Shown: in pieces, positions 1-64,000 of the stretch
How the letters are laid out: every line of letters starts with the position of its first letter
How positions within the stretch are numbered: the first letter of the stretch is position 1
Origin: Methylobacterium organophilum
GTDB lineage: Bacteria > Pseudomonadota > Alphaproteobacteria > Rhizobiales > Beijerinckiaceae
Assembly: GCF_022179465.1 (NCBI RefSeq)
Contig: NZ_BPQV01000001.1
Coordinates: forward strand, 517,053 to 581,052
Direction: 5' to 3'
DNA: 64,000 bases
Notes under the pieces: generated by a model
The model's input: the letters and a program-made list of their open reading frames with translations, nothing else
Told to the model about the DNA's origin: nothing
Database searches by the model: none
Translations under genes and position numbers: made by a program

Positions 1-81
1 GGCCGCGAGATCATCCGCGGCGAGCGGCGCGACGTCGCCGAAGCGGGTCGCGTTGGGATGCGTCTTGGAAGGCTGCGTCAT
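1..81 (-). CDS. 5' end of an unidentified protein (runs off the left edge)
   Basis: An ATG at 81-79 opens a frame that stays open to the window edge, giving 27 residues beginning MTQPSKTHPNATRFGDV. The base composition is GC-rich like the host and unlike the AT-rich block just upstream of it. No clear Shine-Dalgarno sequence is visible. Too little is present to name the protein. Its start lies about 220 bases from the divergently read ParA gene, so the AT-rich islet sits between this gene and trmL. Confidence 0.45.
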   Translation of the reverse strand, partial: MTQPSKTHPNATRFGDVAPLAADDLAA

Positions 82-301
82 GGCCCAGGCTTTCCCATCA
101 AGGGGGGAGGCCGTCAATTCGAGATTGCCTCGAACGAGATCGGTCTAGGTGCTATATGATAATAGTCCTATTTTAACAATTTTGGCTTGAGATATATTCC
201 TTCCGCCCTAAGATATTGCCCTAAAATTATGTAATGACACATTTTCTCAAAAACACAGCATCTGCAAACATATCTTATTCATTCACCAAAGGAGGAAAAT
301 A
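82..301. other. Intergenic region; composition switches from GC-rich to AT-rich near 150
   Basis: Bases 82-145 are host-like in composition. From about 150 the sequence becomes strongly AT-rich and stays so through the ParA gene. It contains A/T runs and a perfect GGAGG just before the ATG at 302. Promoter-like hexamers occur but none has convincing spacing, so no promoter is called. The switch point is a candidate left boundary of inserted DNA. Confidence 0.5.
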
Positions 302-1336
302 ATGGCAAAATTTATCAGCATATTCAATAATAAAGGCGGAGTTGGAAAGACTACACTTACTTGGAATATAGCAGATACACTTGCTGAAAAAGGAAAGAGA
401 GTTCTTTTAGTAGACTTCGATCCGCAATGCAATCTATCGATTGCGATGCTCGGCAGTGAAGCATTCAAGAATCTAGTTTCTGTTACAGCATCCACAAAAA
501 CTATTAGATCATTTCTACAAGGATATCTCCAAAATACTGGACCAGGTCCGATTACAGCACATACCGGCCCCCATACAAATTCAAATGTTAAACTTATAGC
601 CGGAGATTTTTGGCTAAATGTTTATTCAGATGCACTAAGTGTTGGTAATGACCTCTTAACAGGAAATGGAATTGCAAAATTCACCGCCCTAAGAACATTG
701 GAGTCTAAACTCTCTGAAAAAGGCGAGAAATTTGATTACGTTATGATTGACCTTCCGCCATCGTTTGGCGGCTTGGTTAGATCTTCGCTATATTCCTCCG
801 ACTACTTATTAATACCTTGCACCTCTGACACTTTCAGTGAGTATTGCATCGGATTAATATCTCAAATGCTTCCGCAATTCATCTCAGATTGGAATAATGG
901 CCTGTCTCGATTCAGACAAAATAATTATGGATCTAAAGAGTATGATAAATTTGGAAAGCTGAAATATGCGGGATGGATATTCAATGGGTATGATACAAGA
1001 TCTGAAAAAATGCTCCGCGCAGATCAAGCGCACTATGAGCACATTAAAGCTGCAAATGAGCGCTTGGCCAAGGACCTCACTGAAAATATCAAAGAATATA
1101 ATCCAGTGCTAAAAACAGACAATAATGATCTTAATATGGGCAAAGTTGAAGATATGAATGTATTAATACAGAACAGTCTCTGGCTAAATGTACCAGCATC
1201 AAAACTAGATCAACATTTACAAGTAAAGAATTTAAGTGGTGATAAGCAAAAATGGTCCGAAGCACAAATAACCCTCATTAAAAAGATCAGAAAACAAACA
1301 AATTCACTTGCAGTTAACATAATAAATAATCTATAA
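302..1336 (+). CDS. Solitary ParA/MinD-type ATPase in an AT-rich islet
   Basis: A 344-residue P-loop ATPase of the ParA/Soj class. The deviant Walker A, KGGVGKTT, is at residues 11-18, followed by VLLVDFDPQCN (about 34-44) and a Walker B-like VMIDLPPS (about 147-154). ParA proteins bind ATP as dimers and usually move DNA or protein cargo with a ParB-type partner. No parB or second partition gene is adjacent, so the cargo is unknown. The start is well supported by AAAGGAGG 6 bases upstream. The gene is far more AT-rich than its neighbours: bases 361-420 hold 21 G+C out of 60. Codon use (AAA, ATA, TTA) is also foreign. I infer recent horizontal transfer. It could come from a plasmid, an integrative element or a defence island; the sequence does not decide. 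Confidence 0.85.
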   Translation: MAKFISIFNNKGGVGKTTLTWNIADTLAEKGKRVLLVDFDPQCNLSIAMLGSEAFKNLVSVTASTKTIRSFLQGYLQNTGPGPITAHTGPHTNSNVKLIAGDFWLNVYSDALSVGNDLLTGNGIAKFTALRTLESKLSEKGEKFDYVMIDLPPSFGGLVRSSLYSSDYLLIPCTSDTFSEYCIGLISQMLPQFISDWNNGLSRFRQNNYGSKEYDKFGKLKYAGWIFNGYDTRSEKMLRADQAHYEHIKAANERLAKDLTENIKEYNPVLKTDNNDLNMGKVEDMNVLIQNSLWLNVPASKLDQHLQVKNLSGDKQKWSEAQITLIKKIRKQTNSLAVNIINNL

Positions 1337-1365
1337 ATATTTTTGATGGGCAATTTCCTTTATGC

Positions 1366-1818
1366 CTATCTCTGCTGCTGCCGCAGGGCCTCGCCCAGGA
1401 TCATCGCCGCGCAGACCGCGACGTTGAGCGAGCGCATCCCTTCGCGGATCGGCACGACCACGCGCGCGTCGGCCGCCGCATGCACCGCCTCGGGCACCCC
1501 GGCCGATTCGCGCCCGACCATCAGGCAATCCCCGTCCCGGAAGCCGAAGCCCGTATAGGACGACGAACCCTTGGTCGTGGCGAGCACCAGGCGGAGCCCG
1601 GCCCCGCGCCGCCACTCCTCGAAGGCCGCCCAGGAGCGGTGCCGGGTGATGGCGACATGGTCGAGATAATCGAGCCCCGAGCGGCGCAGGTGCCGGTCGG
1701 ACACATCGAAGCCCGCGGGCTCGATGATCTCGACGGCGATGCCTAGGCAGGCGGCCATGCGCAGCATGGTGCCGGTGTTCTGGGGAATGTCGGGCTGGTA
1801 GAGGGCGAGGCGCAGCAT
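1366..1818 (-). CDS. trmL: tRNA (cytidine/uridine(34)-2'-O)-methyltransferase TrmL
   Basis: A 150-residue SPOUT-class methyltransferase that methylates the ribose of the wobble nucleotide in tRNA-Leu isoacceptors. The N-terminus LALYQPDIPQNTG, the central VGRESAGVP and the C-terminal knot segment REGMRSLNVAVCAAM are the typical TrmL/SpoU motifs. The length is normal for TrmL (about 150-160). I chose the ATG at 1818 because the family begins right at this point; the frame stays open much further upstream, but that part has no family similarity. The stop codon lies about 30 bases from the end of the AT-rich ParA gene, so the right edge of that islet falls between them. Confidence 0.9.
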   Translation of the reverse strand: MLRLALYQPDIPQNTGTMLRMAACLGIAVEIIEPAGFDVSDRHLRRSGLDYLDHVAITRHRSWAAFEEWRRGAGLRLVLATTKGSSSYTGFGFRDGDCLMVGRESAGVPEAVHAAADARVVVPIREGMRSLNVAVCAAMILGEALRQQQR

Positions 1819-2209
1819 CGCCTGGGGAATAGCGCGATCGGCGGCGCCGGAGGAGGGCTTCCTCCATCGGCCTCCGCCCGATCCGTCCCCGCTCCACGGC
1901 GCGGCGCAACCTTCACGCGGCTTGTGTTCGTGGCTCATGCCCAGCGCCGCCCGGATGCGCGCGAAGGCGTCGTCGGTCACCCTAAGTACCGAACAGCGAT
2001 CGTGACTGTTTGACAGGGCGGGTCCCCGGGAGGCCTTGCTCTGGCGGCCAGGTCCATCGGGAGCGGGCAGCGGGACCAAAGCGCCTCTCGTCCCCATGCG
2101 CCGGGCGGGAGGCTCCGCGGCATCGTCCCCGGTTGGTCGGGGCGCGGATCGACTTATGTGAAGGCGGGTCGCCCCCTGAGTCGCTCCCCCCGAGACACGT
2201 GTGGTCCCC
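1819..2209. other. Divergent intergenic region between trmL and the ABC exporter
   Basis: About 390 GC-rich bases between two genes that read away from each other, so it must hold both promoters. Open frames cross it on both strands but look like high-GC artefacts with no recognisable domain. I see no convincing promoter, riboswitch or repeat. Confidence 0.4.
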
Positions 2210-4093
2210 ATGTTCCTCGACTGGCTCGAGCGCCGCATCGACCCGTTCGCGCCCTTCGACGACCGGGCGATGCCACCCCGGACGGTGCTGGGCTTCGCCG
2301 CCTTCTACCTGCGGCCGATCCGCGGCGCCCTGCTGTTCCTGTTCCTGGTCGCGGTGGCCGCGGGTTCAGTGGAGGCCTCGCTCTACCTGCTGATGCGCTG
2401 GTTCATCGACCTGATGAACACCACCGACCGGACGCGCCTGCTCGCCGAGCACGGCACGGCCCTGGCGCTCGCCGCCGGCCTGCTGATCGTGGTGCGCCCC
2501 CTCACGATCTGGCTGCACGAGGTCGCCTCGAACCAGCTCGTGGTGCCGCAATCCACCAACCAGATCCGCTGGCGCACCCATCTCTACACGCTCGGCCACG
2601 CCCTCTCGTATTTCCAGGCGGATTTCGCCGGGCGGCTCGCCAACCGCGTGGTGCAGGTGGGCCCGGCGGTGCGCGAACTCGCGGTCGTGTTCATCGACAC
2701 GCTGCTCTATGTGGCGATCTACGCCGTCACCGCGATCGGGCTGTTCTCCTTGATCTCGGGCTGGCTCGCCCTGCCGGTGCTGGTCTGGGTCGGGGCCTAT
2801 GCGGCGCTCACGGCCTGGTTCGTGCCCCGCGCCCGCACGCGCTCGCACAAGACCGCCGAGACCCGCTCGACCCTGATCGGCCGGGTGGTCGACACCTACA
2901 CCAACATCCTCACCGTGAAGCTCTTCGCCCGCGACCGCGAGGAGCGCGCCGCCCTGCGCGACGCCCTGGAGACGCACAACCGGGCCTATCTCCACCAGTT
3001 CCGGCTGGTGACGCTGACCACGAGCCTGCTCGGCCTGCTCAACAGCCTGCTGATCCTCTCCACCGCCGCGGCCTGCCTGACGCTCTGGCAGCGGGAAGCC
3101 ATGACCACGGGGGAGGCGGCGGCCGGCCTCGCCCTGATCCTGCGCCTGATGGCGATGTCGGGCTGGGTGATGCAGACGATCCGCGGCGTGTTCGAGAATG
3201 TCGGCGTGATCCAGGAGAGCATGCAGACCATTGCCCGGCCGCACGCCCTGGTCGATGCGGAAGGGGCCGCCACGCTCCGGGTGAGCGGCGGCGAGATCCG
3301 CTTCGACAAGGTCGATTTCCATTACGGCCGAGGCGACGCCAGCATCATCGAGAACCTCTCGTTCCGCATCCGGGCCGGCGAGAAGGTCGGGCTCGTGGGC
3401 GTCAGCGGCGCCGGCAAGACCACGATCACCGCCCTGCTCCTGCGCCTGCACGACCTCGAGGGCGGGCGCATCACCATCGACGGGCAGGACATCGCCGGCG
3501 TCAGTCAGGAATCCCTGCGCGGCGCCATCGCCATGGTCACGCAGGACACCTCGCTGCTGCACCGCTCGATCCGCGACAACATCGCCTATGGCCGCCCCGA
3601 CGCGACCGATGCCGAGATCGAGCGCGCGGCCCGGCTCGCCGAGGCCGACGGCTTCATCCGCAGCCTCGTCGACCACCAGGGGCGGCGGGGCTACGAGGCG
3701 CATGTCGGCGAGCGCGGGGTGAAGCTCTCCGGCGGCCAGCGTCAGCGCATCGCCATCGCCCGCGTGATCCTCAAGGACGCGCCGATCCTGATCCTGGACG
3801 AGGCCACCTCCGCCCTCGACAGCCAGGTGGAGGCGGCGATCCAGGACAGCCTCGACACGCTGATGCAGGGCAAGACCGTGCTCGCCATCGCCCACCGCCT
3901 CTCGACCATCGCGGCCCTCGACCGGCTGATCGTGATCGACCGTGGGCGGATCGTGGAGGAGGGCAGCCATGCCGAGCTGATCCGCCGGGGCGGGCTTTAC
4001 GCCGCCCTGTGGCACCGGCAATCGGGGGGCTTTCTCGGCTCCGAAACCCCGGGCGAAGGCTTCGAGGCCGGCTCCGAGGCCGCCCCCTCGTAG
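2210..4093 (+). CDS. ABC exporter, fused permease and ATPase (MsbA/ATM1-like)
   Basis: A 627-residue half-transporter: an N-terminal six-helix ABC transmembrane domain (about 30-320) followed by a nucleotide-binding domain (about 360-600). Visible motifs are Walker A GVSGAGKTT (397-405), the signature LSGGQRQRIAIA, Walker B ILILDEATSALD and the H-loop AIAHRLST. It would work as a homodimer in the inner membrane. The substrate is not evident; the family covers lipids, peptides, siderophores and drugs. The start is the ATG at 2210; a GTG at 2201 in the same frame is an alternative. The acidic, glycine-rich last 25 residues look like a disordered tail. A MATE exporter follows on the same strand after 32 bases, so the two may share a transcript. 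Confidence 0.9.
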   Translation: MFLDWLERRIDPFAPFDDRAMPPRTVLGFAAFYLRPIRGALLFLFLVAVAAGSVEASLYLLMRWFIDLMNTTDRTRLLAEHGTALALAAGLLIVVRPLTIWLHEVASNQLVVPQSTNQIRWRTHLYTLGHALSYFQADFAGRLANRVVQVGPAVRELAVVFIDTLLYVAIYAVTAIGLFSLISGWLALPVLVWVGAYAALTAWFVPRARTRSHKTAETRSTLIGRVVDTYTNILTVKLFARDREERAALRDALETHNRAYLHQFRLVTLTTSLLGLLNSLLILSTAAACLTLWQREAMTTGEAAAGLALILRLMAMSGWVMQTIRGVFENVGVIQESMQTIARPHALVDAEGAATLRVSGGEIRFDKVDFHYGRGDASIIENLSFRIRAGEKVGLVGVSGAGKTTITALLLRLHDLEGGRITIDGQDIAGVSQESLRGAIAMVTQDTSLLHRSIRDNIAYGRPDATDAEIERAARLAEADGFIRSLVDHQGRRGYEAHVGERGVKLSGGQRQRIAIARVILKDAPILILDEATSALDSQVEAAIQDSLDTLMQGKTVLAIAHRLSTIAALDRLIVIDRGRIVEEGSHAELIRRGGLYAALWHRQSGGFLGSETPGEGFEAGSEAAPS

Positions 4094-4125
4094 CCTCGGA
4101 GCGGCCGGCAACCAGGAACCTTCCC

Positions 4126-5532
4126 ATGACGACCCCGTGCCTCGCGGAGCCGGCCGGCCTGCGCCCCGGCCGCCGGACACCCTGGCGCGCCGAGTTGCGC
4201 GCGACCCTGGCCCTCGCCGCGCCGCTGGTGCTGACCAACCTGGCCCAGCTCGGGCTCACCGCCTCCAACACGGTGCTGCTCGGGCGGCTCGGCGCCGAGC
4301 CCCTGGCCGCGGGGGCGCTCGCCACGGGCCTGTTCACCCTGCTCCTGATCGGCGGGATCGGGCTCACCTCCGCGGTGCTGCCTTTGGTCGCGGAGGCCGC
4401 GGGCGGTGACGGCGACGCGGCCGGGATCCGGCGGACGGTCCGGGCCGGCTTCTGGGCGGCGGCCCTGTTCACGGCCCCGCTGATGCCGGTGCTGTGGCAG
4501 GCCGAGCCGATCCTCCTGCGGCTCGGCCAGGACCCGGCCGTGGCGCGGGATGCGGGCGCTTACTTGCGCGTCCTGCAATGGTGGATGGCGCCGGCCCTGC
4601 TGTTCATGGTGCTGCGCGGCTTCCTCTCCGCCCTGCAGCGGCCGGCCTGGCCGATGGCGGTGAGCTTCGCCGCCCTGCCGGTCAATCTCGGCCTCGGGCT
4701 GTTCCTGGCCTTCGGGCCGCCGCAGCTCGGCATCGTCGGCGTCGGGCTCGCCACCACGCTCACGGAATGCGGCTCCTTCGCGGCCCTGGCCCTCGTGGTC
4801 TCCCTCGATCCGCAGCTCGCCCGCTACCGCCTGTTCGCCGGCCTGTGGCGGCCGGATCGCGCGCGCCTGCGCCACCTCCTCGGGCTCGGCCTGCCCATGG
4901 CGGCCACGGGGCTCGCCGAGGCGGGCCTGTTCGAATCGGCGGCGATCATGGTCGGCGTGTTCGGCGCGACGCAGCTCGCCGCCCATGCCGTCACCATCCA
5001 GATCGCCGCCTGCTGCTTCATGGTGCCGAACGGGGTGGGGCAGGCCGCCTCCGTCCGGGTCGGCCGCGCCCTGGGGGCCGGCGACCGCGCCGCCCTGCGC
5101 CGGGCCGGCGCCGTGGCGCTGGCCCTCGGGCTCGCCTTCATGGCCCTGTGCGCCCTGGCGCAGGTGACGATCCCCGAGAGGCTGATCGGCCTGTTCCTCG
5201 ATGCGGACGCGCCGGGCGCGGCGGCGGTGCTGCCGGTCGCGGTCTCCTTCCTGGCGATCTCCGCGGTGTTCGCCATGGCCGACGGCACCCAGACCGTGGC
5301 GCTCGGGGCGCTGCGCGGCCTGCAGGACACCCGGGTGCCGATGCTGATCGCGCTGGCCGGCTACTGGGGCGTCGGCGTGCCCGCCGGCGCCCTCCTGGCC
5401 TGGGGCGCGGGCTTCGAGGGCCGGGGCATCTGGATGGGCTTCTGCGCCGGCCTCCTCGTGGTCTCGGTGCTGCTCGTCGCCCGCTGGCGGCGGCTCAGCC
5501 GGTCGGAAGCGGGGCTACGCGCGGACGCCTGA
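4126..5532 (+). CDS. MATE family efflux transporter
   Basis: A 468-residue inner-membrane protein with about twelve hydrophobic helices in two related halves. It begins with a short cytoplasmic stretch and then TLALAAPLVLTNLAQ, the usual MATE opening, with the second half starting near HLLGLGLPMAATGLAE. MATE proteins export drugs or organic cations using a Na+ or H+ gradient; DinF/NorM-like members match this length. The ATG at 4126 follows an AGGAACC sequence. The gene lies 32 bases after the ABC exporter, suggesting coexpression of two exporters. The substrate cannot be read from the sequence. Confidence 0.9.
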   Translation: MTTPCLAEPAGLRPGRRTPWRAELRATLALAAPLVLTNLAQLGLTASNTVLLGRLGAEPLAAGALATGLFTLLLIGGIGLTSAVLPLVAEAAGGDGDAAGIRRTVRAGFWAAALFTAPLMPVLWQAEPILLRLGQDPAVARDAGAYLRVLQWWMAPALLFMVLRGFLSALQRPAWPMAVSFAALPVNLGLGLFLAFGPPQLGIVGVGLATTLTECGSFAALALVVSLDPQLARYRLFAGLWRPDRARLRHLLGLGLPMAATGLAEAGLFESAAIMVGVFGATQLAAHAVTIQIAACCFMVPNGVGQAASVRVGRALGAGDRAALRRAGAVALALGLAFMALCALAQVTIPERLIGLFLDADAPGAAAVLPVAVSFLAISAVFAMADGTQTVALGALRGLQDTRVPMLIALAGYWGVGVPAGALLAWGAGFEGRGIWMGFCAGLLVVSVLLVARWRRLSRSEAGLRADA

Positions 5533-5797
5533 CAACCCGGAACAATCCTGCCGGTTTTGCTGTCGCACCGCACCCTCTCAGTCTGGACATATTCGTATCT
5601 GGCATGGCAGACACGCCACACAAACAGACAAGCAGGCGGGTTCACCCCCCGCTTCGCAGTGCGAAAGGGTGCTCGGCGGCATCCGCCGTCGTGAAAGGCC
5701 GATCGTCACGGACGTGACGCGCACGATCCTGCCCGTTCGATTCGGCAGGACAATGCAGGTGCGTCCGGGCGGTCCGAAGCGACTGGGGAGTCGAAAC

Positions 5798-6367
5798 TTG
5801 GCGAACAGCTCGGCCACCGCCACGCCCGAAGCCGTCGACGGCGGCAAACGCGACTTCCTGTTCCTGGCGACCGGCGCCGGCCTCGCCGTGGGCGCGGGCG
5901 CCGTCGCCTGGCCGCTCGTCGCCTCCATGTCCCCCGATGCCGCGACCATCGCGGCCGGCGCCCCGATCGAGGTCGATCTCGCGCCGATCAGCGACGGCCA
6001 GATCGTCAACGTGTTCTGGCGCGGCAAGCTGATCTTCGTGCGCAAGCTGACGGAGAAGGAGATCACGGACATGAAGGCCGTGCCCCTCTCCGAGATGATC
6101 GACCCCGCCCCCTTCGACAAGCGGGTGAAGGCCGGCCACGACCAGTGGCTCGTGGCCTACGGCAACTGCACCCATCTCGGCTGCGTGCCGATCGGCCATT
6201 CCGGCAATTACGAGGGCTGGGCCTGCCCCTGCCACGGCTCGCAGTTTGATGCGGTCGGCCGCGTGCGCCGCGGCCCGGCACCGATCAACCTGCCGATCCC
6301 GCCCTATGCCTTCGAAACCGACACCAAGCTGAAGATCGGCGAAGAGGGCGGCAAGGCGGCCGCCTGA
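5798..6367 (+). CDS. petA: Ubiquinol-cytochrome c reductase Rieske iron-sulfur subunit
   Basis: The 2Fe-2S subunit of the cytochrome bc1 complex, which takes electrons from ubiquinol and passes them to cytochrome c1. The cluster ligands are visible: C124 and H126 in CTHLGC, and C143, C145 and H146 in CPCHGS. An N-terminal twin-Arg-less membrane anchor (about 20-42, FLFLATGAGLAVGAG) holds it in the inner membrane. I chose the TTG at 5798 because GGGGAG lies 8 bases upstream and the resulting 189 residues match the family length. An ATG at 5753 would add 15 non-conserved residues. It is the first gene of petABC, and the 265 bases before it are probably the operon promoter region. Confidence 0.9.
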   Translation: MANSSATATPEAVDGGKRDFLFLATGAGLAVGAGAVAWPLVASMSPDAATIAAGAPIEVDLAPISDGQIVNVFWRGKLIFVRKLTEKEITDMKAVPLSEMIDPAPFDKRVKAGHDQWLVAYGNCTHLGCVPIGHSGNYEGWACPCHGSQFDAVGRVRRGPAPINLPIPPYAFETDTKLKIGEEGGKAAA

Positions 6368-6421
6368 GGACCCCGAACGACGCGACAGACAGAGGCGGGT
6401 AGCCCAGGAGCAGCGCACCCC

Positions 6422-7714
6422 ATGAGCAGCGCACACGCGACCTCGACCTACATCCCGAAGAGCCGTCTCGCGAAATGGTTCGAGTCGCGCCTGCCCCTGG
6501 TCGGGCTGGTGCACTCGTCCTTCATCGCCTACCCGGTGCCGCGCAACCTCAACTATTTCTGGACCTTCGGCGCCATCCTCTCGGCCTTCCTCGGGATCCA
6601 GATCGTCACCGGCGTCTGGCTGGCGATGCATTACGATCCGAGCGCCGCCAACGCCTTCGAGAGCGTCGAGCACATCATGCGCGACGTGAATTACGGCTGG
6701 CTGCTGCGCTACGCCCACGCCAACGGCGCGTCGATGTTCTTCGTCGCCGTCTACGTGCACATCTTCCGGGCGCTCTATTACGGGTCCTACAAGGCCCCGC
6801 GCGAGGTGCTCTATCTGCTCGGCGTCATCATCTACCTGCTGATGATGGCCACCGCCTTCCTCGGCTACACCCTGCCCTGGGGCCAGATGAGCTTCTGGGG
6901 CGCCACCGTCATCACCAACATCCTGGCGGCGATCCCGGTGGTGGGCGACACCATCCAGAGCCTGCTCTGGGGCGGCTATTCGGTCGGCAACCCGACCATC
7001 AACCGCTTCTTCTCGCTGCACTACCTGCTGCCCTGGATGATCGCCGGCGTCGTCGTGCTCCACATCTGGGCGCTGCACGTCACCGGCCAGAACAACCCGG
7101 CGGGCATCCCGATCAAGTCGAGCAAGGACGCGGTGCCCTTCACCCCCTACGCGACCATCAAGGACGTGTTCGCGACGGTGGCGTTCTTCATCCTGTTCGC
7201 CTGGTTCATCTTCTTCCAGCCGAACTATCTCGGTCACGCCGACAACTACGTCCCGGCCAACCCGGCCGTCACCCCCGCCCATATCGTGCCGGAATGGTAC
7301 TTCCTGCCCTTCTACGCGATCCTGCGCGCGGTGCCGGACAAGCTCGGCGGCGTGGTGCTGATGTTCGGCGCGGTGATCATCCTCGCCTTCGCCCCCTGGC
7401 TCGACACCTCGCGGGTGCGCTCGACGAATTACCGCCCGGTCTACAAGGTGTTCTTCTGGGTGTTCGTCTTCAACGCCATCCTGCTCGGCTGGCTCGGCGC
7501 CAAGCCGCCGGAGGGCGCCTACGTGCTCGTCTCGCGCATCTGCACCGTCTACTACTTCGCCCACTTCCTGATCGTGATGCCGCTGGTCGGCCTGTTCGAG
7601 ACGCCGGATCCGGTGCCGGGCTCGATCCTCGAGAGCGTGACCGGACCGGGCAAGCAGGTGAGCGGGTCGGGCCTTCCAGCGGGCGCGGCCGCCGAGCCGG
7701 CAAAGAAGGGCTGA
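6422..7714 (+). CDS. petB: Ubiquinol-cytochrome c reductase cytochrome b subunit
   Basis: A 430-residue, eight-helix membrane protein carrying both b-type haems and the Qo and Qi quinone sites of the bc1 complex. Typical segments are visible: the histidine-bearing helices around [19 protein letters not shown] and [20 protein letters not shown], and the Qo-site [13 protein letters not shown]. The PEWY motif is intact, so the enzyme should be functional. It lies 54 bases after petA and 8 bases before petC. The last 25 residues (rich in Gly, Ser, Ala) are a variable tail. Confidence 0.97.
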
Positions 7715-7722
7715 GGGTGAGG

Positions 7723-8631
7723 ATGATGCGTATCGGACATCTCGCCGCCGCCGCCCTGCTCGCCGCAGGCCTCGGTCTCTCCTTCGGCCTCGCCCCGGCG
7801 CGGGCCGAGGAGGGCCACGGCGCCAACCCGCCCCGGGAGCACTGGAGCTTCGCCGGCGTGTTCGGCCGCTTCGACCAGGCCCAGCTCCAGCGCGGCTTCC
7901 AGATCTACAAGGAAGTCTGCTCCAACTGCCACGCGATGAAGCTCGTCGCCTTCCGCAACCTCGCGGAGGAGGGAGGCCCGGGCTTCTCCGAGGGCCAGGT
8001 CAAGGCGCTGGCCGAGACCTACAAGCTCAAGGAGCTGAACGACAACGGCGAGGAGGTCGAGCGCCCGGCCCGTCCGGCGGACCGCTTCCCGCCGCCCTTC
8101 CCGAACGACAAGGCGGCGGCCGCCGCCAATGGCGGCAAGACCCCGCCGGACTTCTCGGTGCTGGCCAAGGCCCGCACCTTCGAGCGCGGCTTCCCCTGGT
8201 TCCTGGTCGATGTGCTGCCCTTCGTCGGCTATTCGGAGCAGGGGGTCGACTACATCCACGCCCTGCTCACCGGCTACGAGGAGCCCCCGAAGGGCTTCGA
8301 GATGCCGGCCAGCGGCCACTACAACAAGTGGTACCCGGGCCACATCATCGCCATGCCCCCGCCGATCTCGGACGGGCAGGTGGAATACCCGAAGAACGAC
8401 AAGGGCCAGCCGGTGGTGCCGGAGACCGTCGAGCAGTACTCGCACGACGTCGCCGCCTTCATGGCCTGGGCGGCCGAGCCGCACATGATGGCCCGCAAGG
8501 CCCTCGGCTTCCGGGTGATCCTGTTCCTGATCCTCCTGGCGGGCCTGCTCTATTACGTGAAGAAGCAGATCTGGAAGAAGGTCGGCGGCGAGGTGCACGG
8601 GCTCCAGCCGGAGCTGCACAAGGCCTATTGA
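7723..8631 (+). CDS. petC: Cytochrome c1
   Basis: The c-type cytochrome of the bc1 complex, 302 residues. A cleavable Sec signal peptide (about 1-29, ending ARA) is followed by the haem-binding CSNCH at residues 66-70. A C-terminal anchor helix (VILFLILLAGLLYYV) and a basic tail complete the family pattern. The start is the first ATG of two adjacent ones (7723 or 7726), with GAGGG upstream. It is the last gene of petABC; a GC-rich hairpin 43 bases downstream probably ends the transcript. Confidence 0.96.
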   Translation: MMRIGHLAAAALLAAGLGLSFGLAPARAEEGHGANPPREHWSFAGVFGRFDQAQLQRGFQIYKEVCSNCHAMKLVAFRNLAEEGGPGFSEGQVKALAETYKLKELNDNGEEVERPARPADRFPPPFPNDKAAAAANGGKTPPDFSVLAKARTFERGFPWFLVDVLPFVGYSEQGVDYIHALLTGYEEPPKGFEMPASGHYNKWYPGHIIAMPPPISDGQVEYPKNDKGQPVVPETVEQYSHDVAAFMAWAAEPHMMARKALGFRVILFLILLAGLLYYVKKQIWKKVGGEVHGLQPELHKAY

Positions 8632-8673
8632 GGCCCGCGCCGCCCCGCCCCCGAACATCGACGATCGATCGGC

Positions 8674-8696
8674 AACGGGCCCCGCGCGGGCCCGTT
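8674..8696 (+). terminator. Hairpin after petABC
   Basis: A perfect 9-bp inverted repeat, AACGGGCCC / GGGCCCGTT, with a 5-base loop, 43 bases after the petC stop. There is no long T-run after it, so intrinsic termination is plausible but not certain. Confidence 0.5.
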
Positions 8697-8845
8697 CGCT
8701 TGCGCGGCGGCGCGTCCGGCGCCAGAAGGTCCCCACCCGATCCGGGCCTTCCCCTCGGGAGGGCGGATCCGGGCTTCGCTCCGGCGCCGCGCGGGCCGGG
8801 CAGATGCGGGACCGAGAGGTCCCCGATGACGCGGAAGGATCAGGC

Positions 8846-9721
<876 letters not shown>

Positions 9722-9737
9722 GCCGGCCCGCCGGGCG

Positions 9738-10655
9738 CTACCCGGCCTTCAGCGCCAGCGTCCGGTCGGGCTCCCGGCCGAAGCCCCGGATCGCCATGCG
9801 TGCCCCCTCCACCGTGACGAAGGCATAGGCGGAGGTGGTCGGCGTATCGACCATGCCGTGCAGATTCACGAAATGGACGCCGCCGGCCTCGCCGTAATTG
9901 CCGGCATGGTTGTGCCCGCAGAAATAGGCCAGCACGTGGGGCTGGGCGGTCAACAGGCTCACGACCCGCTCCGAATCCCACAGATTGTGGGGATTGGCCG
10001 GATAGACCGGGTAATGGCCCATCACGATCACCCGCTCGCCGCGTCTGGCCGCGGCCGCGAGCGTCTCGCCGAGCCAGGCGAATTGCCGGTCGCTCAAGGA
10101 GCCGTTCCAGGGCTTGGCGTTCTCCGCCCCCGCCTCGGCGAGCTTGCGCAGGCGCTCGGCGGCGAGCTCCCGGCGCGGATCGCCCGGGGGCGGGGCGAAG
10201 AGCGAGACCTCGTTGCCGTCGAGGACGACGAAGCGGAGGCCGCCGACCGCGAAGTCGTAGTAGCTGCGTTCGAGCCCGAGCAGGGTCATCGCCGCGTTCA
10301 GCTCCTCGGCGGCGACGGAGAAATCGTGGTTGCCGAGGAGGAAGACCTTGTCGTGGCGCAGGCGGCCATAGACCTGCAGGATCGGATCGAAGCTCGCCCG
10401 GTCGCGGTCGATCACGTCGCCGAGGGTCGCCACGAAGCGCAGGTCCTGCCCGTTGAAGGCGTCGACCGCCTCGCGCAGCTTCCACAGGCTCTCGGAATAG
10501 TAGCGGTTCAGGGGCAGGTTGGGCGGCGCGGGGGCGTATTGCGGATCGGCGACGAGGCCGAAGCGCACCGGCCCCTCCGCCGCCGCGGCCCGGCCGGGAT
10601 AGGGCGCCGCCAGCATCGCCGCGCCCGCGGACAGGATGGACCTGCGCGACACCAT
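9738..10655 (-). CDS. Tat-exported calcineurin-like metallophosphoesterase
   Basis: A 305-residue binuclear metal phosphoesterase. The N-terminus carries a Tat-type signal (SRRSILSAG, hydrophobic stretch, then AAAAEG). Metal-binding motifs follow in the expected order: GLVADPQY, LGDVIDRD, LLGNHDF, VIVMGHYPVY and FCGHNHAGNYG. The family includes manganese-dependent ADP-ribose/CDP-alcohol diphosphatases, which this protein resembles in length and in the GNHDF and HYPVYP segments, but the substrate is not proven. The ATG at 10655 has GGAGG seven bases upstream. It faces mtnP and is divergent from the histidine operon. Confidence 0.82.
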   Translation of the reverse strand: MVSRRSILSAGAAMLAAPYPGRAAAAEGPVRFGLVADPQYAPAPPNLPLNRYYSESLWKLREAVDAFNGQDLRFVATLGDVIDRDRASFDPILQVYGRLRHDKVFLLGNHDFSVAAEELNAAMTLLGLERSYYDFAVGGLRFVVLDGNEVSLFAPPPGDPRRELAAERLRKLAEAGAENAKPWNGSLSDRQFAWLGETLAAAARRGERVIVMGHYPVYPANPHNLWDSERVVSLLTAQPHVLAYFCGHNHAGNYGEAGGVHFVNLHGMVDTPTTSAYAFVTVEGARMAIRGFGREPDRTLALKAG

Positions 10656-10835
10656 TCCGCTCCTCCGGTTTTCCGCGGCGCGCCGCGCCCGGAACGGGCG
10701 ACACTCGCCGCCCGCCGTGACCGCCCTGTGACGATCCCGGCGCGGACACCCTTCCCCCCGCCCGGGAAAGCGCTCTAAAAGGCGGACCCGGCCGAAAAGG
10801 CCGCCCGTTGGTCCCGAAGGCTCCGAGTTCATCCG

Positions 10836-11423
10836 ATGCGTGCCGCCAGCATCAGCCGCAAGACGGCGGAAACCGACGTCGCCGTCTCGATCGCCCTCGA
10901 CGGCACGGGCAAGGCCAGCATCGACACGGGCGTCGGCTTCCTCGACCACATGCTGGAGCTGCTCGCCCGGCACGCCCTGTTCGATCTCGACGTGAAGGTC
11001 GAGGGCGACCTGCATGTCGACCAGCACCACACCACGGAGGATGCGGGCATCGCCCTGGGCCAGGCCTTCGCCAAGGCGCTCGGGGACAAGCGCGGCATCG
11101 CCCGCTACGCCGACCTCCACCTGCCCATGGACGAGACGCTCTCCCGCGTCGCCATCGACATCTCGGGCCGGCCCTTCCTGGTGTTCCGCACCCAGTTCCG
11201 CGTCGAGAAGATCGGCCAGTTCGACACCGAGCTCGTGCGCGAGTGGTTCCAGGCCTTCGCCATGAATGCCGGCATCACCCTCCACGTGGAGACGCTCTAC
11301 GGCGAGAACGCCCACCACATCGCCGAGAGCTGCTTCAAGGGCCTCGCCCGGGCCCTGCGCGCGGCGGTGGCCGTCGACCCCCGCGAGGAAGGCCGCGTGC
11401 CCTCGACCAAGGGATCGCTCTGA
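10836..11423 (+). CDS. hisB: Imidazoleglycerol-phosphate dehydratase
   Basis: The 195-residue monofunctional HisB, which catalyses the sixth step of histidine synthesis. The metal-binding motifs [10 protein letters not shown], the [14 protein letters not shown] segment and the C-terminal [18 protein letters not shown] are complete. The HAD phosphatase part found in the enterobacterial fusion is absent, as is normal in alphaproteobacteria. It opens the main his operon; its stop overlaps the next ATG by one base. Confidence 0.96.
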
Positions 11424-11914
11424 TGGGCCTCCGGATGCGCACCTACACCCTGCACCTGCCCGAGGGGGCCTTGCGCGGCGATGCCCGGGCCCTGGACCGC
11501 GCCCACATGGTGCCGGACGGCTTCTCCTGGCCGGCCTTCGCCTTCACGGCCCTGTGGTTCTTCTTCCACCGGCTCTGGCTCGCCGGCGCCCTCGTCCTCG
11601 CCTTCCTGGTGGCCCTGGCGGTCGGCGGGCGCCTGCTCGGCCTCACCCCCTGGGCGGGTATCCTGGTCAGCCTGCTCGCCGCGATCCTGATCGGGCTCGA
11701 GGCCGCGAGCCTGCGCCGCTGGACCTATGCCCGGAACGGCCGCCCGGCCCGGGACGCGGTGATCGCGGCCTCGTCCGAGGAGGCCGAAGCCAAGGCCGTC
11801 GCCCGCTGGCTCGATCCCGCCGGCACCGGCATCCCGGTCACCGTGCGCCCCGCCGCCCGGCGGCGCGACGAGGAGGTGATCGGCCTGTTTCCCGCCAGCG
11901 AGGGTTCGCGGTGA
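11423..11914 (+). CDS. DUF2628-type membrane protein inside the his operon
   Basis: A 163-residue protein with two or three central hydrophobic helices (about 32-95) and a charged C-terminal part. The N-terminal region (TYTLHLPEG, then [20 protein letters not shown]) matches, from memory, the DUF2628 pattern that often lies between hisB and hisH in Rhizobiales. No catalytic motif is visible and no role in histidine synthesis is known to me. Both junctions overlap (1 base with hisB, 4 bases with hisH), which implies translational coupling and a shared transcript. Confidence 0.75.
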
Positions 11915-12573
11915 GCACGCAGACCGTCGCGATCATCGATTACGGCTCGGGCAACCTGCATTCGGCCACCAAGGCCTTCGAGCGGGCGGCCCGGGAGGCG
12001 GGGCTCGACGGCACCCGCATCCGCGTCACCGACGAGCCCGAGGTCGTGGCCGCGGCCGACCGCATCGTCCTGCCCGGCGTCGGCGCCTATGCCGATTGCC
12101 GGCGCGGCCTCGACGCGGTCTCCGGCATGGTCGAGGCGATGACGGAGGCCGTGCAGCGCCGCGGCCGCCCCTTCCTCGGCATCTGCGTCGGCATGCAGCT
12201 GATGGCGAGCCGCGGCCTCGAATACGAGACCACGGAGGGCCTCGGCTGGATCCCCGGCGACGTGGCCCCGATCACCCCCGCCGACCCCGCCCTCAAGATC
12301 CCGCATATGGGCTGGAACACCCTGCGCCTCGACCGGGAGCAGGCCCTGTTCGAGGGGATCCCGACCGGCGAGGACGGCCTGCATGCCTATTTCGTGCACA
12401 GCTTCGCCCTCGTGCCGCAGAACCCGCAGGACGTGGTGGCCCATGCCGATTACGGCGGCCCCGTCACGGCGGCGGTGGCCCGCGACAACCTGGCGGGCAT
12501 GCAGTTCCACCCGGAGAAGAGCCAGCGCCTCGGCCTTGCGCTCATCGCCAACTTTTTGCGCTGGCGGCCCTGA
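11911..12573 (+). CDS. hisH: Imidazole glycerol phosphate synthase, glutamine amidotransferase subunit
   Basis: A 220-residue class I glutamine amidotransferase that feeds ammonia to HisF. The nucleophile is C92 in LGICVGMQL, and the His-Glu pair is in FHPEKSQ near the C-terminus. The GTG at 11911 overlaps the preceding stop by 4 bases and gives the family N-terminus [13 protein letters not shown]. It acts with hisF, which lies two genes downstream. Confidence 0.95.
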
Positions 12574-12630
12574 GGCGAGGGAGCCGACACTGGCTCCGAT
12601 TCGGTCCGCAACCTGAAGGTATCTCGACCC

Positions 12631-13377
12631 GTGATCCTGTTTCCGGCGATCGACCTCAAGGAGGGGCGCTGCGTCCGCCTCGTCCAGGGCGACATGGCCC
12701 AGGCCAAGGTGTTCAACGACGATCCGGCCGCGCAAGGCGAGGCGTTCGAGCGGCAGGGGTTTTCCTGGCTGCACGTGGTGGATCTCGACGGCGCCTTCGC
12801 CGGCGCCCCGCGCAACGCCGCCGCGGTAGACGCGATCCTCGCCCGGGTGCGCCTGCCGGTGCAGCTCGGCGGCGGCATCCGCGAGATGCGCACGCTGGAA
12901 GCCTGGCTGGAGAAGGGCGTGAGCCGCGTCATCATCGGCACCGCCGCCGTGCGCGACCCCGCCTTCGTGCACGAGGCGGCCCGGCGCCATCCCGGCCGCA
13001 TCGCGGTCGGCATCGACGCCAAGGACGGGCTCGTAGCGGTGGAGGGCTGGGCCCAGACCTCCAGCATGACGGCGGAGGATCTCGGCCGCCGCTTCGAGGA
13101 TGCGGGCGTGGCCGCCATCATCTACACCGACATCGCCCGGGACGGCATCCTGAAGGGGCTCAACATCGAGATGACCCTGGCCCTCGCCGAGGCGGTCTCG
13201 ATCCCCGTGATCGCCTCGGGGGGCCTCGCCTCGATCGACGACGTGCACCGGCTGCTCGAACCCGATTGCGCCAAGCTCGCCGGCGCCATCACGGGCCGCG
13301 CCCTCTATGACGGGCGCATCGACCCGAAGGAGGCCCTCGATGCCATCGCTCAGGCGGCCAAGCGCCTCGCTTCGTGA
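12631..13377 (+). CDS. hisA: Phosphoribosylformimino-5-aminoimidazole carboxamide ribotide isomerase
   Basis: A 248-residue (beta-alpha)8 barrel that isomerises ProFAR to PRFAR. It starts [16 protein letters not shown] with the catalytic D8-equivalent, and the second catalytic Asp lies in [12 protein letters not shown]. The phosphate-binding loops LGGGIRE and ASGGLAS are visible. The start is GTG at 12631. It shares its ancestor and fold with hisF, which follows 24 bases later. Confidence 0.96.
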
Positions 13378-13401
13378 TCGCCGACGCCCGAGGGACCTCC
13401 G

Positions 13402-14178
13402 TTGCTCAAGACCCGCATCATCCCCTGCCTCGACGTCAAGGACGGCCGCGTGGTCAAGGGCGTGCAGTTCCTGGAACTGCGCGACGCCGGCGATCCGGTG
13501 GAATCGGCCAAGGCCTATGACGCGGCCGGGGCCGACGAGCTCTGCTTCCTCGACATCACCGCGAGCCACGAGGACCGCGGCACCCTGCTCGACGTGGTGA
13601 GCCGCACGGCGGAGGCCTGCTTCATGCCGCTCACGGTCGGGGGCGGGGTGCGCACCGTCGCCGACGTGCGCACGCTCCTGCTCGCGGGCGCCGACAAGGT
13701 CGGCATCAACACCGCCGCGGTGAACAACCCGGACGTGGTCGCGGCGGCGGCGGAAAAGTTCGGCGACCAGTGCATCGTCGTCGCCATCGACGCCAAGCGC
13801 GTCTCGGGGCCGGGCGAGACGCCGCGCTGGGAGATCTTCACCCATGGCGGCCGCAAGCCGACGGGGATCGACGCGGTCGCCTTCGCCCGGATGATCACCG
13901 AGCGCGGGGCGGGCGAACTGCTCGTGACCTCCATGGACAAGGACGGCACGCGCTCGGGCTACGACATCGCGCTCACCCGGGCGATCGCCGACGCGGTGCG
14001 GGTGCCGGTGATCGCCTCCGGCGGCGTCGGCGGCCTCGACGACCTCGTGGCCGGGGTGCGCGACGGGGGGGCCAGCGCCGTGCTCGCCGCCTCGATCTTC
14101 CATTTCGGGCAGCACAGCATCGGCGAGGCCAAGGCCCACATGGCCGCGGCCGGGCTGGCCATGCGGCTCGACCCGTAA
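13402..14178 (+). CDS. hisF: Imidazole glycerol phosphate synthase, cyclase subunit
   Basis: A 258-residue (beta-alpha)8 barrel that uses ammonia from HisH to make imidazoleglycerol phosphate and AICAR. The catalytic Asp residues lie in [12 protein letters not shown] and VVAIDAKRV-type strands. GGGVRTV and [11 protein letters not shown] are the phosphate loops. The TTG start at 13402 is the only one that gives the conserved N-terminus [11 protein letters not shown]. Confidence 0.96.
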
Positions 14179-14315
14179 CCCACGGACCGCAACGCTCAGG
14201 CCCGAGGCGATAGGATGGACCGTCGTCGTCAATTCGGCCCCTTGACCCGGGCCACGGGCCTCATCAGGGTCCTGAGCCGGCAGCACGCCTCCGCGTGCCC
14301 ATCTGCGCGGATGGC

Positions 14316-14639
14316 ATGACTCGCTACACCCTGAACGACCTCGCCGCCCTGATCGATCGCCGGGCCCAGTCACCGGCGGACGAATCCTATACGGCCAAGC
14401 TCCTCGCCGCCGCCCCGGTTAAGCCCGCCAAGAAGCTCGGCGAGGAGGCGGTGGAGGCTGCCATCGCCGCGGTGCAGGGCGACCGCAAGAACCTCGTTCT
14501 GGAGGCGGCGGACGTGCTCTACCACCTCCTCGTGGTGCTCAAGGCGGGCGGCGTCACCCTCGATGAGGTGATGGCGGAGCTGGAGCGGCGCACGGCCCAG
14601 AGCGGTCTCGCCGAGAAAGCCGCGCGGAGGGGCACATGA
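14316..14639 (+). CDS. hisE: Phosphoribosyl-ATP pyrophosphatase
   Basis: A 107-residue all-helical pyrophosphohydrolase that converts phosphoribosyl-ATP to phosphoribosyl-AMP. The MazG-like metal site is visible as [14 protein letters not shown] and [13 protein letters not shown]. HisI (cyclohydrolase) is not fused and is not in this window. The ATG at 14316 gives the family N-terminus; a GTG at 14295 in frame is less likely. The stop overlaps the coaA start by 4 bases. Confidence 0.95.
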
Positions 14640-15649
14640 TCGGGGCCCCGATCCCGGAGACGGGCGTCGCGCCGGGCGATGCCCAGAATCCGGTGACGGG
14701 GGAAGGCCCGAGCGGCCTCTCGCCCTACCGCATCTTCGCCCGGGAGGAATGGGCGCAGCTGCGCGCCGACACGCCCCTGACCCTCACCGTCGACGACATC
14801 ACCCGGCTGCAATCGATCAACGACCCGATCTCCATCGAGGAGGTCGTGGCGATCTACCTGCCGCTCTCGCGCCTGCTCTCCCTCTACGTCGCGGCGACGC
14901 AGGGCCTGTTCAAGGCGACCCAGCGCTTCCTCCTGGCCGAGCGCGAGGCCAAGGTCCCCTACATCATCGGTCTGGCCGGCTCGGTCGCGGTGGGCAAATC
15001 GACCACCGCCCGCGTGCTCAAGGCCCTGCTCGCCCGCTGGCCGAACACGCCGAAGGTCGACCTCATCACCACCGACGGTTTCCTCTACCCCAATGCCGAG
15101 CTCCAGCGCATGGGCGCGATGGAGCGCAAGGGCTTCCCCGAGAGCTACGACAGCACGGCGCTCCTGCGCTTCCTCTCCGATATCAAGGCCGGCCATCGCC
15201 GGGTCTCGGCGCCGGTCTATTCCCACCTCGTCTACGACGTGGTGCCGGGCGAGGAGCAGGTGATCGAATCGCCCGACATCCTGATCGTCGAGGGGCTGAA
15301 CGTGCTGCAGCCCGCCCGCCTGCCCCGGGACGGCACGGCGATCCCCTTCGTCTCCGACTTCTTCGATTTCTCGATCTATCTCGATGGGCACGAGGACGAC
15401 CTGCACCGCTGGTACGTCACGCGCTTCCTGAAGCTGCGCCAGACCGCCTTCCGCGACCCGCTCTCCTATTTCCGCAAATACGCGGAGATCGGCGAGGAGG
15501 AGGCCCTGGACACCGCCGACCACCTCTGGACCACGATCAACCTGCCCAACCTGCGCGACAACATCCTGCCGACCCGCCAGCGGGCCAGCCTGATCCTCGC
15601 CAAGGGCGCGAGCCACCGCATCGAGAGCGTGGCCCTGCGGCGGTTGTAA
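14636..15649 (+). CDS. coaA: Type I pantothenate kinase
   Basis: A 337-residue CoaA, which phosphorylates pantothenate in the first step of coenzyme A synthesis. The P-loop GSVAVGKST is near residue 118, and the family motifs [24 protein letters not shown] and VEGLNVLQ follow in order. Coupling to hisE (ATGA overlap) and its place at the end of the his operon are familiar from Rhizobiales. Expression therefore probably follows histidine-operon control, although no attenuator is visible. Confidence 0.95.
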
Positions 15650-15692
15650 GGAGGGGCCGCCAGGCCATCGTCATCGCGACCGTCGCATCGCC

Positions 15693-16262
15693 CTACGGGG
15701 TTTCCATCGGCACGGCCTTCTCGCTGGATCGGCGAATGGATGTCAGGGTTCGTCGCCGGATCAGGCCGCTGACCGGACGGATGAGATACCAGTAGGGCGT
15801 GAAACGAGCCCGGGCACCGGCATCGACACAGACGACCCGTGTCTCGGTCGAGAGCCGGCAGAGGCCTTGCCCTTTCGGCTCCACGGCGAAATTGAGCACG
15901 AGCTTGGCAATCCCCGGCTGATCGAGCGCCCGGAACGCGCTTCCACTTGCGATGGGCGTGAGGTCGAAATCGGACCGCCAGAAACGCCCGGCCAGTCCGT
16001 AGACGATCTCCTCGTCGTTGCTGTCCAGCAGGGTAAAGGTGTCGAGCCCGAAGGCGCGTCGATCCGCCAGGGGCCGCGGCGAGACACGCCGACCGATCCG
16101 CAGGGGCAATTCTCGCAGGCTCATCATGGCTTTGAAGAACGGATCGGTCTCAGTGCGATAGGAGCGCGCGGCCAGAAGGATGGTCCGGGGAGGGGCTTCG
16201 ATCTCGAGACTGTGCCGTTCGCGAAATTGCGGATGGGGCAGGTAGGTGTCGATCAGCGCCAT
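15693..16262 (-). CDS. Conserved hypothetical protein (possibly DUF2867-like)
   Basis: A 189-residue soluble-looking protein with no signal peptide and no catalytic motif I recognise. The C-terminal PYWYLIRPVSGLIRRR recalls DUF2867-like proteins, but this is from memory and weak. The ATG at 16262 is preferred; a GTG directly before it adds one residue. It is convergent with coaA. Confidence 0.6.
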   Translation of the reverse strand: MALIDTYLPHPQFRERHSLEIEAPPRTILLAARSYRTETDPFFKAMMSLRELPLRIGRRVSPRPLADRRAFGLDTFTLLDSNDEEIVYGLAGRFWRSDFDLTPIASGSAFRALDQPGIAKLVLNFAVEPKGQGLCRLSTETRVVCVDAGARARFTPYWYLIRPVSGLIRRRTLTSIRRSSEKAVPMETP

Positions 16263-16570
16263 CACGACTCTCGATGGGAGGGGAGCGGGATCCTTACGGG
16301 GGCATCCCCTCCTGCAGCCAGTGTTTCATGCCCCTGCGCAGATTGCTGTGTCAGGCGCGCGCCCTCCGACCGAAACCATCTTCTGCCGCCGCGGGCACGC
16401 CGGCCGCGCCATAGCAGACGTTTCTCTCGAACGGCTCGGCTTGCCCGCAAATCGCCGCGGCCTGCCCTGGGGATGCCACAAGCGCAGCCGTGTTTGCGCC
16501 ACATCTGTCAACGAGCTTTCGCCCTGTGAAGACCGGGGGCAACGGTCACAACAGGGTGAGTCGGGAGACG
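16263..16570. other. Intergenic region upstream of the transglycosylase
   Basis: About 308 bases between two divergent genes. Short open frames cross it on both strands without recognisable domains. GGGAG near 16563 serves the gene starting at 16571. Nothing else stands out. Confidence 0.4.
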
Positions 16571-17728
16571 ATGCAGGGCCGCGCGATCGGATCGACGCAG
16601 ACCGCCTCCGCCATGAGCGGACGCACCAGGCCGCAGGCGCGGCGCGACGTGATCGCGCTGGGTAGCGGCATCGGCAGGCTCCACGGCAACCGCGCCGCGC
16701 TCCTGCGCTCGATCCTGTCGATGACGCTCCTGGCCGGCGGCCTGAGCGCGGTCCTTCTCAATGCGGGCACCGATCTCGGCCGGGCCGAGGCCTCGACGAC
16801 CCATCTGGCCGAGATCTCGATGCCCAGGCCCCGCCTCCAGGCGCTCGCGCCGGAGGCGCCCAAGCCCGTGGTCCTGAAGGCCTCGGCGAGCTTCGCCGCC
16901 GTGCACGACCTCGACACCGAGCTCGGCGCGGGCACCGTCGACCGGGTCTCCTACGACTTCCTCCTGTCGCAGACCTCCACCGGCGATCCGAACGACATCC
17001 TCGAATTCGGGCCGATGAAGATCCGCCGCCACCTCGTCCAGAAGATCGTTCGGGCGGCGCAGGCGGTGCAGACCGATCCGGTGCTGCTGATGGCGGTGGC
17101 CGACAAGGAATCGAGCTTCATCACCGCGGTCCAGGCCAAGACCTCCTCGGCCACGGGCCTCTACCAGTTCATCGAGCGGACCTGGCTGAGCGTGGTGCGG
17201 GATTTCGGCGCCCAGCACGGGCTCGCCGCCGAGGCCGCCCTCGTCACCAGCGACGCCAACGACAAGCCGGTGATCGCGGATCCGGCGGAGCGCGCCCGGG
17301 TGCTGGAGCTGCGCCGCGATCCCTATCTCTCCGCCGTGATGGCCGGCGAGATGCTCAAGCGCGACGCCGCCCGCATCGCGCTCACCATCGGCCGCGAGCT
17401 GACGCTCGGCGAGATCTACCTCGCCCACTTCCTCGGCCCGGACGATGCCGAGCAGTTCCTCGCCACCGTGGTCGACAAGCCGAAATCCGCCGCCGCGGCC
17501 CTGCTGCCGGGGCCGGCCAAGGCCAACCGCTCGATCTTCTTCGGGGCCGCCGTCGGCCGCGGCCGCCACCGCAAGCCGGTCAGCCTCTCCGTCGCCCAGG
17601 TCCACGAGAAATTCGAGGCGATGATGAGCGCCCGCGGCGACCGCTACCGCGACGTCACCACGGTGGCCGGCATCACCCCGAAGGACGTGCTCGCCTATGC
17701 CGATGCCGCCGCCGTGCGGGCGGAGTGA
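16571..17728 (+). CDS. Lytic transglycosylase (SLT domain), membrane-anchored
   Basis: A 385-residue protein with a cytoplasmic basic N-terminus, one hydrophobic segment (about 43-65, SMTLLAGGLSAVLL) and a periplasmic part. The SLT/goose-lysozyme-like domain spans about 155-310; the catalytic glutamate is in VADKESSFITAV, followed by SSATGLYQFIERTW. It should cleave peptidoglycan glycan strands. The ATG at 16571 has a GGGAG 5-8 bases upstream; an ATG at 16613 would remove 14 residues. It neighbours an L,D-transpeptidase gene, another wall enzyme. Confidence 0.87.
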   Translation: MQGRAIGSTQTASAMSGRTRPQARRDVIALGSGIGRLHGNRAALLRSILSMTLLAGGLSAVLLNAGTDLGRAEASTTHLAEISMPRPRLQALAPEAPKPVVLKASASFAAVHDLDTELGAGTVDRVSYDFLLSQTSTGDPNDILEFGPMKIRRHLVQKIVRAAQAVQTDPVLLMAVADKESSFITAVQAKTSSATGLYQFIERTWLSVVRDFGAQHGLAAEAALVTSDANDKPVIADPAERARVLELRRDPYLSAVMAGEMLKRDAARIALTIGRELTLGEIYLAHFLGPDDAEQFLATVVDKPKSAAAALLPGPAKANRSIFFGAAVGRGRHRKPVSLSVAQVHEKFEAMMSARGDRYRDVTTVAGITPKDVLAYADAAAVRAE

Positions 17729-17861
17729 GCCGGGCCTCGAACGCCCGACTTGGCCGGTGAACAAGCCGTGAAACGGCCGCCGTCCCGCAACTGACGGCGC
17801 CCTGCCGACTTTTTAAGAGGCATCCCGCGTCCTGCGGAGCCTCGCATGTCGGAGGAACCCG

Positions 17862-18443
17862 GTGCTGAAAGCCAACGGCACGCCACCCGATCACCCCGTC
17901 CAGGCCGCCGGCGGCGACCCGCTGCTGCCGGGCCTGCGCCTCGACCAGATCGGCCAGGCGCTGGCCTCCTTCTACGACGATCTCGTCGCCGAGGGCGTGC
18001 CCGAGCACCTCGCGGTGCTGGTGCGTCAGGTCAAGCAGGCGGGCGCGCGGGTGCCGGGGCAGGAGACGCGGCTCGCCATCGTCGTGGAGGATGAGCCGGA
18101 GGTCCGTGCGCTGGCCGAGGGCCTGCTGGCGGAGACCGAGCTCGGGGTGATCGGCTGCGACACCGCCGAGAAGGCCCTGGCCGTGCTGCAGGAGCGCGGC
18201 GCCCATGTCGCCCTCGTCTTCGCCGATATCCGCCTCGCCGGCGCCATGGACGGGATCCAGCTCGCCCGGGCGGTGGCGACCCTGTGGCCGCAGGCGCGTC
18301 TGGTGGTCACCTCGGGCGCGGCCCCCGAGCGCCGCGACGAGATCCCGGACCAGGCCGTGTTCATCCCGAAGCCCTGGCGGGCGGCCGACCTCCTCGGCGA
18401 GGCCCAGCGCGCCGCCCGGAAGCCCGCGCCCCTCATCGCCTGA
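17862..18443 (+). CDS. NepR-like helix fused to a receiver domain
   Basis: A 193-residue protein with two parts. Residues about 25-65 (LDQIGQALASFYDD, then LVAEGVPEHLAVLVRQV) resemble the anti-sigma factor NepR of the alphaproteobacterial general stress response. Residues about 69-190 are a receiver domain: acidic pocket VVEDEPEV, phosphoacceptor Asp in LVFADIRLAG, Thr/Ser in VVTSG and Lys in FIPKPW are all present. The start is GTG at 17862 with GGAGGA 6 bases upstream. A receiver that exposes or hides a NepR-like segment could act in PhyR-NepR-EcfG partner switching. The similarity is by eye; a plain response regulator with a helical extension is the alternative. Confidence 0.75.
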   Translation: MLKANGTPPDHPVQAAGGDPLLPGLRLDQIGQALASFYDDLVAEGVPEHLAVLVRQVKQAGARVPGQETRLAIVVEDEPEVRALAEGLLAETELGVIGCDTAEKALAVLQERGAHVALVFADIRLAGAMDGIQLARAVATLWPQARLVVTSGAAPERRDEIPDQAVFIPKPWRAADLLGEAQRAARKPAPLIA

Positions 18444-18559
18444 CGCGGACGATCGTATTCCCGCCGCGATCAGACTCGCTGCGAGCGTTCGCGGCGGGCA
18501 TCGTCACGGCTCCGTGCGGCCTCACACGACGACGCGGTGACGAAACAGGCGATAGGCGT

Positions 18560-18584
18560 GGAACCGCGTGCCGACGGTCACGCT
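18560..18584 (+). promoter_or_regulatory. Possible EcfG-type promoter before the L,D-transpeptidase
   Basis: GGAAC (18560-18564), then 16 bases, then CGCT (18581-18584). The EcfG consensus in Methylobacterium is GGAAC, 16-17 bases, CGTT, so one base differs. It lies 36 bases before the ATG, a sensible distance. Weak evidence on its own. Confidence 0.3.
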
Positions 18585-18619
18585 TGTATAGCAAAGATTA
18601 TTGCACAGGTAGGCAGACC

Positions 18620-19282
18620 ATGAAGTCCCTGGCCTCTGTTCTCGCCGGCGCGATCGGCGCGTGTCTTCTTGCGACCACTGCGGCTCAGGCCGTCCCCTAC
18701 GACCCCTTCGCCGGCAACGACGCCGACGATTACTACGCAGAGGATGGCGGCCAGGGCGGCTGGCCCGTCCAGGGCCCCTATGGCGGCCAGTCCGGCTATT
18801 ACGGGCAGGGCCAGCAGGCCTCGCCCCAGGCCCAGGTCGCGCCGATCCCGCGGGAGGTCGTCGCCTTCGACGGCAACTACGCCCCGGGCACCATCGTGGT
18901 CTCCACCGCCGAGCGGCGCCTGTATTTCGTGATGCCGGGCGGTCGGGCGATGCGCTACGGCGTCGGCGTCGGCCGGCCGGGCTTCACCTGGTCGGGGGTG
19001 AACAAGATCACCGCCAAGAAGGAATGGCCGTCCTGGACGCCGCCCAAGGCCATGCTCGCCCGCCGCCCCGACCTGCCGCGCTACATGGCCGGGGGCATCG
19101 AGAACCCGCTCGGCGCCCGCGCCATGTATATCGGCAATTCCGAATACCGGATCCACGGCTCCAACGAGCCGGACACGATCGGCCAGGCCGTCTCCTCGGG
19201 CTGCATCCGCATGACCAACGACGACGTGACCGATCTCTACGAGCGCGTGAGGATCGGCGCCAAGGTCGTCGTGCTGAACTGA
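18620..19282 (+). CDS. L,D-transpeptidase (YkuD domain)
   Basis: A 220-residue exported enzyme. A Sec signal (about 1-24, ending TAAQA) is followed by a Gly/Gln/Tyr-rich linker (about 30-70) and a YkuD domain (about 90-220). The catalytic motif HGSNEPDTIG then SSGCIRM, with nucleophile C195, is intact. It makes 3-3 crosslinks in peptidoglycan or anchors lipoproteins. The ATG at 18620 follows AGGCAGACC. The nearby EcfG-like sequence hints at stress control. A strong hairpin follows at 19307. Confidence 0.9.
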   Translation: MKSLASVLAGAIGACLLATTAAQAVPYDPFAGNDADDYYAEDGGQGGWPVQGPYGGQSGYYGQGQQASPQAQVAPIPREVVAFDGNYAPGTIVVSTAERRLYFVMPGGRAMRYGVGVGRPGFTWSGVNKITAKKEWPSWTPPKAMLARRPDLPRYMAGGIENPLGARAMYIGNSEYRIHGSNEPDTIGQAVSSGCIRMTNDDVTDLYERVRIGAKVVVLN

Positions 19283-19306
19283 GGCCCTGAGATTCCTTTA
19301 GAAAAA

Positions 19307-19339
19307 GAGCCGCGCCGGGCGTATTGCCCGGCGCGGCTC
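19307..19339 (-). terminator. Intrinsic terminator for the minus-strand gene (bidirectional stem)
   Basis: A perfect 14-bp stem (GAGCCGCGCCGGGC with its complement) and a 5-base loop. On the minus strand it is followed by TTTTTCT, a classic U-tract, so it ends the transcript of the gene at 19354-19698. The same stem lies 25 bases after the L,D-transpeptidase stop and may serve it as well. Confidence 0.85.
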
Positions 19340-19353
19340 TGTCACGGGCCGGC

Positions 19354-19698
19354 TCAGGGCACCACGCGCCCGACCGCGGTCTGCGGGCCGCTCAGCGGCG
19401 CGACCGGCGTCTCGCAATAGCAGCGGGCACCGAGGGGGCGCGGGCCGGGGAGGGGGCAGGAGAAGGGCTGCAGCCCGGTCAGGCCGTTCTGCACCGCGTC
19501 GCAATTGAGCCCGGTCGCGCGGTAGCGCGGCGGGGGCGCGTAGCGGCGGGGCGGCGGCGCGTCGTAGGGATCGCGATACTCGCGGTAATAGCCGCGCGGG
19601 GGCGGCGGGTCGTCGTAGTACTGGGCTTGCGCGGCCTGGGAAGCGAAGACGGCGGACAGGGCCGCGATCGCCAGGCCGAAGCGAGAGGCTGATCGCAT
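19354..19698 (-). CDS. Secreted Pro/Tyr-rich hypothetical protein
   Basis: A 114-residue protein with a clear Sec signal (about 1-25, ending ASQAAQA). The mature part starts with a Pro/Tyr/Arg-rich segment (about 26-60) and ends with four cysteines (NCDAVQNG, SCPLPG, RCYCET), which could form two disulfides in the periplasm. No family is recognised. It is followed by the strong terminator at 19307-19339. Its ATG is at 19698, with AAGGAG upstream. Confidence 0.7.
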   Translation of the reverse strand: MRSASRFGLAIAALSAVFASQAAQAQYYDDPPPPRGYYREYRDPYDAPPPRRYAPPPRYRATGLNCDAVQNGLTGLQPFSCPLPGPRPLGARCYCETPVAPLSGPQTAVGRVVP

Positions 19699-19817
19699 CG
19701 GGATCCATCTCCTTCGTGTCGAGCCGCGCCTCGTAGCGCGGACAGGGGTGAACGGCTAGGCCGGGTCGATCCCGATCCCGTGCGCGACGCCGGATCGGTG
19801 CCGGCGGCACCGGATCA

Positions 19818-20060
19818 TCAGTCGTCGAAATCGTCGTGGTGAGGGTGGTGGTGACGGTGCCGCCGCTCGAAGTAGGCCGGGCGGTCGTCGTCGTGATGGT
19901 GGTGACGGCGGACCATCACGTGGTCGTGGTCGCCGTGGTGATCGCGCCGGATCTCCTCGTGATGGTGACGGCGCGGGCCGAATTCGAAGTCCTGGGCCGC
20001 GGCCGCCAGCGGGCTCAGCAGGCAGGCCGCGGCGGCGAGGGCGACGAGAGACCTTTTCAT
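19818..20060 (-). CDS. Small His-rich exported protein
   Basis: An 80-residue protein: a Sec signal (1-22, ending AAAA) and then a mature part in which more than a quarter of residues are histidine, with many Asp and Arg. Such sequences bind Ni, Zn, Co or Cu loosely. It is divergent from the metal-efflux cassette that starts at 20183, which supports a role in periplasmic metal buffering. Function is inferred from composition only. Confidence 0.65.
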   Translation of the reverse strand: MKRSLVALAAAACLLSPLAAAAQDFEFGPRRHHHEEIRRDHHGDHDHVMVRRHHHHDDDRPAYFERRHRHHHPHHDDFDD

Positions 20061-20182
20061 GCGGATTCTCCCCGGGATCGGATCGGGGAAGGCTGGGTCG
20101 GCGGCCGTGAACCCGCCCTGAAGGCGCCGTTCAGCGATCCCGCGGCTTGTGAGGCACCGCCCGAGTGCCCATAAGAGGCGCG

Positions 20183-20572
20183 ATGAGCAGGGCGCGACGC
20201 CAGCGGGCCTTCGGAGCCGGAACGGGATGGAGGGCCATGGCCCTCCGTGCCCTCGCGCTCGTCCTCGCCCTGGCCATCGCCGCGCCGATGACGGGGCTCG
20301 CCCAAGACATCGCCTTTCACCAGGACCTCGCCTTTCATGAGGGCCATGCCCACGGGCAGGGCCTGGTGACGACGGAAGCCGGCCCGGCCGAGAGTCCTTC
20401 CGTCGATCCCGGCATCGCCTCCCACGCCCATTGCGGCTGCCATCTCGTCGCGACCCTCGATTCCGGCGGCACGGTCCCGATGCCCGCGGCCACCCGCCGC
20501 TACGCGACCGCGGCGGCCCTGGAGCCGGCCTCGGCCGATCCGGTCTTGCCCGCCCGGCCACCCCGCGCCTGA
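20183..20572 (+). CDS. Small exported His/Cys protein preceding the RND efflux genes
   Basis: A 129-residue protein with a long N-terminal signal (hydrophobic ALRALALVLALAIA, cleavage near GLAQ). The mature part has FHEGHAHGQG and HAHCGCH, likely metal ligands. The start is uncertain: ATG at 20183 (AGAGGCG upstream) or 20237. It is the first gene of a probable operon with the adaptor and pump genes, where a periplasmic sensor or chaperone (compare CnrX or CzcE in other bacteria) is often found. No named family recognised. Confidence 0.55.
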   Translation: MSRARRQRAFGAGTGWRAMALRALALVLALAIAAPMTGLAQDIAFHQDLAFHEGHAHGQGLVTTEAGPAESPSVDPGIASHAHCGCHLVATLDSGGTVPMPAATRRYATAAALEPASADPVLPARPPRA

Positions 20573-20702
20573 CGCCGGCGCGCTTCGGCGCGCATCCGGT
20601 CCGCAGGCCGTCCCGGCGGCGGATCCGCCCATCCCTCCCGATCCCAGGGGCCGCCCGGCATCCTCCGTTCCGCCGCGGCCGGCCCCGTCGCGAGTGCGGC
20701 TC

Positions 20703-22022
20703 ATGCGCATCGTCAACACCCTGATCCTCTCCTTGTCCCTCCTCGCCGCCGGCCTTGCCCTCGGGAGCACGGTCCCGGCCGTGTCCGAACGCGTCCGCGC
20801 CAGCCTCGGCTTCGAGACAGGCAGGACGCCGCCGATGCCCGCCGCGTCCGGCCCGAACCCAGATGCCGCGCGGCACGAGGTTTCCGCGGACGGCCACAGC
20901 CAGGCCGGGCACGCCCACTCCGAAACCGAGGGCGAGGAGGGGCATGTCAGGATGACGCCCGAGCAGGTCGAGGCCCAGGATATCCGGGTGGCGAGGGCCG
21001 AGGGCGGGGTGCTCGCCCGGCACATCCTCGTGCCCGGCACGATCACGCCGGATGCCGACCGGATCGCCCGGGTGCCGGCCCGGGTCGTGGGCACCGTCGC
21101 CGAGATGCGCAAGCGCCTGGGCGACGCCGTGACCAAGAACGAGGTCGTCGCCGTCCTCGACAGCCGCGAGGTGGCCGATGCCAAGAGCGAATACCTGACC
21201 GCCTCCGTGAAGGCCGAGCTGGAGAAGACGAATTTCGAGCGGCAGCAGGCGCTCTGGGACAAGCGCATCTCGGCCGAATCCGTCTTCCTCAACGCCAAGG
21301 CCGTCTTTTCGGAAGCGACCCTGCGCCAGGACCTCGCCCGGCAGAAGCTCTCCGCCCTCGGCCTGAATGCGGCGGAGGTGGCCAAGCTCGCCAAACAGGA
21401 CGAGACCACGCCGAACAGCTCGACCCTGCGCCAGTACGAGCTGCGCGCGCCGCTCACCGGCCGGATCGTCGAGCGCAAGGTCGATGTCGGCACCGCGGTC
21501 GGCAAGGAGGGCGACCCGGCCGATCTCTACACCGTGGCCGATCTCTCCACCGTCTGGATCGAGCTCTCGGTGCCGACCGCCGACCTCGTCCACGTGAAGG
21601 AGGGGGCGAACGTCACCGTGACCCCGCGCCAGGAGGGATCGGGCCGCCACGAGCAGGGAAAGGTGATCTTCGTGAGCCCCCTGCTTAACGCCGAGACCCG
21701 GGCCGCCCGGGTCGTGGTCGCCCTGCCCAACGGCGACATGGCCTGGCGCCCCGGCACCTACGTCACCGCCGAGGTCGAGATCGCGCAGGACAGGGTACCG
21801 GTGCGGGTGCCGAAATCCGCCCTGCAGAGCATCGAGGGGAAGCGGGTCGTCTTCGTGCGCACGCAGGAGGGCTTCGAGATGCGCACGATCGAACTCGGAC
21901 GCTCGGACGACGACGCTTTCGAGGTCGCCGCCGGATTGAAGCCGGGCGAGGACATCGCCGTGGCCAACACCTTCCTCCTCAAGGCCGAGCTCGGAAAGAG
22001 CGAAGCCGGCCACGCCCATTGA
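20703..22022 (+). CDS. RND efflux periplasmic adaptor (CzcB/CusB-like)
   Basis: A 439-residue membrane-fusion protein. An N-terminal hydrophobic anchor (about 4-25) is followed by a His-rich stretch (HSQAGHAHSETEGEEGH, about 66-82), a barrel-sandwich hybrid region (VPARVVGTVAEM, VLDSREVADA), a helical hairpin (about 165-225) and beta-barrel domains (YELRAPLTGRIVERK, TVADLSTVWIE). It links the inner-membrane pump to an outer-membrane channel and may pass on metal. The start is ATG at 20703; a GTG at 20694 is possible. The stop lies 11 bases before the pump gene. Confidence 0.88.
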   Translation: MRIVNTLILSLSLLAAGLALGSTVPAVSERVRASLGFETGRTPPMPAASGPNPDAARHEVSADGHSQAGHAHSETEGEEGHVRMTPEQVEAQDIRVARAEGGVLARHILVPGTITPDADRIARVPARVVGTVAEMRKRLGDAVTKNEVVAVLDSREVADAKSEYLTASVKAELEKTNFERQQALWDKRISAESVFLNAKAVFSEATLRQDLARQKLSALGLNAAEVAKLAKQDETTPNSSTLRQYELRAPLTGRIVERKVDVGTAVGKEGDPADLYTVADLSTVWIELSVPTADLVHVKEGANVTVTPRQEGSGRHEQGKVIFVSPLLNAETRAARVVVALPNGDMAWRPGTYVTAEVEIAQDRVPVRVPKSALQSIEGKRVVFVRTQEGFEMRTIELGRSDDDAFEVAAGLKPGEDIAVANTFLLKAELGKSEAGHAH

Positions 22023-22033
22023 GGAGAGGCGCC

Positions 22034-25000
22034 ATGATCGGCCGCATCCTCGACGTCTCGGTCCACCAGCGCTGGCTGGTGCTGCTGCTCTCCCTGCTCG
22101 CCGCGGCCTTTGGCGGCTACGCGGTGACGAAGCTCCCCATCGACGCGGTGCCGGACATCACCAACAACCAGGTGCAGATCAACACGGTCGCGCCCTCGCT
22201 CTCGCCGGTCGATATCGAGAAGCAGGTGACCTACCCGGTCGAAACCGCTTTGGCCGGCATCAAGGGGCTCGAATACACCCGCTCGCTCTCGCGCAACGGC
22301 TTCTCGCAGGTCACCGCCGTCTTCGCGGAGAAGCTCGACATCTATTTCGCCCGCCAGCAGGTCGCCGAGCGCCTCGCCCAGGTGAAGCAGGATCTGCCCC
22401 CCGGCGCCGAGCCCAGCATGGGCCCGATCTCGACGGGCCTCGGCGAGATCTACATGTGGTCGATCCACTATGCGAAGCCCGCCGAGCGCCGGGTCTCGTC
22501 CGAGGGCCAGCCCGGCTGGCAGGCCAACGGCAGCTACCTGACGCCGGAGGGACAGCGCTTGAGGACGGCGCTGGAACAGACCGCCTATCTGCGCACGGTG
22601 CAGGACTGGATCATCCGGCCGCAGATCAGGACCGTGCCCGGCGTGGCCGGGGTCGACGGCATCGGCGGCTTCGAGAAGCAGTACCACGTCCAGCCCGACC
22701 CCAATAAGCTCGCTTCCCTCGACCTGTCCTTCAGCGACGTCGCCCGGGCGCTCGAAGCCAACAACGCCAACCAGGGCGCGCGCTACCTGGAGGATAACGG
22801 CGAGGGCTATGTCGTGCGCGCCGCCGGCCGCCTGGAGAGCATGGCGGCGATCGCCGACGTGGTCGTGGCGACTCGCGGCGGCGTGCCGGTGCGCATCCGC
22901 GACATCGCCGAGGTCCGGATCGGGCGCGACCTGCGCACGGGCTCGGGCAGCGAGGACGGCCAGGAGGTCGTGATCGGCACGGCCCTGATGCTGATCGGCG
23001 AGAACAGCCGCATTGTCGCCGCCGCGGTCGATGCGCGCATGGAGCAGATCCGCAAAAGCCTGCCGCCCGGCATCGAGGTCCAGACCGTGCTCGACCGGAC
23101 CCGCCTCGTCGAGGCGACCATCCGCACGGTGGTGAAGAACCTGTCCGAGGGCGCAGCCCTCGTCATCGTCATCCTGTTCCTGCTGCTCGGCAATGTCCGC
23201 GCGGCTCTCATCACCGCTCTGGTCATCCCCGTGGCCATGCTGATGACGCTGACCGGCATGGTCGAGGCGAGGATCTCAGCCAACCTGATGTCGCTCGGCG
23301 CCCTCGATTTCGGGCTCATCGTCGACGGCGCCGTCATCATCACCGAGAACGCCCTGCGCCATCTCGCGGAGAAGCAACAGGAATACGGGCGCAGGCTCGC
23401 GACCGAGGAACGCCTCGCGACGGTGCGGGCTTCCGCCGAGGAGATGATCAAGCCCTCCCTCTACGGGCAGGCGATCATCATCCTGGTCTACGTGCCGCTC
23501 CTCACCTTCACCGGGGTCGAGGGCAAGATGTTCCAGCCGATGGCGCTCACCGTCATCATCGCGCTGGCCGCCGCCTTCGTGCTGTCCCTGACCTTCGTGC
23601 CGGCCTTGATCGCGATCGCCATCACCGGGCGGGTCACCGAGACCGACAACCCGATCGTCCGGGGGCTGAAAGCTGCCTATCGGCCGGTGCTGGAAGCGGC
23701 CCTGCGGAGGCCCTTCGCCTTCATCGGCGGGGCGCTGTTCCTGCTCCTCGGCGCCGACCTGCTCTTCACGCGGCTCGGTACGGAGTTCATCCCCCAGCTC
23801 GACGAGAAGAGCATCGCCCTCAACGCAACCCGGATTCCCTCGACCTCCCTGACCCAGTCGCAGGCGATGCAGCTCAAGGTGGAGAAGGTGGTCTCGACCT
23901 TCCCGCAGGTGGCCTATGTCTTCTCGAAGACCGGTACTGCCGAGGTCGCGACCGACCCGATGCCGCCCAATTCCTCCGACACCTTCGTCATCCTGAAGCC
24001 GCAGAGTGAATGGCCGGACCCGAGACTGTCCAAGGCCAAGTTGCAGGAGCAGATCGAGGCGGCGGTCGAGAGGCTCGCGGGCAACACTTACGAGTTCTCC
24101 CAGCCGATCCAGCTGCGCTTCAACGAGCTGCTCGCCGGCACCCGGGGTGATCTCGCCGTGAAGGTGTTCGGCGAGGAATTCGCGCCGATGCTGAAGACGG
24201 CCAACCGGATCGCGGCCCTGCTCAAGGGCCTCCCCGGTGCCGAGGACGTGAAGGTCGAGCAGATCGCCGGCCTGCCCTTCCTGGAGATCGGGATCGGCCG
24301 GGCGGAAGCGGCCCGCTACGGGCTCAGCATTGGCGCCGTCCAGGAGGTGATCGGCGCGGCGATCGGTGGCCGGAATGCCGGTGTTGTCTTCGAAGGCGAC
24401 CGGCGTTTCCCTATCGTCGTGCGACTGACCGACGAGGTCCGCGAGGACCGGGAGGCGCTCGAGAACATCCCCGTCCCGCTTCCCCCCGGGCCGAACGGGC
24501 ATGCGGCTTCCGTGCTGCTGAAGCAGGTGGCAAGCTTCTCGGTGACGGAGGGCCCGAACCAGATCAGCCGCGAGAACGGGAAACGCCGGGTGGTCGTCAC
24601 CGCCAATGTGCGCGGACGCGACATCGGCTCCCTGGTGGCGGAGGCGCAAGCCAAGGTGGCCAATGAGATCGCACTGCCCCCCGGTTCCTACGTGACCTGG
24701 GGCGGGCAGTTCGAGAATCTTGCCTCGGCCAAGCAGCGCCTCATGATCGTGGTGCCGGTCTGCTTCTTCCTGATCTTCCTGCTGCTCATCTCGGCGCTGG
24801 GATCGGCCCGGGATGCCCTCCTCGTGTTCAGTGCCGTGCCCTTGGCACTGACGGGGGGCATCCTCGCCCTGTGGCTGCGCGGCATGCCGGTCTCGGTGCC
24901 GGCCGCCGTCGGCTTCATCGCGCTCTCGGGCGTGGCCGTTCTGAACGGCCTGGTGATGCTGACCTTCATCAAGCAGCTGATCGCGGAGGGCCGACTGAAG

Positions 25001-25279
25001 CGGGAGGCGATTGTGGAAGGAGCCATGACCCGGCTGCGACCGGTGGCGATGACCGCGCTGGTCGCCTCCCTCGGCTTCGTGCCCATGGCGCTCGCCACGG
25101 AGACCGGCGCCGAGATTCAGCGGCCGCTCGCCACCGTGGTGATCGGCGGCTTGATCAGCGCCACCCTGCTGACCTTGGTGGTGCTGCCCGCCCTCTATGT
25201 CCGGTTCGGCCGGGCGGAGACGGTGCCGACCGAGGGCTCCGCGGAGCGGATGCCAAGCTCCCTCGAACCTGCCGAATAG
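22034..25279 (+). CDS. Heavy-metal RND efflux pump (CzcA family)
   Basis: A 1081-residue inner-membrane proton-driven pump with the RND layout: helix 1 near the N-terminus, two large periplasmic loops, and helix clusters at about 350-540 and 880-1060. The TM4 motif is DFGLIVDGAVIITEN (about 427-441), the pattern of divalent-cation (Co/Zn/Cd/Ni) pumps rather than of Cu/Ag pumps, judged from published subfamily motifs recalled from memory. The ATG at 22034 follows GAGGAGAGG. No CzcC/TolC-type outer-membrane gene is next to it, so it must borrow one from elsewhere. Convergent with hemJ. Confidence 0.93.
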   Translation: MIGRILDVSVHQRWLVLLLSLLAAAFGGYAVTKLPIDAVPDITNNQVQINTVAPSLSPVDIEKQVTYPVETALAGIKGLEYTRSLSRNGFSQVTAVFAEKLDIYFARQQVAERLAQVKQDLPPGAEPSMGPISTGLGEIYMWSIHYAKPAERRVSSEGQPGWQANGSYLTPEGQRLRTALEQTAYLRTVQDWIIRPQIRTVPGVAGVDGIGGFEKQYHVQPDPNKLASLDLSFSDVARALEANNANQGARYLEDNGEGYVVRAAGRLESMAAIADVVVATRGGVPVRIRDIAEVRIGRDLRTGSGSEDGQEVVIGTALMLIGENSRIVAAAVDARMEQIRKSLPPGIEVQTVLDRTRLVEATIRTVVKNLSEGAALVIVILFLLLGNVRAALITALVIPVAMLMTLTGMVEARISANLMSLGALDFGLIVDGAVIITENALRHLAEKQQEYGRRLATEERLATVRASAEEMIKPSLYGQAIIILVYVPLLTFTGVEGKMFQPMALTVIIALAAAFVLSLTFVPALIAIAITGRVTETDNPIVRGLKAAYRPVLEAALRRPFAFIGGALFLLLGADLLFTRLGTEFIPQLDEKSIALNATRIPSTSLTQSQAMQLKVEKVVSTFPQVAYVFSKTGTAEVATDPMPPNSSDTFVILKPQSEWPDPRLSKAKLQEQIEAAVERLAGNTYEFSQPIQLRFNELLAGTRGDLAVKVFGEEFAPMLKTANRIAALLKGLPGAEDVKVEQIAGLPFLEIGIGRAEAARYGLSIGAVQEVIGAAIGGRNAGVVFEGDRRFPIVVRLTDEVREDREALENIPVPLPPGPNGHAASVLLKQVASFSVTEGPNQISRENGKRRVVVTANVRGRDIGSLVAEAQAKVANEIALPPGSYVTWGGQFENLASAKQRLMIVVPVCFFLIFLLLISALGSARDALLVFSAVPLALTGGILALWLRGMPVSVPAAVGFIALSGVAVLNGLVMLTFIKQLIAEGRLKREAIVEGAMTRLRPVAMTALVASLGFVPMALATETGAEIQRPLATVVIGGLISATLLTLVVLPALYVRFGRAETVPTEGSAERMPSSLEPAE

Positions 25280-25307
25280 GCCGAACGAAGCCCGGTCTGC
25301 GACCGGC

Positions 25308-25748
25308 TCAGCGGAATTCGGGCTTCACCACCACGAGGATCACGATCAGGATCATCAGCAGGGTCGGGACCTCGTTGACGATCCGGAAGAAGCGGCCGTC
25401 ATGCCGGTTCGCATCCCGGGCGAAGTTCTTGCGCAGCCGGGCAAGCCAGCCATGCACGCCGCTGAGCACCAAGACCAGAGCGAATTTCCCCTGGAGCCAG
25501 CCCGTCTGATAATATCCGCTCCAGAACGCGATGGTCAGTCCCGACAGCCACGTGACGATCATGGCCGGCGTCATGATGAAGCGCAGGAGACGATATTCCA
25601 TCGTCTTGAACAGTTCGGACTGTTTGGCGTCCGTTGCGCTCAGACCTGCGTGATAGACGAAGAGGCGCGGCAGATAGAGCATGCCGGCCATCCACGAAAT
25701 CACGGCGATGACGTGGAGGGCTTTGATCCAGGGATAGAGATCGGGCAT
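25308..25748 (-). CDS. hemJ: Protoporphyrinogen IX oxidase HemJ
   Basis: A 146-residue, four-helix membrane protein of the HemJ (UPF0093) family, which oxidises protoporphyrinogen IX late in haem synthesis in most alphaproteobacteria. The conserved histidine of WIKALHVIAVISWMAG, expected to bind haem b, and the LKxK-like motif (LRKNFARD here) are visible. It is 3 bases downstream of hemE, so the two are cotranscribed. Length is normal. Confidence 0.92.
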   Translation of the reverse strand: MPDLYPWIKALHVIAVISWMAGMLYLPRLFVYHAGLSATDAKQSELFKTMEYRLLRFIMTPAMIVTWLSGLTIAFWSGYYQTGWLQGKFALVLVLSGVHGWLARLRKNFARDANRHDGRFFRIVNEVPTLLMILIVILVVVKPEFR

Positions 25749-25751
25749 CGC

Positions 25752-26825
25752 TCAGCCGCGCCGGATCCGGGCGAGCATTCGCTCGACATGGGCCACCGGA
25801 GTCTGCGGCAGGATGCCGTGGCCGAGATTGAAGATGTGCGGCTTGCCCGCGACCGCCTCCAGGATTTCGTCCACCGCCCGGTCGAGGGCCTCGCCGCCGG
25901 CGATGAGGATGTCGGGATGGAGGTTGCCCTGGGTCACGGCACCGGCCGGCAGGGTCCGGCGAAGCTGGTCGAGGGCGATCGACCAGTCGACGCCGACGAC
26001 ATCCGCGCCGGTCTCGGCCAGGACGCGGGCATGGCCGTCGAGGCCGCTGCCGCGGGCAAAGACCACGATCTTGGCCTCGGGCCGTTCGGCCCGGATACCC
26101 TCGATCATCCGCCGGATCGGCGTGAAGGACCATTCGCTCAGGGCATCGCCCGCCATGCCGGTGGCGTCGGGCAGCATGCCGGCATGGGATTCGAAGATCT
26201 GGACGATGTCGGCACCGGCCTCGAACTGTTGAAGCAGATAGCGGGTCTGAACCGTGACCAGCCGATCGATCAGATCCTTGACGAGCGCCGGTTGCGTTGC
26301 CGCCAGGGTTCGCGCCGGCAGCTGGTCGGCGCTGCCGCCGCCATTGATCATGTAGCTCGCCACGGTCCAGGGCGCGCCGCAGAAGCCGAACAGGGTGGTC
26401 TGCCGCGGCAGAGCAGCTCGGATCAGGCTCACCGCTTCGAAGACGGGTGCGAGATGTCCCAGCACGCCGGGATCCCCCGCATCGCGCAATTGTGCGAAGG
26501 CTTCACCGTCCCGGATCGGCTCGAGCTTCGGTCCTTCCCCTTCGACGAAGGTCACCGCCTGGCCAAGGGCATGAGGAACGACGAGAATGTCGGAGAACAG
26601 GATCGACGCATCGAAGCCGAAACGGCGGATCGGCTGCAGCGTCACTTCGGTGGCAAGCTTCGGAGTGTAGCAGAGATCGAGAAACGACCCGGCCTGGGCA
26701 CGTGTCTGCCGATATTCTGGCAGGTAGCGACCAGCCTGACGCATGAGCCAGACCGGAGGTGCCACGAAGCTCTTTCCGGAGAGGACATCCAAGACGACTT
26801 TCTCGGATGAAGGGTTGCTCGTCAT
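25752..26825 (-). CDS. hemE: Uroporphyrinogen decarboxylase
   Basis: A 357-residue HemE, which decarboxylates uroporphyrinogen III to coproporphyrinogen III. The N-terminal PPVWLMRQAGRYLPEYR, the FSDILVVPHALG segment, GFCGAPWTVASYM and the C-terminal FNLGHGILPQTP are all present. It reads away from a non-coding block that carries origin-like signals, the same arrangement as hemE beside the Caulobacter origin. hemJ follows in the same transcript. Confidence 0.96.
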   Translation of the reverse strand: MTSNPSSEKVVLDVLSGKSFVAPPVWLMRQAGRYLPEYRQTRAQAGSFLDLCYTPKLATEVTLQPIRRFGFDASILFSDILVVPHALGQAVTFVEGEGPKLEPIRDGEAFAQLRDAGDPGVLGHLAPVFEAVSLIRAALPRQTTLFGFCGAPWTVASYMINGGGSADQLPARTLAATQPALVKDLIDRLVTVQTRYLLQQFEAGADIVQIFESHAGMLPDATGMAGDALSEWSFTPIRRMIEGIRAERPEAKIVVFARGSGLDGHARVLAETGADVVGVDWSIALDQLRRTLPAGAVTQGNLHPDILIAGGEALDRAVDEILEAVAGKPHIFNLGHGILPQTPVAHVERMLARIRRG

Positions 26826-26984
26826 CTTGAAAATAAAACCCTTCTTCCTGTCTTTACTTGGTTTTCTTCAGTTCAACTTGAAGGTGCTCGCCAACCGGAT
26901 TCGAACACACCCCTATCTTACATAGAAAATGAGAGAATCGAGGTTTTTTTCTTTTTCTAGAGGCTGAGTCCTGCGGATCCAACG

Positions 26985-26993
26985 TTGTCCACA
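26985..26993 (+). promoter_or_regulatory. DnaA-like box
   Basis: TTGTCCACA differs from the DnaA consensus TTATCCACA at one position. It lies 23 bases before the CtrA box in the presumed origin. Confidence 0.55.
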
Positions 26994-27015
26994 GGATGCC
27001 CCCACTGCGTCGCGA

Positions 27016-27031
27016 TTAACCGGGCTTTAAC
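27016..27031 (+). promoter_or_regulatory. CtrA-binding site
   Basis: TTAA, seven bases (CCGGGCT), TTAAC: an exact match to the CtrA consensus TTAA-N7-TTAAC. In Caulobacter CtrA bound at such sites blocks initiation in swarmer cells. Here it could control replication, hemE transcription, or both. Confidence 0.7.
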
Positions 27032-27536
27032 GGGTCCCGTCTAACTTTTCGATTCATGACGGGGTGACAGGTCCTTAGCGGGCCAAACACCACCGTGGCG
27101 CAGTCTCGTGCTGCGTTTTGCAAAGTGGCTCGTTCTCACGAAGCCGTCGGGACGCCGTTGTGGACGAATCGGTTTCCGATTCACAGCCCCGAGCCTGGTC
27201 TGCATCCGCTGTCCGAATCCATCCCCAAGCTGCCGATGCTTCCGAGACCGTGATTCCGGTCGGGTCTCCGCCTTTCAAAGCGGCCATGAATCCCTCGCAG
27301 CCGATTGTTGCAAATGTCAAAATCGGCGAAAAAACGGATACGCTGTCACCGTCGATGGTGGTTGGATCGTGATGAACGATCAAGTGATCTTCCGATCTCC
27401 GCGACATTTGACCGAATGCATTGTCGTCAGGCCGTAGGCGAGATGAGTAAGCGATGGGAAGGGCAAGGCCCAGAAATGAAAAAGACCACTCAGTCGAGCG
27501 GCCTTCTGAATTTTATCGTCGATATCTTAAAAACGG

Positions 27537-28574
27537 CTAGGAAATTTTCGACCTAATTCTTTGAAGGCCTGCCTCCGCCAGATTTAGATGTTCTTCTCTT
27601 GCCGTACAAAGGTAGTTGAGAACGCGCGCTCCGACGTTCTGAGCGAGCCAGTCCTGCGTCGAAGATCTGTCGTACGGCTTCAGCGAGATGCTCTCATCGT
27701 CGATCGCGTAGATCTTGTAGCCGTACTCATCAAGGATTGCATGGCAGGCAGCGAATTTTTCGGCACCTTGGATTTCGAGGAAGAGCGTCGGAAGCCCCCG
27801 GAGCGTATTTCTTGCTCCGGCGAGCACGATGTCCTCCAAGCCCTCCACGTCGATCTTCAGCAAATCCGGATCAAGGATTCCTTGCTGTGTCAGGATCACG
27901 TCGAGAGGGGCCGCCGTCACCACTTCCGTCCTGACCGCGACATCGGCGGCGTTCTCGCTGTACCCTGCGAGAGAGGCGCCGGTATCAAGCACGTCCGGTC
28001 CCCAGGCGACCCGCAGCGTTAACGTACCCACTGCGTTCGACACTGCGAAAGGGCATACCTTGAGTTTCGGATAACAGCCATTGGCGACGAGGTTGGTGAA
28101 CAGCCGCGCCCGCGTCGCCGGGTTAGGCTCTACCGCCAGAACGGTGGCTTTCGGAGCGGCGAGCTGGGCTAGGATCCCGTAGAGGCCGGTGAAGGCGCCG
28201 ACATCCGCCACGGCTTTCGCGGTGCGCGCGATCTTGAGCCAAGCCGCCACGCTCGCGGCCTCATAGCTGTCGGGGCCGTAGGCATGGTAGACCATGGCCA
28301 CGCCATCATCATTGGTCGATAGCATCGTAAAATCGATGTGATCGACAGAGCAGGCTACCCAACCAAAGTATGGGCGCTCTGCTCTGAACCTATGACCATC
28401 GACATCGTGCTGGCTTGCTGGTCGATATTGATAGCCCGGCTGCCGCCATGGTCTCGCAGCCAACGAGGCATCGTTCAGCGAATTGAGCCACCCGGCTCGC
28501 GTCCCATCGAGATGCATCCCATGCCCCGCTCTTGCGTCGAGGCACCAATAAATCAGAGGTAGTTGTCGTATCAA
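27537..28574 (-). CDS. FkbM family methyltransferase
   Basis: A 345-residue protein with a C-terminal FkbM-type SAM-dependent methyltransferase domain (about 110-290). Motif I is VADVGAFTGLYG, followed by AVEPNPATRARLF and the family signature LLKIDVEGLEDIVLAGA. FkbM enzymes methylate sugars or other hydroxyl groups, often on surface glycans; the substrate here is unknown. The first 100 residues have no recognised domain. The start is doubtful: TTG at 28574 without a ribosome site, or ATG at 28517. It lies between the presumed origin and an integrase remnant, with lower GC than the core genes, so it may be island cargo with a damaged 5' end. Confidence 0.75.
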   Translation of the reverse strand: MIRQLPLIYWCLDARAGHGMHLDGTRAGWLNSLNDASLAARPWRQPGYQYRPASQHDVDGHRFRAERPYFGWVACSVDHIDFTMLSTNDDGVAMVYHAYGPDSYEAASVAAWLKIARTAKAVADVGAFTGLYGILAQLAAPKATVLAVEPNPATRARLFTNLVANGCYPKLKVCPFAVSNAVGTLTLRVAWGPDVLDTGASLAGYSENAADVAVRTEVVTAAPLDVILTQQGILDPDLLKIDVEGLEDIVLAGARNTLRGLPTLFLEIQGAEKFAACHAILDEYGYKIYAIDDESISLKPYDRSSTQDWLAQNVGARVLNYLCTAREEHLNLAEAGLQRIRSKIS

Positions 28575-28784
28575 GACATCAATTTAAGATTGCATCCCGC
28601 TTACGAGACGCCCAAAGCACACATCGGATTGCCGGAGCGCTATCGCAATCCGGGCCGCACCCGCCTCACCAGGTGCCGGTTCACGACCCGGGACTGGCTG
28701 TCGCTCGCCGGTATCCCGATCGTGATGCTCGGCGTGATCGCGCACACCATTGACCAGCCGGTCGGGTAGCTGCCGTAACGATTT

Positions 28785-29119
28785 ATGCCCAAGCGGTCGG
28801 CACCTCGGCGACCTCCATCGTGTCGCGGGGTGAGCGCATCTCGAACTTCGTCGACTACCTGCAGGCGCATTCCAGCTCGGCCCGGGCCGGCACGACAGTG
28901 CCACGGCCCCAGCGTGCGTTGCAGACGTCCAGCGCCGCCATCACCCCGCACACCCTGCGGGCACACCGCAGCGACATGGCTCATGCTCAACGGGACCGAC
29001 CTGTGGGGAGCCGCCGGTTATCTCGGCACGACCACGAGACGCTCGAGCATGTCTACGGCCATCACCACCCGGACCACCAGAAGCAGGCCGCGGCGAACAT
29101 CGTGCGGAAGATCGGATGA
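28785..29119 (+). pseudogene. Tyrosine recombinase (integrase) remnant, C-terminal part, frameshifted
   Basis: Reading three successive frame segments rebuilds the catalytic end of a phage-type integrase: ITPHTLR, then HTAATWLMLNGTDLWGAAGY, then ETLEHVYGHHHPDHQ. An extra base near 28960 and a missing base near 29034 break and then restore the frame. The His-x-x-Arg box, the second His and the tyrosine nucleophile in HVYGHHHP can all be seen, but no single frame encodes them. The N-terminal two thirds are not recognisable; bases 28575-28784 hold nothing I can name. The remnant reads toward the 3' end of tRNA-Pro, the usual integration target, so a genomic island probably once entered here. Confidence 0.8.
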
Positions 29120-29188
29120 AGCCCGGTCCACGCTTAGAGCAAGGGCGCTTGGCTTAAACGGCAAGTATCGAGAAGATCTCGGGAATCT

Positions 29189-29265
29189 TGGTCGGAGTGG
29201 CAGGATTTGAACCTGCGACCCCCACGTCCCGAACGTGGTGCGCTACCAGACTGCGCTACACTCCG
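29189..29265 (-). tRNA. tRNA-Pro (anticodon CGG)
   Basis: A 77-base cloverleaf on the minus strand. Acceptor stem CGGAGTG pairs with CACTCCG, followed by A and an encoded CCA. The anticodon stem CCACG/CGTGG encloses loop TTCGGGA, giving anticodon CGG (proline, codon CCG). The T-arm carries GTTCAAATC. Its 3' end points at the integrase remnant 70 bases away. Confidence 0.97.
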
Positions 29266-29352
29266 AAGCTGGGCCCCAGGGGGCCAGCGGGTCGGCTTAT
29301 AGCGAGGGGGCCTTCCGGCTGCAAGTGAAACCGGCGATTCCTTTTCGCCTGC

Positions 29353-30117
29353 TCAGGAACGGCATTCCGGCAGAGCGCGGAACCAGCCGGCCGGCAGAGT
29401 GCGGTGCTGCAGGGAGGCACCGGAGGCCTCGATCGCGACCGCACCGGGATGCCGCGCATCCGCATGGGCGTCGTGCAGGCTCCAGGCGGTGGCGTCCGTT
29501 CCCGGGCTCGCCAGGGCCAGGAGACGCGGCACGGCGGGCGGGAGGCTCACGCTGATCCGCTCGAGCCCGAAGCCGATCCCGATTCCGAGGGCCTTCAGCA
29601 CGGCTTCCTTGCGCGTCCAGGCCCCGTAGAAGGCATCTTCCTTCGCGGATTCGGGAAGCCTTCGAAAGATCTCCCGTTCGCTTACCGACAGGATACGGCA
29701 GGCGAACTCGGCCAGATCCGGAATCGGGCGGATGCCTTCGACATCGACGCCGATCCGATGGCTCGGGCTCACGGCGATCAGCGCATGGGATCCGGAATGG
29801 GTGAGGTTGAACTGCAACCGGCCCTGCCAGGGCGGCGCGAGATCCGGCTTACCATTCGCGTCCCGCGGAAAGGCGAGGACGTGGGGCGGACAGTCCAAGG
29901 CGGCGCCGAGGATCAGGCGCAGGGCCGCCCGGCTGCCGACGGAGCGATCATGGTCCTCCCGCCGATGGAAGCGGTCCGCCTGCCCGCGCTCCGCCTCGTC
30001 CAGGAGGTCGCGGCAGGCGGCGCGACCCGCGGCGTCGAGATCGATCGGGACGCGCCAGACCACCGGTCCGGCAACGGGGCCGGGACGCGCCTCGATCCAG
30101 GGCGAGGGCGCGATCAC
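29353..30117 (-). CDS. 4'-phosphopantetheinyl transferase (Sfp type)
   Basis: A 254-residue enzyme that moves phosphopantetheine from CoA to carrier proteins of fatty-acid, polyketide or peptide synthesis. The two family motifs are visible: IGVDVEGI (Mg2+ and CoA binding) and FYGAWTRKEAVLKALG. FNLTHSGSHALIAVS precedes them, as expected. Length matches the Sfp/Gsp group rather than the short AcpS group. The GTG at 30117 overlaps the preceding stop by 4 bases, so it is translationally coupled to the M16 peptidase gene. The carrier-protein partner is not in this window. Confidence 0.9.
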   Translation of the reverse strand: MIAPSPWIEARPGPVAGPVVWRVPIDLDAAGRAACRDLLDEAERGQADRFHRREDHDRSVGSRAALRLILGAALDCPPHVLAFPRDANGKPDLAPPWQGRLQFNLTHSGSHALIAVSPSHRIGVDVEGIRPIPDLAEFACRILSVSEREIFRRLPESAKEDAFYGAWTRKEAVLKALGIGIGFGLERISVSLPPAVPRLLALASPGTDATAWSLHDAHADARHPGAVAIEASGASLQHRTLPAGWFRALPECRS

Positions 30118-31409
30118 GCTGCGCGGAAGGCGTGCGTGATTTGCTCGAGGGACGGCAGCTTGCGGATCGGGCCGATCGCCGACAGGGTCGGCAGGCCCGC
30201 CAGCATCTGGCGGCCGGCCTCCCGCACCGCCTCGACACCGGCGGCATCGACCTTGGCGATGATCTCCTGCGCGGGGATGATGCGGCCCCAGGCGAGGAGA
30301 TGGCGGGCATTGCGCTCGATCCGGCCGCCCGGCGTCTCCAGGGCGGAGAGCAGGGAGACCTTGAGCTGGGCCTTGGCCCGGGCGAGCTCTTCCGCGTCGA
30401 GCTGCTCCGTCGCCGCACGGGTCGCCGCGATCGTGACCTCGACGAGCTCCGGCAGGTCCTCGGCCGAGGTGCCTGCTCCGATGCCGAACAGGCCGCAATC
30501 GGAGAAGGGCCAGTGGAAGGCCTGGATCTCGTAGGCGAGGCCGCGGGTCTCGCGCACCTCGTGCCAGAGCCGCGAGGTCAGGCCACCGCCGAGCACCTGG
30601 CTGAACAGGTGCAGGGCGTAATAGCCCTCGTCCCGGAAGGAGAGGCCCGGCAGGCCGATGACGAGGTTGGCCTGTTCCAGCTTGCGGAGCAGACGCCGCT
30701 CGCCGCCGCGATAGAGGCCGGCCTCCATCTCCGGCGCCGCAGCGGGGGCGAGATGGCCGAAGGACTTTTCCGCCGCGGCGACGATGGCCTCGTGCTCCAC
30801 GGCGCCGGCGGCGGCGAGCACCATCCGGCCCGGCACGTATTCGCGGGCGAGGTAGCCCTCGATCGCGGCCCGGTCGAAACCCGAGATCGTCTCCGGCGTG
30901 CCGAGGATCGGCCGACCCACGGCCTGGCCGGGGAAGGCGGCTTCCGTGAAGGCCTCGTAGACCACGTCGTCGGGGGTGTCCTCGATCGCGGCGTATTCCT
31001 GCAGGATCACGCTCTTCTCGCGGGCGAGCTCGCCGGCATCGAAGGTCGAGCGGGTCAGGATGTCGCCGATCACGTCGAGGGCGACCTCGACATCCTCGCC
31101 GAGCACCCGGGCGGTGTAGCTCGTGCTCTCGGTGCTCGTGGCGGCGTTGATCTCGCCGCCCACATTCTCGATGTCCTCCGCGATCCGCCGGGCGGAGCGG
31201 GTCTGCGTGCCCTTGAAGGCCATGTGCTCGATGAGATGGCTCAGGCCATGCTCCTCGGGCCGCTCGTTGCGCGAACCGACGCCGACCCAGACGCCGAGGG
31301 TGGCGGTGGCCACCCCCGGGATCGCCTCGGTGGCGACGGTGAGCCCGTTGGCGAGGCGGCTGACGCGCAGGCCCGGCGAGGCGCCGAAGGTCGAGAAATG
31401 CTGGTTCAT
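30114..31409 (-). CDS. M16 family zinc peptidase (processing peptidase-like)
   Basis: A 431-residue inverzincin. The active-site HLIEH (HxxEH) is at about residues 57-61 in SHLIEHMAFKGT, and the distal Glu lies about 75 residues later near EKSVILQEYAAIEDTP. The glycine-rich loop VLGGGLTSRLW, typical of mitochondrial processing peptidase beta-like proteins, is also present. Alphaproteobacterial homologues sit next to thrC, as here; their substrates are unclear. Start and stop each overlap a neighbour by 4 bases. Confidence 0.92.
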   Translation of the reverse strand: MNQHFSTFGASPGLRVSRLANGLTVATEAIPGVATATLGVWVGVGSRNERPEEHGLSHLIEHMAFKGTQTRSARRIAEDIENVGGEINAATSTESTSYTARVLGEDVEVALDVIGDILTRSTFDAGELAREKSVILQEYAAIEDTPDDVVYEAFTEAAFPGQAVGRPILGTPETISGFDRAAIEGYLAREYVPGRMVLAAAGAVEHEAIVAAAEKSFGHLAPAAAPEMEAGLYRGGERRLLRKLEQANLVIGLPGLSFRDEGYYALHLFSQVLGGGLTSRLWHEVRETRGLAYEIQAFHWPFSDCGLFGIGAGTSAEDLPELVEVTIAATRAATEQLDAEELARAKAQLKVSLLSALETPGGRIERNARHLLAWGRIIPAQEIIAKVDAAGVEAVREAGRQMLAGLPTLSAIGPIRKLPSLEQITHAFRAA

Positions 31410-32824
31410 ACCGGGCTGCCCCGCGTGATCCGTGCGCGCTCGCGGATGAACCGCTCCACCGCCGACTGGTCGTTGGCGAGGTTCGCGACCGTCTCCGGCC
31501 GGTCCATCAGGTCGGCGAGATGCGGCGGCAGGACGGGACGGCCGCCGCCGGTGGCCTGCGAGACCGCGTCCGGGAACTTGGCCGGATGCGCGGTGGCCAG
31601 AGCCACCACGGGGGTCTTCGGGTCCTTCTGCAGGAGCTTGCGCCCGGCCCGCACGCCGATGGCGCTGTGGGGATCGAGCACCACCCCCGTCTTCCGGTAG
31701 GTGCCGGCGATCTCGTCGACCACGTCGGGCTCGTGCACGGCGGCGGCGTCGAACTCGCTGCGCACGCTGCGCAGGACCGCCGCGTCGAGGTGGAAGCCGC
31801 CCGACTGCTTCAGGCCCGCCATCAGCCGGCCGAGCGCGGCGGCGTCGCGGCCGAGGGCCTCGAACAGCAGCCGCTCGAAATTCGAGGAGATCTGGATGTC
31901 CATCGAGGGCGAGGTCGTCGCCTGCACGCCGCGGATCTCGTAGGCGCCGTGCTCCAGCGTCCGGGCCAGGATGTCGTTGGCGTTGGTGCCGATCATCAGC
32001 CGCTCGACCGGCAGGCCCATGCGCTTGGCGACCCAGCCGGCGAGGATGTCGCCGAAATTGCCCGTCGGCACCGCGAAGGAGACCGGGCGATGGGGCGCGC
32101 CGAGGCTGACGGCGCTCGTGAAGTAATAGACCGCCTGCGCCGCGACCCGGGCCCAGTTGATCGAGTTGACGCCGGAGAGCCGGACCGAATCGGCGAAATC
32201 CGCGTGCTGGAACATCGCCTTCACGAGGTTCTGGCAATCGTCGAAATTGCCGTCGATGGCGATGGCGTGCACGTTCGGCGAGACGATGGTGGTCATCTGC
32301 TTGCGCTGCACGTCCGAGACGCGGCCATGCGGGAACAGGATGAACACGTCGACCTGATCGAGGCCCTTGAAGGCCTCCACCGCGGCGCTGCCGGTATCGC
32401 CCGAGGTGGCGCCGACGATGGTGGCGCGGGCGCCGCGCTGGCGCAGGACATGGTCCATCAGCCGCCCGAGCAGCTGCATCGCCACGTCCTTGAAGGCGAG
32501 CGTCGGGCCGTGGAAGAGCTCGAGCAGGAAGAGATTGTCGTCGAGCTGCGTCAGCGGGCAGATCGCCGGGTGCCGGAAGGTGCCGTAGGCGGCCTCGATC
32601 ATCCCGTCGAGATCCGCATCCGCGATCTCGCCGTCGATCAGCGGGCGCAGGACACGCTTGGCGGCGTCGGCGTAGCGGATGCCGGCGAGATCGGCGATCT
32701 CCGCTTTCGACATCACCGGCCAGCTCTCGGGCACGTAGAGACCGCCGTCACGGGCGAGGCCGGCGAGAAGGGCGTCGGAAAAGCTCAAGGGCGCGGCGGC
32801 GCCGCGGGTCGAGACGTGCAGCAA
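31406..32824 (-). CDS. thrC: Threonine synthase
   Basis: A 472-residue PLP enzyme that turns O-phosphohomoserine into threonine. The PLP-binding lysine lies in GPTLAFKDVAMQLLG, and the phosphate-binding loops are seen in GATSGDTGSAA and PTGNFGDILAG. The N-terminus begins STRGAAAPLSFSDALL, typical of the longer type II ThrC. The start is TTG at 32824 with GGAGG 5 bases upstream. It leads an overlapping operon with the M16 peptidase and the phosphopantetheinyl transferase. Confidence 0.95.
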   Translation of the reverse strand: MLHVSTRGAAAPLSFSDALLAGLARDGGLYVPESWPVMSKAEIADLAGIRYADAAKRVLRPLIDGEIADADLDGMIEAAYGTFRHPAICPLTQLDDNLFLLELFHGPTLAFKDVAMQLLGRLMDHVLRQRGARATIVGATSGDTGSAAVEAFKGLDQVDVFILFPHGRVSDVQRKQMTTIVSPNVHAIAIDGNFDDCQNLVKAMFQHADFADSVRLSGVNSINWARVAAQAVYYFTSAVSLGAPHRPVSFAVPTGNFGDILAGWVAKRMGLPVERLMIGTNANDILARTLEHGAYEIRGVQATTSPSMDIQISSNFERLLFEALGRDAAALGRLMAGLKQSGGFHLDAAVLRSVRSEFDAAAVHEPDVVDEIAGTYRKTGVVLDPHSAIGVRAGRKLLQKDPKTPVVALATAHPAKFPDAVSQATGGGRPVLPPHLADLMDRPETVANLANDQSAVERFIRERARITRGSPV

Positions 32825-32906
32825 GGATGCCTCCGGGAAGGCGCTCCCTCTACACGATGACGAAACGCGTGTCGAAGCGGAGCCGAAGATGTCGTTCGCG
32901 CGAAGA

Positions 32907-33326
32907 TCAGGTGTTGCTGCCGGGCGCCTTGCGCAGCTGGCATCCGGTGATGCGCCATTGCCCGTCCGTCTGCTTCTGCAGGGAATAGACGGCGAGCCAG
33001 TCGATGCCGTTCTCGTCCTGCAGGCTCAGGCCCTGCGTGATTTCGTCCTCGCCCGTGTCCTCGCTGCCGGCAAAGCTGTAGCTGCGCGGGCGCAGCACCG
33101 CGGGATAGCCCTTCTCGACCATGGCGAGGAAGGTTTCGGGAGAGGGGAACAGGGTGCGGATCTGGGGCGCGGCCTGATCATAGGCGGTGGCCGGGTCGTT
33201 CCGGCGGAAGGCCTCGATCTGCCGCGTGATGGTGCCCCGTGCCGCCTGCCGGTCGGCCTCGTCGGCCGCGAGGCCCGCGGCGGGCATCAGGAGCGTCAGG
33301 AGGACGCCCGAGAGGACGATGCGCAT
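32907..33326 (-). CDS. Secreted DUF4864-like protein
   Basis: A 139-residue protein with a Sec signal (1-20, ending GLAA). The mature part (TRQIEAFRRNDPATAYDQAAP, MVEKGYPAVLRP, YSLQKQTDGQWRITGC) looks like the alphaproteobacterial DUF4864 family, related in fold to NTF2/SnoaL-like domains. No catalytic residues are evident. The ATG at 33326 is preferred to one 63 bases upstream because only it starts a signal peptide. Lies 44 bases after opgG on the same strand. Confidence 0.75.
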   Translation of the reverse strand: MRIVLSGVLLTLLMPAAGLAADEADRQAARGTITRQIEAFRRNDPATAYDQAAPQIRTLFPSPETFLAMVEKGYPAVLRPRSYSFAGSEDTGEDEITQGLSLQDENGIDWLAVYSLQKQTDGQWRITGCQLRKAPGSNT

Positions 33327-33370
33327 GGTCCGCCGTCTCCTGCCGAAGGCCGACGATATCGCGGCAAATC

Positions 33371-35041
33371 TCACGCCACCGCATCCCACGTTTCGGTGAT
33401 CGGCTTTCCCGCGTGCGACAGCCGCGCCCGCAGCACCACGTCCCCCGGCGGCAACGGATGGGGCGGACGGTACTCGGCATAGAGCCGCCAGCCCCCCGTC
33501 TGGGGCACCCGCTCGCAGAAGGGCTCGAGGAAGGCGCCGGCGCTCGCCCAGAGCGAAACCGCGATCGGGCTCATCGGATCCTGCGGCAGATCGGGCCCCT
33601 CGAAATCGATCGCGTAGAGCCGGCGCTCCGGGCTCGGCGGGTTGGTCGGGCGCAGGCGCTCGGCGGAGCCGACCCGCGTCGAGACCACCCGGGCGAGGGA
33701 GCGCGGCAGGTCCGCATCCGGCCCCTCGCCGACGGTGGCGAGCGTGTAGGCGAGGTCGATCGGGCGGCCCGCCGTCACCGGCGCCTCGGGGACGAAGGCG
33801 GCCACGATGTTGTCGATCGCCTCGTCCCGCGAAGGGATCTCGTAGAGCTGCACCGAGCCGGCGCCGAGGCTCTCTTTCTCCGGGGCGATCCAGATTCCCG
33901 GCCGGTCCTCGTGCCGGGCCTGCACGTCGAGATAGGCGGCGAAGTGCCGCTCCCGCTGCATCAGGCCGAAGCCCTGGCAGGGTGCGGCCCGGAAGGCGGA
34001 GATCTGCGGGGCGGCTCGGCCGTTGACGAGGGGCCGCCAGAGGCGATCGCCCGGACTCGCGACGCAGAGCCCGTCGGAATCGTGCACCTGGGGCCGGAAA
34101 TCGTCGAAACCCTGGGCGCCCCGGGCGCCCGCACCATTCTGCCCGTGCAGGAACATGCTGGTCAGCGGGGCGAGGCCGAGCCGGGGAATGCTGCGGCGCG
34201 GGTGAAGCGAGGCAGTGACGGTGATCTGCGTCTCCTCGCCCGGGCTCACCGTGAAGCGATAGGCGCCGGTCAGGCTCGGGCCGTCGAGGAGGGCCAGGAT
34301 CGTGAGCCGCGTCTCCTCCGCCGCAGGCTCGAGGATGCGGAATTCGGTGAAGTCCGGAAACTCCTCCTCGCCCGGCCCGCCCGTGTTCACGGCGACCCCG
34401 CGGCAGGACAGACCGTAGACCTGCCTCCTGCCGCGCAGGCGGAAATACGAGGCGCCGAGGAAGACCAGGAATTCCTCCCGCACCTGCGGCGCCCCGGCGT
34501 CGAAGCCGAAGCTCAGGCGGAAGCCGGCATAGCCGAGGGCGGCCGGGTAGGAGCGCCCCTTCAGCGAGGGGCCGAGATCGAACAGCTCGGACGCGTAGTC
34601 GAGCGCCTGCACCCCGCCCTCCCGCTTCTGCAGGAGAAGCGCGACGCGCTTCCTCTGGAGGAAGCCGCGATGGAACGGCTGCAATCCGAAGCGGCCGAGC
34701 AGGAGCGTCTTCTCCGGCCGGAAGCCGATCGCCTGATACTGGTCGTAGGTGAGCGCACCCAGCTCGGCGGGCAGGTCGTCGGCCGCCGGCCGGTAGGGTT
34801 GCGCCGCCAGCGCCTTCGCCCGCTCGACGAGGGCCGGGTAGTCGAGGACGGCCTGATCCGGGCCCTGCGGTGACAGCCTGGCCGGATCCGGTGCCGATTC
34901 GGTGGCCTGCGCCATTGTTCTGGTCGCATTCAGATCTAGGCTAATAGGAACAATAACACCGGCCGACGTGCCGAACGCTGCCCGCATCACCGACCGCCGC
35001 GTCAGCGCGGTCGATTCGAACCCCTCGTCGCGCCTGCCCAT
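33371..35041 (-). CDS. Periplasmic glucan biosynthesis protein OpgG/OpgD (Tat-exported)
   Basis: A 556-residue member of the MdoG family, which shapes osmoregulated periplasmic glucans. The N-terminus (TRRSVMRAAFGT, hydrophobic stretch, MAQA) is a Tat signal, which favours OpgD-like export over the Sec-exported OpgG. The mature protein has family segments YDQYQAIGFRPEKTLL, LGASYFRLRGRRQVYGLS and PEFTEFRI-like EFPDFTEFRI. The start at 35041 is set by the Tat signal; an ATG at 34915 would lose it. It is divergent from opgH with only 59 bases between start codons. Confidence 0.88.
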   Translation of the reverse strand: MGRRDEGFESTALTRRSVMRAAFGTSAGVIVPISLDLNATRTMAQATESAPDPARLSPQGPDQAVLDYPALVERAKALAAQPYRPAADDLPAELGALTYDQYQAIGFRPEKTLLLGRFGLQPFHRGFLQRKRVALLLQKREGGVQALDYASELFDLGPSLKGRSYPAALGYAGFRLSFGFDAGAPQVREEFLVFLGASYFRLRGRRQVYGLSCRGVAVNTGGPGEEEFPDFTEFRILEPAAEETRLTILALLDGPSLTGAYRFTVSPGEETQITVTASLHPRRSIPRLGLAPLTSMFLHGQNGAGARGAQGFDDFRPQVHDSDGLCVASPGDRLWRPLVNGRAAPQISAFRAAPCQGFGLMQRERHFAAYLDVQARHEDRPGIWIAPEKESLGAGSVQLYEIPSRDEAIDNIVAAFVPEAPVTAGRPIDLAYTLATVGEGPDADLPRSLARVVSTRVGSAERLRPTNPPSPERRLYAIDFEGPDLPQDPMSPIAVSLWASAGAFLEPFCERVPQTGGWRLYAEYRPPHPLPPGDVVLRARLSHAGKPITETWDAVA

Positions 35042-35100
35042 CCGTCCCCCTGCCGCGGGGCCGGGCGACCCCGATTGGCCCCGTTCGAGTGCCCCGCCCC

Positions 35101-37035
35101 ATGTCCCTGCCAGACATGCCTCTTTCGAAAGTGTCGCACGAGACCCCCTCCGTCGAGGCCCCCCTTCGGGGCACGGCCGGCCTCGTCGCCTCTCCCATGC
35201 CCTCCCCCGGAACGCCACCGCGCCTGTCCCTGCGCCGGCTCGCTTTGGCCCTGCCGACCCTGGCGACGGCCGCCGCCATCCTGGCTCTCGCCCTCGCCGC
35301 CTACGGCCTGCCGGAGACCTGGCTCGGGCGAAGCGTGCTCGGCCTCTTCGCCCTGCTGATGGCGTGGCAATCCTTCACCGCCTGGCAGTATCTCTACGGG
35401 CTCATCGCCGCCCTGATGGGCGAGCGCCTGCTCTCCCCCCTGGAGATCCGCGCCCGCACCGTCCCCGCCACCGCGAGCGGACACAGCCGCACCGCGGCCG
35501 TGGTGGCGATCCATGCCGAGGATCCGGTTGCCGTCTTCGCCGCGATCCGGGTGATGGCCCGCTCCCTGCGGCATGCCGGCGGCGACGGCTCCGACATCGA
35601 CCTCTTCGTCCTGTCCGACACCCGCGAGGGGGCCATCAGCGCCGTCGAGGAGCACGAATATGCCCGGGCCAAAGCCTGGGCGGAGCGCGAGGGCTACGGC
35701 CTGCCGCGCATCCGCTATCGCCGCCGCGCCCAGAACACCGGCCGCAAGGCGGGCAACGTCGCCGAATTCTGCGCGACCTACGGGCACGACTACGATTTCA
35801 TGATCGTGCTCGACGCCGACAGCCTGATGACCGGAGCCGCCATGCGCCGCCTCGCCCGGCTGATGGAGGAGAACCCGAAGGTCGGCCTGATCCAGACCGT
35901 GTCCTACGCGGCCGGCCGCGACACCCTGTTCGCCCGCATCCAGCAATTCGCCGTGCGGCTCTACGCGCCGCTCTCGCTGCGCTGCCTGGAGACCTGGCAG
36001 GGGCCGGACGGCTCCTATTGGGGCCACAACGCGATCCTGCGCATCGCCGCCTTCGCGCAGAACGCCGAATTGCCGGTGCTGCCGGGCAAGGCGCCGCTCG
36101 GCGGCGAGATCCTCTGCCACGACATCGTGGAAGGCGCCCTGCTGCGCCGGGCCGGCTGGGAGGTGCGCCTGCTGCCGGAGATGGGCGGCACCTGGGAGGA
36201 GATGCCCACGAACCTCGTCGACCTGCTCGGGCGCGAGCGGCGCTGGTGCCAGGGCAACCTGCAGCACCTGCGCGTCCTCTCCTTGCGCGGGCTGAGGGCG
36301 GCGAGCCGCTGGCATCTCGGCGTCGGCATCCTGGGCTACCTGATCTATCCGCTCTGGGCCGCCTTCCTGGCGCTCGGCACCCTGCAGGCGGCGCGCAGCG
36401 GCGATCTCGGCCTGCTCGGCTACGGCCTCACCGGGGTCACGCCGGCCTCGCTCGCGCTTGCCGCCCTGGTGATCGCGGTGATGGCCCTGCCGAAGCTCCT
36501 CAGCCTCGGCTGGGTGCTCGCTTCGCCCGAACGCCGGCAGGCCTTCGGCGGCACGGGCTCGCTCCTGGCGAGCGCGGCCCTGGAGCAGGCGGCCTGGGTG
36601 ATCCTCTGGCCGGTGATGACGCTGTTCGCCGCCGGCGCGGTGGTCTCGACCTTCCTCGGCCGGGTGGTGCGCTGGGATGCCCAGACCCGGGACGACCGCC
36701 GGGTGCCCTGGGCTGAAGCCTTCCGCCTGCAATCGGACGCGGTCGCCGCCGGCATCGTGCTGGCGCTCGTCCTCGCCTTCGCGCGGGACAGCCTCCTCGC
36801 CCTCTGGATGGCGCCCATCGTCTTCGCGCTGATCACCAGCCCGGCCCAGAGCGTGCTCACCAGCAGCCCGCAGCTCGGGCGCCTGTCCAAGGCCTGGCGG
36901 CTCTTCCTCACCGAGGACGACACGGCCCAGGCCCCCGAGCTCGCCGCCCTCCACCGCAGCCGGCTGCCCGCCCCGGGCCCGGTCCAGGCGGGCTGGAGGC
37001 CGGGCGGCATCGAGGCCGGCAGCCGCTCGAGCTGA
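35101..37035 (+). CDS. opgH: Glucan glucosyltransferase OpgH (MdoH)
   Basis: A 644-residue inner-membrane GT2 glycosyltransferase that makes the linear beta-1,2-glucan backbone from UDP-glucose and passes it to the periplasm. Two N-terminal helices (about 45-110) precede the catalytic domain; the motif residues are the Asp pair of VLDADSLM, the Asp of CHDIVEGA and the RERRWCQGN motif (QxxRW equivalent). At least four further helices follow (about 410-600). The ATG at 35101 is preferred; an in-frame GTG lies at 35089. It works with the divergent opgG/D. Confidence 0.9.
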   Translation: MSLPDMPLSKVSHETPSVEAPLRGTAGLVASPMPSPGTPPRLSLRRLALALPTLATAAAILALALAAYGLPETWLGRSVLGLFALLMAWQSFTAWQYLYGLIAALMGERLLSPLEIRARTVPATASGHSRTAAVVAIHAEDPVAVFAAIRVMARSLRHAGGDGSDIDLFVLSDTREGAISAVEEHEYARAKAWAEREGYGLPRIRYRRRAQNTGRKAGNVAEFCATYGHDYDFMIVLDADSLMTGAAMRRLARLMEENPKVGLIQTVSYAAGRDTLFARIQQFAVRLYAPLSLRCLETWQGPDGSYWGHNAILRIAAFAQNAELPVLPGKAPLGGEILCHDIVEGALLRRAGWEVRLLPEMGGTWEEMPTNLVDLLGRERRWCQGNLQHLRVLSLRGLRAASRWHLGVGILGYLIYPLWAAFLALGTLQAARSGDLGLLGYGLTGVTPASLALAALVIAVMALPKLLSLGWVLASPERRQAFGGTGSLLASAALEQAAWVILWPVMTLFAAGAVVSTFLGRVVRWDAQTRDDRRVPWAEAFRLQSDAVAAGIVLALVLAFARDSLLALWMAPIVFALITSPAQSVLTSSPQLGRLSKAWRLFLTEDDTAQAPELAALHRSRLPAPGPVQAGWRPGGIEAGSRSS

Positions 37036-37050
37036 CGAGGCGGCGCCTTC

Positions 37051-37078
37051 GAACCGGCCGCCCGTCCAGGGCCGGTTC
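37051..37078 (+). terminator. Hairpin after opgH
   Basis: A 9-bp inverted repeat, GAACCGGCC / GGCCGGTTC, with a 10-base loop, 16 bases after the opgH stop. No T-run, so termination is only likely. Confidence 0.4.
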
Positions 37079-37135
37079 GGTCAGCCCGAGCGGGCCGCGG
37101 CGACCCTCCCGCGCAGGCAGCGCGAGGGAGACGGC

Positions 37136-37627
37136 CTATTTCTGATCGAGCACCTTGAGCGGGTCGGTGCGCTGGCGCGGGGAGGGCTCGGCGGTGAGCT
37201 TGCTGTCGCTGCTCCGGCCGGTCGCCGCGCCCTTCCGGGCGGCGTCGCCCGCGGTGGCGGGGGAATCCCCGGCCGGCTGCGTGGGCACGGTGCCGCTGGC
37301 GAGCTCCAGGCAGGTCACCGTCTCGACATAGGAGGGGAAGCCGCCGGCCTGGGACTGCTTCGAGCATTGCAGCTTGGCCGCGGGGGTATAGTCGTTCCAG
37401 CGCCTCTTCAGCTCGTCATGGGCCGCCCGCTCCGAGCGCAGGCAGCCATCGACGCTGGCATTGTCGCTGAGGCTGACCTCCGCCTTGCTGGCCGATTTGC
37501 AGGTCGCCTCGATGTCGAGCTTCGGCGGCCCGTCCTCGGCGAGGGCCGGCAGGGCGCCCCCGATCAGCCCGAGGGCGAGGGGGAGCGCGAGGGTGAGGCG
37601 GGCGAGGGGTCGGGCGGTCGGCGTCAT
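37136..37627 (-). CDS. Secreted hypothetical protein with paired cysteines
   Basis: A 163-residue protein with a Sec signal (1-30, ending LPALA). The mature N-terminal half has four cysteines (ATCKSASK, DGCLRSERAA, LQCSKQ, TCLELA) at intervals that suggest two disulfides. The last 50 residues are Pro/Ser/Lys-rich and probably disordered. I recognise no family. The cysteine pattern recalls small periplasmic LprI-like proteins, but that is a guess. Confidence 0.65.
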   Translation of the reverse strand: MTPTARPLARLTLALPLALGLIGGALPALAEDGPPKLDIEATCKSASKAEVSLSDNASVDGCLRSERAAHDELKRRWNDYTPAAKLQCSKQSQAGGFPSYVETVTCLELASGTVPTQPAGDSPATAGDAARKGAATGRSSDSKLTAEPSPRQRTDPLKVLDQK

Positions 37628-37740
37628 CGGCGGGCTCCGTCTCCGGGCGATCGAAACCCGGCCTGTCTTCCCGACAACGCCGGAACGGCCCGACCGGAGC
37701 CGGAGGCCCCGAAATTTCCCGTGAGGCTCCCCGCGGCGTC

Positions 37741-38937
37741 TCAGGAACCGTGGGCCTGGCGCAGGGCCGCATCCAGATCGGCATGGAGGTCGTCCACCGA
37801 CTCGATGCCGGCCGAGAGGCGCAGCAGGTCCGGCGGGCAGGGCGTGCCCGCTCCCTCCACCGAGGCCCGGTGCTCGATCAGGCTCTCGACGCCGCCCAGC
37901 GAGGTCGCCCGCTTCCACAGCCGCACCCCCGCCGCCGTGGCGATGGCCGCCGCCTCGCCCCCCGCGACGCGGATCGAGAGCATGAAGCCGAAGCCGCCCT
38001 CCATCTGGCGCGCGGCGACCGCATGGCCGGGATGGCCGGGCAGCCCGGGATAGAGCACGGCGGCGACATGGGGGTGCCGGCTGAAACGTTCGGCAAGATC
38101 GGCGGCGTTGCGCGCCTGGGCCTGCGCCCGCAGGTGCAGGGTGCGGAGCGAGCGCGTGAGCAGATAGGCCTCGAACGGTCCGAGGATCGCGCCCCATTGC
38201 GAGCGGATATTGGCGAGCCGCTCCCAGAAGGCATCGGGCTTGGCGGCGGCGAGCACGCCGGCCACCACGTCGGAATGCCCGTTCAGGATCTTGGTGGCCG
38301 AATGCATCACGAGGTCGGCCCCGTGCTCCAGGGGCCGGGTATGGACCGGCGAGGCCGCCGTCGAATCGACCGCGAGGCGGGCGCCGGCCGCATGCGCGAT
38401 CGCCGCGGCCGCGGCGATGTCGGTCACCGTCCAGAGCGGGTTGCCTGGTGTCTCGATCCAGACGAGCTTGGTCCGGCCCGGCCGGATCGCCGCGCGGATC
38501 GCCTCCGGATCGGTGGCGTCGACGAGGTCGAGGTCGAAGGTCAGGCGCGGGGCCTCCCGCAGCAGCCAGCGCCGCAGGCCCCAATACATCACCTTCGGCG
38601 CGATCACGTGGTCGCCCGGCTCCAGGGCGGAGAACACTGCCGTCGCCGCGGCCATGCCGGAGCCGAACAGCATCGCCCCGGCGCGGGCGCCCTCCAGCAT
38701 CGCGATCACGGCCTCCGCCTCGCGCACCGTGGCGTTGTCGGGCCGGGCATAGGTGTAGCCGGAGGAATAGGCGTTGTCGGGGTCGCGCAGGAAGGTCGTG
38801 GCGAGGTGGAGCGGCGGCACCACGCCCCGGGTCGTCGGATCGATCCGCCCGAGGGCCTGCACCGCCTGCGAGCGCGCGGAGAAGGCCGGCGGGGTCGGCG
38901 ATGCATCCCGATCGGTGGGCGGCGAGTTGGAGGTCAT
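37741..38937 (-). CDS. Cystathionine gamma-synthase/beta-lyase family PLP enzyme
   Basis: A 398-residue trans-sulfuration enzyme. The PLP lysine is in HSATKILNGHSDVVAG, and the family motifs YARPDNATVREAEAVIA, LFGSGMAAATAVF, ETPGNPLWTVTDI and RSLRTLHLR are all visible. Members act on cystathionine, homocysteine or methionine, and the exact reaction cannot be read from motifs alone. A methionine-cycle block exists 20 kb away, but there is no operon link. Divergent from tspO. Confidence 0.88.
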   Translation of the reverse strand: MTSNSPPTDRDASPTPPAFSARSQAVQALGRIDPTTRGVVPPLHLATTFLRDPDNAYSSGYTYARPDNATVREAEAVIAMLEGARAGAMLFGSGMAAATAVFSALEPGDHVIAPKVMYWGLRRWLLREAPRLTFDLDLVDATDPEAIRAAIRPGRTKLVWIETPGNPLWTVTDIAAAAAIAHAAGARLAVDSTAASPVHTRPLEHGADLVMHSATKILNGHSDVVAGVLAAAKPDAFWERLANIRSQWGAILGPFEAYLLTRSLRTLHLRAQAQARNAADLAERFSRHPHVAAVLYPGLPGHPGHAVAARQMEGGFGFMLSIRVAGGEAAAIATAAGVRLWKRATSLGGVESLIEHRASVEGAGTPCPPDLLRLSAGIESVDDLHADLDAALRQAHGS

Positions 38938-39023
38938 GGCGGTCCCGTCCTGGCCTGAGGGCGGCTTGCCCCTTGCGGGAAGCGCCGGGCGCGCGCAAGG
39001 CGGAGCTGGTCCCGGCAGGGTGC

Positions 39024-39554
39024 ATGACGAGCGGCATGAGCGACGCGACGGCGATTCCCGAGAAACCGGCCCTGCCGCCATGGCCGCGGCTCCTCGCGGC
39101 GATCCTGCCCGTGGCGCTGACGGCGCTGCTGGGCAGCCTCGCCACGGGCTCGAACATCGAGGGCTGGTACGCCACCCTGAACAAGCCCGCCTTCACCCCG
39201 CCGAACGGGGTGTTCCCCGTGGCCTGGACGATCCTCTACGCGATGATCGCCGTGGCGCTCTGGCGGCTGCTCGGGGCGCGGCCGGCGACGGGACCGGCGC
39301 GGCGGGGCTGGCAGCTGGCGCTGGCGGCCTTCCTGGCCCAGCTCGCCCTCAATGCCGCCTGGACGCCGGTCTTCTTCGCCGCCCACGCCCTCGGGACGGG
39401 GCTGGTGGTCGCCCTCGCCATGCTGGTGATGGCGCTCTGGACGATCCGCCTGTCCTGGCGCTTCGACCGACTGGCGGCCGGGCTGCTCGTGCCCTACGCC
39501 GCCTGGGTCGCCTTCGCGAGCTTGCTGAACGGCGTCATCTGGCGGATGAACTGA
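39024..39554 (+). CDS. tspO: TspO/MBR family protein
   Basis: A 176-residue five-helix membrane protein. The family motifs WYATLNKPAFTPPNGVFPVAWTILY (read as two adjoining segments), LAQLALNAAWTPVFF and the C-terminal WVAFASLLNGVIW are clear. TspO binds porphyrins and, in Rhodobacter, tunes tetrapyrrole-gene expression to oxygen. The ATG at 39024 or 39036 may be used. It converges with the sigma-factor gene, 7 bases apart. Confidence 0.9.
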   Translation: MTSGMSDATAIPEKPALPPWPRLLAAILPVALTALLGSLATGSNIEGWYATLNKPAFTPPNGVFPVAWTILYAMIAVALWRLLGARPATGPARRGWQLALAAFLAQLALNAAWTPVFFAAHALGTGLVVALAMLVMALWTIRLSWRFDRLAAGLLVPYAAWVAFASLLNGVIWRMN

Positions 39555-39561
39555 GGCGCCT

Positions 39562-40308
39562 TCAGGATTCCATCACCCGGTCGGAGCCGCCCAGGGCGGA
39601 GAGGGTCATGCTGTCCGCGCCGATCTCAGCGGCGTCGTAGCCGAGGATCAGGGCGAGCTGCTCGCGGGCGCGCCAGACGCGGCTCTTCACCGTGCCGACC
39701 CGGCACTGCATCACCTCCGCCGCCTCCTCGTAGCTGAGGTTCTCGATGGCGACGAGGATCAGCGCCTGCTGCATCGAGGGCGACAGGCGCTCCAGGGCGA
39801 GCCGGGCATCCTTGAGATCGACGTAGCCGGATTGCTCCGGCACCGTGGCGATGCGCTCGGCGAGGTCGCCGTCGCTGTCGGAGAGCTCCCGGTTGTCCTT
39901 GCGGTGATGCGAGTAGAACGCGTTCCGCATGATCGTGAACAGCCAGGCGCCGAGATTGGTCCCCGTCGCGAAGCGCGTCCGCGAGCGCCAAGCGCGCAGC
40001 AGCGTGTCCTGGACGAGGTCGTCGGCCAGCGTCGGGTTCTTGGCCAGGGACATGGCGAAGTTGTGCAGCCGCGGCACCATCTCCAGGAACTCGGCGCGGA
40101 AGGCCGCCTCGTCATGCGCGCCCTGCGCGTCGAGCGCCTTCGCGAGCCGCTCCATCAGCTCGGCGAAACGCTCGCCGGTCTCCGCGGAGGCGTCGCGCCG
40201 GTAGGTCTCCGCCAGGAGCTGGCCGAGATGCAGACGGACGCCGTGGGGAAGGACGGGAGCCGCGTCGTCGTCGGCGACGGGTTCGACGAGGGAAGCGTTG
40301 CCGGACAT
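39562..40308 (-). CDS. ECF-type RNA polymerase sigma factor
   Basis: A 248-residue sigma factor with a long N-terminal extension (about 1-75) before region 2 (EMVPRLHNFAMSLAKNP, then DDLVQDTLLRAWR) and region 4 (ERLSPSMQQALILVAIENLSYEEAAEV, read as two motifs, then GTVKSRVWRAREQL). It resembles EcfG/RpoE-like stress factors of alphaproteobacteria. No anti-sigma gene is next to it. The start is ATG at 40308; an upstream ATG at 40350 would add 14 residues. Confidence 0.88.
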   Translation of the reverse strand: MSGNASLVEPVADDDAAPVLPHGVRLHLGQLLAETYRRDASAETGERFAELMERLAKALDAQGAHDEAAFRAEFLEMVPRLHNFAMSLAKNPTLADDLVQDTLLRAWRSRTRFATGTNLGAWLFTIMRNAFYSHHRKDNRELSDSDGDLAERIATVPEQSGYVDLKDARLALERLSPSMQQALILVAIENLSYEEAAEVMQCRVGTVKSRVWRAREQLALILGYDAAEIGADSMTLSALGGSDRVMES

Positions 40309-40407
40309 GTATCCCGTAACGTGTCGACGGCCGGAGAGGCCGTCAGTCACGGGGAAGTGTGAACCCCCGGCACCGGAGATGCTCCAACATGGATTAGAGG
40401 GACCCGG

Positions 40408-40432
40408 AATCCCGCAGGGCGCCTGCGGGATT
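40408..40432 (-). terminator. Hairpin between hisG and the sigma-factor gene
   Basis: A perfect 11-bp inverted repeat, AATCCCGCAGG / CCTGCGGGATT, with a 3-base loop, 56 bases after the hisG stop on the minus strand. It probably ends the hisZ-hisG transcript. There is no U-tract, and it also lies upstream of the sigma-factor gene, so a regulatory role is possible. Confidence 0.5.
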
Positions 40433-40487
40433 TCCGGGGTAATCCCATGCCCCGGGGCGTCGATCGGACGCGCCCCGGCGGGGCGGC

Positions 40488-41480
40488 TCAGCCGAGCTTG
40501 GCCAGGAGGCCCTCGGCCAGCTCGTTGCCCTGGGTGAAGACGTAATCGACCTTGCGCACGGTCACGGAATGCGCGCCCGCCCGGGCCAGCTCTTCGGAGA
40601 GGGCGAAGGCGGCATCGGCCTGGCAGTGCAGGATCAGCTCCCGGGCCCCGGCCTCCGGCGCCCCGTAGGGCGGCGCGGCCCCGTGCCGGGCGGCGATTCC
40701 GGAGAGATCGATGGCCTCCCCCTCGGGCAGCCCCGCCCGGATCTCCCGGGTGGTGCGGGCCCGTTCCTCGGCGGCGATGCGGCCGAGGACGCGGCGCAGG
40801 GCCTCCCGCGCGGTCGGGCTCCAGGGCGCCTTCAGGGAGGCGACGAGATTGGCCTCGGAGCGCAGGATCACGCCGTCGTCGAGGATCTTGAGGGCGTTGG
40901 CGGCCAGCGTCGCCCCGGTCGTGGTGATGTCGACGATGATCTCGGCCGAGCCCGCCGCCGGCGCGCCCTCGGTGGCGCCCAGGCTCTCGACGATGCGGTA
41001 ATCGACGATGCCCGCCTCGGCGAAGAAGCGCCGGGTCAGGTTCACGTATTTCGTGGCGATGCGCAGGCGGCGGCCCTGGCGCAGGCGCATCTCGCTGGCG
41101 ACCTCGTCGAGATCGGCCATGGCCCGCACGTCGATCCAGGCCTGCGGCACGGCGACCACCACCGTCGCCTGGCCGAAGCCCAGGGGCGTCAGCAGTTCGA
41201 CGGCCTCGGCGCTCTCCGGCAGGGTCTCGCGGATCAGGTCCTCGCCGGTCACGCCGAGATGGGCGGCGCCGCTGGCGAGCTGCGCCGCGATCTCGGAGGC
41301 CGAGAGGAAGCGCACCTCGACATTGTCCACGCCGACGAGCTTGCCGCGGTAGTCGCGGGCGCCGCCGCTCTGGGCGAGCTTCAGCCCGGCGCGGCCGAAG
41401 AAGGCGGTGGCGTTCTCCTGCAGCCGGCCCTTCGAGGGCACGGCGAGGACGAGGGGGCTGTCGTCTTGCGGCATCGTCAT
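40488..41480 (-). CDS. hisG: ATP phosphoribosyltransferase catalytic subunit
   Basis: A 330-residue HisG, first enzyme of histidine synthesis, joining ATP and PRPP. The N-terminal VLAVPSKGRLQENATAFF, HLGVTGEDLI, RIATKYVNLTRRFF and the PRPP loop EIIVDITTTGATLAAN are clear. It is longer than the short-form HisG that usually pairs with HisZ, owing to a C-terminal segment of about 100 residues, yet hisZ lies 16 bases upstream. That pairing is common in alphaproteobacteria. The start is ATG at 41480. Confidence 0.94.
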   Translation of the reverse strand: MTMPQDDSPLVLAVPSKGRLQENATAFFGRAGLKLAQSGGARDYRGKLVGVDNVEVRFLSASEIAAQLASGAAHLGVTGEDLIRETLPESAEAVELLTPLGFGQATVVVAVPQAWIDVRAMADLDEVASEMRLRQGRRLRIATKYVNLTRRFFAEAGIVDYRIVESLGATEGAPAAGSAEIIVDITTTGATLAANALKILDDGVILRSEANLVASLKAPWSPTAREALRRVLGRIAAEERARTTREIRAGLPEGEAIDLSGIAARHGAAPPYGAPEAGARELILHCQADAAFALSEELARAGAHSVTVRKVDYVFTQGNELAEGLLAKLG

Positions 41481-41496
41481 GCTCACGCGCTCGGCC

Positions 41497-42633
41497 TCAG
41501 GCGCTCTGGACGCAGCGGGTGAGCCAGAAGGCGCAGCCCACCGCCGGCAGGGGCTCGGCACTGCCGAGATGCTGGAGCAGGCCGTCGTAGCGGCCGCCGC
41601 CGACGAGGGGCGCGGAGCCCCCGGCCCGCGTCGCCTCGAAGATGAAGCCGGTATAGTAGTCGAGATTGCGGGCGAAGCCGCCGGCATAGCGGAAGCGCTC
41701 GATCGGCAGGCCGCGGGCGGCCATGAAGCCGGTGCGTTCCTCGAACAGGGCCAAGGCCGCCTCCAGCCCGGCATCGGCCAGCCCCGCCTCGCGGGTAAGG
41801 CCGCGCAGGTCGGCCAGGGCCCGGTCGGGATCGCCGGCGATGGCGCAGAAGCGCTCGATCAGCCCCCGGTTGTCCTCGTTCAGCCCGGCGCCGCCCTGGG
41901 CCTGCATCGCCGCCTTGGCGAGGAAGCGCTCCGCGATCTCGCCGGCGCTGCGGCCGCCGACCCGGGAGATGCCGGCGATGGAGAGCACGTCCTCCACGAA
42001 GGCGCGCACGCCCTTGGGGTCCTGCCCCTGGATCGCCGCGAGCAGGCCCGCATGCGGGTCCTCGGCCCCCGCCGCATTGGCGAGCCCGGCGATGGGCCGC
42101 CCGGCGGCGATCGCCCGCAGGGTCCGCCGCTTGGCGACGGGGGGCACCTTCAGCGCGTCGAGGAAGGCCTGGGTCAGGCCCATGTCGCCGAAGCGGATGG
42201 CGGCATCGCTCACCCCGAGGAGCTCCAGCCCCTCCAGGGCGAGGCCCAGCACTTCCGCATCGGCGGCGGGGGTGTCGGTGCGGCCGATCGATTCGATGCC
42301 CGCCTGCACGAACTCGTCGGATTCCCCCGCCGCGAGGCGGAAGACCGGGCCGAGATAGCTGTAATCGGCGGCCTGCCCGGGGCGGCTCGCCTGGTGGTGC
42401 CGACAGACGGGGATCGTGAATTCCGGCCGCAGGCACAGCTCGGCCCCGGCCGCGTCCTGGGTCACGAAGATGCGGCGGCGGATATCCTCGCCCGACAATT
42501 CCAGGAAGGGCTCGACCGGCTGCAGCACCGGCGGCGCGACGAGGGCATAGCCGGACGCGACGAGATGCCGGGACAGATGCCCGTAGCGCTCCGTCTCGAG
42601 CCCGCCGGTCGCTATCGCCTCAGGTCGCGTCAT
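41497..42633 (-). CDS. hisZ: ATP phosphoribosyltransferase regulatory subunit
   Basis: A 378-residue HisZ, a histidyl-tRNA synthetase paralogue that lacks charging activity and mediates histidine feedback on HisG. Class II synthetase-like motifs are seen in LRPEFTIPVCRHHQ and YLGPVFR, and the C-terminal catalytic-domain part is VGGGRYDGLLQHLG. There is no anticodon-binding domain. The ATG at 42633 has AAAGGACG upstream. Cotranscribed with hisG. Confidence 0.93.
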   Translation of the reverse strand: MTRPEAIATGGLETERYGHLSRHLVASGYALVAPPVLQPVEPFLELSGEDIRRRIFVTQDAAGAELCLRPEFTIPVCRHHQASRPGQAADYSYLGPVFRLAAGESDEFVQAGIESIGRTDTPAADAEVLGLALEGLELLGVSDAAIRFGDMGLTQAFLDALKVPPVAKRRTLRAIAAGRPIAGLANAAGAEDPHAGLLAAIQGQDPKGVRAFVEDVLSIAGISRVGGRSAGEIAERFLAKAAMQAQGGAGLNEDNRGLIERFCAIAGDPDRALADLRGLTREAGLADAGLEAALALFEERTGFMAARGLPIERFRYAGGFARNLDYYTGFIFEATRAGGSAPLVGGGRYDGLLQHLGSAEPLPAVGCAFWLTRCVQSA

Positions 42634-42760
42634 CGTCCTTTCCCGGGCGCGGGACGCGCCTCTCGTCTCGAATTCCGCCGGGTTCGCCGGCGGCCAGCTT
42701 TATCCGGGCCGGCGCGGTCTGGCGACGCCGGCCACGTGCCGGGGATTACGCAGAAAATCC

Positions 42761-43660
42761 TTACCAGACCAGCCGCTCGGTCACCGCATCGGGATGCACC
42801 GGCTGCCGGGCCAGCCACTCGGCCACGTCGCCCAGGCTCTGATGGTCGAGGGAGACGCCGAGCTCCTCCGCATGGATGCCGCGGGCCACGAGCAGGGAGG
42901 GGATGCCGGCCCCCGCGGCCCCGGCGATGTCGGTGCGGATCGCGTCGCCGATCGCCAGGATCCGGGCGGTGTCCGGGGCCACGCCGCCGTCGAGATCCGC
43001 CGCCATGGCGAGGGCCGCCGCGTAGACGGGGGCATAGGGCTTGCCGGCATAGGTGACCGCGCCGCCGATCTCGGCATAGGCCGCGGCGATCAGGCCGGCG
43101 CAGGGGATGAGCGTCTTGCGCCGCTCGACCACGAGGTCGGGATTGGCGCAGATCATCGGCACGCCCCGGGCGTGGAGGCGGGCGAGGCTGTCGCGGTAAT
43201 CCTCCGCCGTCTCGGTGTCGTCGTCGAACAGGCCGGTGCAGACCACGAGATCGGCCGCCTCCTCCCCGACCAGGGTGAGGTCGAGCCCCTCGAAGATCGG
43301 CCGGTCCCGGTCGGGGCCGAGATGGTAGACCCGGGCCGCGGGATGCGCGGCGATGAGCCGGCGGGTGAGGTCGCCCGAGGTCAGGATGGCGTCGTAGGCC
43401 TCCCGCGGCACGCCGTAGCCGTCGAGGATTGTTTGCACGCCGGGCCAGGGCCGCGGGGCGTTGGAGACGAGGATGACCCGGCGCGCCCGGGACCCTTCGA
43501 GGCCGCGGAAGCGGATCAGGGCCTCGCCTGCCGCCCGGTGGCCGACCGTGCCGTCATGCAGCACGCCCCAGACGTCGCACAGGATCAGGTCGTAATCGGC
43601 GGCGATTGCCGAGAGGTGCGGGATCGTCGGGACGGGCCTGTCGGGCGCCTTGCCTGCCAT
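42761..43660 (-). CDS. HAD superfamily class IIA phosphatase (NagD/TIGR01459-like)
   Basis: A 299-residue HAD hydrolase. Motif I is LCDVWGVLHDG with the nucleophile and acid/base Asp; motif II is VILVSNAPRP (Ser/Asn); the Lys of motif III is in GKPYAPVY; and motif IV is LAIGDAIRTDIAGA. The cap domain is of the C2 type. Such enzymes dephosphorylate small metabolites and the true substrate is unknown. It has 286 non-coding bases upstream, with nothing notable in them. Confidence 0.87.
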   Translation of the reverse strand: MAGKAPDRPVPTIPHLSAIAADYDLILCDVWGVLHDGTVGHRAAGEALIRFRGLEGSRARRVILVSNAPRPWPGVQTILDGYGVPREAYDAILTSGDLTRRLIAAHPAARVYHLGPDRDRPIFEGLDLTLVGEEAADLVVCTGLFDDDTETAEDYRDSLARLHARGVPMICANPDLVVERRKTLIPCAGLIAAAYAEIGGAVTYAGKPYAPVYAAALAMAADLDGGVAPDTARILAIGDAIRTDIAGAAGAGIPSLLVARGIHAEELGVSLDHQSLGDVAEWLARQPVHPDAVTERLVW

Positions 43661-43946
43661 GGCGGATGAGGACCTTCGCAGCGGAGCCGCGCGGGACGCG
43701 CGCGGCCGTTCTTCGCGGCCCGGGTAGGGGTTGGGCGCCGGGAAATCAACGCGAAGCGGGATTTTGGGGCGGTTTCGGGATGAGCGCGCGGGTCGTCTTT
43801 CCTCGCCCCCTGGGCGAGGGGGACCGCGCGTGAGCGCGGTGGAGTGGGTGCCTCGGGCGCGCGGCCGGGAATTGCGGCGGCGGCCCCCTCCGCCGACTTC
43901 CTGGCCCCTCTCTCCGAAGGGGTGAGGAAAGGCCGCCGCGGAAAGC

Positions 43947-45470
43947 TCACACCGCCCGGCGCAGGAAGTCGCGGAAGGGGCGGCGCTGGGGTTGCGGGTC
44001 CGGCGGGGGCTCGGGCGGGGAGGGGGGCGTCGGGGCCTCCGGGGCCAGCACCTCGGCCCGCACCGCCCGCGGCGGCGCGAAGACGCCGCCCTGGGCGAGC
44101 GGCAGGTCGAGGTCGATCAGGTTCGGCACGTCCGTCTCGCGCTCGACCTGGGTGGCCACGACTCGGATCCCGGCCCGGCCGAGGGCCGCGACGAGGTCCT
44201 CCACGGCGATGTCCGGGCTCGCCATCCGCTCCGGCGGCCGCAGGAGCAGGGCGGCGGGCACCTTGACCTGGGACAGGCCCCTGGCGGCGAGCGCGTTGGA
44301 CTCGAAGGAGAGATCCACCGGCCGGTCGAGGGCGAAGCCGATCCTGCCCCGCAGCTCGGCGAGGGCGGCGGCCTGCTCCGCGTCCAGGGTGCGCCAGCTC
44401 GCCTGGGGCAGGGCCACGATCACCTGGGGCGGCATGCCTTCCCCGTCGGAGACCAGCCGGCCGAGGCTGCGCAGGAAGCCGGGCTCGAACAGGGAGAAGG
44501 GCGAGAGGGCGTAGGTCACCGCCGCCTGGCTGCCCCGCTTCTGCAGGTGGCGGGCGATGGTGCCGACGCGCTGGAGCATGCGCCGGTCGAGGGCGGTGGT
44601 GCGGCCGTAGCGCTCCAGCACCGGCAGGAAGACCTCCGGCGGCAGGGCCTCGCCGTTCAGCGTCACCCGGGCCAGCGCCTCGTAGCCGACGACCTTGCGC
44701 TGGGGCAGGGTGACGACGGGCTGGAGATAGACGTCGAGCCCGTCCGCGTCGAAGGCCTCGACCAGGGCGGCCTCCTTGGCCGGGTCCCGGACCGGCTCGC
44801 GCGGGGGCGGCTCGCGCAAGGACGGCCCCCGCGACGGCCCCCGCGACGGCCCCCGCGACGGCCCCTGCAGGGGATCCGGCGCGAAAGGCGGCGCGGGGGG
44901 CAGCCGGAGGGCGGGGGGCTCGAGGCGGGTCTCGACCGGGGGTGCGAGCGTCGCCGGCGGCTCCGGGGCCGGCGTCACCACCACGGGGGCGGGCGGGGGC
45001 GCGGGCCGGGTCTTGAGCCGGTCGATCTCCTGCTCCTGCGCGGAGACGACATTGGCGAGCTCGCGCACGATGCCGCTCAGGAGGCCGATCTCGGCGGTGA
45101 TCTCGTCGACGCCCTTGCGCAGGGCCTTCGCCTCCGCCTCGGCTTCGGCCTTCGCCTCGGATTCCGTCGGCGGCGGCGCGGCGCGGCCCGGCTCCCGGCG
45201 CTCGCGCACCAGGGCGGCGATCACGGTCTCGAGCTTCAGGAAGCGCTGCGACACCACGTCGAGCTCGCTCGACAGCTTCTCGTGGGCCGCGGCGAAGCGG
45301 TTCGCCCGGCGATGCTGCAGCAGGGCGGCGAAGGCGGAGGCCAGGCCGAGGGCGTAGGCGCCGACGATCGGCTCCAGGATCGCGACCGGCGCGAGGACGG
45401 AGAGCCCGAACAGGCTGATCGCCCACAGGCGCCCGCGCGGGCCGATCGTCCGGGCTTTCTGGCTCTTCAC
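43947..45470 (-). CDS. Membrane protein with a degenerate EAL domain
   Basis: About 507 residues: two N-terminal helices (WAISLFGLSVLAPVAI, AYALGLASAFAAL), a coiled-coil-like region (about 65-150), a Pro-rich linker with a (GPSR)3GPSL repeat and a C-terminal EAL-like domain (about 260-480). The EAL signature survives as YEALARV, but the metal-binding DDFG is replaced (FALDRPVDLSF) and the AEGVE glutamate is missing (ATQVERETD). It therefore probably binds c-di-GMP or a protein without cleaving it. The start is uncertain: GTG at 45470 or TTG at 45566. Divergent from the HMA gene. Confidence 0.75.
   Translation of the reverse strand: MKSQKARTIGPRGRLWAISLFGLSVLAPVAILEPIVGAYALGLASAFAALLQHRRANRFAAAHEKLSSELDVVSQRFLKLETVIAALVRERREPGRAAPPPTESEAKAEAEAEAKALRKGVDEITAEIGLLSGIVRELANVVSAQEQEIDRLKTRPAPPPAPVVVTPAPEPPATLAPPVETRLEPPALRLPPAPPFAPDPLQGPSRGPSRGPSRGPSLREPPPREPVRDPAKEAALVEAFDADGLDVYLQPVVTLPQRKVVGYEALARVTLNGEALPPEVFLPVLERYGRTTALDRRMLQRVGTIARHLQKRGSQAAVTYALSPFSLFEPGFLRSLGRLVSDGEGMPPQVIVALPQASWRTLDAEQAAALAELRGRIGFALDRPVDLSFESNALAARGLSQVKVPAALLLRPPERMASPDIAVEDLVAALGRAGIRVVATQVERETDVPNLIDLDLPLAQGGVFAPPRAVRAEVLAPEAPTPPSPPEPPPDPQPQRRPFRDFLRRAV
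44820..44868. repeat. 12-bp tandem repeat in the EAL-protein gene
   Basis: Three full copies of GACGGCCCCCGC and a partial fourth, in frame, encoding Gly-Pro-Ser-Arg units on the minus strand. The 12-base period keeps the frame, so copy-number change would only lengthen or shorten the linker. Confidence 0.85.
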
Positions 45471-45705
45471 CTTCGTAACGAGGGGGCTGTTCGCATGCGG
45501 GATCCGGCCCGGCCCTCGAGCCTTGCGGACGGGGTCATCTTTCGCCGAGCGGACAGGCGCCCGCAAGGCGAGCGAGGGACCGGGACCGGGATATCAACGG
45601 GTGTGATGCCGAAACGCGCCGGTCTCCCATGAGGGGGGATCCCGGGACGGCCCTTGCGGGTCGCGCCGAGATGGACGAGATGTCGCCCGCGACACGGAGA
45701 CCAGC

Positions 45706-45927
45706 ATGGACGGCAACCGCAGCGAGCTCCTCATGGCGGTGGAGGGCATGACCTGCGCGGGATGCGCCGAGGCCGTGCGCCGCACGATCCGCCGCCTCGA
45801 CCCCGGGGCGGAGGTCCGCGTCGACCTCGAAACGGGCCGGGTCAGCGCGCTGACCGGGGCGCGGGGCGAGGAGGTCGCGCGGGCCCTGACCGGGGCCGGC
45901 TACGCCGCCACTGCGATTGTGCGCTGA
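45706..45927 (+). CDS. HMA-domain metallochaperone (CopZ-like)
   Basis: A 73-residue protein consisting of one heavy-metal-associated domain. The metal site MTCAGC is at residues 15-20, with the usual beta-alpha-beta-beta-alpha-beta length after it. It should bind Cu(I), or possibly Zn or Hg, and pass it to a partner. No P-type ATPase is adjacent. It lies 8 bases before the aminotransferase gene on the same strand. Confidence 0.85.
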   Translation: MDGNRSELLMAVEGMTCAGCAEAVRRTIRRLDPGAEVRVDLETGRVSALTGARGEEVARALTGAGYAATAIVR

Positions 45928-45935
45928 GGCCGGCC

Positions 45936-47279
45936 ATGCTTCTCGACGCTTCCATGCCCGGCCCGCGCAACGATCTCGACGCGTGGTGGATGCCCTTCAC
46001 CGCCAACCGCGCCTTCAAGCAGGCGCCGCGGATGCTCGCGGGCGCCGAGGGGATGCATTACCGGAGCGCGGACGGGCGCCGGATCCTCGACGGGATCGCC
46101 GGGCTCTGGTGCTGCAATGCCGGGCACAACCGCGCGCCGATCACGGCGGCGATCCGCGACCAGGCCGGGCGGCTCGACTACGCGCCGCCCTTCCAGTTCG
46201 GGCATGCGGGCGCCTTCGCCCTCGCCAGCCGCCTCGGAGCCCTGGCCCCGGCCGACCTCGACAACGTCTTCTTCTGCAATTCCGGCTCCGAGGCCGCCGA
46301 CACCGCCCTCAAAATCGCCCTCGCCTACCGCCACACCCGCGGTGAGGGCGGCCGGACGCGGTTCGTCGGGCGCGAGCGCGGCTATCACGGGGTCGGCTTC
46401 GGCGGCATCGCGGTCGGCGGACTCGCCAACAACCGCAAGGTCTTCGGCCCCGGCCTTCCGGGCGTCGACCACCTGCCCCACACCTACGACCGGGCGCGCC
46501 AGGCCTTCACCAAGGGCGAGCCGGATTGGGGCGCCCACCTCGCCGACGACCTCGAACGGATCGTGGCCCTCCACGACGCCTCGACGCTCTGCGCCGTGAT
46601 CGTCGAGCCGATGGCGGGCTCGACCGGCGTGCTGCCGCCGCCCAAGGGCTACCTGCAGCGCCTGCGTGCGCTCTGCGACCGGCACGGCCTGCTGCTCATC
46701 TTCGACGAGGTCATCACCGGATTCGGCCGGCTGGGGCATGCCTTCGCCGCCGAGCGCTACGGCGTGGTGCCGGACATGATCACCTTCGCTAAGGGCGTCA
46801 CCTCGGGCACGGTGCCCCTCGGCGGCGTGATCGTGCGCAAGGACATCTACGCGACGCTGATGCAGGGGCCGGCGGAGGCGGTCGAGCTCTTCCACGGCTA
46901 CACCTATTCCGGCCACCCGCTCGCCTGCGCGGCGGGGCTCGCCACCCTCGACCTCTACCGGGACGAGGGCCTGTTCGAGCGGGCCCGGGCGCTGGAGCCG
47001 GTCTTCGCGGAGGCGGTGATGTCCCTGCGCGCGATCCCGGAGGTGCTCGACATCCGCACCGTGGGCCTCGCCGCGGGCATCGATCTCGCGCCCCTGCAAG
47101 GAGGCGGCAGCCGGGCCTATGCCGCCATGGTCGCGGCCTTCCGGGACCAGGATCTCGTCCTGCGCGCAGCCGGCGACACGATCGCCCTGAGCCCGCCGCT
47201 GATCGCGAGCGAGGCGGAGCTCGCCGACCTGGCGGAGAGGACGGCGCGGGGGATCCGGGCGGTCGGCGAAAAAATTTAA
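45936..47279 (+). CDS. Class III aminotransferase (beta-alanine/omega-amino acid:pyruvate type)
   Basis: A 447-residue PLP-dependent transaminase. The pattern AWWMPFTANRAFK at the N-terminus is typical of beta-alanine-pyruvate transaminases. Further motifs are FFCNSGSEAADTALKIA (PLP phosphate), LLIFDEVITGFGR (PLP Asp) and MITFAKGVTSGTVPLGG (Schiff-base Lys). Substrate preference within the omega-transaminase group is inferred from the N-terminus only. The ATG at 45936 is the start. Upstream of ftfL by 180 bases. Confidence 0.88.
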   Translation: MLLDASMPGPRNDLDAWWMPFTANRAFKQAPRMLAGAEGMHYRSADGRRILDGIAGLWCCNAGHNRAPITAAIRDQAGRLDYAPPFQFGHAGAFALASRLGALAPADLDNVFFCNSGSEAADTALKIALAYRHTRGEGGRTRFVGRERGYHGVGFGGIAVGGLANNRKVFGPGLPGVDHLPHTYDRARQAFTKGEPDWGAHLADDLERIVALHDASTLCAVIVEPMAGSTGVLPPPKGYLQRLRALCDRHGLLLIFDEVITGFGRLGHAFAAERYGVVPDMITFAKGVTSGTVPLGGVIVRKDIYATLMQGPAEAVELFHGYTYSGHPLACAAGLATLDLYRDEGLFERARALEPVFAEAVMSLRAIPEVLDIRTVGLAAGIDLAPLQGGGSRAYAAMVAAFRDQDLVLRAAGDTIALSPPLIASEAELADLAERTARGIRAVGEKI

Positions 47280-47414
47280 TTTCGCATTTTCATTGAAAAA
47301 ATCCGACGCGCTTTTTCCCGCGCCCTCCCGCAAACTGGGCGCATCGGTTTATCTCGGCGGTACGACGGCGTAGGGCTTTCGCCCTGCTGACGCGGCTCCG
47401 CGGATGGCGACAGG

Positions 47415-47435
47415 GACCGGCCCGGCAGGCCGGTC
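47415..47435 (+). promoter_or_regulatory. Hairpin in the ftfL leader
   Basis: A perfect 8-bp inverted repeat, GACCGGCC / GGCCGGTC, with a 5-base loop, 24 bases before the ftfL start. A second small stem, AGGGC / GCCCT, lies near 47373-47386. There is no T-run. It may be a leader structure, an end of the aminotransferase transcript, or chance in GC-rich DNA. No known riboswitch pattern is recognised. Confidence 0.4.
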
Positions 47436-47459
47436 CTCCAAGAAACGACGGTGAGAGAA

Positions 47460-49133
47460 ATGCCCTCAGATATCGAGATCGCCCGCGCGGCGACCCTGAA
47501 GCCGATCGCGGACGTCGCACGGAAGATCGGCATCCCGGACGAGGCGCTTCACAATTACGGCAAGCACATCGCCAAGATCGACCACGACTTCATCAAGTCG
47601 CTGGAGGGCAAGCCGGACGGCAAGCTCGTGCTCGTCACCGCGATCTCCCCGACGCCGGCGGGCGAGGGCAAGACCACGACCACGGTGGGCCTCGGCGACG
47701 CGCTCAACCGCATCGGCAAGAAGACCGTGATGTGCCTGCGCGAGCCCTCGCTCGGCCCCTGCTTCGGCATGAAGGGCGGCGCGGCCGGCGGCGGCAAGGC
47801 GCAGGTCGTGCCGATGGAGCAGATCAACCTGCACTTCACCGGCGACTTCCACGCCATCACCTCGGCGCATTCGCTGGCCGCCGCGCTGATCGACAACCAC
47901 ATCTACTGGGCCAACGAGCTCAATATCGACGTGCGCCGCATCCACTGGCGCCGCGTGGTCGACATGAACGACCGGGCCCTGCGCGCCATCAACCAGTCCC
48001 TCGGCGGCGTCGCCAACGGCTTCCCCCGCGAGGACGGCTTCGACATCACCGTCGCCTCCGAGGTGATGGCGGTGTTCTGCCTCGCCAAGGATCTCGCGGA
48101 TCTCGAGGAGCGCCTCGGCCGCATCGTCATCGCCGAGACCCGCGACCGCAAGCCGGTGACGCTGGCCCAGGTGAAGGCGACCGGCGCCATGACGGTGCTG
48201 CTCAAGGACGCCCTGCAGCCGAACCTCGTGCAGACCCTGGAGGGCAACCCGGCCCTCATCCATGGCGGCCCCTTCGCCAACATCGCCCATGGCTGCAACT
48301 CGGTGATCGCGACCCGCAGCGGCCTCAAGCTCGCCGATTACGTGGTGACCGAGGCCGGTTTCGGCGCGGATCTGGGCGCGGAGAAGTTCATCGACATCAA
48401 GTGCCGCCAGACGGGCCTCAAGCCCTCGGCGGTGGTGATCGTGGCCACCGTGCGCGCCCTCAAGATGCATGGCGGCGTCGACAAGAAGAGCCTCGGCTCC
48501 GAGAACCTGGAGGCCCTGGAGAAGGGCTTCGCCAATCTGGAGCGGCACGTGCAGAACGTGCGCAGCTTCGGCCTGCCGGTCGTCGTCGGCGTGAACCATT
48601 TCTACCAGGACACCGATGCCGAGCATGCCCGGCTGAAGGAGCTCTGCCGCGACAAGCTCCAGGTCGAGGCGATCACCTGCAAGCACTGGGCGGAGGGCGG
48701 CGCCGGCGCCGAGGACCTGGCTCACGCCGTGGTGAAGCTCGCCGAGGGCGCGCAGAAGCCGCTGAGCTTCGTCTACGAGACCGAGTCGAAGCTGACCGAC
48801 AAGATCAAGGCCATCGCGACGAAGCTCTACGGCGCCGCCGACATCCAGATCGAATCGAAGGCCGCGGGCAAGCTCGCCGGCTTCGAGAAGGACGGCTACG
48901 GCAACCTGCCGGTCTGCATGGCCAAGACCCAGTACTCGTTCTCGACGGATCCGAGCCTGATGGGCGCGCCCTCGGGCCACATCATCGCCGTGCGCGACGT
49001 GCGCCTCTCGGCCGGCGCCGGCTTCGTGGTGGTGATCTGCGGTGAGATCATGACCATGCCGGGCCTGCCCAAGGTCCCGGCGGCCGACACTATCCGCCTC
49101 GACGCCAACGGCCAGATCGACGGCCTGTTCTAG
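47460..49133 (+). CDS. ftfL: Formate-tetrahydrofolate ligase
   Basis: The 557-residue enzyme joins formate to tetrahydrofolate with ATP and makes 10-formyl-H4F. In methylotrophs it feeds formate carbon into the serine cycle. The ATP loop [18 protein letters not shown] (about 65-82) and segments [34 protein letters not shown] and [12 protein letters not shown] are complete. Length and sequence agree closely, from memory, with Methylobacterium extorquens FtfL. I chose the ATG at 47460, not the GTG at 47451, because it gives the known N-terminus [17 protein letters not shown] strong hairpin ends the transcript at 49156. Confidence 0.98.
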
Positions 49134-49155
49134 GCGTCGCGACGATCCCGAAAGG

Positions 49156-49187
49156 AAAGGGGCGGCTCCACCGGGAGCCGCCCCTTT
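49156..49187 (+). terminator. Intrinsic terminator after ftfL
   Basis: A perfect 14-bp stem (AAAGGGGCGGCTCC with its complement) and a 4-base loop, 22 bases after the ftfL stop. It is followed by CGCGTTTT. It sits between two convergent genes and may stop transcription from both. Confidence 0.8.
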
Positions 49188-49211
49188 CGCGTTTTCGGCC
49201 CTGACGTGCGG

Positions 49212-49931
49212 TCAGCCGCCGAAGCGGGCGTCGAGCTCGGCCGAGTGGGCATGCTCGCCGGCGATGTAGGGCAGCGCCTCATTGGCGAACTGGCGGCCCT
49301 GGGCGCTGTCGCCGGAGCGCGAATAGGCGTCGTAGAGGGCGAGCGTGCGCGCATCCGAGCGGGCCTGCTGGGCGACATAGGTCCGGTCGAAGGCGCGCGC
49401 CGAGGGCGCCGACTTCAGGCGCTCGATCCTGGCCTGGCCCTCGGGGCCGATCGCCACCCGGCGCCCCGGCTCGCCCGGGCTGTTGTCGATCAGGCCGACG
49501 CCCCCGAGCACGCCGCCGACGATGCCCGTGGTGACGTTGGCCGCGAGCGTGACCGGGGCGAGCACCACGCCGACCGGGTTGTCGAGGCGAGTCGGAATGC
49601 CCTGCTGATCGGCGACGACGGTGCCGCCCGCGCTCAGCGAGGTGCCCGGCGGCAGCAGCGCGTCGGTGGTCGCGGTCCGATGTTCGATGACCCGGCGCGC
49701 GTAGTTGCGGACCTGCGGGTTGCGGGAGCGCTCCAGGGCGATGCGGCTCGACTCGATGCTCACCGCGTCCGAGCGCAGGGCGGCGGCGCGGAACTCGGGG
49801 GTCCGCGTCGCGGCGGCCCCGTCGAGACCGGGCTGCGGGGCGATCCGCACCGCCAGCGGGTCCTGGGCGAGGGCGGGCGTCGCCAGCACGGCCGAGAGGC
49901 CGAGGGCCGCCAGGGCAAGGGACTTCTTCAT
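49212..49931 (-). CDS. Secreted DUF4142-like protein
   Basis: A 239-residue protein with a Sec signal (1-23, ending ALAQ). The mature part has the helical DUF4142 pattern (EFRAAALRSDAVSIESSRIAL, NPQVRNYARRVIEHR, YVAQQARSDARTLALYDAYS, split here by a Gly-rich insert, about 90-140). The family is often stress-induced in alphaproteobacteria; its role is unknown. The insert VTLAANVTTGIVGGVLGG looks membrane-active. Start: ATG at 49931. Confidence 0.78.
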   Translation of the reverse strand: MKKSLALAALGLSAVLATPALAQDPLAVRIAPQPGLDGAAATRTPEFRAAALRSDAVSIESSRIALERSRNPQVRNYARRVIEHRTATTDALLPPGTSLSAGGTVVADQQGIPTRLDNPVGVVLAPVTLAANVTTGIVGGVLGGVGLIDNSPGEPGRRVAIGPEGQARIERLKSAPSARAFDRTYVAQQARSDARTLALYDAYSRSGDSAQGRQFANEALPYIAGEHAHSAELDARFGG

Positions 49932-50212
49932 GGAGGATTTCTCTCTCGAGGCTGATCTCACGAGGTGAATGGCGCGGCCCGGACGCATGGGAATGCCGCG
50001 GGCCGTCCTCGCCTCAATCCCCACGCTTCCAGGCTGTTCCGAAGCTCCCGAGACCGTGATGCCGCACCCTGTGCGCGTATAGGGCTCGAACGATCTCGTC
50101 CTTTCCTGCACAGGAACGCGGACAGGCTGTTCTTCTTGGAGACGCGTGGAAAAAGAAAACTCGTCCTGCGCGGATATTGCTAGTTTTCTCGCGACGGTCC
50201 GGGAGAAGAGCG

Positions 50213-50881
50213 ATGTCGATCAGGCTCTATACTTACCGGGAGTCGGGAAACAGCTACAAGGTCCGCCTGCTCCTGGCTTTCCTCGGCCTGACGGTGGAGG
50301 AGGTCGAGATCGACTTTCCCGGCCGCGAGCAGCATGGGCCGGCCTTCCTCGCGATCAATCCCCGCGGCGAGGTGCCCGTCCTGATCGACGGGGACCGCAC
50401 GTTCACGGATTCCGCGGCGATCCTGGTCCATCTCGCGGACAAGCATGCGGGGCAGACCTGGTGGTCGCACGAGGCAGCCGAGCAGGCCGAGATCGTCGAC
50501 TGGCTCGCCTTTGCCGCGAGCTGGATCCAGCACGGGGTCTTCACCGCCCGGGCGATCCTGTCCTTCCAGGGACCCCATGACGGCTTCGGCATCTGGGGCA
50601 ACGCGAACACCCTGGCGGAAGCGACGGCCCGGGGCGTCAAGTCCCTCCAGATCCTCGAAGCCGCCCTGGAAACCCGCGCCTGGCTCGCCGCCGGACGTCC
50701 CACCATCGCGGATCTCGCGGTGTTTCCCTACGTGGCGCTCGCGCCCATGGGCGACATCTCCCTGGAGCCCTTCCCGGCGGTCCGGGCCTGGATCGCCCGC
50801 CTGCGGGCGCGCCCCGGCTTCATCCCGATCGCGGGCCTCGACGACCCGCTCTATCGTCGGCGCCCGCGGGAAGCGGCCTGA
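50213..50881 (+). CDS. Glutathione S-transferase family protein
   Basis: A 222-residue protein with a thioredoxin-fold N-terminal domain (IRLYTYRESGNSYKVRLLL, INPRGEVPVLIDGD, TFTDSAAILVHLADKH) and an all-helical C-terminal domain. The Ser of ESGNSYK is the probable catalytic residue, and the cis-Pro is in EVPVL. Substrate unknown. The ATG at 50213 is preferred; an upstream ATG at 50177 adds 12 residues with no family match. The 280 bases before it hold nothing else I can identify. Confidence 0.87.
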   Translation: MSIRLYTYRESGNSYKVRLLLAFLGLTVEEVEIDFPGREQHGPAFLAINPRGEVPVLIDGDRTFTDSAAILVHLADKHAGQTWWSHEAAEQAEIVDWLAFAASWIQHGVFTARAILSFQGPHDGFGIWGNANTLAEATARGVKSLQILEAALETRAWLAAGRPTIADLAVFPYVALAPMGDISLEPFPAVRAWIARLRARPGFIPIAGLDDPLYRRRPREAA

Positions 50882-50893
50882 GGGCGACCTCCC

Positions 50894-51451
50894 TCAGTGG
50901 AAGAAGGGCAGGGCGTGGGGCGCGAACAGCCCGAATCCGGCCAGGGCGAGGCCCGCCACGCCGAGCAGGCCGCCGCCGATGGCGAGTGCGGCGATGCCGG
51001 TGATGACCTCCGCCGAGGCCAGGACGATGCCGATCTGGAAGGCGGCCGAGGCGATCTCGTAATGGTGGTAGCGCTCCAGCGCGAGGTCGCGGCGCTCGCC
51101 CGAGGCCCGGGCCTTCTCGGCGAGTTCCTTGCGGCCCTCGCCGGTGGCCGGCTCGGAATCCCAGCGGGCCAACGTCTTGGCCCAGTCCGCGCGCTTGGCG
51201 GCGATCGCCGCCGGATCCGTGCCCGGCGGCAGCAGCGCCACCAGTTCGTCCACCGTCTTCACCACGGTCGAGCGGATCGTGCGGGCCTGGAAATAGGCCC
51301 ATTGGTTCGAGGCCTCGACATTGGCGCCGAGCGCCTCGGTCTGTGCGCTCTTGGCGAGCGTCTCGGCGCCCGCCAGGAAGAGGGCCAGGATGGAGATCAG
51401 CAGCGCCACGCGCTTGTTCGACCCCTCGACCGCTCCGTGTCCGCCCGACAT
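50894..51451 (-). CDS. DUF4337-like membrane protein
   Basis: A 185-residue protein with one helix near the N-terminus (ALLISILALFLAGAETL), a soluble helical middle (about 35-130) and two C-terminal helices. The segment EASNQWAYFQARTIRSTV matches, from memory, DUF4337. Function unknown. Convergent with the glutathione S-transferase gene, 12 bases apart. Confidence 0.78.
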   Translation of the reverse strand: MSGGHGAVEGSNKRVALLISILALFLAGAETLAKSAQTEALGANVEASNQWAYFQARTIRSTVVKTVDELVALLPPGTDPAAIAAKRADWAKTLARWDSEPATGEGRKELAEKARASGERRDLALERYHHYEIASAAFQIGIVLASAEVITGIAALAIGGGLLGVAGLALAGFGLFAPHALPFFH

Positions 51452-51597
51452 CCGATTTTCATCCCGTTCCGATTCGTCGCGGGGCGTAGACAGCCGATCC
51501 CGGCGGCCAAGGCAATCGCGATCGAACGCGATTGACCCGGAGCGCCTGCGACCGAGATGTCTTGCCCTCAGGGCAAAGCGGGCGGGAGCGGATCACG

Positions 51598-52329
51598 ATG
51601 CGGCTTCAGGTTCTCGGCTGCGGCGACGCGTTCGGCTCCGGCGGCCGCTTCAACACCTGCTTCCACGTCACGGCCACGGGGACCTGCTTCCTCGTCGATT
51701 GCGGCGCCTCCTCGCTCATCGCGATCCGCCGCTACGGCGTCGACCCGAACGGCATCGACACGGTCTTCGTCACCCATCTCCACGGCGATCATTTCGGCGG
51801 GCTGCCCTGGCTGATTCTCGACGGGCAGCTCGTCAGCCGGCGCGCGACGCCGCTGACCATCGTCGGGCCGGAGGGGATCCAGGCGCGCCTGGAAGCGGCG
51901 ATGGAGGCGCTGTTTCCGGGATCGAGCAAAGCGGAGCGGGCCTTTCCCGTGGTCGTGACGGAGATCGCGGAGGGCCGGCCGGTCACGGCCTCCGGCTTCA
52001 CGGCCCATGCCTTTCCCGTGCGCCATCCCTCCGGGGCGCCCTCCCATGCCCTGCGCATCGAGGGGGAGGGCAGGGTGCTCGCCTATACCGGCGACACGGA
52101 ATGGGTCGACGCGCTGATCGCGGCCGGGCGCGAGGCCGACCTGCTGATCGCCGAGGGCTACACGATCGAGCGGCCGGTGAAGTTCCATCTCGACTGGGCG
52201 ACGCTGAAGGCGCGCCTGCCCGAGATCGCTCCCCGGCGCCTGATGCTCACCCATATGAGCGTCGAGATGATCGCCCATCCCCCGGAGGGCTACATCGCCG
52301 CGGAGGACGGTCTAGTGATCGCCCTCTGA
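51598..52329 (+). CDS. MBL-fold metallohydrolase (RNase Z-like group)
   Basis: A 243-residue metallo-beta-lactamase-fold hydrolase. The metal motif THLHGDHFGG is at about residues 59-68; further ligands are in FPVRHPSGAPS, YTGDTEW and LTHMS. It is shorter than tRNase Z and lacks its flexible arm, so tRNA processing is not expected. The start is ATG at 51598, preceded by GGGAG. It lies 73 bases before the hybrid kinase on the same strand and may share its transcript. Confidence 0.85.
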   Translation: MRLQVLGCGDAFGSGGRFNTCFHVTATGTCFLVDCGASSLIAIRRYGVDPNGIDTVFVTHLHGDHFGGLPWLILDGQLVSRRATPLTIVGPEGIQARLEAAMEALFPGSSKAERAFPVVVTEIAEGRPVTASGFTAHAFPVRHPSGAPSHALRIEGEGRVLAYTGDTEWVDALIAAGREADLLIAEGYTIERPVKFHLDWATLKARLPEIAPRRLMLTHMSVEMIAHPPEGYIAAEDGLVIAL

Positions 52330-52402
52330 CCGGCGCGCGCCGCCGCGATGCGGTGGGTATGACATCTGTTGACACAGGTCCGATCCGGGAACACGAAGCG
52401 TC

Positions 52403-55400
52403 ATGGCCGCCCGTCAGTCGCGCAACGTCTCGCTCACCCCCGAGCTGGAGGGGTTCATCGCCGACTGCCTCGGCTCCGGCGACTACGCCAATGCCAGCGA
52501 GGTGGTGCGGGCGGGCCTGCGGGCCCTGCGCGACGGGACCGGGCGCCGGCCCGCGCCCAAGGGCTGGCCGGTGGCGGGCGGCGAATGCGGCGCGCTGATC
52601 CGGGCCAGGGACTGGAGCGCGACGCCGCTCGGGCCGGTCGACGGCTGGTCCCTGGAGATGCGCGCGACGGTGGCCAACATCGTCAACTCGCCGGTGGCCA
52701 AGGTGCTGATGTGGGGCCCCGACCACATCATGCTCTACAACGACGCCTATGCCGCCATCGCCGGGCCGAAGCATCCGCGCGCCCTCGGTGAGCGCGCCCA
52801 GGAGATCTGGCCGGAGATCTGGGACTGGAACCGGGCGATGCTCGAGGCGGGCTATCGCGGCGAGCTCTCCTCCTTCCACGACCACGTCATGGTGCTCGAC
52901 CATGGCGGCCGCTCGCAGACCTTCATCCTCGACCTGTTCTACACCCCCGTCTACGAGGCCGATGGCAGCATCGGCGGCGTGATGTGCACCGTCGTCGACA
53001 ACAGTGCCCGCGTCGAAGCGGAGCGCCGGCTGGCGGCGAACGAGGCGGAGCTTCGCCGCCTCACCGACGCGCTGCCGATGCTCGTGGCCTATGTCGACCG
53101 CAACCACGTCTACCGCTTCGCCAACGCGGCCTATCGGGACTGGCTCGGTGTCGATCCCCGGACCATGATCGGGCGGCCGGTGCGCGAGATCGTCGGCGAG
53201 GATTTCTACGCCGACCGCAAGCCCTCCCTCGACCGCGCCCTGGCCGGCGAGGCCTTCGCCAGCGAGACGACGATCCCCTATCACGACGGCCGGCCCCGCC
53301 GGGCGGAGCTGCGCTACGTGCCGCATATCGAGCCGGACGGTTCCGTGCCGGGCGTGCACATCCTCGGCATCGACATCGAGGAGCGGGCGCGGCGTGAGGC
53401 GGCGCTCGCCGCCAGCGACCGGCGCTTCCGCACGGCGATCGATGCCGTGCACGGCGTGCTCTGGACCAACAGCGCCGACGGCCGCATGACCGGCGAGCAG
53501 CCGGGCTGGGCCGCCCTGACCGGCCAGAGCCGGGAGGAGTACCAGGGCTTCGGCTGGGCTCAGGCCGTGCATCCGGACGATGCGGCCGAATCCGTGCGGA
53601 GCTGGAACGCGGCGGTCGCCGCCAAGGCCATGTATGTCCACGAGCACCGGGTCCGCCATCACGGCGGGACCTGGCGCACCTTCGCGATCCGCGCCCTGCC
53701 GATTCTCGACCAGGCCGGGCGGATCGTCGAATGGGTCGGCGTCCATACCGACATCACCCATCAGCGTGCGGCGGAGGCCGCCCTGCGGGAGCAGGCGGAG
53801 GATCTCGCCCGCCAGGTGCGCCACCGCCAGCGGGCCGAGGAGCAGCTGCGCCAGCTCAACGAGACGCTGGAGGCCCGGGTGATCGCCGAGATCGACGAGC
53901 GCCGTCAGGCGGAGGCCAAGCTCGTCCAGGCCCAGAAGATGGAGACCATCGGCAAGCTCACCGGCGGCGTCGCCCACGACTTCAACAACCTGCTCCAGGT
54001 CGTCTCCGGCAACCTCCAGCTCCTCGCCAAGGACATCGCCGGCAACGACCGGGCCGAGCGGCGCGTCGCCAACGCCATGGCGGGCGTCTCCCGCGGGGCC
54101 AAGCTCGCGAGCCAGCTCCTCGCCTTCGGCCGGCGCCAGCCCCTCGAGCCCAAGGTCGTCAACGTCACCCGCTTCGTCCAGGGCATGGACGAGATGCTGC
54201 GCCGGGCGATCGGCGAGGCGATCGAGATCGAGACCGTCTTCGCCGGCGGCCTGTGGAACACCTTCATCGATCCAGGCCAGATCGAGAACGCGCTCCTCAA
54301 CCTCGCCATCAACGCCCGCGACGCGATGGACGGGCGCGGCAAGCTGACGATCGAGCTCGCCAACGCGCATCTCGACGACGCCTATGCCAGCACCCACGAC
54401 GAGGTGATGCCGGGCCAGTACGTGATGCTCGCCGTCTCCGACACGGGCTGCGGCATGAGCCCGGAGATCGTGGCCAAGGTGTTCGAGCCGTTCTTCACCA
54501 CCAAGGCGGAGGGCAAGGGTTCGGGCCTCGGGCTCTCGATGGTCTACGGCTTCGTCAAGCAGTCGGGCGGCCACGTGAAGATCTATTCCGAGGTCGGTCA
54601 CGGCACCACGATCCGGCTCTACCTGCCGCGCGCGGTGGAATCCGAGGATGTCGAGGTGGCGGTCGATACCGGCCCGGTCGCGGGTGGCACCGAGACCGTG
54701 CTCGTCGTCGAGGACGATCCGGAGGTGCGCGCCACCGTGGTCGAGATGCTGTCGGATCTCGGCTACCGCGTGCTCAAGGCCGTGGACGCGACGAGCGCCC
54801 TCAGCGTGATCGAGAGCGGCATCCCGATCGACCTGCTCTTCACCGACGTGGTGATGCCGGGCGCGCTGAAATCCCCGGAGCTCGCCCGCAAGGCCCGCGA
54901 GCGCCTGCCCGACATCGCCGTGCTCTTCACCTCCGGCTACACCGAGAACTCGATCGTCCATGGCGGCCGGCTCGATGCGGGCGTCGAGCTGCTCTCGAAG
55001 CCCTATACCCGCGAGGCGCTTGCCCGGAAGTTCCGCCACGTGCTCGCCAACCAGCGCCAGCGCGGGGTGGCCGCCTCGGCGAAGCCCGCTGCCGCCACGC
55101 CCAAGGCTGTCTCCAGGACGGCGTCCAAGGGGGCGGTCCCGGTCGCCGGCGGTCGGCCGACGGTGCTGCTCGTCGAGGATGACGACCTCATCCGCATGAA
55201 CACCGCCGAGATGCTGCAGGATGCCGGCTACGTCGTGGTGGATGCCGGCAGCGCGGAGGAGGCTATGGCGGCCCTTCAGACGGCGCCCGTCGACGTGCTC
55301 GTCACCGACGTGAACCTGCCGGGTGCCTCCGGCCCCGAACTCGCGGCCCGGGCGCGGGCGATGCGGCCATCCGCGGTCGTCGTCTATGCCACCGGCGACA

Positions 55401-55555
55401 CCAATGCGGTCAGGGGCGAGACGGGGGCGAACCTGCTGGCCAAGCCCTACGATGCCGAGACCTTGCTCGCCGTCCTGAACACGGCCCGGCAGGGGACGCC
55501 ATCCGCCTCGGAGGGCGCCTCCGAAGCCGATCCGGCCCTGGACGAGAAGGCCTGA
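52403..55555 (+). CDS. Hybrid histidine kinase with a ParD-like N-terminal domain
   Basis: A 1050-residue signalling protein. Residues about 4-45 (RQSRNVSLTPELEGF, GDYANASEVVRAGLRAL) match the ribbon-helix-helix of ParD antitoxins. A PAS-like sensor opening (LIRARDWSATPLGPVDGW, about 70-88) and two further PAS domains (about 215-335 and 345-465) follow, then a coiled coil. The kinase has phosphorylated His about 525 in GGVAHDFNNLL, with N, G1 and G2 boxes. Two receivers end it, with Asp in LLFTDVVMP and LVTDVNLP. There are no transmembrane helices, so it is cytoplasmic. The start ATG is the only one that includes the RHH; no stop or frameshift separates the parts. No ParE toxin lies nearby. 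The architecture is unusual. Confidence 0.88.
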   Translation: MAARQSRNVSLTPELEGFIADCLGSGDYANASEVVRAGLRALRDGTGRRPAPKGWPVAGGECGALIRARDWSATPLGPVDGWSLEMRATVANIVNSPVAKVLMWGPDHIMLYNDAYAAIAGPKHPRALGERAQEIWPEIWDWNRAMLEAGYRGELSSFHDHVMVLDHGGRSQTFILDLFYTPVYEADGSIGGVMCTVVDNSARVEAERRLAANEAELRRLTDALPMLVAYVDRNHVYRFANAAYRDWLGVDPRTMIGRPVREIVGEDFYADRKPSLDRALAGEAFASETTIPYHDGRPRRAELRYVPHIEPDGSVPGVHILGIDIEERARREAALAASDRRFRTAIDAVHGVLWTNSADGRMTGEQPGWAALTGQSREEYQGFGWAQAVHPDDAAESVRSWNAAVAAKAMYVHEHRVRHHGGTWRTFAIRALPILDQAGRIVEWVGVHTDITHQRAAEAALREQAEDLARQVRHRQRAEEQLRQLNETLEARVIAEIDERRQAEAKLVQAQKMETIGKLTGGVAHDFNNLLQVVSGNLQLLAKDIAGNDRAERRVANAMAGVSRGAKLASQLLAFGRRQPLEPKVVNVTRFVQGMDEMLRRAIGEAIEIETVFAGGLWNTFIDPGQIENALLNLAINARDAMDGRGKLTIELANAHLDDAYASTHDEVMPGQYVMLAVSDTGCGMSPEIVAKVFEPFFTTKAEGKGSGLGLSMVYGFVKQSGGHVKIYSEVGHGTTIRLYLPRAVESEDVEVAVDTGPVAGGTETVLVVEDDPEVRATVVEMLSDLGYRVLKAVDATSALSVIESGIPIDLLFTDVVMPGALKSPELARKARERLPDIAVLFTSGYTENSIVHGGRLDAGVELLSKPYTREALARKFRHVLANQRQRGVAASAKPAAATPKAVSRTASKGAVPVAGGRPTVLLVEDDDLIRMNTAEMLQDAGYVVVDAGSAEEAMAALQTAPVDVLVTDVNLPGASGPELAARARAMRPSAVVVYATGDTNAVRGETGANLLAKPYDAETLLAVLNTARQGTPSASEGASEADPALDEKA

Positions 55556-55889
55556 CGGCGCGTCGGCTTTTCACGTGAAAAATGCTTAACGACATTCCGC
55601 GCTAAGGGCGGCCCTGCTCTTCAGTGGTGGCAGAGGCGGGCGGCTCGCGACCTCCGGACGCGCGTCGCCCCGTGCGGTTTTGCACCCGCATTTCCCGGGG
55701 AGCGGGGCAAGGGCATAAGGAATCGTCCAAAAGCCGGACGAACGCCCTTCCGCGCGGCGCCGGCCGGCGACATACCGGGAGGGTCTCCGGAACCGATCCG
55801 CGCGAAGCCGGTCTCGTTGGCATGAAGCCGGCTCCACGCGGCGCGGCGGGACGCCCTGCGGCAGCTTGCCCGTGCCCGAAGGAGAGCCC
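55556..55889. other. Intergenic region before the Kef-type antiporter
   Basis: 334 bases. Near its start is a perfect palindrome (55568-55581). The rest is GC-rich and crossed by open frames with no recognisable domain. AAGGAG at 55879-55884 serves the GTG at 55890. Confidence 0.45.
55568..55581. promoter_or_regulatory. Perfect 14-bp palindrome TTTTCACGTGAAAA
   Basis: It lies 12 bases after the hybrid kinase stop and 309 bases before the antiporter start. With no loop it is a poor terminator, and it looks like a binding site for a dimeric regulator. The regulator is unknown. Confidence 0.4.
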
Positions 55890-57755
55890 GTGCCCCACGC
55901 GACCGAACTCATCTCCATCATCGCGCTGGGTTTGGTCTGTGCCTTCCTGTTCGGGATGGCCGCGCAGTTCCTGCGCCTGCCGCCGCTGGTCGGCTATCTG
56001 CTCGCCGGCATCGCCATCGGCCCCTTCACCCCCGGCTATGTCGGCGATGCCGAGCTGGCGCAGCAACTGGCCGAGATCGGCGTGATCCTGCTGATGTTCG
56101 GCGTGGGGCTGCATTTCTCGATCAAGGACCTGATGGCAGTGCGGACCATCGCCCTCCCCGGCGCCATCGTGCAGATCGCCGCGGCGACCGCCATGGGCGG
56201 AGGGCTGGCGCTGAGCTGGGGCTGGAGCCTCGGGGCGGGACTCGTCTTCGGCCTCGCCCTTTCGGTGGCGAGCACCGTCGTGCTGCTGCGGGCGCTGGAG
56301 GAGCAGGGCCTGCTCGACAGCGACAAGGGCCGCATCGCCGTGGGCTGGCTCATCGTCGAGGATCTCGCGATGGTGCTGGCGCTGGTGCTGCTGCCGGCCC
56401 TGGCCCCGGGCCTCGGCGGCGCGGCCGATGCGGGGGGCGGCCATGGCGGCGCCGCCGCGAGCCTCGCCCATCTCATCGCCGACCTTTCCGGAAAGGACAT
56501 CGGCGACAGCCTCTGGCTCACCCTGGGCCTCACGGTGGTGAAGGTCGGCATCTTCGTCACGGTGATGCTGGTCGGCGGCCGCCGCTTCGTCCCCTGGATC
56601 CTGGAGAAGGCGGCCCGGACCGGCTCGCGGGAATTGTTCACCCTCGCCGTGCTGGCCCTGGCGCTCGGCATCGCCTTCGGCTCGGCGGAGCTGTTCGGCG
56701 TCTCCTTCGCGCTGGGCGCCTTCTTCGCCGGCATGGTGCTCGCCGAATCCGATCTCAGCCACCAGGCCGCCGCCGATTCGCTGCCCCTGCAGGACGCCTT
56801 CGCCGTCCTGTTCTTCGTCTCCGTCGGCATGCTGTTCGATCCCGGCATCCTCCTGCGGGAGCCGCTCTCGGTGCTCGCCGTGCTCGGGGTGATCGTGCTG
56901 GGCAAGTCGGTGGCGGCGATCGCGATCGTGCTGGCCTTCGGCCATCCGGTCGGCACGGCGCTCACCATCGCCGCGAGCCTCGCCCAGATCGGCGAGTTCT
57001 CCTTCATCCTGGTCAGCCTCGGCATCACCCTGAAGCTGCTGCCGGTGGAGGGGCGCGACCTCGTGCTCGGCGGCGCCCTGCTCTCGATCACCCTGAACCC
57101 GCTCTTCTTCGCGCTCGCCGCCCGGGTGACCCGCTATCTCGGGGAGCATCCGGACCTCGCCACCCGGTTCGAGCGGCGGCGCGGCGCGCCCATCGAGATC
57201 CGCAGCGACCGGGTCCGCCACCGGGACCATGCCGTCATCGTCGGCTATGGCCGCGTCGGCAGCGCCATCGCCAATGCCCTGCGCGACTGGGAGCTGCCCT
57301 TCGTCGTGGTCGAGCGCGACCGACGCCGCATCATGGAATTGCGGGCGGCGGGCATCCCGGCGGTGTTCGGCGACGCCACCGCCCCGGGCATCCTCGACGC
57401 CGCCGAGATCGGCACCGCCCGCCTCCTCGTCGTCGCCAACCCGGAGGCGCATCAGGGCCGCCGCCTCCTGGAGATCGCCCGCGACGCCAATCCCGGCATC
57501 GACACCCTGGTGCGCACCCATAGCGACGCGGAGCGGCGCAAGCTGGAGGAGGCGCGGGCCGGCCTCGTGCTGATGGGCGAGCGCGAACTTGCCCTGGGCA
57601 TGATGCGCTACGCCCTGCGCAGCCTCGGCATCCGCGAGGGTGAGGCCCGGATCTTCGTCGATTCGAGTCGCTCGGAGAGCCAGGTCGCCCCGTCGAGCGG
57701 CCCCGAGCAGGGCGCCCCGGAGCTGCGCCCGCACCGGGAAGAGGCGGCCGAGTGA
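55890..57755 (+). CDS. Kef-type K+/H+ antiporter with TrkA-N domain (CPA2, YbaL-like)
   Basis: A 621-residue inner-membrane transporter with twelve or so helices (about 1-400) and a cytosolic Rossmann TrkA-N domain (VIVGYGRVGSAIANAL, then VVERDRR, about 432-545). The helix-5 to 6 segments VGWLIVEDLAMVLALV and SFALGAFFAGMVLAESD are typical of CPA2 exchangers. Nucleotide binding to TrkA-N probably gates ion flow. I chose GTG at 55890 (AAGGAG 5 bases upstream); a TTG at 55866 is also in frame. The next gene, 78 bases away, has its own operator. Confidence 0.9.
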   Translation: MPHATELISIIALGLVCAFLFGMAAQFLRLPPLVGYLLAGIAIGPFTPGYVGDAELAQQLAEIGVILLMFGVGLHFSIKDLMAVRTIALPGAIVQIAAATAMGGGLALSWGWSLGAGLVFGLALSVASTVVLLRALEEQGLLDSDKGRIAVGWLIVEDLAMVLALVLLPALAPGLGGAADAGGGHGGAAASLAHLIADLSGKDIGDSLWLTLGLTVVKVGIFVTVMLVGGRRFVPWILEKAARTGSRELFTLAVLALALGIAFGSAELFGVSFALGAFFAGMVLAESDLSHQAAADSLPLQDAFAVLFFVSVGMLFDPGILLREPLSVLAVLGVIVLGKSVAAIAIVLAFGHPVGTALTIAASLAQIGEFSFILVSLGITLKLLPVEGRDLVLGGALLSITLNPLFFALAARVTRYLGEHPDLATRFERRRGAPIEIRSDRVRHRDHAVIVGYGRVGSAIANALRDWELPFVVVERDRRRIMELRAAGIPAVFGDATAPGILDAAEIGTARLLVVANPEAHQGRRLLEIARDANPGIDTLVRTHSDAERRKLEEARAGLVLMGERELALGMMRYALRSLGIREGEARIFVDSSRSESQVAPSSGPEQGAPELRPHREEAAE

Positions 57756-57816
57756 GCCTGCGGAGCCGCTGAGGGAAACGCCGCGCGCGAAACCGGCTTG
57801 CCAGGCCATCGAAACG

Positions 57817-57838
57817 GACATAAAGATATCTTTATGTC
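57817..57838. promoter_or_regulatory. 22-bp perfect palindromic operator overlapping the regulator's start codon
   Basis: GACATAAAGAT followed directly by its inverted repeat ATCTTTATGTC. The ATG of the ArsR-methyltransferase gene (57834-57836) lies inside the right half. AT-rich palindromes of this form match, from memory, the SahR operator described in Proteobacteria. Autoregulation is the natural reading. No matching copy was seen in front of metF or metH. Confidence 0.8.
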
Positions 57839-58850
57839 TAAGGAGAACGACAGCGCCCCCTCGACCGTCCGCTTCCCCGAAGCGCTCGGCGTGCTGCGCG
57901 CCGCCGCGGAGGAGACGCGCCTGCGCATCCTGGCGCTGCTCGCCGAGGGCGAACTCTCCGTCTCCGACCTCACCGACATCCTTGGCCAGTCGCAGCCGCG
58001 GATCTCGCGCCATCTCAAGCTGCTGGTCGAGGCGGGGTTGATCGAGCGCCACCGGGAGGGGGCCTGGGCCTTCTTCCGCATGCGCGAGGGCGGCGGCCTC
58101 GTCGAGCCGCTGATCGCCCGGCTGGAGACTGCGCAGCCGCCGCTCTCGGAGGACCGGGCCCGGCTCGACGCCGTGCGAGCCCAGCGGGCGGAGGCCGCGC
58201 AGGCCTTCTTCGCCCGGCTCGCGCCGAAATGGGACGGGCTGCGCTCGCTCCACGTGCCGGAGGCCATCGTGGAGGCCGCGGTCCTCGACCTGCTCGGTCC
58301 CCGGCCGGTCGGCAGCCTGATCGATCTCGGCACCGGCACCGGCAAGATGCTGGCCCTGCTCGCCCCGCGGGCGGCCCGGGCGACCGGCCTCGATTCGAGC
58401 CACGCCATGCTCTCCGTCGCCCGGGCCAACCTGGAACAGGCGGGGCTCTCCCGGATCGAGCTGCGCCAGGGCGACATCCACGCCCCACCCTTCGGCCGGG
58501 GCAGCTTCGACCTCGTGGTGGTGCATCAGGTGCTGCATTACCTCGACGACCCGGCCCGTGCCCTGCGCGAGGCGCGCCGCCTCGTGGCGCCGGGCGGCCG
58601 GCTCCTCGTCGTCGATTTCGCGCCCCACACCCTGGAGCATCTGCGCGAGGACCAGGCCCATCGCCGCCTCGGCTTCGCGCCGGACCAGATCACCGGCTGG
58701 CTCATCGAAGCCGGCCTCGCCTCCGTCGCCCACCGCGACATCGCGCCGAGCGACGGCACCGAACTGCCCCTGACCGTGACCCTCTGGCTCGCCGAGGATG
58801 CCGTTTCACCGGCCGAGGCCGCCGCGGACCGCCCTCGGGCGGTCGCCTGA
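57834..58850 (+). CDS. ArsR-family regulator fused to a SAM-dependent methyltransferase (SahR-like)
   Basis: A 338-residue fusion. Residues about 15-95 are an ArsR winged helix (RAAAEETRLRILALLAEGEL, LGQSQPRISRHLKLL as recognition helix, GAWAFFR wing). Residues about 130-330 are a class I methyltransferase (LIDLGTGTGKMLALLAP, GLDSSHAML, VVHQVLHYLDDPARAL). Its place before metF and metH, and its operator, suggest a SahR-like repressor that senses S-adenosylhomocysteine through the methyltransferase fold. The usual ArsR metal-binding cysteine motif ELCVCD is absent (ELSVSD). The ATG at 57834 has no upstream ribosome site and lies in the operator, so translation may be leaderless; TTG at 57798 is the alternative. 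Confidence 0.85.
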   Translation: MSKENDSAPSTVRFPEALGVLRAAAEETRLRILALLAEGELSVSDLTDILGQSQPRISRHLKLLVEAGLIERHREGAWAFFRMREGGGLVEPLIARLETAQPPLSEDRARLDAVRAQRAEAAQAFFARLAPKWDGLRSLHVPEAIVEAAVLDLLGPRPVGSLIDLGTGTGKMLALLAPRAARATGLDSSHAMLSVARANLEQAGLSRIELRQGDIHAPPFGRGSFDLVVVHQVLHYLDDPARALREARRLVAPGGRLLVVDFAPHTLEHLREDQAHRRLGFAPDQITGWLIEAGLASVAHRDIAPSDGTELPLTVTLWLAEDAVSPAEAAADRPRAVA

Positions 58851-58896
58851 ACCCGATTTCGATTCGTCTGAACCGATCGACATAGAGGACGACCCC

Positions 58897-59817
58897 ATGC
58901 CCACCGCCTCCCGCCACCGCGCCAGCCGCGACGGCTACCGCCCGATCCGCGTCTCCATCGAGTTCTTCCCGCCGAAGACCGACGAGATGGAGAAGATCCT
59001 GTGGTCGTCGATCGAGCGCCTCGCGCCGCTGCAGCCGAACTTCGTCTCGGTGACCTACGGCGCCGGCGGCTCCACCCGCGAGCGCACGCACAACACCGTC
59101 GCCCGCATGGTGAAGGAGACGAGCCTCAAGCCCGCCGCCCACCTCACCTGCGTGAACGCCACGCGGGAGGAGATCGACGCGGTGGTCCGGTCCTACTGGG
59201 ATGCGGGGGTACGCCACATCGTGGCCCTGCGCGGCGACCCGGCCGAGGGCGTCGGGCACACCTACCGGCCTCATCCCGGCGGCTACGCCACCACCGCCGA
59301 CCTCGTGGCCGGCATCAAGCGCATCGGCGACTTCAAGGTCTCGGTCTCGGCCTATCCCGAGAAGCACCCGGAGGCTGCCTCCCTGGAGGCCGATATCGAC
59401 GCCCTGAAGGCCAAGGTCGATGCGGGCGCCGACCAGGCCATCACCCAGTTCTTCTTCGAGAACGACATCTATCTGCGCTACCTCGACAAGGTGCGCGCGG
59501 CCGGCATCGAGATCCCGATCATCCCGGGCATCCTGCCGGTGCAGAACTTCAAGCAGGCGGCGAACTTCGCCCGCCGCACCGGCGCCTCGGTGCCCTACTG
59601 GCTCGCCGCCCGGTTCGAGGGGCTCGACGACGACGTGGAGACCCGCCGCCTCGTCGCCGCGGCAGTCGCCGCCGAGCAGGTGATCGACCTCGTCGATGCC
59701 GGCATCAGCGACTTTCACTTCTACTCGATGAACCGCTCGGACCTCGTCTACGCCATCTGCCACATCCTCGGCCTGCGCTCGCAGGCGCCGAAGGTGGCGG
59801 CGGCAAAGGCGGCGTGA
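58897..59817 (+). CDS. metF: Methylenetetrahydrofolate reductase
   Basis: A 306-residue FAD enzyme that reduces methylene-H4F to methyl-H4F, the methyl donor for MetH. Family motifs are VSIEFFPPKTDEME, SVTYGAGGSTRERT, HLTCVNATREEID, ALRGDP and QFFFENDIYLRY. The start is ATG at 58897. It lies 46 bases after the regulator gene, probably in the same transcript and under the same operator. Confidence 0.96.
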   Translation: MPTASRHRASRDGYRPIRVSIEFFPPKTDEMEKILWSSIERLAPLQPNFVSVTYGAGGSTRERTHNTVARMVKETSLKPAAHLTCVNATREEIDAVVRSYWDAGVRHIVALRGDPAEGVGHTYRPHPGGYATTADLVAGIKRIGDFKVSVSAYPEKHPEAASLEADIDALKAKVDAGADQAITQFFFENDIYLRYLDKVRAAGIEIPIIPGILPVQNFKQAANFARRTGASVPYWLAARFEGLDDDVETRRLVAAAVAAEQVIDLVDAGISDFHFYSMNRSDLVYAICHILGLRSQAPKVAAAKAA

Positions 59818-60030
59818 GGGGCTGCGTCCTTGCGGGTCGGAACCGATCCGGTCCAGGGAGGCGCCGCGCGGCCCCGGGACGAGCGGAATGGCTCTACTTG
59901 CGGGCGCCTGCCGAAATGCGGTCGAAACGGCGACCGAGGCATCCCCTCGGTTCGCACATCTGACAGATAGAGACCCGTCCGGATCCGGACATCCGCCACG
60001 CGGCTCCGGGATCACTGCGAGAGAGCAAGA
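59818..60030. other. Leader between metF and metH
   Basis: 213 bases with a hairpin (59933-59951, 7-bp ACCGAGG / CCTCGGT, 5-base loop) and a perfect 14-bp palindrome GTCCGGATCCGGAC (59977-59990). They may be regulatory. I could not match the region to the SAH, SAM-II or cobalamin riboswitches from memory. Confidence 0.4.
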
Positions 60031-63783
<3,753 letters not shown>

Positions 63784-63811
63784 TTCCGGGGTGATCCCGG
63801 AGTGATCCCAA

Positions 63812-63843
63812 CGAACGCCGCGCCCGCGAGGGCGCGGCGTTCG
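63812..63843 (+). terminator. Hairpin after metH
   Basis: A perfect 14-bp stem, with GAACGCCGCGCCC as its core arm and a GCGA tetraloop, 28 bases after the metH stop. The T-run is missing, so termination is likely but not certain. Confidence 0.65.
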
Positions 63844-63912
63844 CACGTCGGGGCCGGGACGGGGCCAAGACAGCCCGGCAACGGCGCGATGACGGTTCTC
63901 TGACGAAGGGTG

Positions 63913-63941
63913 TTGACGAGCTGTGGGGCGGGGCCTATACC
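63913..63941 (+). promoter_or_regulatory. Sigma-70-type promoter near the right edge
   Basis: TTGACG (63913-63918), 17 bases, TATACC (63936-63941): good hexamers with ideal spacing. It points off the right edge. A TTG at about 63974 preceded by GGGAG could start a gene (leucine-rich beginning), but too little is left to say which. Confidence 0.55.
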
Positions 63942-64000
63942 CGGTTCATCGGCGCCGGCCGCGGGAGTGGACCGGTTGCTGCGGCATCTTCTGGTGATGG

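Follow-up and report, generated by a model that had tools for sequence, protein, structure and literature searches.

The hemE gene (uroporphyrinogen decarboxylase) is found at 25752-26825 on the minus strand of the window, by which we mean the whole 64-kb stretch of DNA analysed here, and a non-coding gap sits directly upstream of it. The gene was identified by Pfam (URO-D, E 3e-104) and by a TIGR01464 match at C1:542813-543847, C1 being the 581-kb, partly masked contig that carries the window. A hemJ-like UPF0093 gene (25308-25748, minus strand; Pfam UPF0093, E 5e-58) lies next to hemE, as it does in 35 of 35 congeners. On the other side of the gap, at the place where ppsR would be expected, is an FkbM-type methyltransferase gene (27537-28574, minus strand; Pfam Methyltransf_21, E 2.8e-15), and tRNA-Pro(CGG) (29189-29265, minus strand) forms the right edge of a low-GC stretch that follows. 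Pfam further placed hisG (40488-41774) and a hisZ-like gene (41497-42633) on the minus strand at 40488-42633.

Two features of the surroundings were noted in passing. The stretch from the putative origin to tRNA-Pro (27537-29188) has a GC content of 0.59-0.64, versus 0.70, and contains the FkbM methyltransferase gene and broken frames; these frames, which gave no Pfam match, presumably resemble the C-terminal part of a tyrosine integrase. A search for exact repeats of 12-29 bases, direct or inverted, as might mark an integrative element, found none between the tRNA and 26826-29188. On the other flank a CusB/CusA-type heavy-metal efflux pair (20694-25279) adjoins hemJ, and the six best plasmid matches of the larger protein (82-88.5%) are on Methylobacterium or Methylorubrum plasmids, a protein similarity from which the genus is named in this work. 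Judged from sequence, this pair may be a mobile insertion beside the unit formed by hemJ, hemE and the putative origin.

The gap itself holds an AT-rich, GANTC-dense intergenic block (26826-27330, unstranded, the right-hand limit being approximate) that we regard as a putative chromosomal origin. Its GC content is 0.46 at 26826-27050 and 0.59 at 27050-27330, compared with 0.70 to the right at 29266-33000, and neither of the two ORFs inside it gave a Pfam match, in agreement with the first-pass annotation, which had described AT-rich runs and no credible gene. The full CtrA box reported there is also present. At 27016-27031 (plus strand) TTAACCGGGCTTTAAC is a perfect TTAA-N7-TTAAC site, the sole perfect match within the window, and the other perfect matches on C1 are found at only two places, 163 and 192 kb. 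When up to one mismatch was allowed the window gave five matches, falling near 644, 1303 and 27016, against 0.14 expected.

A DnaA box, TTGTCCACA, is located at 26985-26993 (plus strand), one mismatch from TTATCCACA, and aligns with the R-TCCACA box of the congeners. It is the window's only match to TTATCCACA at one mismatch or less, and as 2.19 such matches are expected by chance the box taken alone means nothing. The weaker box mentioned in the first-pass annotation is at best TCGTCCACA at 27159-27167 (minus strand), one of four sites in the block with two mismatches, in addition to the single one with one mismatch. A T-rich run at 26944-26958 (plus strand), in the place of the congeners' TTTTTTCT tract, is a candidate unwinding element, and a weak IHF-like site at 27042-27054 (minus strand) has one mismatch to WATCAANNNNTTR, a match that was scored with no chance control.

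The nine GANTC sites claimed for 26898-27292 were all located, at 26898, 26935, 26966, 27051, 27166, 27178, 27215, 27252 and 27288. The window as a whole holds 99 GANTC, or 1.55 per kb, and the earlier figure of about 1.5 sites expected at random is of the right order. Dinucleotide-preserving shuffles of the 395-bp span (GC 0.557) gave a mean of 2.41 sites and reached nine or more in 1 of 2000 cases; for the full 711-bp block the excess is weaker, with a shuffle mean of 4.67 and 69 of 2000 shuffles reaching nine. Among the 770 GANTC of C1 the block beside hemE forms the top 400-bp cluster, and any other independent 400-bp stretch has at most four sites. A chance cluster is rejected on this comparison along C1, on the shuffles of the 395 bp and on the alphaproteobacterial hemE loci presented below. 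We also tried GANTC scarcity as a sign of CcrM and dropped it: GANTC occurs on C1 at 0.51 of expectation, but CANTG, TANTA, CTNAG and TGNCA are lower still. A motif search of C1 and 14 stretches of contig C2 did not find ccrM, which counts against reading the block as an origin.

The hemE neighbourhood was compared in 35 of the 36 congeners of our first set of relatives, G015 being left out as its hemE match was partial. In all 35, ppsR (PF03618, COG1806/DUF299) is divergent from hemE, and throughout the genus it is adjacent and divergent to hemE in 110 of 112 genomes, with our own genome counted among the 112. The hemE-ppsR gaps of the 35 congeners measure 458-826 bp and carry 5-11 GANTC each, and the top 400-bp GANTC cluster of the 13-19-kb locus falls or ties upstream of hemE in every case (35/35). 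All 35 gaps likewise have an R-TCCACA box with a TTAA-N7-TTAA site no more than 60 bp after it, the longer TTAA-N7-TTAAC is present in 27 of 35, and a T-tract pattern stands at the place of the T-rich run in 34 of the 35 congeners. In an alignment of 17 of these gaps with the window, GANTC inside an AT-rich repeat comes first, followed by the T-rich run, the DnaA box and the CtrA box, and then by more GANTC and a second DnaA box towards ppsR; the core motifs of our block keep the order and spacing of the congeners. The nhmmer profile built on all 35 gaps matched 26919-27076 (unstranded) at E 1.3e-17 over model positions 130-289 of 573, and by blastn 26916-27048 matches 26 of the 35 congeners at E<=1. 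Orthology of the block with the hemE/COG1806 origin is hence strongly supported by the sequence comparison. It should be noted that the conservation in relatives which the first-pass annotation had named as a check was found for the half proximal to hemE, while the ppsR-proximal half of the relatives is unrecognisable here.

The absence of ppsR, the usual second neighbour, from the other edge of the block had been missed in the first-pass annotation. Our own ppsR is on C2 at 482 kb, inside the contig; another gene ends 88 bp upstream, the 500 bp above it hold 2 GANTC, and the genes after it we take, from position and sequence, to be maf-like and then aroE-like. The ppsR-proximal motifs of the congener gaps, GATTCTCCCA (28/35), GAGTCGA (32/35) and T-TCCMCA-N4-TCGACTC (34/35), are all missing from our block, and the last of these was not found elsewhere in our genome, its two 2-mismatch matches lying in neither case near ppsR. 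Nor did the profile of the congener gaps find another convincing place in C1 or the C2 stretches searched, except for the start of ppsR. The distal half of the block (27077-27330, unstranded) holds five GANTC, and no homology could be detected between it and the part of the congener gaps that lies towards ppsR. A loose alignment of a few words hints that it may have diverged from the old half rather than been replaced.

Both genes hisG and hisZ are in the fetched stretch for 27 of the 35 congeners, and in most of these they lie on the hemJ side, past hemE by about 3-4 kb (median offsets +2.9 and +4.0 kb), with at least one congener having them on the other side; in our genome they are found on the opposite side of the origin. 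As ppsR is on C2 and hisG/hisZ have changed sides, at least one inversion or equivalent event appears to have broken the ppsR edge, the GANTC-rich part staying with hemE. Our genome is one of two exceptions among the 112, and in both the GANTC-rich block has stayed with hemE. In the other, G083 (G083:C51:1-20000), ppsR is about 9 kb from hemE in the same orientation, and both origin halves are beside hemE. A single break common to the two genomes was considered and is not supported, as G083 ranks 22 of 37 by hemE and 5 of 37 by ppsR and its origin keeps both halves.

Further we looked at hemE loci from named alphaproteobacterial records, of which 66 of 80 were used and 14 dropped for their short flanks. 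At 65 of the 66 loci the 500 bp upstream of hemE are richer in GANTC than the local rate predicts. Where ppsR is present the excess is seen in 55 of 56 loci (mean 4.55 versus 0.99 expected), and where it is absent in 10 of 10 (mean 5.80 versus 0.81 expected). Five of the ten loci lacking ppsR belong to Aurantimonadaceae, judging by record title or genus name (Aurantimonas, Jiella twice, Aureimonas and one more); for some of them we presume the family from the genus, and Mangrovicella we take to be a probable sixth. The six loci from Aurantimonadaceae or likely kin (L066, L077, L085, L086, L103 and L130) have no nearby ppsR and 4-10 GANTC in the 500 bp upstream of hemE, and the loss or move of ppsR in them may be lineage-wide. 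The highest density was seen in Sphingomonas oligoaromativorans, with 17 GANTC in a hemE-ppsR gap of 316 bp and 20 within 400 bp, far above the other loci compared. A similar asymmetry is described for Wolbachia wMel: according to the passages cited, more than 600 kb separate hemE from COG1806, and the origin is predicted to lie next to hemE (PMC1914354). Since the loci lacking ppsR keep their GANTC excess and Wolbachia has this asymmetry, loss of the ppsR link seems to have been tolerated repeatedly. Loss of the hemE link was unseen in our sample, but the sample was collected by hemE and is blind to origins elsewhere.

A skew minimum at the locus had been named in the first-pass annotation as another check, and here the outcome is mixed. 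Our own genome is a 113-contig draft whose GC skew is weak, irregular and shuffled, and too weak to place an origin. The sequence GGG[CG]AGGG, which we take to be an FtsK-type polarity motif, has its best polarity change on C1 at about 264-292 kb, 250-280 kb from the block (at about 544 kb), being forward in 17 of 63 cases before and 67 of 95 after. This change fails to support the block, though shuffling can explain it: C1:280-570 kb is for the most part patched together from blocks, some in one orientation and some in the other, that flank hemE-ppsR in the complete congener G091, and because of this mosaic of inverted blocks the polarity of C1 is unreliable and neither places nor excludes an origin. 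The corresponding comparison with G091 at 3.64-4.02 Mb shows that the genes near its hemE-ppsR are extensively shuffled and inverted in our genome.

In G091 itself (4.66 Mb, of which 1.15 Mb was sampled; n=204 motif sites) GGG[CG]AGGG is strongly oriented; its polarity switches once at 1.07-1.18 Mb and a second time at 3.810-3.826 Mb (2-log support). Its hemE-ppsR pair is at 3.765-3.768 Mb, 45-60 kb from the latter change, and a change fixed at hemE is 13 log-likelihood units worse than the best point, which coincides with a cluster at 3.822-3.828 Mb that we take from the gene sequences to be parB-parA-rsmG-mnmG. The motif polarity of G091 places the macro-location right to about 1% of the chromosome, but on the finer scale it is parAB that the change favours. 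Cumulative GC skew over the sampled parts dips locally near 3.80 Mb and is lowest at 3.98-4.02 Mb, 0.21-0.25 Mb from hemE. The GANTC cluster of hemE-ppsR has 6 sites in 400 bp, a count that four other clusters in the 1.15 Mb sampled also reach. The cost of 13 units, the offset of the skew minimum and the GANTC tie all count against an origin at hemE. Over the 35 congener stretches GGGNAGGG points away from the hemE-ppsR gap 143 times versus 104 times towards it.

Of 19 congeners, 18 have their best-scoring parB at a distance of 16-425 kb from hemE, and in the remaining one it is on a different contig. The distance is about 8 kb in G055, which belongs to another family, and in our genome a parB-like gene is found about 198 kb from the block. 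A parS search at up to two mismatches gave three places, C1:347544 (the best, with one mismatch, in the parAB-gidA cluster), C1:503495 and one on C3. The control pattern gave 2 and 2, and at hemE there was no parS-like site at this threshold. Within C1:340001-360000 the parS-like site is at the start of rsmG in what we presume from sequence to be our own parB-parA-rsmG-mnmG cluster. The dnaA gene (C1:96483) was rejected as the origin, as it is about 447 kb from the block and has no polarity change.

Taken together, we find it highly probable that the block serves as the origin of chromosome replication and is an orthologue, in rearranged form, of the hemE/COG1806 origin of the Caulobacter type. 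We favour this because the block is the densest GANTC cluster of C1, because of the ppsR-hemE neighbourhood in the genus, the motifs of the congener gaps, the profile match and the GANTC excess upstream of hemE in the alphaproteobacterial loci, and further because parB is near hemE in most congeners, because the polarity of G091 changes in this region and because C1 is a mosaic of the blocks flanking hemE-ppsR. On the other hand, the block has a single good DnaA box, having lost the conserved second one, and a single CtrA site, all of which count against an origin. The probable origin beside hemE put forward in the first-pass annotation is supported in part: the orthology is strongly backed, whereas skew and polarity give no clean placement at the locus.

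It is improbable, in our opinion, that the active origin is elsewhere, for example near parAB or at C1:264-292 kb, and that the block is the hemE promoter with a half-lost relic of a former origin. The polarity change of our own contig, the loss of the ppsR-proximal half together with its second DnaA box, and the polarity change of G091 at parAB instead of hemE would all fit such a relic, but nine GANTC, a count towards the upper end of the 5-11 seen in relatives, are more than a relic would be expected to have kept, and the core motifs are intact in order and spacing. In C1 and the part of C2 examined there was furthermore no rival site of comparable content, as C1 has no second independent 400-bp stretch with more than four GANTC and perfect TTAA-N7-TTAAC only at the two distant places given above, and the polarity argument is weakened by the inverted blocks of C1. 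Less probable still is that the block is the origin while the missing ppsR and distal half are an artefact of assembly, with the contig misjoined right of the origin. The genome is a draft of many contigs and synteny changes just at the junction, which would fit a misjoin, but the kilobase around the junction is single-copy (one match in the genome), ppsR is well inside another contig with a different gene close upstream, the main motif of the distal half has only its two imperfect matches in the genome, and G083 is broken at the same side.

If the block is the origin, as we favour, a working model can be outlined from its sites. DnaA would bind the box at 26985 and the weaker sites, and the T-rich run beside the box would open. 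CtrA, when phosphorylated and bound to the neighbouring TTAA-N7-TTAAC site, would block DnaA until cleared and so hold back initiation in cells that are not replicating, as at the Caulobacter origin. The GANTC sites would be hemimethylated once the fork passes and remethylated by CcrM late in the cycle; in Caulobacter, CcrM activity is described as confined to the end of S phase (PMC11514494, in the passages cited). Hemimethylated GANTC could then mark an origin that has already fired, and we put forward a direct role of GANTC in the control of initiation as a hypothesis. As for the history of the locus, the chromosome presumably broke on the ppsR side, so that the origin stayed with hemE-hemJ while ppsR and the genes following it moved; the distal half would then have diverged or been replaced, yet stayed GANTC-dense.

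The kind of origin is already known. The hemE/COG1806 neighbourhood is that of the experimentally identified Caulobacter origin and also of the Rickettsia origin (PMC1914354, in the passages cited), and GANTC sites in the Caulobacter origin are published (PMC3973325, likewise in part). Like Caulobacter crescentus Cori and the Rickettsia type, as far as the cited passages describe them, our block has hemE at one edge, an AT-rich gap, TTAA-N7-TTAA and a DnaA-type box (PMC1914354), along with several GANTC (PMC3973325). Unlike Cori, it lacks COG1806/ppsR at the other edge and has an unrecognisable distal half, and it has one CtrA site and one good DnaA box, whereas five CtrA sites are reported for Cori in the passages cited (PMC1914354). 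In the predicted origins of Wolbachia, Ehrlichia and Anaplasma (hemE-COG1253) hemE and COG1806 were also split by rearrangement and the origin is beside hemE, according to the same passages (PMC1914354). A second gene, COG1806/ppsR, at the other edge is thus usual and not defining for an origin of the hemE type, as it is absent at these predicted origins. Our case differs from the Wolbachia group in that the new neighbour is the FkbM methyltransferase gene, then tRNA-Pro, and in that the split is not lineage-wide, the old arrangement being retained in nearly all of the genus. Compared with the hemE-ppsR gaps of the genus, the hemE-proximal half is alike (GANTC in an AT-rich stretch, T-rich run, DnaA box and CtrA box) and the ppsR-proximal half is lacking.

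The chromosomes of M. extorquens AM1 and DM4 are described as numbered by convention from dnaA, since no GC skew had been seen (PMC2680597). Titles and abstract beginnings among the literature matches listed place no Methylobacterium origin at hemE, although databases such as DoriC may already predict it, and a literature word search found no paper joining Methylobacterium, hemE or heme, and oriC. What is new, as far as we have searched, is the architecture across the genus for Methylobacterium-like genomes, together with a member in which the ppsR edge is broken.

We tentatively suggest, while regarding it as the less likely outcome, that the origin survived the loss of its second neighbour and rebuilt its distal half, selection having preserved the link to hemE, the pairing of DnaA and CtrA sites and how many GANTC sites there are, but not where they lie. 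If this is true, GANTC density would itself be one of the working parts of the origin, whose functional partner would be hemE and not ppsR. For the group at large, a definite and testable origin is offered by the hemE-ppsR gap of the genus, where GANTC, DnaA and CtrA sites recur in a set order. The rare genomes that have lost ppsR from this place hint at which link the origin requires, and they may serve as natural experiments on selection for the number of GANTC sites at an origin.
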